The notes under the pieces: model-generated
Told to the model about the DNA's origin: nothing
What the model saw: the letters and a program-made list of their open reading frames with translations, nothing else
The model's database searches: none
Translations under genes and position numbers: made by a program
Assembly (NCBI GenBank): GCA_020725175.1
Contig: DYFM01000003.1
Coordinates: 1 to 38,453, forward strand
Source of the DNA: Candidatus Paceibacter sp.
Lineage (GTDB): Bacteria > Patescibacteriota > Patescibacteriia > Magasanikbacterales > UBA922
Reading direction: 5' to 3'
Length of the DNA stretch: 38,453 bases
In this document: one piece after another, positions 1-38,453 of the stretch
Numbering within the stretch: position 1 is the stretch's first letter
How the letters are laid out: every line of letters begins with the position of its first letter

Positions 1-56
1 GTAACAAGTAACAAGTAACAAGTAACAAGTAACAAGTAACAAGTAACAAGTAACAT
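1..56. repeat. Perfect 7-bp tandem repeat (GTAACAA)x7 plus GTAACAT, directly abutting an ATG
   Basis: Direct reading of positions 1-56; eight 7-mers with only the last base of the last copy differing; may extend left of the window. Confidence 0.97.
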
Positions 57-398
57 ATGCCTTCATTGGTTGATGGTTCAATGGTAAAGGTACAGACCTT
101 TTGTCCAGTTAGTGCAGTAGATGCTGTTCGATTGGCTATTGGGAAAGCCGGTGGCGGGCAAATTGGAAACTATAGTCATTGTGCGTTTGTGAGTAGCGGG
201 TTTGGATATTTTTTGCCACTTGATGGTGCCGATCCATACATTGGTGAGAAAGGAACAATTGAGCGAGTTGAAGAGGTAAAAATTGAATTTTTGTGTGCCA
301 GGAATTTGGTTGAAGATGTAGTGAAAGCGATATAAGCGGTTCATCTGTATGAGGAAGTGCCAATTGATATTTTTCCAGTGTTAGAGATTAAACCGTAG
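57..398 (+). pseudogene. NIF3/YqfO C-terminal (PII-like) domain protein interrupted by an in-frame TAA at 333-335
   Basis: MVKVQTFCPVSAVDAVRLAIGKAGGGQIGNYSHCAFVSSG...GTFE-like layout; after the TAA the same frame reads AVHLYEEVPIDIFPVLEIKP* to 398, matching the family's HPYEEVAYDIYPL-type ending. Confidence 0.65.
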
Positions 399-404
399 AT
401 ATTC

Positions 405-1946
405 ATGTCACACAATCTTCTCCAACAACTGAAACAATGGCGCGATGAGCAAGCGCAGAAAGAAGGTCGTGAGGCCTATTTTGTGTTCGGAAATAAAGTG
501 CTCGAGGATACAGTAGAGGTAAACCCACAAACAACCTATGATTTGTTGCAAATAAAAGGCTGGGGAGAAAAGAAGGTGGCGAAATATGGAAAACAAGTCC
601 TCCAAATATTGCAAGGCGAGACGGTAACTGTACAGACAAGTCCGTTGCAGAAAAAAGATATTGATAGTACTAACGATTTTAATACAATTAACACAATCAG
701 TAACCCGGAAATTCCAATTTTTTCCGTCGTCGGTTTTCTCGATCAGATCAATGATATTTTTTCTCGCATGGGGATGGTAAAAGTACGAGGAGAACTGCAT
801 GATATCAATGAGCGAGGGGGGAATGTCTACTTGCATCTGAAAGATTTACAACAGAATGATACTCTAATTTCCTGTTTTATCAGTCGTTGGGTGGTCGAAT
901 ATTATGAACATTTACTGCAAGAAGGGGCTGATGTAGTGGTATTTGCACAACCAAGCGTATATAAGACCGGACGGTTTTCTTTGGTAGTCAATAGTATCGA
1001 ACCGGTGGGAGAAGGGGCACATTTACGGGCACTTGAGCTTTTGAAAAAGAAACTTCATGCAAAAGGAATGTTTGATGACAGGCGAAAACGTGCGATTCCG
1101 CCTTATATCAAAAATATCGGTCTCGTTACTTCAGTTTCCGGAGCGGCCCTCATTGATTTTCAAAAGCATGTGGATCATGGTGGGTATGAGATCGTGCTTC
1201 ACGATGTGCGAGTAGAAGGGGATTTGGCAGAGCAGTCTATTGTGTCAGCTATCCAGACACTCAACACCAAACGACCGGATCTTGATCTTTTGATTCTCAT
1301 GCGTGGTGGAGGAAGTGTGGAGAATCTCAAGGCGTTCAACAGTGAACGAGTGGCCGAAGCCATCGCGGCTTCACGGATACCAACTTTGACTGCGATAGGT
1401 CATGAAAAAGATGTTTCGATCGCTGATTTAGCCGCGGATTATTCTTGCTCTACTCCTACCGCAGCCGGAACGTTTCTTCGTCGGCAGCGAGAGATATTAG
1501 TTCGGCAAGTTCAGACGGCGGGTAGCGAAGTGACCTCTCGCACAAAAGAGTTGTTCTTGGAAACAGGACATCTGATTAATCAAATGAGTCAACGAACTGT
1601 AACTCCACTAGAACAATTACTTTCCAGTACCGATTTCCGTATCAGTCGTTCGACAGATCACATGACGATCGCACTCCAACAGGTGTTTCAAGCGTTTACT
1701 CTTCATGAGTCTCGGCTTAAAAATATGTCTTCGATACTTGCCAGTAAACTTCAAGCATCAGTACAACGTATCGACATAGCCGAAGCAAAAGTTCAGGCCA
1801 ATAATCCACTGAGGGTACTCGAAAAAGGATACAGTATTGTGTATACTGAGGGAGGAAAGATTGTGAAGTCAAGTTCTGAAGTTCAAAGTGGTGATAACTT
1901 GTTGGTGAGGGTGCAAGAGGGGGATATTCAAGTGACTGTTAATTAA
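405..1946 (+). CDS. xseA: Exodeoxyribonuclease VII large subunit with N-terminal HRDC-like domain
   Basis: HRDC-like N-terminus (VNPQTTYDLLQIKGWGEKKVAKYGKQVLQIL) followed by XseA motifs (VRGELHDIN, LVTSVSGAALIDFQKH, LILMRGGGSVENLKAFN, IGHEKDVSIADLAADYSCSTPTAA). Confidence 0.93.
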   Translation: MSHNLLQQLKQWRDEQAQKEGREAYFVFGNKVLEDTVEVNPQTTYDLLQIKGWGEKKVAKYGKQVLQILQGETVTVQTSPLQKKDIDSTNDFNTINTISNPEIPIFSVVGFLDQINDIFSRMGMVKVRGELHDINERGGNVYLHLKDLQQNDTLISCFISRWVVEYYEHLLQEGADVVVFAQPSVYKTGRFSLVVNSIEPVGEGAHLRALELLKKKLHAKGMFDDRRKRAIPPYIKNIGLVTSVSGAALIDFQKHVDHGGYEIVLHDVRVEGDLAEQSIVSAIQTLNTKRPDLDLLILMRGGGSVENLKAFNSERVAEAIAASRIPTLTAIGHEKDVSIADLAADYSCSTPTAAGTFLRRQREILVRQVQTAGSEVTSRTKELFLETGHLINQMSQRTVTPLEQLLSSTDFRISRSTDHMTIALQQVFQAFTLHESRLKNMSSILASKLQASVQRIDIAEAKVQANNPLRVLEKGYSIVYTEGGKIVKSSSEVQSGDNLLVRVQEGDIQVTVN

Positions 1947-1958
1947 AAAGAAGAATAT

Positions 1959-3203
1959 ATGGATAGGAGAGGGTTTTTAAAAACTTTAGGTGTTGCTGTT
2001 GGTTCACTTTTTTTGGGTCCAGAAAGTACGCCTTTCGGAACTCAAGAAGAGTTTTTGCGTTTTTTAAAAAAACAAGATAAAAAAGAAAGTGCGCAAGCGG
2101 ATACCTTAAAACAAATCATTCTTTCCCATTTGAATTTGTTACCGGGTGATTTTTATAAAGTAGCTCGACATGATAAAAAAGGTGGTGTTGGGGGTAGTGA
2201 TCCGGAGGTTCGAACGTATCTGCAATTGGCAAGTTTGGAACAAATGGTCCGTGATGGAATTATTCTTCCCAGTGATACAATTATTGAAATGAATTTTTTG
2301 AATCCAGAACAATACTTGTGGAGAGGGAAGCTCGATAAGATACATGACGCAGACAAAGCCGAGTGTTATGATACATATAGTCATATCAAGGAGCGAAGTA
2401 AAACCGAACCGGTATATCAATTTGATGTACTTCAAAAGATGTGGAAAGAGGAATTTGAGCAGGTACAGGCCGCTATGCGCGGAGATCAAAATTTGTCCGA
2501 CCGTTTTTTATCAGAAACAATGCTACTCAGAAATCTGGATCCGAATGTTTTTACCGCTATTTCTGTACAAGAACTTCTGTCGCCAGTATATCATCCTTGG
2601 GCGAGAGTTATGATCTACCGGGCGCTTTGTGATGCAGGGTTTCGGCCGCATCACATACCGGCTGTTCATGATTCGTCTTTTTCATACGGAATCGTACAAA
2701 TGACTGAATGGGGGTACCGCGATGTGTTGGAGCATGGAGGTACGAAGGATAATAGTGCAACTCAATTATACCAGCTTCCTGAAAATTTTTCCGAATGTAT
2801 AGATATCAAACAGCAAATTCGAGTTGCTATTATATTTGCACTCATCCAGCTGAAACGAACATTTCGTCAAGGTGAAAAAACACGTAATATACGCGAGTGG
2901 CTCAAAGAGCGGGAAAAACTTGGTCAAGGAGAGGATGTACGACATTTTGTTTCTGTGGTGGTGGCAGGAGCTCATCATCATCCCGAAACCGCAAAAAGAA
3001 TCATTTCTTTTCTTTCGGGACCAGAGATATTGTTGCCCGGAAAAACGGTTCAAGAGCTTACAGAACAATTTTTATCTTTGTATAGTAAAGAGAGAAACGG
3101 ATATACTCATCGAATTCACGAGTTAATGCTTCAACTTAAGGTATATCAACCGGCTAAACGACCAACGACTACTATTCCACAAAGTAGTAGTATTCCAACT
3201 TAA
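1959..3203 (+). CDS. Hypothetical exported protein with Tat-like N-terminus (DRRGFLKTLGVAVGSLFLG)
   Basis: 414-aa ORF tightly spaced between xseA and xseB; twin-arginine-like RRxFLK motif plus hydrophobic stretch. Confidence 0.8.
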   Translation: MDRRGFLKTLGVAVGSLFLGPESTPFGTQEEFLRFLKKQDKKESAQADTLKQIILSHLNLLPGDFYKVARHDKKGGVGGSDPEVRTYLQLASLEQMVRDGIILPSDTIIEMNFLNPEQYLWRGKLDKIHDADKAECYDTYSHIKERSKTEPVYQFDVLQKMWKEEFEQVQAAMRGDQNLSDRFLSETMLLRNLDPNVFTAISVQELLSPVYHPWARVMIYRALCDAGFRPHHIPAVHDSSFSYGIVQMTEWGYRDVLEHGGTKDNSATQLYQLPENFSECIDIKQQIRVAIIFALIQLKRTFRQGEKTRNIREWLKEREKLGQGEDVRHFVSVVVAGAHHHPETAKRIISFLSGPEILLPGKTVQELTEQFLSLYSKERNGYTHRIHELMLQLKVYQPAKRPTTTIPQSSSIPT

Positions 3204-3215
3204 TATAACAAATCT

Positions 3216-3425
3216 ATGACAAAATCAAAACCCTCACTAACGGCCGCTCTGACTCGTTTGGAAGAAATCGCGGAACAGATGAATTCCGGTGTTGCGGATA
3301 TTGAAACCGGTTTGAAACAGTTTGAAGAAGCGGTAGAACTGATCACTTTTTGTCGTGAACAGCTGAAACAAGCAGAAAATCGGTTTGTGACCTTGAAGAA
3401 GCAGTTGGATCAAGAGGAGTATTAA
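3216..3425 (+). CDS. xseB: Exodeoxyribonuclease VII small subunit
   Basis: 69 aa; LTAALTRLEEIAEQMNSGVADIETGLKQFEEAVELITFCREQLKQAENR is characteristic of XseB. Confidence 0.92.
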   Translation: MTKSKPSLTAALTRLEEIAEQMNSGVADIETGLKQFEEAVELITFCREQLKQAENRFVTLKKQLDQEEY

Positions 3426-3444
3426 ATATCACACTTTGAAGAGA

Positions 3445-3472
3445 AAAACGCAATCCATGGTTGCGTTTTTTG
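3445..3472 (+). terminator. Rho-independent terminator after xseB
   Basis: AAAACGCAA-TCCATGG-TTGCGTTTTTT hairpin with T tract. Confidence 0.85.
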
Positions 3473-3644
3473 TATTCAGTACTCTACAATAGAAGTATGA
3501 ACTTATTCAACGACGATCTTTTGCTTGTATTATAAACAAGGTCATCAACCTTTTCCTGTTGATGCTAACATAGAACGAAATCAAAGACGACAGAGGCAAA
3601 ACAGATCTGGTATTGATAGAATATGTGTATTTCATGGTATGGGT

Positions 3645-4547
3645 ATGATGAGAGAAAAATATTTCTTAGTCTACAATCCGGTAGCTGGAAAAGTAAAGCT
3701 TCCGAATTTCTTGGATATGGTCGAGAAATTTTTTCAAGAGATGGGTGCTCAGTGCGATGTATATACTACCACTGGCCAGGAAGATATACCGAAAATTGTC
3801 CGAGAAAAAATTCAAGATGGCTGTACCACAATTATTGCGGCTGGTGGGGATGGGACTATTTTTGAAGTGGTAAAAGGGATGTTGGGAAGTCAAGTTGTGC
3901 TGTGTGTGATTCCGCTCGGTACCGCCAATGGTCTAGCGTTTGCACTAGGTATTCCTCGAGATCCTTGGGCAGCAATCTCTCTACTCCAAACCGGCGGCAA
4001 AACTGAAGAGGTTTATCCTATTATGGTAAACGAGACATTACCTTCTCTGGTTCATATCACTGTAGGGGTTCATGCGCTCGCTATTCGTACGACGAAGCGG
4101 CGCTGGAAACGGATATTTGGTTTGGTTTCATATATTGTGGTTGCAATCAAGTGGGTTCTTACCGGTCGAAAACATCGTTGGCATTTTGTTGTACATACTA
4201 CTCGAGCCGCTCATAGTTTTCGTGCTTCTACTGTAGCTATAGGTAATCGGGGTCGGTTCAATGAGTTTTTAAAAAAATATCTTACTCCACTCCCCAATAA
4301 TCCACTATCACTATTGATGGTCGTGGTGCAAGCATATTCTCTGCGAGATTATGTACGAGGGACGATCGCTCTCTTTTTTGGTCGGTGGCAGATCTCTTCA
4401 AAAATTAAAACCGTGTCATTCGATGAGACTGTTCATATTTCGAGTAATAAGCCGGCACCGGTGCAAGTCGATGGTGAACCGGTAGGAACGACGCCAATTT
4501 CCGTAACCCGCTCTCACCATCCAGTCCTGATAATAATTTCTCAATAA
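3645..4547 (+). CDS. Diacylglycerol kinase catalytic-domain (YegS/LCB5-like) lipid kinase
   Basis: MMREKYFLVYNPVAGKVKLP..., AAGGDGTIFEVVKGML, PLGTANGLAFALGIP; start refined from the ORF-track start at 3525. Confidence 0.88.
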   Translation: MMREKYFLVYNPVAGKVKLPNFLDMVEKFFQEMGAQCDVYTTTGQEDIPKIVREKIQDGCTTIIAAGGDGTIFEVVKGMLGSQVVLCVIPLGTANGLAFALGIPRDPWAAISLLQTGGKTEEVYPIMVNETLPSLVHITVGVHALAIRTTKRRWKRIFGLVSYIVVAIKWVLTGRKHRWHFVVHTTRAAHSFRASTVAIGNRGRFNEFLKKYLTPLPNNPLSLLMVVVQAYSLRDYVRGTIALFFGRWQISSKIKTVSFDETVHISSNKPAPVQVDGEPVGTTPISVTRSHHPVLIIISQ

Positions 4548-4575
4548 AAAAATCCGCTGATTGAGCGGATTTTTA
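4548..4575. terminator. Rho-independent terminator (bidirectional hairpin)
   Basis: AAAATCCGCT-GATTG-AGCGGATTTTT between convergent genes. Confidence 0.85.
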
Positions 4576-4586
4576 TAGAAGCTTTA

Positions 4587-5303
4587 TTACAAACTCATAC
4601 CAGTAACGCACAGACCTCCCTTGGTAGCAGAACCATGCACTGTCATTGTCATACTTTGAGATGCTGCTTGTTGAATTTGGGTTTGAAATCCAGCAAGACG
4701 TGTGTCGCAGACTTTGAGACCAACGTCAGTATTGTTCGAAGTCTTGATTCCATACAGGTAGTCACCATAGCCACCATTTGCAAGTTCAACAATAGTTCCT
4801 CTGTGAGTGGTAGATCTCTCGTTATTTGTATTGATGCCAGTAATACAAATTCCACCAGTAGTTTTGGTACCGGATACATCTACTGTAAGAGAAGAAAGGC
4901 TTACTGTGGCAAGTAATTCATTGATACCGGAAAGTCTTTGGTCACAGACAGTCACGGCAGTCACGTTGCCGGATGATGTTGCGAGATAGTATGAGAAACT
5001 TCCATACCCTCCGTCAGCGTATTCTTTTATTCTTCCGGTGTAGGAAACCGGTTCGTTTTCAACTGAAGTATCGGCCTTTAGTGAAACATCGGCAGTGAGT
5101 AGTTCGGTATTGGCAGCAAGTGAAGTATCATTATTCATCTCATTGTTCGGTGAAGGGTTGTTGGTGTTATTGTCTGCTGGTGCGGCGGGTTGGGCTGTGT
5201 TTGTCATACTTTCATTGTTCGATTCGGTGTCGGTAGTGATAGCTCCTGAGCACCCGGCGCCAATGAACAGTATAGCTGACAGAAGAAGTAAAGCTTGCTT
5301 CAT
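4587..5303 (-). CDS. Putative lipoprotein with two tandem copies of a ~65-aa domain
   Basis: Lipobox-like LLSAILFIGAGC; repeats YTGRIKEYADGGYGSFSYYL...VCDQRLSG...GGICITGI and HRGTIVELANGGYGDYLYGI...VCDTRLAG...GGLCVTGM. Confidence 0.8.
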   Translation of the reverse strand: MKQALLLLSAILFIGAGCSGAITTDTESNNESMTNTAQPAAPADNNTNNPSPNNEMNNDTSLAANTELLTADVSLKADTSVENEPVSYTGRIKEYADGGYGSFSYYLATSSGNVTAVTVCDQRLSGINELLATVSLSSLTVDVSGTKTTGGICITGINTNNERSTTHRGTIVELANGGYGDYLYGIKTSNNTDVGLKVCDTRLAGFQTQIQQAASQSMTMTVHGSATKGGLCVTGMSL

Positions 5304-5378
5304 AGAAGATATGATAAAAAATTATTGTTTATATTTTAGCAAAAAATTTGGATTTGTCAATGAAGTGATGAGTGAATA

Positions 5379-5407
5379 TTGAGAGGATGGTGACTTCATG
5401 CTATACT
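5379..5407 (+). promoter_or_regulatory. Sigma70-type promoter
   Basis: TTGAGA-N17-TATACT upstream of the small ORF at 5457. Confidence 0.65.
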
Positions 5408-5456
5408 AGTCAACGATATTTTTATTCTTCTGTGACGGTATGTATTCTATCTTGGT

Positions 5457-5654
5457 ATGAGATTTGTAAACAAAACGTCTATTTTTACTGAAGTTCACTG
5501 GATACTCATTTTGGTATTTGTTGGGGTATTATCTGGATTAGTGGGGTATATCTGGCCACAGAAAACAGTCTGCCGGACTGAGTATACCGTAACTTCTGAA
5601 AAACCGGTGACGGTTGATGAATATTTGTATCTCAATCCAACAACGTTACGATAA
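5457..5654 (+). CDS. Small hypothetical single-TM protein
   Basis: 65 aa with hydrophobic segment WILILVFVGVLSGLVGYIW; promoter upstream; same strand as the next gene. Confidence 0.6.
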   Translation: MRFVNKTSIFTEVHWILILVFVGVLSGLVGYIWPQKTVCRTEYTVTSEKPVTVDEYLYLNPTTLR

Positions 5655-5668
5655 CTGTACAATGTTCC

Positions 5669-6880
5669 ATGAAACAAGTTTTTTCTCTTTTCGTTTTTGC
5701 TGTTTTAGTCGGGGGAGTCTTTTGGTTTTTTTATTCTGATACGACAAACTCTGTTGAGGAACAAGGGGAAGAAACACATACGGTGGAACAAAAAACGACG
5801 TCAACAGAACAGATACAAACGTATACGATTCAATCTGGTGATACGTTTGCAACAGCTCTCGAACGTTTTGGAATTTCATATCAGGATGTGCTTGAGATTG
5901 TAGATGCTGGAAAAGAGGTGTATGATTTTACTACGATCAAAGTGGGTTATCCGTTTCGATACACTATTGATCAGTTTGGAAATTTTTTACGTCTGGAATA
6001 TGATATTTCCACAGAGGAAATGGCTGTTGTGCAAAAAGAAAACGATCGGTACATAGTAACTCGTTTGCCGATACAATATGAGGTAACAACCGAAACGGCC
6101 GCCGGTGATATCAACTCTTCGTTGTTTGTGGCCGGAGCTGAAGCGGGGTTAACTGATAAACTGGTTTTAGAGCTAGCGGAGATATTTGCTTGGACCATTG
6201 ACTTTGCTACGGAGGTCCGGCAAGGAGATGCATTCTCGGTGGTTTATGAAACACGCATGAGAAATGGTGTACCGGCTGGCACAGGAAATATCTTGGCCGC
6301 GTCGTTTACGAATCAAGGAAAAACGTACTATGGATATCGATACAAAAATAACGCCGGGGACGTTGCCTACTATGATCAAGACGGCAACTCTTTGGTGAAG
6401 CAGTTTTTGAAAGCACCCTTGACATACAACCGGATTACTTCCGGATATACCAAAGCGCGTTTTCATCCGGTAACTGGTACTACTATGCCACACCGAGCTA
6501 TAGACTACGCGGCAGCTGTTGGTACGCCGGTTCTTGCGGTCGGAGACGGTGTGGTGACGATGGCCAAATACAATGGTGGATTTGGAAATTACATTGATAT
6601 TCGCCATAATGGAATGTATGAAACACAGTACGCTCATCTATCTCGGTATGCCAAGGGTATTAAACCAGGAGTAGCGGTAACGCAAGGACAAGTTATTGGG
6701 TACGTTGGTTCTACCGGCTGGTCTACCGGACCGCACCTTCATTATCAAATTCGTGTGAATGGTACACTGGTGAATCCGCTTGAAGTCGAGCTTCCGGCAG
6801 GCGATCCGATATCTCCAGAAGAGAGGGTATTATTTGAGGAAGTAAAACAGCAGTACCATATGTTACTGAAAACAGAGTAA
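5669..6880 (+). CDS. M23-family metallopeptidase with LysM/OapA-like N-terminal region
   Basis: HPVTGTTMPHRAIDYAAAVGTPVLAVGDGVV...GNYIDIRHNGMYETQYAHLSRYAKGI...GYVGSTGWSTGPHLHYQIRVNG. Confidence 0.95.
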   Translation: MKQVFSLFVFAVLVGGVFWFFYSDTTNSVEEQGEETHTVEQKTTSTEQIQTYTIQSGDTFATALERFGISYQDVLEIVDAGKEVYDFTTIKVGYPFRYTIDQFGNFLRLEYDISTEEMAVVQKENDRYIVTRLPIQYEVTTETAAGDINSSLFVAGAEAGLTDKLVLELAEIFAWTIDFATEVRQGDAFSVVYETRMRNGVPAGTGNILAASFTNQGKTYYGYRYKNNAGDVAYYDQDGNSLVKQFLKAPLTYNRITSGYTKARFHPVTGTTMPHRAIDYAAAVGTPVLAVGDGVVTMAKYNGGFGNYIDIRHNGMYETQYAHLSRYAKGIKPGVAVTQGQVIGYVGSTGWSTGPHLHYQIRVNGTLVNPLEVELPAGDPISPEERVLFEEVKQQYHMLLKTE

Positions 6881-6998
6881 TATTTACAATATTATAAACA
6901 GCTTATCCCCAGTGTAAGGTGCTGTTGTTAGCTAAAAATTCATGGAAACATGTTTTTTTGTTTTCTATAAGGTATTTTTTGAGTTTTAATAAACTATC

Positions 6999-7027
6999 TT
7001 GACAACTAAATTTACATAGGATAATAT
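6999..7027 (+). promoter_or_regulatory. Sigma70-type promoter
   Basis: TTGACA-N17-TAATAT, about 90 bp upstream of the ATG at 7117. Confidence 0.75.
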
Positions 7028-7116
7028 ATATACATACGTAAAAAAATCAATATATTTTTATCATCAAACAATGAGGTGTGTTTCAGTAGAAATGTACTTC
7101 AGTAACAAAAAAATGT

Positions 7117-7398
7117 ATGGGTATAATATTATGGATTATCTTTGGTGCCCTGGTTGGATGGGTAGCATCTAAAATCATGAAGACAGATCAGGAACAAGGA
7201 GCAATTTTGAATATCGTCGTCGGAATCATTGGTGCACTTATTGGAGGATGGGTCATGAGTTTCTTCGGCCAAAGTGGGGTTACCGGCTTTAATATCTGGA
7301 GTTTCTTGGTAGCGCTACTTGGTGCGATAGTGCTCATTGGTATAGTGCGCGCGATTCGTGGCGCCGGTTCAAATAAAGGTGCAAGACCGACTGTGTGA
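7117..7398 (+). CDS. GlsB/YeaQ/YmgE-family (transglycosylase-associated) membrane protein
   Basis: MGIILWIIFGALVGWVASKIMKTDQEQGAILNIVVGIIGALIGGWVMSFFG... Confidence 0.92.
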   Translation: MGIILWIIFGALVGWVASKIMKTDQEQGAILNIVVGIIGALIGGWVMSFFGQSGVTGFNIWSFLVALLGAIVLIGIVRAIRGAGSNKGARPTV

Positions 7399-7542
7399 GA
7401 AAAGGGAGGGTGCGAATTCGGTGACACTGTGAATCGAATGGCTTATTACTATGAACACGTCTTCCTTATTCGATGTTCATATTAGTTTGACATCTCATCG
7501 CAGGCGAACGCACATACACTTCACACTCGCACGACATTTGAT

Positions 7543-7578
7543 AAATCCACCAGCTCTGTACAAGCGGTGGATTTTTTT
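7543..7578 (+). terminator. Rho-independent terminator
   Basis: AAATCCACC...GGTGGATTTTTTT hairpin with T tract. Confidence 0.75.
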
Positions 7579-7638
7579 GTTATGTTGGAGCTTTGTGAAC
7601 CATTGTAATAGTCTCTGCCGAAAAAACTATACAAAAGC

Positions 7639-7667
7639 TTGACGAAGTCGGTTTGATGTGATACATT
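7639..7667 (+). promoter_or_regulatory. Sigma70-type promoter for leader/HelD-like gene
   Basis: TTGACG-N17-TACATT. Confidence 0.7.
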
Positions 7668-7676
7668 TTTGTTGTT

Positions 7677-7751
7677 ATGAATCGTATTATTCTACAATTC
7701 ATACTTCCAATATATACTTGCCCATCATCCGCCCAAAAGGCGGTTTTTTGA
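7677..7751 (+). CDS. Putative 24-aa leader peptide MNRIILQFILPIYTCPSSAQKAVF
   Basis: ATG about 10 nt after the predicted -10; its last codons and stop overlap the hairpin CCGCC-CAAAA-GGCGG-TTTTTT. Confidence 0.4.
   Translation: MNRIILQFILPIYTCPSSAQKAVF
7729..7749 (+). terminator. Terminator-like hairpin in the 5' leader of the HelD-like gene (possible attenuator)
   Basis: CCGCC-CAAAA-GGCGG followed by TTTTTT. Confidence 0.55.
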
Positions 7752-7767
7752 TGTTAACTTTTTTTGT

Positions 7768-9603
7768 ATGAACACAAACAGAAAACAATCTTTTCTGGCG
7801 GCTGCCAATGCACATATCCGAACGGTACAACGACACATTACCAAGACGTTGGAAACGGTGCAGCAGATGTACAATAAACAACGGGAAACAATGAAACATG
7901 CGGAAGGAACTGAACAATATATTCAACACGTACTCAGTAAATATAATCAAAAGCGGTTACGAGAGTTAGGAGAACTGTTTCCTTCACCATACTTTGTTCG
8001 TTGTGACGTGAAGAATGTTGAAGTTGATACTGTAGAAACATATTACTTCGGTAAATTTTCTTTTCCGGAAGAGTCAATTTATTCTTGGGTAACTCCAGCC
8101 GCTCGGATGCGGTTTGAGAGCCCGGGGAGAGTATCATACATCCGACCAGATGGGAGTGAAAAAATCGGAGATATGGTACGAAAAGATCAGTATATGATAA
8201 CTGATGGTACAATAATCTTCTTTGCGATAGAGGAAGCAGGAGGGGAGCGAGAATTGGTATATCAAGAATTTTTTTCCAATCGGAAAACTGATTTTACTTT
8301 ACCGGAAATAGTAGAACAAATGGAAAAAGCTCAGGATACGGTCATTCGTGCGCCGCATGATGGTTCACTGGCTATTTCCGGACCAGCTGGGAGTGGAAAG
8401 ACCACGCTTGCTCTGCATCGGATTGCGTATTTGCTCCAGTCACCAGAAACGGAATCTCTGTTTCCGCCGCAGACGATCTTAGTACTGGTTCAAGACACAG
8501 GAACCAAAGAATATTTTTCACATCTATTACCACAGCTAGGAATTCGTGATGTAACTATAACGACGTTTTCTGAGTGGGCCTTTAAAATTCTTCATATTTC
8601 CGGCCTGCGATATCAACCTCGTTATGGTCATAATGAAGTAACACGAGATCGGTATGAAATTGCGAAGTTAGGAGCTATGAGACAGAAGCGACGTGTTTGC
8701 TGGAAAAAGAATCCGTTTGATATGTTGAAACAATATTATGCATTTCCTGTTTCGTCAGAAGAAGGGACGACATTTTCTTGTCAACAAAATGAACAGACGA
8801 TTGATCGGGTAGACTGTACGGTTCTTCTCAGTATTTTTTTTGAAACACATGGTGCATTATCTGTAGAGGACGACTATTTCGTTGAGCAGCGAGATGGGAC
8901 GTTGAAGAAAAAAAGAGGGCGACTTGCTCTTGAATATGGGTTAGTTGTCTTGGATGAGTTTCAAAATTATCTTCCGGAACAAATTAATCTGATTAAGCGA
9001 GCGATGAGAACAGAGCATTCGTCCATGATGTATATTGGAGATATGGCACAGCAGGTTTATCTTGGTACTATTCGTGAATGGTCAGAGGTGCGCGAAGTGA
9101 TTTCAGAAGATCGGCTGGTACGATTGCAAAAAGTGTATCGAAACACCAAGCAAATTTTGATGTATATCTCTTCTCTGGGGTTTAATTTGGCTATTCCGGA
9201 AGAGGGAAGAGAAGGGGAGCCGGTGGAAGAGTGTATCTCTTCTTCTCTTGAAGAACAGGTTCAATTGATTGAAACCATGCTTCGTCAACGAGACACCGGA
9301 ACGGTGGGGATTTTGGCATATGACGATTCTATGTTGGAACCATTTCTCGATTTGAAGAACGTGTACCGAGACGTACACGTTATGACGATGGTAGAAGCGC
9401 AAGGGGTGGAATTTGATGCAGTGTATGTGGTGGGTATTGATGAGCAGCTGTTTAGCACCAATCACCTTACCGGCCCCTATGCGTCTGCACGGCAAGAAAA
9501 AGAACGGATTTATCGTGATGTCTTATATGTTGCACTTACTCGAGCCATGAATGAATTGAAGATTCTGGGAAGTGTTTCTTTAACCACATTGATGAAACAA
9601 TAA
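7768..9603 (+). CDS. HelD-like superfamily 1 UvrD/Rep-type helicase
   Basis: N-terminal helical region, then EQMEKAQDTVIRAPHDGSLAISGPAGSGKTTLALHRIAYLLQ (Walker A), LVVLDEFQNYLPEQ (Walker B), YVALTRAMNELKIL. Confidence 0.85.
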   Translation: MNTNRKQSFLAAANAHIRTVQRHITKTLETVQQMYNKQRETMKHAEGTEQYIQHVLSKYNQKRLRELGELFPSPYFVRCDVKNVEVDTVETYYFGKFSFPEESIYSWVTPAARMRFESPGRVSYIRPDGSEKIGDMVRKDQYMITDGTIIFFAIEEAGGERELVYQEFFSNRKTDFTLPEIVEQMEKAQDTVIRAPHDGSLAISGPAGSGKTTLALHRIAYLLQSPETESLFPPQTILVLVQDTGTKEYFSHLLPQLGIRDVTITTFSEWAFKILHISGLRYQPRYGHNEVTRDRYEIAKLGAMRQKRRVCWKKNPFDMLKQYYAFPVSSEEGTTFSCQQNEQTIDRVDCTVLLSIFFETHGALSVEDDYFVEQRDGTLKKKRGRLALEYGLVVLDEFQNYLPEQINLIKRAMRTEHSSMMYIGDMAQQVYLGTIREWSEVREVISEDRLVRLQKVYRNTKQILMYISSLGFNLAIPEEGREGEPVEECISSSLEEQVQLIETMLRQRDTGTVGILAYDDSMLEPFLDLKNVYRDVHVMTMVEAQGVEFDAVYVVGIDEQLFSTNHLTGPYASARQEKERIYRDVLYVALTRAMNELKILGSVSLTTLMKQ

Positions 9604-9639
9604 GATTGTCTTTGCATTTGTTTTCCTGTCTTACTGTCA

Positions 9640-9967
9640 TTAAAACAGTTCAGCAATATCTTTTGGCAGTTCTTTACGCAATTTATCTGGTTCGCCAGAA
9701 CCGGTATGAGAAAGAATTATTTGGAGTAGTGGCTGGTCGCCATCTTTCAAAGTATATTCCCTGCACGAGAAGTGGTAACTGGGCGGCAAAATGAACTGCG
9801 GATTCTACTGGTAAGCGATCTCGTAGTGCGCGTAACGTGGAACGGAGAATGGCGTATGATTCATTCCTCTTTTCTTCCCACGAAAATTGTTTTTCTATAT
9901 CTGCTAGTAGAGCAATAGTCTTATGAATACTATTATCTAACGTTGAAACGTGAGTGGTAATGGACAT
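9640..9967 (-). pseudogene. DUF2267-family protein, apparently frameshifted near its C-terminus
   Basis: Frame 0: LRALRDRLPVESAVHFAAQLPLLVQGIYFERWRP, then a premature end; +1 frame continues DQPLLQIILSHTGSGEPDKLRKELPKDIAELF* to 9640. Confidence 0.6.
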
Positions 9968-10012
9968 AGTAATGACAGATTAGTAGGTGAAGTATGCGAG
10001 TAGGTTGTAAAG

Positions 10013-10657
10013 TTATACGGAATGAAGAAGGCGAATTACCTCCTTATCCGTAGTAGGTGAGAATTCACTGTAATATTCTCCAACAGCAATAAATGTTTCC
10101 GGGACAATCAAGGCAACAATATCTGTGACATCTGATTCTTGGGTTGTGAGTTGCTCGAGAGTATCCCTAGCAATGACCGGAACAGCAACAATACATGTTT
10201 TGGCACCCTTTTCTTTAGCGGAGCGAATCGCTGCTCGCATAGTCGCTCCGGTAGCTACCCCATCATCAACCAGAACAACAGTGTTATTGGAAAGATTAAG
10301 CGGAGCTTTTTCTAAGCCACGATATACGGTAAGTCTTCTGGCAGCTTCTCTTTGCTCAGTGTTGATAATCGGTTCCAGTGCTTCTCGTGAGAGGTGCATT
10401 CTCCTAAGTACCTCTTGGTCCAGAAATACGGTGCCGTTTTCTGTTACCGCCCCCACTGCAAATTCGGGATTCATTGGTGCACCAATTTTTCTCGTTACGA
10501 TAATGTCAAGTTGAACCCCAAGTTGTTTGGCTATTTCATGAGCTACCGGTACCCCACCTCTTGGTAACCCAATGATGATGAGACCGTCCAAATTTTTCAT
10601 GTGTTCCAACTGGGTTGCGAGTTGTTTTCCGGCATCAGTACGATTTTTGAAATACAT
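10013..10657 (-). CDS. Phosphoribosyltransferase-family protein
   Basis: LIIIGLPRGGVPVAHEIAKQLG, NNTVVLVDDGVATGATMRAAIRSAKEKGAK (PRPP-binding loop). Confidence 0.92.
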   Translation of the reverse strand: MYFKNRTDAGKQLATQLEHMKNLDGLIIIGLPRGGVPVAHEIAKQLGVQLDIIVTRKIGAPMNPEFAVGAVTENGTVFLDQEVLRRMHLSREALEPIINTEQREAARRLTVYRGLEKAPLNLSNNTVVLVDDGVATGATMRAAIRSAKEKGAKTCIVAVPVIARDTLEQLTTQESDVTDIVALIVPETFIAVGEYYSEFSPTTDKEVIRLLHSV

Positions 10658-10828
10658 ATGAGAGGTAGTTACTAGGAAAAAGAAAGAATAGACGGTCTTT
10701 GTTTGCGTTTACCTGTTGATGCTCGGGAGCTGGGTGGTTTTATCCGTTACTTTAATTGTACCGACCAGAGGGAGTCTGTCAAATGAGCTGGTTGCTGAGA
10801 TGGATGACTTCTGATACGCTACCTTTGT

Positions 10829-12217
10829 ATGAAAAAAAAGACGACTATATACAACTCAATTTTTTCTATTATTGACGGATGGCTTGATTATCAGCGAATT
10901 CAGTATCGATTGCCGAGTATTTCAGTTGGGATTATTCATAAGCAAACACCGCTGTTTCTTAAATCTTACGGATATGCGGAACTAGAAACAAAAAGAAAGG
11001 CCAGGCCAACGACCGCGTATCGCATCGCTTCAATATCAAAGCTCTTTTCCGCGGTAGCTATTATGCAGTTGTATGAACGTCGTCGGTTGTCTTTGGATGA
11101 CCGAGTTTCTCAGTATCTCCCTTGGTTTCAATCAAACAAGGATACACGTTTAAAGAAAATTACCATTCGACAATTGTTAAATCATAGTTCCGGACTGCAG
11201 CGGGACGGACATACCGGGCATTGGGAAAGTGAAGAGTTTCCGTCGTTGCAACAAATACAGTCTCAAATTCAACAAGGTGTGACGGTTTTTTCTCCAAATG
11301 AACGTTGGCGGTATTCAAACGTTGGGTATACTATTATAGGACAACTGATTGAAGTGATCAGCGGATTGTCGTATAAAGAGTATATTTCACAAAACATACA
11401 AGTGCCACTCCAGCTTTTCAAAACCGATGTTGATATTACAAGAGCTTCTATTCCCCATTTGGCAAGAGGGTATTCTCGATATATTGATGACATTGTTCGC
11501 ACACCGTTTCCTCATTTAAAAACAAACGTCATGCAGGCCGCTACCGGATACTACTCTACGGTTGGTGATCTTTGTCGATTTTTGGCGGCCCAGTGTATTT
11601 CAAATAACCAACTGCTGGATCCGGAATTGAAAAAAGAGATGCAGCGGGTACAGTGGTATGATGAGGAGGAAGACGTGCAGTGGGGGCTAGGTTTTGAACG
11701 ATGGCGAAATGGAACCATGACACTTATCGGTCATAATGGCGGATTTCATGGATATAGCGCTCAAGTAGGGTTTGACCCAAAACACGAACTTGGTGTGGTG
11801 GTGCTCATTAATGCCATTGATGGACATGCGTACAGTATTACCAATGGATTGTTTCATTTTTTATCATACGCTCGAGAACACAGTAAGACCTCTGGTTCAA
11901 TGCCGTCAGTAACATTATCCAAATATGAAGGAAGATTTTACAGTATTTGGGATGATTTTGATATTCGTGTTTTTGGGAAGGATTTAGTAATGGTATATGT
12001 TGGAGCCAATCGACCGATGCAATCGTTTTTTTATCTTCGTCCAATCGGGACCCACCGATTCAAAAAAGTTATTCCGGGAGCAAAGGTGCGTGCTGCCGAT
12101 GAAGAGGTACAGTTTGAGTTTAATCGGCTAGGGAAAGTAGCGCAACTTCGGATTGGTCCCAGTGTATTTTATCCTTTTGCGAAGGTACAAAAGAAACAGA
12201 AAAAAACCTCAAGATAG
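10829..12217 (+). CDS. Serine hydrolase, beta-lactamase class C/PBP-like family
   Basis: SxxK in RIASISKLFSAVAIMQL, YxN in YSNVGYTIIGQLIE, HNGGFHGYSA. Confidence 0.92.
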   Translation: MKKKTTIYNSIFSIIDGWLDYQRIQYRLPSISVGIIHKQTPLFLKSYGYAELETKRKARPTTAYRIASISKLFSAVAIMQLYERRRLSLDDRVSQYLPWFQSNKDTRLKKITIRQLLNHSSGLQRDGHTGHWESEEFPSLQQIQSQIQQGVTVFSPNERWRYSNVGYTIIGQLIEVISGLSYKEYISQNIQVPLQLFKTDVDITRASIPHLARGYSRYIDDIVRTPFPHLKTNVMQAATGYYSTVGDLCRFLAAQCISNNQLLDPELKKEMQRVQWYDEEEDVQWGLGFERWRNGTMTLIGHNGGFHGYSAQVGFDPKHELGVVVLINAIDGHAYSITNGLFHFLSYAREHSKTSGSMPSVTLSKYEGRFYSIWDDFDIRVFGKDLVMVYVGANRPMQSFFYLRPIGTHRFKKVIPGAKVRAADEEVQFEFNRLGKVAQLRIGPSVFYPFAKVQKKQKKTSR

Positions 12218-12240
12218 TGTGGGTTATCTTGAGGTTTTCT
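12203..12240. terminator. Rho-independent terminator (bidirectional) overlapping the stop codon
   Basis: AAAACCTCAAGATA-GTGTGGGT-TATCTTGAGGTTTT. Confidence 0.85.
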
Positions 12241-12249
12241 TGATCAGAC

Positions 12250-12543
12250 TTATTCTTCGTAGTTTTCACGATTTTGTCCTCCGCCTGAGTTCGATCCACC
12301 TCTTTTTCCGGCACGACGAGCCTTTTCTCTGTCATTGGCAAAGTTCCCTGGGTTGTTTTCTGCTCCTTGAGAACGCCCACCTTTTTGTCCTGCTCGGCTA
12401 GCCTTTTCTCTGTCATTGGCAAAGTTCCCAGGGTTATTTTCTGCTCCTTGGGATTGTCCACCTTTACTTTGGATAGCGTGTTTTTTGTCTTCGTCCATAT
12501 TTGGGCTACCAAGTCCTCGGTTTGATGTGTCAAAAAAAGTCAT
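12250..12543 (-). CDS. KGG-motif stress-type protein with tandem 26-aa repeats
   Basis: KGGQSQGAENNPGNFANDREKASRAG / KGGRSQGAENNPGNFANDREKARRAG / RGGSNSGGG. Confidence 0.85.
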   Translation of the reverse strand: MTFFDTSNRGLGSPNMDEDKKHAIQSKGGQSQGAENNPGNFANDREKASRAGQKGGRSQGAENNPGNFANDREKARRAGKRGGSNSGGGQNRENYEE

Positions 12544-12597
12544 ATGTTTCTGTTTAAGAGTAATAATGTGTTTGGTTGTAGTCTTTACACGTGCTTA

Positions 12598-12789
12598 TCA
12601 AGACGTGCGTCTACGGTTTTGTGATGAACGGCCTCGATTATTGGAACGTCCACCACTATAGCTACTTGAGCTAGTGGAACCGGTTCGTCGGCGTCGTTGT
12701 TTGGCTCGCGCTTCACCACCCATGCGGGCGACACGTTCACGAGTTTCTTTTGACGCGTTGGCAAGTCCACGGTTTTTTTGTGCAGGCAT
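12598..12789 (-). CDS. Small basic KGG/YciG-like stress protein
   Basis: GLANASKETRERVARMGGEARAKQRRRRTG followed by a Ser/Gly/Arg-rich tail; 63 aa. Confidence 0.65.
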   Translation of the reverse strand: MPAQKNRGLANASKETRERVARMGGEARAKQRRRRTGSTSSSSYSGGRSNNRGRSSQNRRRTS

Positions 12790-12885
12790 AGATATATAGT
12801 ATTATAGGTTAACAGGCATATTTCTTCTTTTTGGAAGAAATGTTCTTTATTTAGCGGATTTTTATACATTCCACTCATAATATGT

Positions 12886-12913
12886 ACTATACAGTATGTC
12901 GATTTTTTGTCAA
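12886..12913 (-). promoter_or_regulatory. Promoter for the KGG-like gene
   Basis: Minus strand TTGACA-N16-TATAGT. Confidence 0.6.
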
Positions 12914-13040
12914 ATTATGTAAATAAATCAATATAAATAGCTTAGTGTTGCTTGAGAAAGTGCCATGGCTTGTTGAAGAGGTTGTCATTATGCTATATTT
13001 ACATGCATGTGATAATAAACTATTTTTAATTCTGTTACGT

Positions 13041-13643
13041 ATGCTAACTATCTATGGTTCGATAAATAGTAGTGCCGGACGCTGTCTCTGGCTTCTTGAG
13101 GAATTGGGTGTTCCGTACATAAATAAGCCAATAGATTTCCGGAGTGGTGAACATAAATCATCGGAATATCTCAAACTAAATCCAAATGGAAAAGTACCGA
13201 CATTAGTTGATGGTGAATATGTTCTATGGGAGTCTTATGCGATCAATTGGTATTTGACGGAGAAATATCGCCCAGAATGGTTGGGTGGGACGATTGAAGA
13301 GCGCGCATTGGTTTGGCAGTGGTCTCTTTGGTCTCAATTACATGTGCAAAAATACTTTGATATCTTGTTGTACTTTGTTCTGTTTCAAGTGGGAACAGAA
13401 GAGGGGGTGGAGGTGGCAAAGAAAGACGTTGTGCGATATTTAGAAGTACTGGACAAGCACTTGTCCAACAACAAATATATGGTAGGAGAAGTTTTTACGT
13501 TAGCAGATTTAAACTTGGCGTCTGTTATTAATGTGGGTATGTCGCTTCAGTATGATATTAGTTCGTACACGCATATTGAGCGCTGGATGACAGTCATGAA
13601 GAAGCGTCCTGCCTTCGTTCGTCTCATGGAAAATGTGTCATGA
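13041..13643 (+). CDS. Glutathione S-transferase family protein
   Basis: MLTIYGSINSSAGRCLWLLEELGVPYINKPIDF...LNPNGKVPTLVDGEYVLWESYAINWYL...FTLADLNLASV; start refined from the ORF-track start at 12945. Confidence 0.9.
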   Translation: MLTIYGSINSSAGRCLWLLEELGVPYINKPIDFRSGEHKSSEYLKLNPNGKVPTLVDGEYVLWESYAINWYLTEKYRPEWLGGTIEERALVWQWSLWSQLHVQKYFDILLYFVLFQVGTEEGVEVAKKDVVRYLEVLDKHLSNNKYMVGEVFTLADLNLASVINVGMSLQYDISSYTHIERWMTVMKKRPAFVRLMENVS

Positions 13644-13666
13644 ACAGGACTTGAAAGAAAACAAAT

Positions 13667-13700
13667 AAAAACAATTCTTCCAGGGAAGAATTGTTTTTTT
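13667..13700 (+). terminator. Rho-independent terminator
   Basis: AAAAACAATTCTTCC-AG-GGAAGAATTGTTTTTTT. Confidence 0.9.
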
Positions 13701-13734
13701 CGCCAAACAAAAGGAAAAAAGCAATAAAAAAGGC

Positions 13735-13763
13735 TTGACAAATGCGATGCTGACGTGTATACT
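13735..13763 (+). promoter_or_regulatory. Consensus-like sigma70 promoter for typA
   Basis: TTGACA-N17-TATACT. Confidence 0.8.
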
Positions 13764-13947
13764 ATTGTTTTGTTATAAGTTCGGTTGTTTGGTGGAAGGT
13801 TCGTTAACTTCAGGTTTCTGTACGATGTTCATCACGTCTAAATCTTTCGGCTTGAGCTTAGGTCGAAAGCAGACACGAGGTGCAAGTAAACGAGTCACTA
13901 AAGGTATAACATATCCGTTACTCCGTATTATCCGTAATCCGTTATAT

Positions 13948-15735
13948 ATGCAGATCAGAAATATCGCCATTATCGCTCACGTAGATCATGGAAAGACTAC
14001 GCTTACAGACGCACTTCTCAGACAAACTGGAATGCTTACCGAAGAAGGTCAGAGTATGGACAGTAACACGCTTGAAAAAGAGCGTGGTATTACTATATAC
14101 GCGAAAAATACGTCTCTATTCTACAAGGACACCAAGATCAATATCGTAGACACTCCTGGTCATGCGGACTTTGGATCTGAAGTGGAGCGAGTGTTACGAT
14201 CAATTGACTCTGTGTTACTGGTCGTTGATGCGCAAGAAGGTCCTATGCCACAGACCAAATTTGTCTTGAAAAAGTCACTTGAACTGGGACTGAAGCCAAT
14301 TGTCGTGTTGAATAAAATTGATAAACCGGCTGCTCGACCACAGGAAGTGCATGATATGGTACTGGAACTCTTTATGGATTTGGGGGCAAATGACGAACAG
14401 CTAGATTTTACGACCGTGTATGCTATTGGTCGGGAAGGTATTGCCAAACGAAAACTGGAAGATGATTCAAAAGATCTGTCACCATTATTAGATACTATTT
14501 TAGAAAAGGTGCCACCGGTAACGGCGGATATTTCAGTACCTTTTCGCATGCAGCCATTCAACTTAGGATATGATAACTATCTGGGTCGTTTGGCAGTAGG
14601 AAGAATTTACGAAGGAACGGTAAAAACCGGTCAAAAAGTGGTCATTAAAAAAGCGAATGGAGAGACCAGAAGCGGAACGATTACCAAGTTGCAAAACTTC
14701 AAAGGATTTGACAAAGAAGATGTGGTAGAAGCGGTGGCTGGTGATATTGTGATGATTGCCGGAATTCCGGACATTTATATCGGAGAAACTATTTGTGCGT
14801 CCGTGGATCAAGAACCGTTGCCGGCTATTACGGTGGATGAACCAACTTTGACCATGGATATATTGGTAAATAATTCTCCGTTTGCCGGAAAAGAAGGTAA
14901 ATTTGTAACCAGCAGACAAATACGAGAACGATTGGAAAAAGAATTGGAAATCAATGTAGGATTAAAAATTGATTTTGACTCACCGGACAGATTTCGAGCG
15001 TCTGGTCGAGGAGAAATGCATTTGGCGGTACTTCTAGAGACAATGCGTCGTGAAGGGTATGAGCTTCAGGTGTCTCAACCACAAGTTATTTTAAAAGAAA
15101 TTGACGGAGTAAAATCTGAGCCGTTTGAAGAGTTGACTATCGACTTGCCGGATGAATTTACTGGAGCGGTCATTGAAAAAATATCCAAGCGAAAAGGGAC
15201 GATGACCAATATGCGTCCAGAACACGGACATACCCGATTAGTGTTTGAAATACCAACTCGTGGCTTACTTGGTTATCGTGGCGAATTTGTTATGGATACA
15301 AAGGGAGAAGGTATTATGGCTTCACGGGTGATTGGGTTTAAACCATATGTTGGTGTTATTGAAAAGCGAGATGTTGGCTCTATGATTTCTATGATTACCG
15401 GAAAAGTGTTGGCATACGCGTTAGATAATTTGCAAACACGTGGAACTCTCTATATTCAGCCAAATGTTGATGTGTATGAGGGGCAAGTGATTGGAAACAC
15501 CTCAAAAGGAGAAGATATGGCGGTAAACCCAACTAAAGGAAAGCAACTGACCAATATGCGTGCGTCCGGATCAGATGATGCTATCAAACTTACTCCGCCT
15601 CTCGATCTGACACTTGAGCGCGGGCTTGAGCTTATGAGTGATGATGAATATCTTGAAATAACCCCACAAAATATACGACTTCGAAAACAGCTCTTAACGG
15701 AAAATGATCGAGCGAAGGCGAAACGGACGAAATAA
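13948..15735 (+). CDS. typA: GTP-binding protein TypA/BipA
   Basis: MQIRNIAIIAHVDHGKTTLTDALLRQTG...NTLEKERGITI...VDTPGHADFGSEVERVL...LNKIDKPAARP; upstream in-frame extension is unlikely because a strong promoter overlaps it. Confidence 0.95.
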   Translation: MQIRNIAIIAHVDHGKTTLTDALLRQTGMLTEEGQSMDSNTLEKERGITIYAKNTSLFYKDTKINIVDTPGHADFGSEVERVLRSIDSVLLVVDAQEGPMPQTKFVLKKSLELGLKPIVVLNKIDKPAARPQEVHDMVLELFMDLGANDEQLDFTTVYAIGREGIAKRKLEDDSKDLSPLLDTILEKVPPVTADISVPFRMQPFNLGYDNYLGRLAVGRIYEGTVKTGQKVVIKKANGETRSGTITKLQNFKGFDKEDVVEAVAGDIVMIAGIPDIYIGETICASVDQEPLPAITVDEPTLTMDILVNNSPFAGKEGKFVTSRQIRERLEKELEINVGLKIDFDSPDRFRASGRGEMHLAVLLETMRREGYELQVSQPQVILKEIDGVKSEPFEELTIDLPDEFTGAVIEKISKRKGTMTNMRPEHGHTRLVFEIPTRGLLGYRGEFVMDTKGEGIMASRVIGFKPYVGVIEKRDVGSMISMITGKVLAYALDNLQTRGTLYIQPNVDVYEGQVIGNTSKGEDMAVNPTKGKQLTNMRASGSDDAIKLTPPLDLTLERGLELMSDDEYLEITPQNIRLRKQLLTENDRAKAKRTK

Positions 15736-15808
15736 TAACGAAATAACGAAATAGAGAAATACAGAAATAGAGAAATCAGTCTCCGCTGCGCTATGCCTGA
15801 CAAGTTGC

Positions 15809-15858
15809 GAAATAACTCCGCTTGAGGCGGACCCGCCTTGGGTGGGGAAATAACGAAA
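15809..15858. repeat. Dispersed GAAATAAC-flanked palindromic element, copy A
   Basis: GAAATAACTCCGCTTGAGGCGGACCCGCCTTGGGTGGGGAAATAACGAAA with inner inverted repeat AGGCGG-AC-CCGCCT. Confidence 0.6.
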
Positions 15859-15904
15859 CATGTTTCTTCGGACTGGGATTCGGTACATTTTAAGAATCAG
15901 GAAT

Positions 15905-15937
15905 AAACACACTTGCATTTGGGAGTGTGTTTTTTGT
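15905..15937 (+). terminator. Rho-independent terminator
   Basis: AAACACACT-TGCATTTGGG-AGTGTGTTTTTT. Confidence 0.75.
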
Positions 15938-16002
15938 GTATTAGAGGATATCTGGTGTTGCTTCTTTACTAAATACTAGTGAAATGTTGATGTTGGTGTG
16001 GT

Positions 16003-16031
16003 TTGACAGGAAGTAGTGAAGTTGCTACACT
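16003..16031 (+). promoter_or_regulatory. Promoter of the MarR-MacAB cluster
   Basis: TTGACA-N17-TACACT; the -10 lies within the inverted repeat TTGCTAC-ACTATTAA-GTAGCTA. Confidence 0.75.
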
Positions 16032-16058
16032 ATTAAGTAGCTAAACTAATATCTGTGT

Positions 16059-16490
16059 ATGAATACGAAACGTAATAAGCATGTGGTCAGTATTTTCAAT
16101 GGTTTGAATGCGATGAAACGAAATCTGGTAGAACATGTTGGGCAGGTCAATACATCCGGTTTACCTCCTTCACAGTGGGTGGTTTTATATTTGGTGCATG
16201 GACAGCCGGGAATGGGGGTAAAAGATATTGCTGAGATGATCGGTATTACGAGTAGTGCGGCGACACAACTGGTCAATGGCTTGTCAAAAAAAGGACTGGT
16301 CGTGCGTAAAACCAACACGAAAGATCGGCGGGCGCTTCAGTTGTATCTGTCTCCTAAAGCAAAAAAACAAATTGAAACAATGATGCAGGCGCATGTACAG
16401 AGAATTGGAGAAATGTTTTCTATCCTTACGACCAAAGAATTGGTTCAATATGATAAACTAACTCAAAAAATTATTGATCAATTTCACTAA
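16059..16490 (+). CDS. MarR-family transcriptional regulator
   Basis: QPGMGVKDIAEMIGITSSAATQLVNGLSKKGLVVRKTNTKDRRALQLYLSPKA wHTH. Confidence 0.93.
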   Translation: MNTKRNKHVVSIFNGLNAMKRNLVEHVGQVNTSGLPPSQWVVLYLVHGQPGMGVKDIAEMIGITSSAATQLVNGLSKKGLVVRKTNTKDRRALQLYLSPKAKKQIETMMQAHVQRIGEMFSILTTKELVQYDKLTQKIIDQFH

Positions 16491-16501
16491 TGTATTATTG
16501 T

Positions 16502-18415
16502 ATGGAAAAGGAATCTCGATTTAAAAAAATATTCAAGAAAAAATGGTTATGGGTAACACTTGTCTTGTTGGTATTGGTGGTAGGGGGTGTTTATGCGCGG
16601 TCTCGACAACCGGAAATTCCGGAATACTCTTCAGCCCCGGTTGAGAAAATGACTCTGATTCAGTCGGTGAATGAAACTGGCTCATTGGTATCTTCACTTG
16701 AGGTGACGTACAGTTGGGAAACGAGCGGCAAAATTGTGCATGTGAAAAAGAAGGTTGGTGATACGGTGAAAAAAGGCGAGGTGATAGCCGAGGTGGATAG
16801 CAAGGCACAAAAAGCCCGTCTTGGTGAAGCATATGCCGCGCTTCAGGCTGCTCAAGCTCGACTCAATTTGGAACTGGCCGGACCAAATGAGGAAGATCGA
16901 AAGAAGTCGTTGGCATCGGTTACGCAAGCCAAAACATCACTTGCTCAAGCTGAAGCAAGCCTGGAAAAAGCAAAAACAACCGCTACTTCACAAATCACGA
17001 CAGCCGAAAAAGCGGTGGAAACGGCTTTTAACAATTTAAAGTATGCAGAAAATGGTGGAACTAGTCAGCTGGTAGCAGATGCCTATGAAGATTTGGCAAA
17101 TTCTATTACCGACGCGGCAGTTGAACTAACCAAGGCACTGGGAAGTTCTGATAATGTTTTGGGTATTGATAATGTGTTTGCTAACGATGACTTTGAAGAT
17201 GTGTTGAGTACGACCAATTTATCACGCTTAAACTTGGCAAAAAATTCTTATTATGGAGCCAAACAGGCTACCGCCGGAATTCAAGCCAAGGTTTCCTCTC
17301 TTTTTCCTGCTACAGACTATGTCGCATTACAACAAACAGCCAACGAGACTACAACAGCACTCAATGTCATGCAACTCCATTTACTTGACGTGCAAGGAGC
17401 GCTTGATGCAACACTGCCAATTGGAGATTTGTCTCAAAGTGAATTAGATACTTTAAAAACATCAATTAGTACGGCAAGAAGTGCGATTTCTTCAGATATG
17501 ACCGCCATAACCAACGCTAAGCAGGGAATTACCAGTGCAGAAAATTCTCTGACCAACTATAAGATTGCGTACGCAAAAGCGGAGCAGGATTTGGCAAATA
17601 TCAAAGCGCAAACGAGTGCTGATATAAAAATAGCGGAATCACAAGTGGCGATACAATTGGCTGCACTCGCTCAGGCTGAAGCGGCACACGATTCTTTTGT
17701 TGCGCCTCCACGGACGGTTGATGTGGCCTCGCTCAAAGCTGATGTGCAACGACAAACGGCAGCAGTGGCCGCCATGCAAGCAGAAGTCCAAAAAACCAAC
17801 ATTACTGCACTTGCTCCCGGTGTTGTTGCGAAAATAGATCTGAAAATAGGAGAAGTGGCCAACATGGGTCAAACCGCGGTAGTGGTTGTTTCTCCTGATT
17901 TTAATGTGGAGGTGGATATTTCTGAGTCAGATATAGCAAAAGTACAACTGGGCGATACAGCACATTTCACCTTTGACGCGCTTCGAGATGATGAGATATA
18001 TACCGGTGAAGTAGTGGCAATTGATTCAGCAAAGACGGAAATTTCCGGTGTCATCTATTACAAGACAAAAATTTTACTGCACGGACGTTTGAATGAGGAA
18101 AAGATGGAAATTGCCACATCTACCACACCCACGTCATCCATTACAACTGATGTTTTGACTGACTTGAAATCAGGTATGACAGTCAACGTACAAATTTTTA
18201 CTGATTCAAAAGCCGGTGTGCTGGTTGTTCCTCAGCGAGCTGTTCTTGAGAAAAATGGTCAACAAATTGTGCGTGTACTAACAAATCCGGTATTGGTTGA
18301 ATATGAGGAACGAATAGTAACTACCGGACTTCGAGGTGACGAAGGATTGATAGAGATTACTTCCGGTCTTTCTGAAGGTGTGGAAGTGATAACGTTTATT
18401 GATGAAACAGAATAA
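16502..18415 (+). CDS. HlyD/MacA-like periplasmic adaptor (efflux RND/ABC-type adaptor)
   Basis: N-terminal TM, GKIVHVKKKVGDTVKKGEVIAEVD lipoyl-like motif, long coiled coil, ALAPGVVAKIDLKIGEV; ORF overlaps the MarR stop (TAATG) if the upstream ATG at 16490 is used. Confidence 0.9.
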   Translation: MEKESRFKKIFKKKWLWVTLVLLVLVVGGVYARSRQPEIPEYSSAPVEKMTLIQSVNETGSLVSSLEVTYSWETSGKIVHVKKKVGDTVKKGEVIAEVDSKAQKARLGEAYAALQAAQARLNLELAGPNEEDRKKSLASVTQAKTSLAQAEASLEKAKTTATSQITTAEKAVETAFNNLKYAENGGTSQLVADAYEDLANSITDAAVELTKALGSSDNVLGIDNVFANDDFEDVLSTTNLSRLNLAKNSYYGAKQATAGIQAKVSSLFPATDYVALQQTANETTTALNVMQLHLLDVQGALDATLPIGDLSQSELDTLKTSISTARSAISSDMTAITNAKQGITSAENSLTNYKIAYAKAEQDLANIKAQTSADIKIAESQVAIQLAALAQAEAAHDSFVAPPRTVDVASLKADVQRQTAAVAAMQAEVQKTNITALAPGVVAKIDLKIGEVANMGQTAVVVVSPDFNVEVDISESDIAKVQLGDTAHFTFDALRDDEIYTGEVVAIDSAKTEISGVIYYKTKILLHGRLNEEKMEIATSTTPTSSITTDVLTDLKSGMTVNVQIFTDSKAGVLVVPQRAVLEKNGQQIVRVLTNPVLVEYEERIVTTGLRGDEGLIEITSGLSEGVEVITFIDETE

Positions 18416-18462
18416 GTTTTTGGTAGTTGTTCTATTTTCTTCTTGACAAGAATTTCCATATT

Positions 18463-19176
18463 ATGCCATTAGTAGATATTCGCAACATTACAAAGGAGTA
18501 TGAACTGGGAGATTCAGTTCTGCATGTGTTAAACGGTGTCTCATTTACGATCGATCGGGGAGAGTTTGTTTCTATTATGGGACCAAGTGGTTCGGGAAAA
18601 TCAACGCTTATGCATATCATAAGTTTTTTGGATACCCCGAGTTCTGGTGCATACTTTTTTGATGGTGAAGACGTTTCTGAATTAGAAGGAGATGAGCTGG
18701 CGATCATGCGTAATCAGCGTGTGGGATTTGTGTTTCAGTCTTTCAACCTGTTGCCTCGAACATCAGTATTTGAAAATGTCGCCTTGCCGCTCATCTACAG
18801 TAAAGAAGGGGTGAACAAAAAACGAGTAGAAGCGGCCATTGCGTCGGTGGGGTTATCACATCGTACAAACAATCTCTCGAATCAACTGTCGGGAGGAGAA
18901 AGACAGCGGGTGGCAATAGCCCGAGCACTGGTGACTGAACCAGACGTTATTTTTGCCGACGAACCCACGGGTAATCTCGATTCCAAATCCGGAAATCAAA
19001 TCATGAACATTCTTCAGGAATTAAATGACGAAGGAAAAACTATCGTCATGGTTACTCATGAACAAGATACGGCTGATCATGCCAAGCGGATTCTACGGAT
19101 TAAAGACGGACTAATGGTGGGGGATGAAGTGGTGAAAGTGCGGCGGTTTGCGAGTGAGGGGGAGTTGAGAAAGTGA
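18463..19176 (+). CDS. MacB/LolD-type ABC transporter ATP-binding protein
   Basis: [54 protein letters not shown]. Confidence 0.95.
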
Positions 19177-19184
19177 TTTTTGTT

Positions 19185-19276
19185 GAACTCATTCTTTTCA
19201 AGTCGTGAGCTATTCCGTGGTGAACTGGTAAGTTGGTGTTCGTAAGGAATAACTCACGACCTAAAGGGAGTGAGTT
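19185..19276. repeat. REP-like long imperfect palindrome, upstream of RAYT
   Basis: AACTCATTC-N7-GTCGTGAGCTATTCC ... GGAATAACTCACGAC-N5-GGGAGTGAGTT. Confidence 0.8.
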
Positions 19277-19293
19277 GTGAACAGTGGTAATGT

Positions 19294-19860
19294 ATGAATA
19301 AATTTGTAAAGAACAATCATCGTCCTCATCACATATATGATGCACAATGGTATTTTGTCACTGGTCGGACGTATGAAGGAATTCATTATTTTGACACACA
19401 TAGCAGAAAGCAGATCTTTATTAAGAAACTTAAAGTCGTAACACAAAGCTTGGATATCGGTATTATTTCATGGTCATTGTTATCAAATCATTATCATGCT
19501 TTGCTCCGCTTTGAAAAAGAACGGGCTGTAAATGGACGTCCAGTATTATCAGAATTTTTTCGTTTGTTGCATTCGCAAGTTTCATCTACAGTAAATCAAT
19601 TAGATCGGGTGAAAGGGAGAAAAATCTGGTATCAATATTGGGATTATTGTTTGAGAAGTAAAAAAGATTTTGGTGCACATTTTAACTATATACTTCAACA
19701 ACCACTAAAACATGGAATTGTAAAAACATTGCGAGCCGCATATGATTATCCTTATTCAAGTAATCCTGTTTGGTTAGAGCGGTTGAGTGAGGATGGGTTG
19801 TGGGAAAGTTTTTTACAAAACCCAATTAAAGATTGGACGCCGAGTGAGGGTTGTGAATAA
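19294..19860 (+). mobile_element. REP-associated tyrosine transposase (RAYT)/Y1_Tnp-like protein
   Basis: SWSLLSNHYHALLRFE (HUH), FNYILQQPLKHGIV (Tyr motif), YPYSSNPVWLERL; flanked by REP-like palindromes. Confidence 0.85.
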
Positions 19861-19878
19861 TTTAAAAAAATTGTTGTG

Positions 19879-19970
19879 AAACTCACTCTTCTTGAGTCGT
19901 GAGTTATTCCATAGTAACATGAACATTTGATGTTCGTGCGAAATAGCTCGCAATCGAAAGGAATGAGCTG
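19879..19970. repeat. REP-like palindrome, copy 2, downstream of RAYT
   Basis: AACTCACTCTTCTTGAGTCGTGAGTTATTCC ... GAAATAGCTCGCAATCGAAAGGAATGAGCT. Confidence 0.75.
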
Positions 19971-19990
19971 TGTATTTGTTAGATTGTGTT

Positions 19991-20021
19991 AACTCACTCC
20001 CGGTGGGTCGTGAGTTATTCC
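19991..20021. repeat. REP-like single arm (copy 3)
   Basis: AACTCACTCCCGGTGGGTCGTGAGTTATTCC, same arm as copies 1 and 2, ending 5 nt before the next ATG. Confidence 0.75.
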
Positions 20022-20026
20022 TTTGT

Positions 20027-21256
20027 ATGAACATTTCCTCAACAATAAACCTTTCCTTCAAAAACATCCTCCGAGCTAAACGCCGGTCATTTTTTACTAT
20101 GCTTGGTATTATTATTGGTGTGATGGCGGTAGTACTTGTTATGTCTACTGGGGCAGGGGCGCAGAGTTTGATTGTGAATCAGCTCAAAAAGCAGGGTACT
20201 GATTTGGTAGGAATTTTGGCAGGAGCTTCAGAAGAGGATGGTCCACCGGCGTCGGCGTTTGGAATTGTGGTTACTACTCTCACCGATGATGATCGAAAGG
20301 CACTACTCAATAAAAATAATGTTCGTCATGCTGAGGCAGCGGCTAGTTATATTTCCGGTAATGATGTGTTACGGTGGCAAAGTGTGGAACGAAATGTTAC
20401 CTATACTGGTACGACAGCCAGTTATGCGGATGTAGAGCGAACAGAAATGCAGTCGGGACGATTTTTTACCATTTCAGAAGAAGTAAATGGAGCGCATGTG
20501 ATGGTTATGGGGCCAAGTATTGCAAAAGAAATTTTTGGAAATCAAGATCCGGTTGGCCAAACAGTAAAATTGAAGGGAAAAAATTTTACTGTTATCGGGG
20601 TGATGACTCCGGTCGGCGCGCCTTTTTTTGATAATCCTGATAACGCGACTCTTATTCCTCTATCGGTAGCGCAACGAGATCTTTTGGGGGTGCGACATGT
20701 ATCATTTATTCGGGTCAAGGCGGATAGCGAAGATGCGGTGCCAAGTGTAGTCGAAGAAGTGCGGCAAACGCTTTTGGAACGTCATGATGGTGAAGAAGAT
20801 TTCTCGGTTCGAAATATTGCTGATGCACTAGATGTACTAACAACCGTTACCAATGCAATGAAATTTTTTCTTATTGCGGTATCGGCTATTTCGCTGTTTG
20901 TTGGTGGAGTGGGAATCATGAATATTATGTTGATCGCAGTGAAAGAAAAAACCCGTGAGATTGGACTTCGGAAATCTGTTGGCGCGAAAAATGGTGATGT
21001 GTTAACCCAGTTTCTTATCGAAAGTGTCGTGCTTACAACCACGGGAGGTATCATTGGGTGTCTCCTTGGAATCGGCTTTTCTTTTCTTGTGGCAGTTGCG
21101 CTCCAGTCACAGGGGTATGCCTATGACTTTATTGTTTCACCGGTATCAATCGTTATGGCGTTTGTGGTTTCCGGCGGGATTGGATTGGTATTTGGGATTG
21201 TTCCGGCTCGAAAAGCGGCGGCATTGAATCCCATTGAGGCACTTCGATATGAATGA
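20027..21256 (+). CDS. MacB/FtsX-type ABC transporter permease
   Basis: MNISSTINLSFKNILRAKRRSFFTMLGIIIGVMAVVLVMSTGAGAQSLI ... GGVGIMNIMLIAVKEKTREIGLRKSVGAKNGDVLTQFLIES. Confidence 0.93.
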   Translation: MNISSTINLSFKNILRAKRRSFFTMLGIIIGVMAVVLVMSTGAGAQSLIVNQLKKQGTDLVGILAGASEEDGPPASAFGIVVTTLTDDDRKALLNKNNVRHAEAAASYISGNDVLRWQSVERNVTYTGTTASYADVERTEMQSGRFFTISEEVNGAHVMVMGPSIAKEIFGNQDPVGQTVKLKGKNFTVIGVMTPVGAPFFDNPDNATLIPLSVAQRDLLGVRHVSFIRVKADSEDAVPSVVEEVRQTLLERHDGEEDFSVRNIADALDVLTTVTNAMKFFLIAVSAISLFVGGVGIMNIMLIAVKEKTREIGLRKSVGAKNGDVLTQFLIESVVLTTTGGIIGCLLGIGFSFLVAVALQSQGYAYDFIVSPVSIVMAFVVSGGIGLVFGIVPARKAAALNPIEALRYE

Positions 21257-21378
21257 ACATACGAACTATGAAAAATACGAACATAGGAAATATGTAATAG
21301 TGGTTTGTAAGGCGTTTATCCATTTTTAAAACACACACAAACAGTTTCGCAATATCGCTTTTTTCGTAGTTCGCATGT
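21257..21378. repeat. Imperfect inverted repeat spanning the permease-permease intergenic gap
   Basis: ACATACGAACTATGAAAAA (21257-21275) versus TTTTTCGTAGTTCGCATGT (21360-21378), 17/19 complementary. Confidence 0.7.
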
Positions 21379-21384
21379 ATTACT

Positions 21385-22629
21385 ATGAAGTTTCACTCCC
21401 TCCAGCTTGCAATTAACTCTCTTCGTCACAATCTGTCTCGCGCGTTGTTGACAATTTTTGGTATTGTGGTAGGAATTGCGATGGTGATTATTGTGATGTC
21501 GGCGGGGGAAGGGGTACGGAGTTTGATTTTGGGTGAGGTTGGTTCGTTTGGAGATAACTGGATAAACATTGAGATCAAAGTACCTTCTACCGGAAAAAAT
21601 TCCGCAGAAAACGCGGGGGCTATCGCGCAAGGGGTGACCATTACTACGTTGACCGATGAAGATAGAGAAGCGATAGTTCGGCTGGACAATATTGAACAAG
21701 CCTACGCTGGAATCACAACACAAGGAGTTATTACGTGGCAAAACGAGCGAACAAGACCAATGATTTTTGCCGTGACACCGGAATATATAGATATAGATAC
21801 TTCAGATGTTGCAGAAGGCCAATTTTTTACAGATAGCGATAATCGATCGGCCGCGTCTGTCATTGTATTAGGTTCTACAGTTAAGGAAACGTTGTTTGGA
21901 AATGCAGAGGCGATTGGAAAAACAGTGACACTAGATGGATCGGTGTATACTGTCGTAGGGGTGATGGAAGAAAAAGGAGCGAGTGGTTTTTTTGATATGG
22001 ATAAACTGGCCTACATTCCTCTTCGTACCGCACAAAAAAAGATCATGGGAATCGACCATGTTTCATTTATTGTCGCGCAAATGAAAGAAGGGGTGATTCC
22101 GGAAGCAACTGCGGAGGAAATTCGGTGGCTTCTTCGCGAACGTCATGATATATCGGATCCGGATAAAGATGATTTCGCGGTTACGACACAAGAAGAGGCG
22201 GTGGAGCTGGTGGGAACGATTGTGTTTGGTCTTACCGCGCTCTTAATTGTTTTATCGAGTATTTCTCTTATTGTGGGCGGGGTGGGAATTATGAATGTGA
22301 TGTATGTGTCGGTAGCGGAGCGAACATTTGAAATTGGTCTTCGAAAATCGGTTGGTGCAAAAAAACGCGACATTTTGTGGCAGTTCTTAACGGAAGCGCT
22401 GGTTGTTACGTTGATCGGTGGGGTGATCGGAATTGTACTTGGAATCGTAATTTCCTGGTTTATAGCATATGGCGCGCAACAACAAGGATTATCATGGGAA
22501 TTTCAGGTTTCTTCCGCGTCAATCATTATTAGTACGCTTTTTTCTTTAGCTGTTGGTCTTGGGTTTGGTGTATATCCTGCCAAACAGGCGGCAAGTTTGA
22601 ATCCGGTGGAGGCGCTGCGGGCGGAATAA
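21385..22629 (+). CDS. Second (paralogous) MacB/FtsX-type ABC transporter permease
   Basis: INSLRHNLSRALLTIFGIVVGIAMVIIVMSAGEG ... GGVGIMNVMYVSVAERTFEIGLRKSVGAKKRDILWQFLTEA. Confidence 0.93.
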   Translation: MKFHSLQLAINSLRHNLSRALLTIFGIVVGIAMVIIVMSAGEGVRSLILGEVGSFGDNWINIEIKVPSTGKNSAENAGAIAQGVTITTLTDEDREAIVRLDNIEQAYAGITTQGVITWQNERTRPMIFAVTPEYIDIDTSDVAEGQFFTDSDNRSAASVIVLGSTVKETLFGNAEAIGKTVTLDGSVYTVVGVMEEKGASGFFDMDKLAYIPLRTAQKKIMGIDHVSFIVAQMKEGVIPEATAEEIRWLLRERHDISDPDKDDFAVTTQEEAVELVGTIVFGLTALLIVLSSISLIVGGVGIMNVMYVSVAERTFEIGLRKSVGAKKRDILWQFLTEALVVTLIGGVIGIVLGIVISWFIAYGAQQQGLSWEFQVSSASIIISTLFSLAVGLGFGVYPAKQAASLNPVEALRAE

Positions 22630-22732
22630 GAAGTGTGATGAAAATTTTAAATCCGCCCACAGCTTTTTGTGATTGGTGAATTCGTAGGTTCAAAATTGAG
22701 AAGAGTCTGTATCAAATGAAGAGGGTGAAATA

Positions 22733-22763
22733 AAAATTCGCGATTGAGCCGCGAATTTTTTTT
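22733..22763. terminator. Bidirectional Rho-independent terminator
   Basis: AAAATTCGC-GATTGAGCC-GCGAATTTTTTTT. Confidence 0.85.
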
Positions 22764-22767
22764 GATA

Positions 22768-24507
22768 CTATTGAATAAAGATTGCTTTGCTGGCTTGATT
22801 GGTTTCTATGGATATCGTTTGGGGTTTCTGTTTGTGATAATACACTTTGCTGATACCGGTGAGTTCGCCGGTTAAGGTGTTGGTGGCTACTATTTCTGCA
22901 GTGCTATTTTCATAAAGATGAATATCAACAGTTGAGGCAGTCAGATCGGTTGTATCAAATTGCGCGCTCCCCGCACCTCGTAAAGTTAGTGAGTCGCTTT
23001 TCCCCGCCCCAAAAAAACGACTGGCATTTTTTAACATGACGTCCAGTGATTCCGTTTCTCCGTTGAATGTAATAAGTGACGCTCCGATTGCGTTCAGTTG
23101 TAGTGTTGGGACATCGAATCCGATAATTTGAGCACGAACTGCTCCTCTGGCATCAACGGCTGACAATATCGGTGTCGTGATAGAAATAGAGATTGGTTCA
23201 GTGTGACAAAATATACACCAACGTTTTCGATCATGTTCGATGATAAGAAGTTCACTGTTTTGTTGATCGATTTGATCAATCGTAAGTCGCTGGAGGGATT
23301 CTTCGGATCCGGTGGCTGAAACATGTACTGTGTCACCCGGAATGATTTCCACAATAAATGATCCATGGAGTGTGAGAGAGGAAAATTCTTGTACTGGGTA
23401 CTCTCTTGTTGTTTGATCGGCCTGTTTAGCGGCTTGCAATTTTTCTATATCTGGAGCAACTCGAACTGTGCTATAGATCAGAACTGCAACAGCTACTCCC
23501 CAAAAAAAGAGTATTATGAAAAGAGTGCTGAGTCGAAATATATTTTTTTTCTTGATCAGTGTGATGCCACTTTGAATCAGAAGGATGAGCGGAATCAAGA
23601 TAACTATACCGCCACTGATGACTAGTAGAGAGATTTCAATTGTTGGGAGAGAACGAAGAAATGGTGCGTCAATGAGAGGTGAATGTCGATTGAGTAGGGT
23701 GTTTGTCCCAATTACCATGAGGGCGATAATTGCAATACAAGCAGCAAGCACGATAAAAAAGCCGGCCAATGAAAGAATGAATTTACCGAATACCATGATC
23801 GTGCGGAATGTATGTTGGAGAATGGTTGTAAAAAAATAGCCCAATCTGTGAAAACCACTTTTCGCTTTGTTTTCTAGTTTTTTCAAGTTTGGATTGTTGG
23901 CCGCTTTCTGTAGTTGCTCTTTTCCTTCGTGGACCACTTCTTTTACCTGTGCCTCGATTTCTTTTAGAGTAAGTGGTTCACCTTTCATGGCCGCTTTTTC
24001 CGATGGTGTCGTTGCTTTTGGGGTGATAATCCAGAGAATCACATAGATGACAATAGAAAACCCCCAGGCTAAGGTGAGAATGACAAATGCGAGTCGAATA
24101 AACAAGGGATCAATGTCAAAAAACGCTCCTATCCCACTTGCAACGCCTCCGAATACCGTATCATCCGGATTTCTATAAAACCGGCGAGAGGTTTTTTGCT
24201 CATTCTCATTTTTTGGTTCAACACTTTCACTTTCATTTGATTCATCGTGTGCAATGTCAGATACGGTTCCCAACTTTTCTATTACGGCCGAAACATCAGG
24301 AAGTGAAATCGATTGCTTGCCTGGGGTAGTGCGGTGTGAAAAATCTTCGGCAATACTCAGTTCTATATCATGAACAATTTCATCTTTGTCCGGGGATGAG
24401 GCGTAGTAATGGGTAATAGTGTCTAGATACTGGCTGAGTTTGTTATAGGCGTCTTCATCTATGGTAAAGACTTGTCCAGCCAAGTTGATATTAATTGTTT
24501 TTTTCAT
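22768..24507 (-). CDS. PspC-domain protein with C-terminal DUF2807-like (head GIN) adhesin domain
   Basis: RRFYRNPDDTVFGGVASGIGAFFDIDPLFIRLAFVILTLAWGFSIVIYVILWIITPK; C-terminal beta-rich VQEFSSLTLHGSFIVEIIPGDTVHVSATGSEE... Confidence 0.88.
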   Translation of the reverse strand: MKKTININLAGQVFTIDEDAYNKLSQYLDTITHYYASSPDKDEIVHDIELSIAEDFSHRTTPGKQSISLPDVSAVIEKLGTVSDIAHDESNESESVEPKNENEQKTSRRFYRNPDDTVFGGVASGIGAFFDIDPLFIRLAFVILTLAWGFSIVIYVILWIITPKATTPSEKAAMKGEPLTLKEIEAQVKEVVHEGKEQLQKAANNPNLKKLENKAKSGFHRLGYFFTTILQHTFRTIMVFGKFILSLAGFFIVLAACIAIIALMVIGTNTLLNRHSPLIDAPFLRSLPTIEISLLVISGGIVILIPLILLIQSGITLIKKKNIFRLSTLFIILFFWGVAVAVLIYSTVRVAPDIEKLQAAKQADQTTREYPVQEFSSLTLHGSFIVEIIPGDTVHVSATGSEESLQRLTIDQIDQQNSELLIIEHDRKRWCIFCHTEPISISITTPILSAVDARGAVRAQIIGFDVPTLQLNAIGASLITFNGETESLDVMLKNASRFFGAGKSDSLTLRGAGSAQFDTTDLTASTVDIHLYENSTAEIVATNTLTGELTGISKVYYHKQKPQTISIETNQASKAIFIQ

Positions 24508-24838
24508 AGTGAGTTATAAGTGAAGTTAACGTTGTATTGAGGGAGTGCCAGGTGCGGAGTAATTCGTCAATGCAGGCTTTTCCGTATGTTGTGAGTGAGT
24601 AATATTTTCGGGGCGGACCACTGGTTGATTCTTGCCAGGTATAATCAAGTAGCCCTTCTCTTCTTAGGCGATTGAGTAGAGGATAGAGGGTTCCTTCTAC
24701 TACGATAAGTTCTGCTGCCTTTAGTTCTTTAATAATATCGCCTGCATAGGCATCTCCATTGGCGATCAAAAGAAGAACGGCGAATTCGAGAGTGCCTTTT
24801 TTCATTTGGGCACGAGTGTTGTTGAGATTTTTGTCCAT
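24491..24838 (-). CDS. PadR-family transcriptional regulator
   Basis: QMKKGTLEFAVLLLIANGDAYAGDIIKELKAAELIVVEGTLYPLLNRLRREGLLDYTWQESTSGPPRKYYSLTTYG; overlaps the next gene by 17 nt. Confidence 0.92.
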   Translation of the reverse strand: MDKNLNNTRAQMKKGTLEFAVLLLIANGDAYAGDIIKELKAAELIVVEGTLYPLLNRLRREGLLDYTWQESTSGPPRKYYSLTTYGKACIDELLRTWHSLNTTLTSLITHYEKNN

Positions 24839-24858
24839 AGAGAATTGGTTATACGCAT

Positions 24859-24887
24859 ATAGTATCACCAAGTAGTATGTAATGCAA
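24859..24887 (-). promoter_or_regulatory. Promoter for padR-pspC
   Basis: Minus strand TTGCAT-N17-TACTAT. Confidence 0.55.
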
Positions 24888-24950
24888 GGTACTAACTGTG
24901 TATAAGTATCGGAGTTGTTCGGATTGGTCTACTAGATGCTTATGTGCCGG

Positions 24951-25700
24951 TTATCCTATGACCGGACAGTCGAGTCGTTGCCAGAGCTCTTTCCAGGCGG
25001 TTTTGAGCGTATCGGCAATGGATGGATCTTCGATGAGTACGCAAAATGGCGGATCGGTTCGAAAACTCATCAATGCTACTTTTGATCCATAGATGTTAAT
25101 TTCAGTTTTCCAATCTGCGGTACGTAAGAGTTTGGTTTGTCGAAGGAGTTTGATATTGCTTTTGACAAATTCTCGCGCAATCTCTGAATCTCTCGCGATA
25201 GAGTGAAAGGTAATATTTCTTTTTGCTCGTTCCGAAGGAAAAAAATCGTAAAACGATGATGGTAACCCTTCTTTCATGTGTTCTAAATCTTCAAATGCAA
25301 TAATGTGTTTTTTGTCCTTTAGCATATCGGCATATACTTCTTTGATTCCGTCTACTCCTTCGTAAAATGTTACCTTTGGTTTAGTTTGAGATTGGTTTTG
25401 AATCGCCAGCAGTTCAGGCATTAGACGTTCCAGTTCGGCTAATCGAGTTTTTTCTATCTCCAGTAGTTGCTCTGGGTGGGTGGCGGAATACACTTTTCTT
25501 TTCCGTTTTTTTGTTTCAATAAGAAATCCTCTTGTTTTTAATTCAGGAAGAAAGTGATAGATAGTTGTACGTTTTACTCCGGATTTATCGGCAATTTCTT
25601 GTAGATTTGCCTCCCCAAGCTCGAGAACAGCTACATATACATCAGCTTCAGCAGGTGAAAGTCCAAGGCTTGTTAATAAAGAAGAGGAAATTTTTTTCAT
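24951..25700 (-). CDS. TrmB-family HTH transcriptional regulator
   Basis: LTSLGLSPAEADVYVAVLELGEANLQEIADKSGVKRTTIYHFLPELKTRGFL followed by a TrmB-type effector region. Confidence 0.88.
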   Translation of the reverse strand: MKKISSSLLTSLGLSPAEADVYVAVLELGEANLQEIADKSGVKRTTIYHFLPELKTRGFLIETKKRKRKVYSATHPEQLLEIEKTRLAELERLMPELLAIQNQSQTKPKVTFYEGVDGIKEVYADMLKDKKHIIAFEDLEHMKEGLPSSFYDFFPSERAKRNITFHSIARDSEIAREFVKSNIKLLRQTKLLRTADWKTEINIYGSKVALMSFRTDPPFCVLIEDPSIADTLKTAWKELWQRLDCPVIG

Positions 25701-25792
25701 ATATGACGAAATAATGGTCAAAAAAATATATTGTTATTATAGCAAAAATATAATCTTTTGTAAAGGATAAGAAAATTTTACTGTCTAATTTA

Positions 25793-25821
25793 TTGACATT
25801 TTTTTGATTATTTCATATGCT
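25793..25821 (+). promoter_or_regulatory. Promoter of the substrate-binding protein gene
   Basis: TTGACA-N17-TATGCT; followed by palindrome TTGATCGATCAA at 25844-25855. Confidence 0.65.
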
Positions 25822-25892
25822 TGAAACCATCTTGTTTTTATCATTGATCGATCAAGTAACAGATGTATTTATTTATATTTTTTTTGCTCGGT

Positions 25893-27029
25893 ATGAAATA
25901 TAAAGTGCTTATTTTCGGTATCCTTGTTATTGCGATTAGTACTGTGGTTGGGTGTGGGCAAGAAACCTTGGATCAAGACGTCGCTTCATCGCAATCCCAA
26001 GAGAATTCATCTCCGATACGACTGGGCTGGGTAGGTCCTCTAACTGGAGATGTTTCAAGTTTTGGTCATGATGCGCGAGTGGCTGCTCAGATGGCTGTTG
26101 ATGAAGTAAATGCTACAGGCGGAATACATGGAAGACAGCTTGAGCTCGTGGCAGAGGATGGAAAATGTGCTGCCAAGGATGCTACTATTGCCGCTCAAAA
26201 ACTTATCTCTATTGATGGTGCATCAGTAATTATTGGTGGTCTTTGTTCGGGAGAGACGAGTGCCATTGCCCCAGAAGCGGAACGTCAACAGGTAATACTG
26301 TTTTCTTATTGTTCAGGTGCTTCTACTATTACACAAGCAGGTGAGTATGTGTTTCGTACATACCCATCTGACGCCTACCAGGGAGTGTATGCTGCTGAAT
26401 ACGTATATACCAAGCTTGGAAAACGTCGTGTAGCAACCCTGGCGGTGTTGGGTGATTATGGGAGTAGTTTGAAACAAGCGTTTGAAAAACGTTTTCAGGA
26501 ATTGGGTGGAGAGATTGTTTTATCTCAAGATTACAAGCAACATCAAGTGGATTTTCGTTTGGAACTAACCAAGATCAAGGCTAGTACGGCGGAGCTGGTA
26601 TACGCTCCGGGATATGCAGGAGCGACCGTTCCTTTATTGCGTCAAAAAACTGAAATGAGCGTGTCGCTTCCTTTTTTTGCGGCTGATACTTGGGAAGATA
26701 AAGATATATTTTCTCAATCTTTTGCAAATGGTGTGATGTATACGTATCCTACTTTTACGATTCAAGATCAGGAGTGGATAAAAAGAATGGAAGAGCGAGG
26801 GGCAAAGGCAACAACATGTGCGCCGTATGCCTATACAAACGTTAAGATGATAGCTGACATTATGCGACGGGTGGGGAATATTCCTACTCTCATAAAAGAT
26901 GAACTGTATAACGTAAAGGATTATCAAGCGATTCACGCAACAATTACCATTGACAAAAATGGTGACCCGGCAGTGTCAGACTATACAGTGAAAGTTATTA
27001 GAAATAATGAGCCTGTGGTTGTATTTTGA
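25893..27029 (+). CDS. ABC-type branched-chain amino-acid (LivJ/Peripla_BP_6-like) substrate-binding lipoprotein
   Basis: Lipobox VVGCGQ; IRLGWVGPLTGDVSSFGHDARVAAQMAVDEVNATGGIHGRQLELVAEDGKCAAKDATIAAQKLI. Confidence 0.92.
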   Translation: MKYKVLIFGILVIAISTVVGCGQETLDQDVASSQSQENSSPIRLGWVGPLTGDVSSFGHDARVAAQMAVDEVNATGGIHGRQLELVAEDGKCAAKDATIAAQKLISIDGASVIIGGLCSGETSAIAPEAERQQVILFSYCSGASTITQAGEYVFRTYPSDAYQGVYAAEYVYTKLGKRRVATLAVLGDYGSSLKQAFEKRFQELGGEIVLSQDYKQHQVDFRLELTKIKASTAELVYAPGYAGATVPLLRQKTEMSVSLPFFAADTWEDKDIFSQSFANGVMYTYPTFTIQDQEWIKRMEERGAKATTCAPYAYTNVKMIADIMRRVGNIPTLIKDELYNVKDYQAIHATITIDKNGDPAVSDYTVKVIRNNEPVVVF

Positions 27030-27054
27030 CGGTAGGTATTGAAGTTTAAAAAGT

Positions 27055-27078
27055 AAAACCCTCAGCCGAGGGTTTTAT
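27055..27078. terminator. Bidirectional Rho-independent terminator
   Basis: AAAACCCTC-AGCC-GAGGGTTTT between convergent genes. Confidence 0.85.
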
Positions 27079-27098
27079 GTATTGAGAAGTACAATATA

Positions 27099-27767
27099 TT
27101 ATGGAGAGACAGGTAGTTTCCAGCATACATAATGTATGTGCTTATGTTGCTTGAGGTGTTGTTGTTCGTAAAACGTTTTGATGGTTAAATCAGAATGTAT
27201 GTCGGTACATGCATAGATATTTCGTATTTCTTGAAGTATTGTCCCCTTACAGTCATGAATACATTCTAGAGAATAATCAAAAAATGCTTCATCGTCAGTT
27301 TTGAGATGGATGGTGCCGTTTGGTTTGAGTATTTGCTGATAGATTCTGAGAAACCGAGGGGCGGTGAGACGTTTTTTTGCCCCTTTTTTGGTTCCGTGTG
27401 GATCGGGAAAGGTAATCCAGATTTCATCTACTTCTCCTGGTAAAAAATACTGATCTACATGATCAATGTAGGTTCTTAGAAAACGCACATTTGAAAGAGT
27501 GTGTTCTTCTGCATAGCGCGCGCCAATCCACAACCGTGCGCCTTTGATATCAACCCCAAGAAAATTTTTTTCCGGATGTTGTTTGGCGAGCGCGAGGGTG
27601 TAATCACCTTTTCCACAGGCTAGTTCAAGAACAATCGGGTGATGATTTCCGAAGATAGTACTCCATGATCCACGAAGGTGAGTTGGATCAGTGGTTGTGT
27701 GTTCCAGTACCTGAGAAAAGTTTGCGAGATCTTGATACCGGTGTTGTTTGTCACGGGGTCGGGCCAT
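27099..27767 (-). CDS. trmB: tRNA (guanine-N7-)-methyltransferase
   Basis: PIVLELACGKGDYTLALAKQHPEKNFLGVDIKGARLWIGARYAEE...WITFPDPHGTKKGAKKRLTAPRFL. Confidence 0.92.
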   Translation of the reverse strand: MARPRDKQHRYQDLANFSQVLEHTTTDPTHLRGSWSTIFGNHHPIVLELACGKGDYTLALAKQHPEKNFLGVDIKGARLWIGARYAEEHTLSNVRFLRTYIDHVDQYFLPGEVDEIWITFPDPHGTKKGAKKRLTAPRFLRIYQQILKPNGTIHLKTDDEAFFDYSLECIHDCKGTILQEIRNIYACTDIHSDLTIKTFYEQQHLKQHKHIHYVCWKLPVSP

Positions 27768-27792
27768 AGTAGTAGGGGTAAGGAAATATTAC

Positions 27793-27821
27793 TTGAATAG
27801 CATAAAAAAATATCGTATACT
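27793..27821 (+). promoter_or_regulatory. Promoter of the alpha/beta hydrolase gene
   Basis: TTGAAT-N17-TATACT. Confidence 0.65.
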
Positions 27822-27868
27822 GAGCAACATTGTACGGATCACTTTACCCTTTTGTCAATACTATTGGT

Positions 27869-28618
27869 ATGCATGCCCATCGAGCTCGTCTTACCGCAGA
27901 AATCATAGCGGAATTCTTACCTCCCAAGGATACCCATTCACAAAAGGTCATGATCTTTTGTGACGGAATGCCGTCTCTTCCTAATAAAAAAAGCCTCCTA
28001 GAGTTTGCGGCTAAAAAGGGGTACTGGGCTTTTCACCCTCGGTACCGTGGTACTTGGGAAAGTGGTGGTACATTTCTAGAGCAATCACCAGTCGAAGATA
28101 TTCGAGAAGTTATGGACGCGCTACAAAAACCCATTCGCAGTATTTGGGCTAATGAAATGTTTGATATTCAACCCAAGGAGTTTGTGTTGGTAGGTGGAAG
28201 TTTTGGTGGACCGGCGGCATTGCTTTTGTCAAAAGATCCGCGAGTTAGTAAGGTAATTTGTGTTTCACCAGTGGTTGATTGGCAAGCAGAGAGTCCGGAT
28301 GAACCACTTGACCACTTGTTTACTCTTACCAAAGAAGCGTTTGGGGAAGCCTATAGAATGAAGAAAGAGCACTGGGATAACCTGCAAACCGGTACGTTTT
28401 ACAATCCTATGACGGCGATTGATAAGATTGATCCTCATAAGGTCTTGCTTATTCATGCAGTGGATGATACGGTAGTTTCATATCAATCGGTCGAGGAGTT
28501 TGCTAAAAAAACTGGCTGTAGATTGATGACTTTGAAAAAGGGTGGGCACTTGTCGGTAAAGAAGATAATGCGGTGGATGGTGTATTGGCGGGTGAGAGAG
28601 TTTTTGAGAATTACTTAG
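27869..28618 (+). CDS. Alpha/beta hydrolase (prolyl-oligopeptidase-like)
   Basis: VMIFCDGMPSLP, FVLVGGSFGGPAALLLSKDPRV (GxSxGG), LLIHAVDDTVVSYQSVEEFA, GGHLS. Confidence 0.85.
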   Translation: MHAHRARLTAEIIAEFLPPKDTHSQKVMIFCDGMPSLPNKKSLLEFAAKKGYWAFHPRYRGTWESGGTFLEQSPVEDIREVMDALQKPIRSIWANEMFDIQPKEFVLVGGSFGGPAALLLSKDPRVSKVICVSPVVDWQAESPDEPLDHLFTLTKEAFGEAYRMKKEHWDNLQTGTFYNPMTAIDKIDPHKVLLIHAVDDTVVSYQSVEEFAKKTGCRLMTLKKGGHLSVKKIMRWMVYWRVREFLRIT

Positions 28619-28681
28619 TTATGTATAGTGCAGATTCTTTTACTATGAAAGAAGCGATTCTTGGAGAAAGGGGTAAAAAAG

Positions 28682-29020
28682 ATGGCCATAATATACTTTA
28701 GGCATATAAAAACACATATTACTGATTGGCTAAATAACGATCCGGCGTTTATATATTTAGTACGTGAGGTGGTACTGCATCAGTTAGTTATATTTGCGGA
28801 ATGTGTGGAAGGACTGTTAATTGATTATCAAAAGAAGGTAAAACAGAATGATTCTCTACAAATTAAGTGGAAGGACTTGCGATATGAATATTGGAAAGTT
28901 AGAGAATCTATTCGACTTGATAAATTGAATAGTGATAAAAACACCGCAAAAGACTTTTCACTCACACTCACAGATTTCACTCAAAGTATAAAGCAAGTCA
29001 TTAATTTAGCTTCGGGTTAA
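28682..29020 (+). CDS. Hypothetical protein
   Basis: ORF ending 28661..29020 with internal ATG at 28682; no family recognised. Confidence 0.5.
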   Translation: MAIIYFRHIKTHITDWLNNDPAFIYLVREVVLHQLVIFAECVEGLLIDYQKKVKQNDSLQIKWKDLRYEYWKVRESIRLDKLNSDKNTAKDFSLTLTDFTQSIKQVINLASG

Positions 29021-29029
29021 CAAGAAAGT

Positions 29030-29761
29030 ATGAACGCCCTAGAAATCACCAACTTCACTAAACGTTACGGAAAGACAGTTGCTGTTGATTCTATTTCCTT
29101 GTCTGTTAAACCGGGAGAATTTTTCGGTTTTCTTGGTCCAAACGGCGCGGGAAAGTCAACCACTATTCATTGTATTACCGGAATTGCAAGGTTTACTGAA
29201 GGAACCATATCGGTATTTGGTCATGATGTGAATCAGGATTATCGAGAAGCGAGAAAAAAAATTGGTCTATCACCGCAAGAATTTAATATCGATATTTTTG
29301 CGCCGATTAGAAAAATTTTATGGTATGTCGGTGGTTTTTATGGGATGTCGAGAGAAGAACGAAAAAAACGCACCGAGGAAATGATAAAAGTCTTTGAACT
29401 TGAGAAACATGCTGAGAAGCAGTTTCGACAATTGTCTGGCGGACTAAAACGACGTGTTATGTTGGCGCGTGCCATGATGCATGATCCGCAACTACTCATA
29501 CTCGATGAACCCACGGCTGGAGTAGATGTAGAGCTTCGACACGAACTTTGGGACTATCTGAGAAAAATCAATGAAGCTGGAAAAACAATTTTATTTACTT
29601 CTCATTATTTGGAAGAAGTAGAAAGACTTTGCAATCGTATCGCAATTATTTATGAAGGAAAAATAGTGGCAGTGGGGGATAAGAGTGAATTTGTGAAGGA
29701 GGGGAGTAATTTGGAAAAAAAATACTTGGAGTTGACGAGGAAGAGCGGAGGAAAATCTTAA
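29030..29761 (+). CDS. ABC-2-type transporter ATP-binding protein
   Basis: GFLGPNGAGKSTTIHCITGI, FRQLSGGLKRRVMLARAMMHDPQLLILDEPTAGVDVE. Confidence 0.94.
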   Translation: MNALEITNFTKRYGKTVAVDSISLSVKPGEFFGFLGPNGAGKSTTIHCITGIARFTEGTISVFGHDVNQDYREARKKIGLSPQEFNIDIFAPIRKILWYVGGFYGMSREERKKRTEEMIKVFELEKHAEKQFRQLSGGLKRRVMLARAMMHDPQLLILDEPTAGVDVELRHELWDYLRKINEAGKTILFTSHYLEEVERLCNRIAIIYEGKIVAVGDKSEFVKEGSNLEKKYLELTRKSGGKS

Positions 29762-29782
29762 ATTAATAAAAAAGTAACATAT

Positions 29783-29849
29783 ACAGATAACAATTAACAA
29801 TTAACAAATAACAGATAACAAATAACAGATAACAGATAACAGATAACAG
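29783..29849. repeat. Degenerate tandem repeat (AGATAACA/AATTAACA/AAATAACA units)
   Basis: ACAGATAACAATTAACAATTAACAAATAACAGATAACAAATAACAGATAACAGATAACAGATAACAG, between ATPase and permease genes. Confidence 0.92.
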
Positions 29850-29898
29850 TGGTACAATTCCATGTAAGATATTAGTTGTATGATTTATCATTCGTTTT

Positions 29899-30660
29899 AT
29901 GAACCTCATCGGCCTACAAACATTTATCCAGCGAGAAATTCAACGCTTTCTGCGGGTGGCTATTCAAACCTTGGTGAGTCCATGGATTAGCGCGTTGTTG
30001 TACATTTTTATTTTTGGGTATGTGGTTGGGCAACGAATCGATCTTATTGCCGGAGTGACATATATTGATTTTGTTCTTCCTGGTATTTTGATGTTGAATT
30101 TAATTAATTCTGCTTTCGGTCAAACATCGTCCTCGCTATATTTTCAGCGGTTTGCACGACATATAGAAGAAGTACTGGTGGCGCCATTGTCGTATCTGGA
30201 AATGATTTTGGGATATGTCATTGCCGGGGTGGTGCGAGGATTAGTAGTGGGATTTGGGGTATTTATGATTGCGGTCGTGTTTAGCGCTGCCAATATGGAA
30301 CATGTTGGTTTATTTTTGTTATATAGTATTGGTGTATCTTTGATATTTTCTTTTTTAGGGTTGTTGATTGGGTTGTGGGCGGATAGTTTTGAGCAGTTGA
30401 CTATTTTAAACACGTTTATCATTACACCGTTAACTTTTTTGGGTGGAGTGTTTAATTCTATTCACATGTTACCGGAAAAAGCTCAGTTGATCATGAAACT
30501 GAACCCATTCTTTTACTTTGTCGATGGATTGCGGTATTCCATGATTGGGCTTCATGAGGGGAGTTTATTTGTGGGGGCAGTAATTATGGTTATATTGGTA
30601 CTTGCATTTGGTGGGTTGACTTGGTATTTGTTTTCCACTGGGTGGAGATTGAGGGGATAA
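29899..30660 (+). CDS. ABC-2-type transporter permease
   Basis: Multi-TM; MNLIGLQTFIQREIQRFLRVAIQTLVSPWISALLYIFIFGYVVG ... LTFLGGVFNSIHMLP. Confidence 0.92.
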   Translation: MNLIGLQTFIQREIQRFLRVAIQTLVSPWISALLYIFIFGYVVGQRIDLIAGVTYIDFVLPGILMLNLINSAFGQTSSSLYFQRFARHIEEVLVAPLSYLEMILGYVIAGVVRGLVVGFGVFMIAVVFSAANMEHVGLFLLYSIGVSLIFSFLGLLIGLWADSFEQLTILNTFIITPLTFLGGVFNSIHMLPEKAQLIMKLNPFFYFVDGLRYSMIGLHEGSLFVGAVIMVILVLAFGGLTWYLFSTGWRLRG

Positions 30661-30664
30661 AGAA

Positions 30665-30732
30665 CGAAATAATTTCGCTCGAGGTAGTTTGTCCGTCTTA
30701 AGGGGATCCGTCTGGGTCGGGGAAATAACGAA
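30665..30732. repeat. Dispersed GAAATAA-flanked element, copy B
   Basis: CGAAATAATTTCGCTCGAGGTAG...CCGTCTGGGTCGGGGAAATAACGAA; resembles copy A at 15809-15858. Confidence 0.5.
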
Positions 30733-30884
30733 GTAACTCTGTTTGCACCTTTTGGCCAAGGAGTTTATGATGTGGGTTTGATTTGTGTGTTGGGTGGTAA
30801 GTGACCCTTGATTATGTCGGCGGTAATTTGTTTGATTACGATTGATTTTTTGTGTTATACTAAAATCTGAAGAATGTATTTTTT

Positions 30885-32330
30885 ATGCGTAAATACCTTT
30901 TTATTTTCGGAGTAATCGGTTTTGTAGTACTTATAATAGGTGGTTGGTGGCTCAGTCGGTATTGGAATGGATTAAAACCCATATTAATTGATCCGAAAAA
31001 ACCAATTGCTGAATATTTCAATGACTTAGGCGTGGGAGAAAAAACATCTACAACCACAGTATCGGGAACACCACTTATATTGCCGACCGGATTTACGATT
31101 GATTTGTTTGCAAACAATGTTATTGGCGCGCGAGATTTGGCGGTTGATCAGTATGGTGAGGTGTGGGTGTCCCAACCGTCACAAGGGGTTGTTTCGGTTG
31201 TGGATCCAATGACAAATGAAGTTCGTGCGATTTTTCGTAACTTGAATCGTCCACATGGTCTTGTGTTTCATCCACAACAAAAAGATGTGTTGTATATTGC
31301 AGAGGAAGAGCGAATAGTAAAAACCGCAATCCGTTCTGAAGCGCTATTAGAAACCGTGGTGCCGCTCCCGGCTGGTGGAAGACACTGGACGCGTAGTTTA
31401 GTATTTACTTCACAAGAAGAATTGCTGGTCTCAATTGGTTCTACATGTGATGTATGTGAAGAAAAAAATTCGCTCCATGGAACAGTGCAAAAAGTGCTAC
31501 TCGGTGAAGGACGGCTTGAACCATATGCAAGAGGTCTTCGAAATGCTGTATTCATGGCTGTTCATCCTAAACTGGCAACAGTGTGGGTGACGGAAATGGG
31601 GCGAGACATGTTGGGGGACAATTTACCTCCGGATGAGATTAATGTGTTACAAAAAGACGGTTTTTACGGATGGCCCTACTACTATGGAAACAATATCCGC
31701 GATCAGCAGTTCAAACCAAATGTGGCTGTGAGCCTGGTGTATCCGTTGGTTGAAGCTAAAGTAGAATTGCCGGCACACGTCGCACCGCTTGGGCTGGCGT
31801 TTGTGCCAAAAAATAGCGGCTGGCCAAAATCGTATGTAGGAGATTTACTGGTTGCGTATCATGGTTCATGGAATCGAACTGATCCGGTTGGGTATAAAAT
31901 TGTTCGTGTTCTTCTTGATGACGCGGGAAACGTTGAGGGAATTGAAGACTTCATTACCGGCTGGCTAACCCCGGAGAATACCGCGCTTGGTCGACCGGTG
32001 GATGTGGTGTTTGATCAATCCGGAAATTTGTATATTTCCGATGATAAGGCGGGAGTGGTGTATCGTGTTCGGTATACTGCTGTTCCTAAACCAGGCGAAA
32101 AAGATAATGAAACGAGTAATGATGTACCAGCTACAGATCGTTCAGTGCGATCCAAAGATGCGTGCGTGATCACCGGTTGTAGTGGAGAAGTATGTGCTGA
32201 TGAAGAGACTATTACGGCTTGTATCTATAGAGAAGAATATGCATGTTATCAGACTGTAATTTGTGAGCGGCAGGCAGGCGGGGAATGTGGTTGGAGTGAG
32301 ACGGAGGAACTAAGAGCGTGTTTACAATAA
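30885..32330 (+). CDS. Glucose/sorbosone dehydrogenase-like beta-propeller protein with N-terminal TM and Cys-rich C-terminus
   Basis: LILPTGFTIDLFANNVIGARDLAVDQYGEVWVSQPSQG...LRNAVFMAVHPKLATVWVTEMGRDMLGDNLPPDEINVL...GWPYYYGN...LLVAYHGSWNRTDPVGYKIVRV. Confidence 0.88.
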   Translation: MRKYLFIFGVIGFVVLIIGGWWLSRYWNGLKPILIDPKKPIAEYFNDLGVGEKTSTTTVSGTPLILPTGFTIDLFANNVIGARDLAVDQYGEVWVSQPSQGVVSVVDPMTNEVRAIFRNLNRPHGLVFHPQQKDVLYIAEEERIVKTAIRSEALLETVVPLPAGGRHWTRSLVFTSQEELLVSIGSTCDVCEEKNSLHGTVQKVLLGEGRLEPYARGLRNAVFMAVHPKLATVWVTEMGRDMLGDNLPPDEINVLQKDGFYGWPYYYGNNIRDQQFKPNVAVSLVYPLVEAKVELPAHVAPLGLAFVPKNSGWPKSYVGDLLVAYHGSWNRTDPVGYKIVRVLLDDAGNVEGIEDFITGWLTPENTALGRPVDVVFDQSGNLYISDDKAGVVYRVRYTAVPKPGEKDNETSNDVPATDRSVRSKDACVITGCSGEVCADEETITACIYREEYACYQTVICERQAGGECGWSETEELRACLQ

Positions 32331-32357
32331 GAACTTTTTCTTTTTGTATATTGAAAT

Positions 32358-32735
32358 TTACAACCACCCTTGCTTTTTGTAATAGGTATAGCCGATATCA
32401 AGTAATTGTGTCATTTGTTTGATCAGTTCGGGTGTTAGTTTTTTTATGATAAAACATGATTTTCCTTTGAGAAGCGGTAGGATTTCTTCTGGGAGGTGGT
32501 TTTTGAGTGTGGGATCAATATAGATTGGCATGAAGTAAAATCCTACGTGCTGTTTGTGTATCATGAGTCCGGTAAAATATAGTGCGGTAGGTTTGCGCTT
32601 ATTAAGAGAAATGGATTTCTTTGTCCAGAGATCATAGGTTGTATCAGTATTTTTTTGGTTTTCAAAATACTTCTCGTATGGCGTGAGGAGTTGTTTCAGC
32701 TGGTTGAAAATTACTTTTAGTTTAGTACTATCCAT
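32358..32735 (-). CDS. DUF1801/YdhG-like small protein
   Basis: MDSTKLKVIFNQLKQLLTPYEKYFENQKN...KPTALYFTGLMIHKQHVGFYFMPIY...LLKGKSCFIIKKLTPELIKQMTQLLDIG; start refined from the ORF-track start at 32858. Confidence 0.65.
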   Translation of the reverse strand: MDSTKLKVIFNQLKQLLTPYEKYFENQKNTDTTYDLWTKKSISLNKRKPTALYFTGLMIHKQHVGFYFMPIYIDPTLKNHLPEEILPLLKGKSCFIIKKLTPELIKQMTQLLDIGYTYYKKQGWL

Positions 32736-32796
32736 GAGGCTGGCGAATGAATGTGAAGGTTGCGCCGGTCGAGCGTTTGCTACCCGACCGACGCTT

Positions 32797-32898
32797 CTAC
32801 TTCCTCGCCCACCATATGATAAAAAGGAGGGCGAGGAAGAACAGGCCGCGTGGGACAAGGATGTCCCACGCGGCCTGGAGGGTTTCAGGTGTTATCAT
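32797..32898 (-). CDS. 33-aa single-TM small protein MITPETLQAAWDILVPRGLFFLALLFIIWWARK
   Basis: Absent from the ORF track; preceded on the minus strand by AGGAGGTGTGTC-ATG (strong SD) and TTGACA-N17-CATTCT; hydrophobic FFLALLFIIWW with basic tail. Confidence 0.65.
   Translation of the reverse strand: MITPETLQAAWDILVPRGLFFLALLFIIWWARK
32844..32875. repeat. Perfect 14-bp inverted repeat, 4-nt loop
   Basis: GGCCGCGTGGGACA-AGGA-TGTCCCACGCGGCC, inside the smORF. Confidence 0.95.
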
Positions 32899-32916
32899 GA
32901 CACACCTCCTACTGGG

Positions 32917-32945
32917 AGAATGTCAGATAATTCGGAAGGTGTCAA
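32917..32945 (-). promoter_or_regulatory. Promoter of the 33-aa smORF
   Basis: Minus strand TTGACA-N17-CATTCT, SD starting about 7 nt after the -10. Confidence 0.65.
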
Positions 32946-33120
32946 GCGCCGATGTTATGTCAGTATCAATAAACTTTTTTACTTCGAAAAGTAATTGTTC
33001 TTTTTCTCTAACTTTATCAAGACAGTTGTATTCTATCATACACAGTATTATTGTTTGATTTATTCTTCTGTAATGGTACTATATTATCATAATAAAAAAA
33101 TAGAAGTAAAACGAGTCAGT

Positions 33121-33381
33121 ATGACCTCCTTCCAACAAACCATCTACAGCATCGTCAAACAAATCCCCAAGGGTCGAACCATGACTTATAAACAAGTTGC
33201 CACACTCGCCGGTCGGCCAAAGGCATTTCGGGCAGTCGGAAATTTATTGAACAAGAACTATGACCTTACCATTCCTTGTCATCGGGTGGTGCGCTCAGAT
33301 GGAAAAGCTGGCGGATATAATCGGGGGAGTTTTAGGAAAGAGGAGCTGTTGAAAAAAGAGAGGGTTGAAATTGGAAAATAG
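33121..33381 (+). CDS. Short MGMT/ATL-like methylated-DNA cysteine methyltransferase domain
   Basis: FQQTIYSIVKQIPKGRTMTYKQVATLAGRPKAFRAVGNLLNKNYDLTIPCHRVVRSDGKAGGYN; PCHRV cysteine present, no N-terminal domain. Confidence 0.92.
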   Translation: MTSFQQTIYSIVKQIPKGRTMTYKQVATLAGRPKAFRAVGNLLNKNYDLTIPCHRVVRSDGKAGGYNRGSFRKEELLKKERVEIGK

Positions 33382-33465
33382 AAACGTGAAGCTTAAAAAT
33401 CGGGACTGGATTGTTATATTGTTTTACTGCTTAGTAGTTTGTTTGTCTAATCTGTACTATCATAC

Positions 33466-33560
33466 TCACCCTAACCTACTAACCTACCAACTTGCTAACC
33501 TGCCAACTTGCTAACTTTCTAACTTACCAAGCTGCCAACCTGCCAACCCACCAACTCCCA
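33466..33560. repeat. Degenerate ~8-bp tandem repeat (CTAACCTA/CCAACTTG-type units)
   Basis: CACCCTAACCTACTAACCTACCAACTTGCTAACCTGCCAACTTGCTAACTTTCTAACTTACCAAGCTGCCAACC... Confidence 0.9.
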
Positions 33561-33655
33561 GCCTTGGAAACTCTTCAAAAATCTGTTACGCTACTTTATA
33601 GTGAGTAGTTACTATAAAAAATATTTTTCCTCCCTCCTCATTTATTCTCAATTCT

Positions 33656-33783
33656 CAATCTCAATCTCAATCTTAATCTTAATCTCAATCTTAATCTTAA
33701 TCTTAATCTCAATCTCAATCTTAATCTTAATCTTAATCTCAATCTCAATCTTAATCTCAATCTTAATCTCAATCTCAATCTTT
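33656..33783. repeat. Two-variant 6-bp tandem repeat (AATCTC/AATCTT), about 21 units, immediately upstream of the glutaredoxin start
   Basis: Direct reading; variant order approximately CCTTCTTTCCTTTCCTCTCCT for the sixth base. Confidence 0.95.
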
Positions 33784-33786
33784 TTT

Positions 33787-34053
33787 ATGAAACCAGTCAC
33801 TATCTATACCAAACCCATGTGCCCCTATTGTGTGCGGGCAAAAGAATTGTTTACCAGTCTCAATGTTCCGTATGAAGAAATTGATGTGTTGGAGCATCCG
33901 GATAAGCGAGAAGAAGTAAGCCGTCAGTACAATTGGATGACTGTGCCGATGATTTTTATTGGTGAAGAATTTGTCGGGGGATTTGATGATCTATCAAAAT
34001 TGGCAGCCGAGGGGAAGCTGGGGCAAATGTTGGATCTAACAACTACTGCTTGA
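33787..34053 (+). CDS. Glutaredoxin-family protein
   Basis: MKPVTIYTKPMCPYCVRAKELFTSLNVPYEEIDVLEHPDKREEVSRQYNWMTVPMIFIGEEFVGGFDDL (CPYC active site). Confidence 0.93.
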   Translation: MKPVTIYTKPMCPYCVRAKELFTSLNVPYEEIDVLEHPDKREEVSRQYNWMTVPMIFIGEEFVGGFDDLSKLAAEGKLGQMLDLTTTA

Positions 34054-34133
34054 TGCTGGTACGGAATGAGTGAAGACACAGATTGTCCATGATGACCAGG
34101 GTAATCCATGATATATTTTATTGTACTACGCTT

Positions 34134-35099
34134 ATGAAAACTGCAATTCTCAATTTTTCAAAACAATTGGCGTATCAACCGGTGATAGAGCAGAAGAAAA
34201 ACCTGAACAAGAAAAAACAGTTCATCGTCCTCGGAATGGGTGGGTCACATCTGGCAGCTGATCTTTTGCAAGAAGTGGCACCAAATCTTCCGCTGACGAT
34301 ACATTCCGATTATGGATTACCAGCGGTATCTACCACTACGTTGCGCGATTCACTGATCATTGCCAGTTCTTATTCTGGAAATACGGAAGAAGTGATAGAT
34401 GGATTTCATGAAGCTAGAAAGAAAAAAGCCGCTCTTGCTGTGATTGCGGTTGGTGGAAAACTCATAGAACTGGCAAAAAAACATCGCGTGCCATACATTG
34501 AATTACCAAATACCGGTATTCAACCTCGATCTGCGCTCGGTTTTAGTTTGGTTGCGTTATTAGCATTTACTGGGCAAACAGCTATACAAAAAGAACTGAA
34601 AATAGTGTCTCAAAAATTAAAACCTGCTGCATTTAAACTGGCTGGAAAAAAAGTGGCGAGATTTTTGCAGAATCGTATTCCGGTCATCTATACGGCGGAA
34701 CAATACAAATCCATTGCGTACAATTGGAAAATAAAACTGAATGAAAACACCAAGATTCCGGCTTTTTATAACTGTGTTCCGGAACTGAATCACAATGAAA
34801 TGAATGGGTTTGATATTGTGGAAAGTACGCGACACCTATCGTCTTCTATGAGTTTTGTTTTTCTGGTAGATCGAACTGATCTTTCGAAAAATAAAAAACG
34901 ATTGCAAATCCTCAAAACTTTGTACGAAGCGAGAGGGTTGCCAGTGCTCCAAGTAGAACTGAACGGAAAAAGTGTTTTAGAAAAAGCCCTTCGTTCATTG
35001 CTGGTAGCAGATTGGGCATCGGTATATTTGGCTGATTACTATGGAATTGATCCAGAGCCGGTACCATTGGTAGAGGAGTTTAAGAGGTTGGTGGGATAG
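34134..35099 (+). CDS. SIS-domain bifunctional phosphoglucose/phosphomannose isomerase-like protein
   Basis: FIVLGMGGSHLAADLLQEV, LIIASSYSGNTEEVIDGFHEA, ELNHNEMNGFD. Confidence 0.88.
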   Translation: MKTAILNFSKQLAYQPVIEQKKNLNKKKQFIVLGMGGSHLAADLLQEVAPNLPLTIHSDYGLPAVSTTTLRDSLIIASSYSGNTEEVIDGFHEARKKKAALAVIAVGGKLIELAKKHRVPYIELPNTGIQPRSALGFSLVALLAFTGQTAIQKELKIVSQKLKPAAFKLAGKKVARFLQNRIPVIYTAEQYKSIAYNWKIKLNENTKIPAFYNCVPELNHNEMNGFDIVESTRHLSSSMSFVFLVDRTDLSKNKKRLQILKTLYEARGLPVLQVELNGKSVLEKALRSLLVADWASVYLADYYGIDPEPVPLVEEFKRLVG

Positions 35100-35250
35100 C
35101 CTTATCTTTTGTTAAAGAGTGTGAATGTGATATTTCGGCAACGTTCACAAATTTTCTTTCAATTTTTTTAGAAATACGCTATACTAGTTCACAAGTTATT
35201 TACTTCCATGTAAATACTGTTTTTGTAGTGTGTATTTACATTATTATTAT

Positions 35251-36963
35251 ATGCCCACTTCTTCTTCTACGGGTACTACAACTCGTACCGCAATAGCATT
35301 GGCATTTCTTTTGGTTGGTGCAGGGGCTATGGCTGCCGGTATGGTAGGGCCACAAATGAAAAAGGCTACCAACCATCGTGATCAGATCGCTTCACCAAAT
35401 AGGCAGGTGGTCCCAATGGTAACTTCGCAAGAACTAGCGATAGCAAAGGACATGTCTACATTTTTTCAAGCTCTTTCATCCGGTGACTTGTCTGCTTTTG
35501 ATAGTGCGAAACAATTGACAGCGCTGTATACTTGTAAGTCCACCTCCCCGAGTTGTTTGTTGCAAGCTGATACGATTCTTCGGTCAAGTGCCTTGGTGAC
35601 GCAAGAACTTATTAATCGAGGACATTATTCAGACCAAGCTTCTTTTGAAACGGCTTTTAATGCTTGGGCAAAAAGTCAAGATACACATCCAAATCGTTCA
35701 ATCGTCTCTTTTCAGCGTGCGGCATGGACAGCAGCAGCAGAAGATGCGTATTTGGCGGCAATACAATACCGTGATGGGATGAGTCTTGCAGAAGTAAAAC
35801 AAGCAGCCGCTTCTTTGAACAAAGGTAATCAAAAAGGAATGGTAAACATGGCCAAACCTCCGTGTGATGAAACTTCTTCAGGACAATCATCCTTGTTTGG
35901 TGCCTGTGGTCTTTCCGGCACCGCAAGTTCTGGGGGGAAAGCACCGGCTCCGGTTGATCCTAATCCGAGTGCCAGTCTTACACAAGGGCCGGTTGCTATT
36001 ACGCCAACTTGGATGTTACCATCATCCAATTGTTATGGGCTTGATCCAACCAAGGTGGGTGGTGGGACCATGAACCCAACAGGAGAGGGTGAAGGAAGTG
36101 GTTCTGGCTCTGCTCCAGCACCAAAAGACACTGGTTCTGTAGATACATCTCCTCCGCCCTCCAGTCCCGATACAGGAATCAGTAAAGAAGTTACCGACGC
36201 CGCAAAAGGTTTGGTGAGTATTGATATGGGAGGTGGAGCGACGCTCAAGGTAGACAAATTGGCTAGTGGTCTTGGTGGGATGTTGATTGGCGGAGGAAAG
36301 GATCTGGCGATCAGCATACATATAGACGGTGGGACTATTGGAGCGGGTATAAAAGATTATGGGGTCGATAATCCTGATCCTTTTGGAAAAGACGCGGAAG
36401 GAACTATGTACACGATAAGTGGAGGACTTACCTTTATTCCAAACCCAAACGATGGTGGGGCTATTAGTTCTTGTCGCTCTTCATTTCTTGGGGCTATGGC
36501 TAGCTGCATGGGGGCAACCAATCCATCGAATTCTTCGCCATCTAATATATATTGTATACAGGGAGGGGATTCGAAAGTTGGGCTTACAGGTCCAGATACT
36601 GGGAAATCGATTATGTGTCAGTGTGGAAGTTCTGGCTCCTCTTCAGGAAGTGGTGGTACTACCGACTCTTGCTGTCCGGAAATATGTTCGGTAGCTTCTC
36701 AAAGTGGGTACGATGTTTCAGAAAACAGTGCTTGTGCGAACTGCTCTATGTCTAGCTCTTGTTCTCAGGGAGGAATGCCAAAAGGTAAGTCATTGACCGA
36801 TATGTGTCAGCAAGGAAAGGCAATTGGGGAACCGATTTACTCTGCACTTTGTGGCGCGCTCGATCCGGTGCCAACTCAACAACAACCAACACAAGTATTC
36901 TCTAATCAACAAATGGATACATTCATCCAGCAAGATGTTATGAATCCGGTTATCACTCGTTAG
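35251..36963 (+). CDS. Large secreted/membrane-anchored hypothetical protein, Gly/Ser/Pro-rich with Cys-rich C-terminus
   Basis: N-terminal TM TAIALAFLLVGAGAMAAGM; C-terminal CQCGSSGSSSGSGGTTDSCCPEICSVASQSGYDVSENSACANCSMSSSC. Confidence 0.85.
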   Translation: MPTSSSTGTTTRTAIALAFLLVGAGAMAAGMVGPQMKKATNHRDQIASPNRQVVPMVTSQELAIAKDMSTFFQALSSGDLSAFDSAKQLTALYTCKSTSPSCLLQADTILRSSALVTQELINRGHYSDQASFETAFNAWAKSQDTHPNRSIVSFQRAAWTAAAEDAYLAAIQYRDGMSLAEVKQAAASLNKGNQKGMVNMAKPPCDETSSGQSSLFGACGLSGTASSGGKAPAPVDPNPSASLTQGPVAITPTWMLPSSNCYGLDPTKVGGGTMNPTGEGEGSGSGSAPAPKDTGSVDTSPPPSSPDTGISKEVTDAAKGLVSIDMGGGATLKVDKLASGLGGMLIGGGKDLAISIHIDGGTIGAGIKDYGVDNPDPFGKDAEGTMYTISGGLTFIPNPNDGGAISSCRSSFLGAMASCMGATNPSNSSPSNIYCIQGGDSKVGLTGPDTGKSIMCQCGSSGSSSGSGGTTDSCCPEICSVASQSGYDVSENSACANCSMSSSCSQGGMPKGKSLTDMCQQGKAIGEPIYSALCGALDPVPTQQQPTQVFSNQQMDTFIQQDVMNPVITR

Positions 36964-36977
36964 TCGATTGTTTCTCT

Positions 36978-37214
36978 ATGAAATACATTATCGCACTGCT
37001 CGCAATTGCCGTTGGTTCAATTCTCATTATTTACACCGAATGGTTTATCCAAAATTTCGGCACCAGTTCATGGGCAGAAGCAAAGGGGATTGGGTCGAGA
37101 TTTTTGTATAAGTTGATTGGGCTGGCGATTATTCTTATAGCGCTGCTCGGTGTTTCGGGGATTCTTGGTAACATGATACTTGGAATTTTCGGACGTTTGT
37201 TTGGGGTTGCATAA
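36978..37214 (+). CDS. Small two-TM hypothetical protein
   Basis: 78 aa; YIIALLAIAVGSILIIYTEWFI ... LIGLAIILIALLGVSGILGNMILGIFG; 14 nt after the preceding gene. Confidence 0.75.
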   Translation: MKYIIALLAIAVGSILIIYTEWFIQNFGTSSWAEAKGIGSRFLYKLIGLAIILIALLGVSGILGNMILGIFGRLFGVA

Positions 37215-37340
37215 AGTTCCTCGTACAAAACATTTTTTACCCATCAGTCATTTATAGGGGAAATGTCTTGAGCTTGTTACGTATGTGTATCGTTACCATA
37301 TTGTTTGGAACTTGAAATTTATTTATTGGAAATTACGCGT

Positions 37341-37895
37341 ATGCTGTATCATTCCGGCAACGAACTCGTTGATCCAAATCTGTTGTTTGAAAAAGTGCAA
37401 CTCCAGCCTTTGATGCATGTAGCTGACTTTGGGTGTGGAAGAACGGGACATATTGTATTTCCGGCAGCGGGTGTTGTGGGAGAAAAAGGGGTTGTATACG
37501 CGGTGGATATTTTAAAAGATGTTCTCGAAGTAATTCGAAAACGAGCTAATCTCAATACACGGTTACCGATTCATCCGATTTGGTCTGATGTGGAAGTGGT
37601 GGGAAAAACCGCCATTCCGAGTGGAAGTCTTGATGTGGTTTTTTTTGTTGATATTTTATCTCAACTGAACCATCGACTGGAGGCGCTAGACGAAGCGAAA
37701 CGACTTCTCAAAGATAAGGCACGTATTCTTATTGTTGATTGGATAGAAGGAACATTTCCGCTCAGTCCCGGGCCTGGAAAATTGCTTGATTTTGAACGGG
37801 TGAAACAGTGGGCTTTGCAAAATGGTTTTGCGGTACAAGAAGAATTTCCAGTGAGTAAATATCAGTCGGGAATGGTACTTTTTCGTCATGAATAG
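37341..37895 (+). CDS. Class I SAM-dependent methyltransferase
   Basis: LMHVADFGCGRTGHIVFPAAGVVGEKGVVYAVDILKDVLEVIRKRA ... SLDVVFFVDILSQLNHRLEALDEAKRLLKDKARILIVDW. Confidence 0.88.
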   Translation: MLYHSGNELVDPNLLFEKVQLQPLMHVADFGCGRTGHIVFPAAGVVGEKGVVYAVDILKDVLEVIRKRANLNTRLPIHPIWSDVEVVGKTAIPSGSLDVVFFVDILSQLNHRLEALDEAKRLLKDKARILIVDWIEGTFPLSPGPGKLLDFERVKQWALQNGFAVQEEFPVSKYQSGMVLFRHE

Positions 37896-37907
37896 TAGAG
37901 AGATCGT

Positions 37908-38297
37908 ATGTCAAAAACCGATAAACAGGAACTGGGTGCGTGGGGAGAAGAGGAAGCCGCCTCTTTTTTATTACAAGAAGGATATGACATTATTGAACGA
38001 AATTATCAAGTACGAAAAGGGGAGATTGATATTATTGCCTGGCATGATAAGTATCATTGGGGAAAAACACTTTGTTTTATCGAAGTGAAAACCAGAAGTT
38101 ATGGTGAAGGAAGTGCGGAGCGAGCTACGGGCGAGAAAAAAGTTGGAAATATATTTCATAGCGCGCGCATGTATTGTCTGGAACATAACATTGATATAGA
38201 CCACACCCCAATTCAGTTTGAACAAGTGAGTGTGTATGTTCGTAACAAAAAACCACTTATAGCTACTTGTGAATTGCGAGTCATTATTCCAAAGTAA
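37908..38297 (+). CDS. YraN/UPF0102-family predicted nuclease-like protein
   Basis: LGAWGEEEAASFLLQEGYDIIERNYQVRKGEIDIIAWHDK...LCFIEVKTRSYGEGSAERATGEKK. Confidence 0.93.
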   Translation: MSKTDKQELGAWGEEEAASFLLQEGYDIIERNYQVRKGEIDIIAWHDKYHWGKTLCFIEVKTRSYGEGSAERATGEKKVGNIFHSARMYCLEHNIDIDHTPIQFEQVSVYVRNKKPLIATCELRVIIPK

Positions 38298-38345
38298 TCC
38301 ACAGAAAGATGTTAAAATACAATCAAAGATGGTATACTTTGGTAA

Positions 38346-38412
38346 GTTTCAAATTTCAAATATTAATTTCCAAAATGTAAAAAAATTGGAAATTGAAATT
38401 TGTAATTTATAA
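38346..38412. repeat. AT-rich repeat/inverted-repeat region (TTTCAAA / AATTTCCAA ... TTGGAAATT GAAATTT)
   Basis: AATTTCCAA (38365-38373) and TTGGAAATT (38386-38394) are perfect inverted arms; flanking AAATTTC and GAAATTT extend the symmetry. Confidence 0.75.
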
Positions 38413-38453
38413 CTTCTTCTCCTATGGATGTATATTCCATATTTCGCTACGGC

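Follow-up and report, generated by a model that had tools for sequence, protein, structure and literature searches.

On the minus strand of the window analysed here, a stretch of 38,453 nucleotides from Candidatus Paceibacter sp., a reading frame for a hydrophobic peptide of 33 residues lies behind a well-formed Shine-Dalgarno (SD) sequence and within an RNA of exceptional predicted stability. All features that the initial annotation had described at this locus are confirmed as present and non-random, and the frame (hereafter smORF) probably encodes a small membrane peptide from an mRNA whose structure is of consequence. As judged from its sequence, it appears to stand outside any known family. 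Our main reading, to which we assign a probability of roughly 0.4, is that of an orphan gene for a small membrane protein, carried on a structured mRNA with a short leader and working like the mRNA of a type I toxin, a function that we infer from the arrangement of the locus. Most of the uncertainty in this reading concerns the toxicity of the peptide and the mode of its control. The features are as follows.

32940–32945, minus strand: -35 hexamer TTGACA, a consensus match read directly, with putative function
32917–32925, minus strand: extended -10 element TGA-CATTCT (hexamer 32922–32917), read directly
32903–32910, minus strand: Shine-Dalgarno sequence AGGAGGTG, 4 nt 5' of the ATG
32797–32898, minus strand: smORF, 33 aa, MITPETLQAAWDILVPRGLFFLALLFIIWWARK, followed by TAG (ORF reading, hydrophobicity control, helix model)
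32887–32907, minus strand: hairpin 1, AGGUGU/ACACCU, enclosing the start codon and pairing part of the SD (fold prediction)
32842–32877, minus strand: hairpin 2, 16-bp perfect stem with 4-nt loop, within smORF (inverted-repeat scan)
32800–32839, minus strand: hairpin 3, 11 bp plus 2 bp beyond a U-U mismatch, at the 3' end of smORF (fold prediction)
32762–32794, minus strand: hairpin 4, 13 bp including three G-U pairs, 3' of the stop codon (fold prediction)
32358–32735, minus strand: uncharacterised gene, 125 aa, without an SD of its own, possibly co-transcribed with smORF

Gene signals and the encoded peptide

The promoter had been called strong on the basis of TTGACA-N17-CATTCT. This arrangement is present, with a 17-nt spacer and with TGA directly 5' of CATTCT, but its strength has to be qualified: CATTCT agrees with TATAAT at three of six positions, which makes it a weak -10 hexamer, and the site is missing from the output of a stricter promoter scan. 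Taken together, the -35 hexamer, the extended -10 and the SD would place the transcript start 12–16 nt 5' of the ATG, that is, almost at the SD. AGGAGGTG at the spacing seen here (N4), or at any spacing of 2–6 nt from an ATG, has its single occurrence on the contig at this locus, against 0.15 expected. Together with its spacer (AGGAGGTGTGTC) it covers 32910–32899 of the minus strand. Contig-level statistics refer throughout to contig C33 (89 kb, GC 0.41), of which the window is part; the genome comprises 1.24 Mb in 33 contigs, with an estimated completeness of 98%. We also considered AGGAGGTGTGTCATGA as a possible cassette of the lineage. GGAGGTGTGTCATGA is carried by four genomes (the own genome and three relatives) and has no match in reversed controls; the cassette was nevertheless rejected, because AGGAGGTGTGTCATGAT gives 35 scattered matches over all genomes against about 30 expected arithmetically. 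Matches to AGGAGGTGTGTCATGA beyond the SD itself are chance, and none of these loci combines a short ORF with comparable hairpins.

The 33 codons and TAG were found as described, as was the GC-rich nature of the coding sequence, with a GC content of 0.54–0.57 at the locus compared with 0.23–0.40 in the immediate flanks and 0.41 contig-wide. AlphaFold models the peptide as one helix spanning residues 4–32 (pLDDT 89). Its hydrophobic core, GLFFLALLFIIWWA, has Arg17 on one side and Arg32-Lys33 on the other and measures 14 residues, or 19 if ILVPRG is added, which is short for a membrane-spanning helix. With its predicted single helix, hydrophobic core, basic C-terminus and length of 33 aa, the product has the character by which type I toxins are recognised, namely that of a small hydrophobic, putatively membrane-acting peptide of less than about 60 aa.

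RNA fold and its relation to the coding sequence

The predicted transcript of 166 nt has a minimum free energy (MFE) of -95.8 kcal/mol, compared with -52.1±4.3 kcal/mol in dinucleotide shuffles (z = -10.25, with 0 of 200 as stable), and among all 160-nt windows of the contig the strongest fold falls on the smORF locus (-95.4 kcal/mol; next locus -73.1). The region is predicted to form four hairpins in a row. Its central inverted repeat, reported as perfect over 14 bp, is perfect but measures 16 bp around a 4-nt loop (CAGGCCGCGTGGGACA-TCCT-TGTCCCACGCGGCCTG) and is the longest perfect short-loop inverted repeat on the 89-kb contig. The second stem, said to overlap the coding 3' end, does so (32839–32800), and the CGGTCG/CGACCG stem after the stop codon exists as well, although with 13 bp rather than 6. 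This last hairpin is predicted at -22.9 kcal/mol on the smORF strand and -15.7 kcal/mol on the opposite strand. All three of its non-Watson-Crick pairs are G-U on the smORF strand and A-C on the other; this bias points to RNA-level pairing of the smORF strand over a DNA palindrome, three pairs being a small sample.

Is the frame coding, structured, or both? We put this question to internal tests because the searches gave no credible homolog for dN/dS or covariation. The coding sequence has an MFE of -61.7 kcal/mol, compared with -23.8±4.1 kcal/mol when the peptide is recoded synonymously with local codon usage and -30.3±4.9 kcal/mol when the recoding is GC-biased; the lowest values among 500 recodings were -37.3 and -45.3 kcal/mol, respectively. 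Since synonymous recodings fold far more weakly, the fold is not a by-product of the peptide sequence. In a stem-preserving control in which pairs and free bases were shuffled, the frame remained open in 44% of cases, and 0.07% of the open frames reached the observed hydrophobicity over 14 residues, a figure that is optimistic, as the shuffle disrupts the pyrimidine run CTTCCTCGCCCTCC. These values suggest that the stems do not easily account for the hydrophobic peptide, and that each of the two, peptide and fold, is more extreme than the other would require, which suggests dual use. Of everything claimed for the locus at the outset, a dual coding and structured RNA is what the synonymous and pair-shuffling controls and the wobble pairs of hairpin 4 support best.

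For nascent RNAs between 30 and 250 nt long, the predictions keep the SD mostly paired at every length tested (mean unpaired 0.10–0.47), first with ACACCU and later with ACCCUCC, early in the ORF, as an alternative partner. Sequestration of the SD as a selected trait is unsupported, because 20–24% of synonymous recodings reach the same degree of pairing.

How might such an mRNA work? In our main reading, a sigma-70-type promoter of a lineage-specific small-protein gene would give rise to a transcript starting almost at the SD and folding into four hairpins, of which the first would enclose the start codon, the next two would lie in the coding region and the last would follow the stop. The perfect SD would drive translation of the 33-aa single-helix peptide, which might insert into the cytoplasmic membrane or lie on its surface. 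The hairpins would keep the mRNA inert and stable and would limit translation, through SD pairing and through slow elongation across a stem of -35 kcal/mol, such that peptide output would stay low until a partner RNA binds the structure or until it is melted or cleaved. We infer the steps of this scheme, from transcription and translation to membrane insertion, growth inhibition and regulation, and by analogy the smORF mRNA would be most similar in function to the mRNA that encodes the toxin in type I toxin-antitoxin systems. In the aapA3 type I toxin mRNA, hairpins sequester the SD, one of them within the ORF (PMC6733600), and the ribosome binding site of timP mRNA is controlled by structure (PMC11228461). 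The smORF shares with aapA3 of H. pylori and enterobacterial timP a very short hydrophobic peptide, a structured mRNA and an SD that can pair with ORF sequence. It differs from them in that its mRNA is almost without a 5' leader and its in-ORF stems are far stronger than a short SD hairpin; furthermore, no antitoxin RNA is seen, no sequence relation to either was found, and SD pairing does not exceed that of synonymous controls.

Relatives, toxin families and antisense transcription

A homolog search in related genomes, as had been proposed, returned only the locus itself as a credible match and hence no relatives for comparison, be it with smORF DNA, with the peptide or with a covariance model of the RNA fold (86 genomes of the order and up to 381 of the class, the covariance model being run in 192 and in 381 genomes). 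The best peptide matches in relatives (E 0.001–0.002, 37–46% identity) were treated as chance: one, L035, falls in an ATPase-like gene, in an unrelated frame, while the other two, L034 and L054, are without comparable SD, start or hairpin context. The reach of these negative results is limited because the dehydrogenase neighbour of smORF shares just 38–53% identity with its counterparts in the closest genomes carrying one. The relatives searched belong to other genera, and absence from them need not mean a recent origin of smORF. Phages and plasmids, as well as viral contigs searched with degenerate codons, yielded no credible relative, which leaves a phage or plasmid origin unsupported. In Rfam, no family reaches its gathering score in the window, and the best local matches fall far below the cut-off and look like chance (for example, PtaRNA1 with 22.9 bits against 47).

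The product had been proposed as a small membrane regulator or toxin-like peptide. The peptide features are compatible with this, but no toxin family matches, similarity to LdrC is non-significant and no antisense RNA is evident. Pfam, NCBIfam and PADLOC gave no credible match for the peptide, and a PDB match to Photosystem I subunit III (E 0.0039) was set aside as a short hydrophobic chance match. By eye, the peptide is suggestive of the Ldr toxins (E. coli LdrC): both are some 35 aa long and have Trp as residue 11, Asp and, four residues on, Pro ahead of the hydrophobic stretch, and then WW and a basic C-terminus. Membership is nonetheless unsupported, because the Ldr profile PF13940 matches nothing in the own genome even at an E cut-off of 10, nor the peptide by hmmscan, and global alignment with LdrC, at p 0.018 against full shuffles, reaches p 0.13 when segment composition is kept. 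A plus-strand antisense RNA, whose search had also been suggested, does not stand out as a gene: there are six promoter-like sites compared with 3.3±1.5 in shuffles and no convincing antisense promoter among them, one weak plus-strand site (TTGAAA-16-TACTAT, 32704–32731) lies within chance numbers, and in a scan of the locus the plus strand showed no terminator followed by a good U tract.

If the gene is real, smORF would be a micropeptide gene of a reduced-genome candidate-phylum bacterium that lies outside all protein-family libraries tried and is invisible to profile annotation, it would offer a compact test case for translation control via in-ORF structure, and it could widen the known reach of type I toxin-like control to include Patescibacteria, for which a limited literature search on small proteins and toxin-antitoxin systems found nothing. 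A more far-reaching and quite improbable idea is that Patescibacteria have a new class of transcript with two functions, in which a membrane-active micropeptide would be encoded by an almost fully paired rod of tandem hairpins and the coding sequence itself would act as the control element, switched by melting, RNase III or a partner RNA, without a classical antisense antitoxin.

Alternative readings and the genomic neighbourhood

Given the co-directional 125-aa gene, smORF might instead be a leader peptide, with hairpins 2–4 acting in cis on that gene via ribosome position or RNase processing. The two lie on the same strand, with 61 nt between the smORF stop and the next ATG, and no stem with a convincing U tract was found between smORF and 32735, including after hairpins 3 and 4; a match of the terminator scan on hairpin 2 has its tail, TTCTTCCTCG, inside the ORF. 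The absence of an SD from the 125-aa gene, and its frame, which is +1 to smORF and open through the overlap, also fit such coupling, and a short frame with strong SD, hairpins and a co-directional gene downstream recalls leader-peptide attenuators. Against this, the locus has neither a terminator/anti-terminator pair nor an attenuator-type run of regulatory codons, the orthologue of the 125-aa protein in the relative G013 (48% identity) has no smORF or similar leader upstream and sits in a different neighbourhood, and the hydrophobic peptide would go unexplained. We regard the leader function as unlikely, though as the alternative that survives best. The 125-aa protein has no Pfam match, occurs in 3 of 192 related genomes (two homologs in relatives, the one in G013 being the closer) and has no homologs in the genome and viral collections searched; its structure model (pLDDT 45) is of too low a quality to be informative. 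Its KGKSCF...GWL pattern presumably recalls DUF1801-like proteins. On the minus strand, the frame of this gene continues upstream without a stop across hairpins 3 and 4 (32735–32858), where it overlaps smORF. A frameshifted fusion of the two is formally possible, and the probability of such openness by chance is not small.

Alternatively, the locus may produce a structured non-coding RNA from the minus strand, with the ORF incidental or vestigial. The extreme fold and the G-U asymmetry of hairpin 4 would suit such an RNA, and 33 open codons are not unusual in the stem-preserving control; yet the best SD-ATG of the contig lies directly 5' of the frame, the hydrophobicity is far above that control and Rfam offers no family, all of which makes this reading unlikely too, and slightly more so. 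A benign small membrane protein, be it a subunit of a membrane complex or a regulator, with hairpins that just stabilise the transcript, would account for the same gene signals and the single-helix model. We give it little weight: no small-subunit family matches, the neighbouring genes hint at no partner complex, and in-ORF stems are unneeded for mere stability. Finally, DNA-level palindromes (a recombination site, the end of a mobile element or a protein-binding site) are very improbable despite the perfect 16-bp palindrome, the GC-rich island and the lack of a counterpart in relatives, since the feature is single-copy in the whole genome, which also leaves a repeated or mobile element unsupported, since hairpin 4 deviates at three positions in the manner of RNA, and since no mobile-element gene, recombinase or transposase is found among the neighbouring genes tested.

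The type I toxin-like gene that we favour would sit among housekeeping-like neighbours: an ABC transporter, a glucose/sorbosone dehydrogenase-like protein, an O6-methylguanine methyltransferase DNA-binding domain, from whose gene smORF diverges, glutaredoxin and a phosphoglucose isomerase-like protein. Several tandem repeats occur in the window. Between the methyltransferase and glutaredoxin genes lies a degenerate repeat of the CTAACCTACCAACTTG type (33471–33556; 8/16/24 nt), and a hexamer repeat, TCTCAA/TCTTAA (33646–33781; 22.5 copies, 91% matches), falls within the listed start of the glutaredoxin ORF (33601–34053), whose true start is probably an ATG 3' of this repeat. Two heptamer arrays with similar units lie about 29 kb apart, at 29765–29849 (AATAACA/TAACAGA, 12 copies) and at 1–55 (GTAACAA, 7.9 copies).
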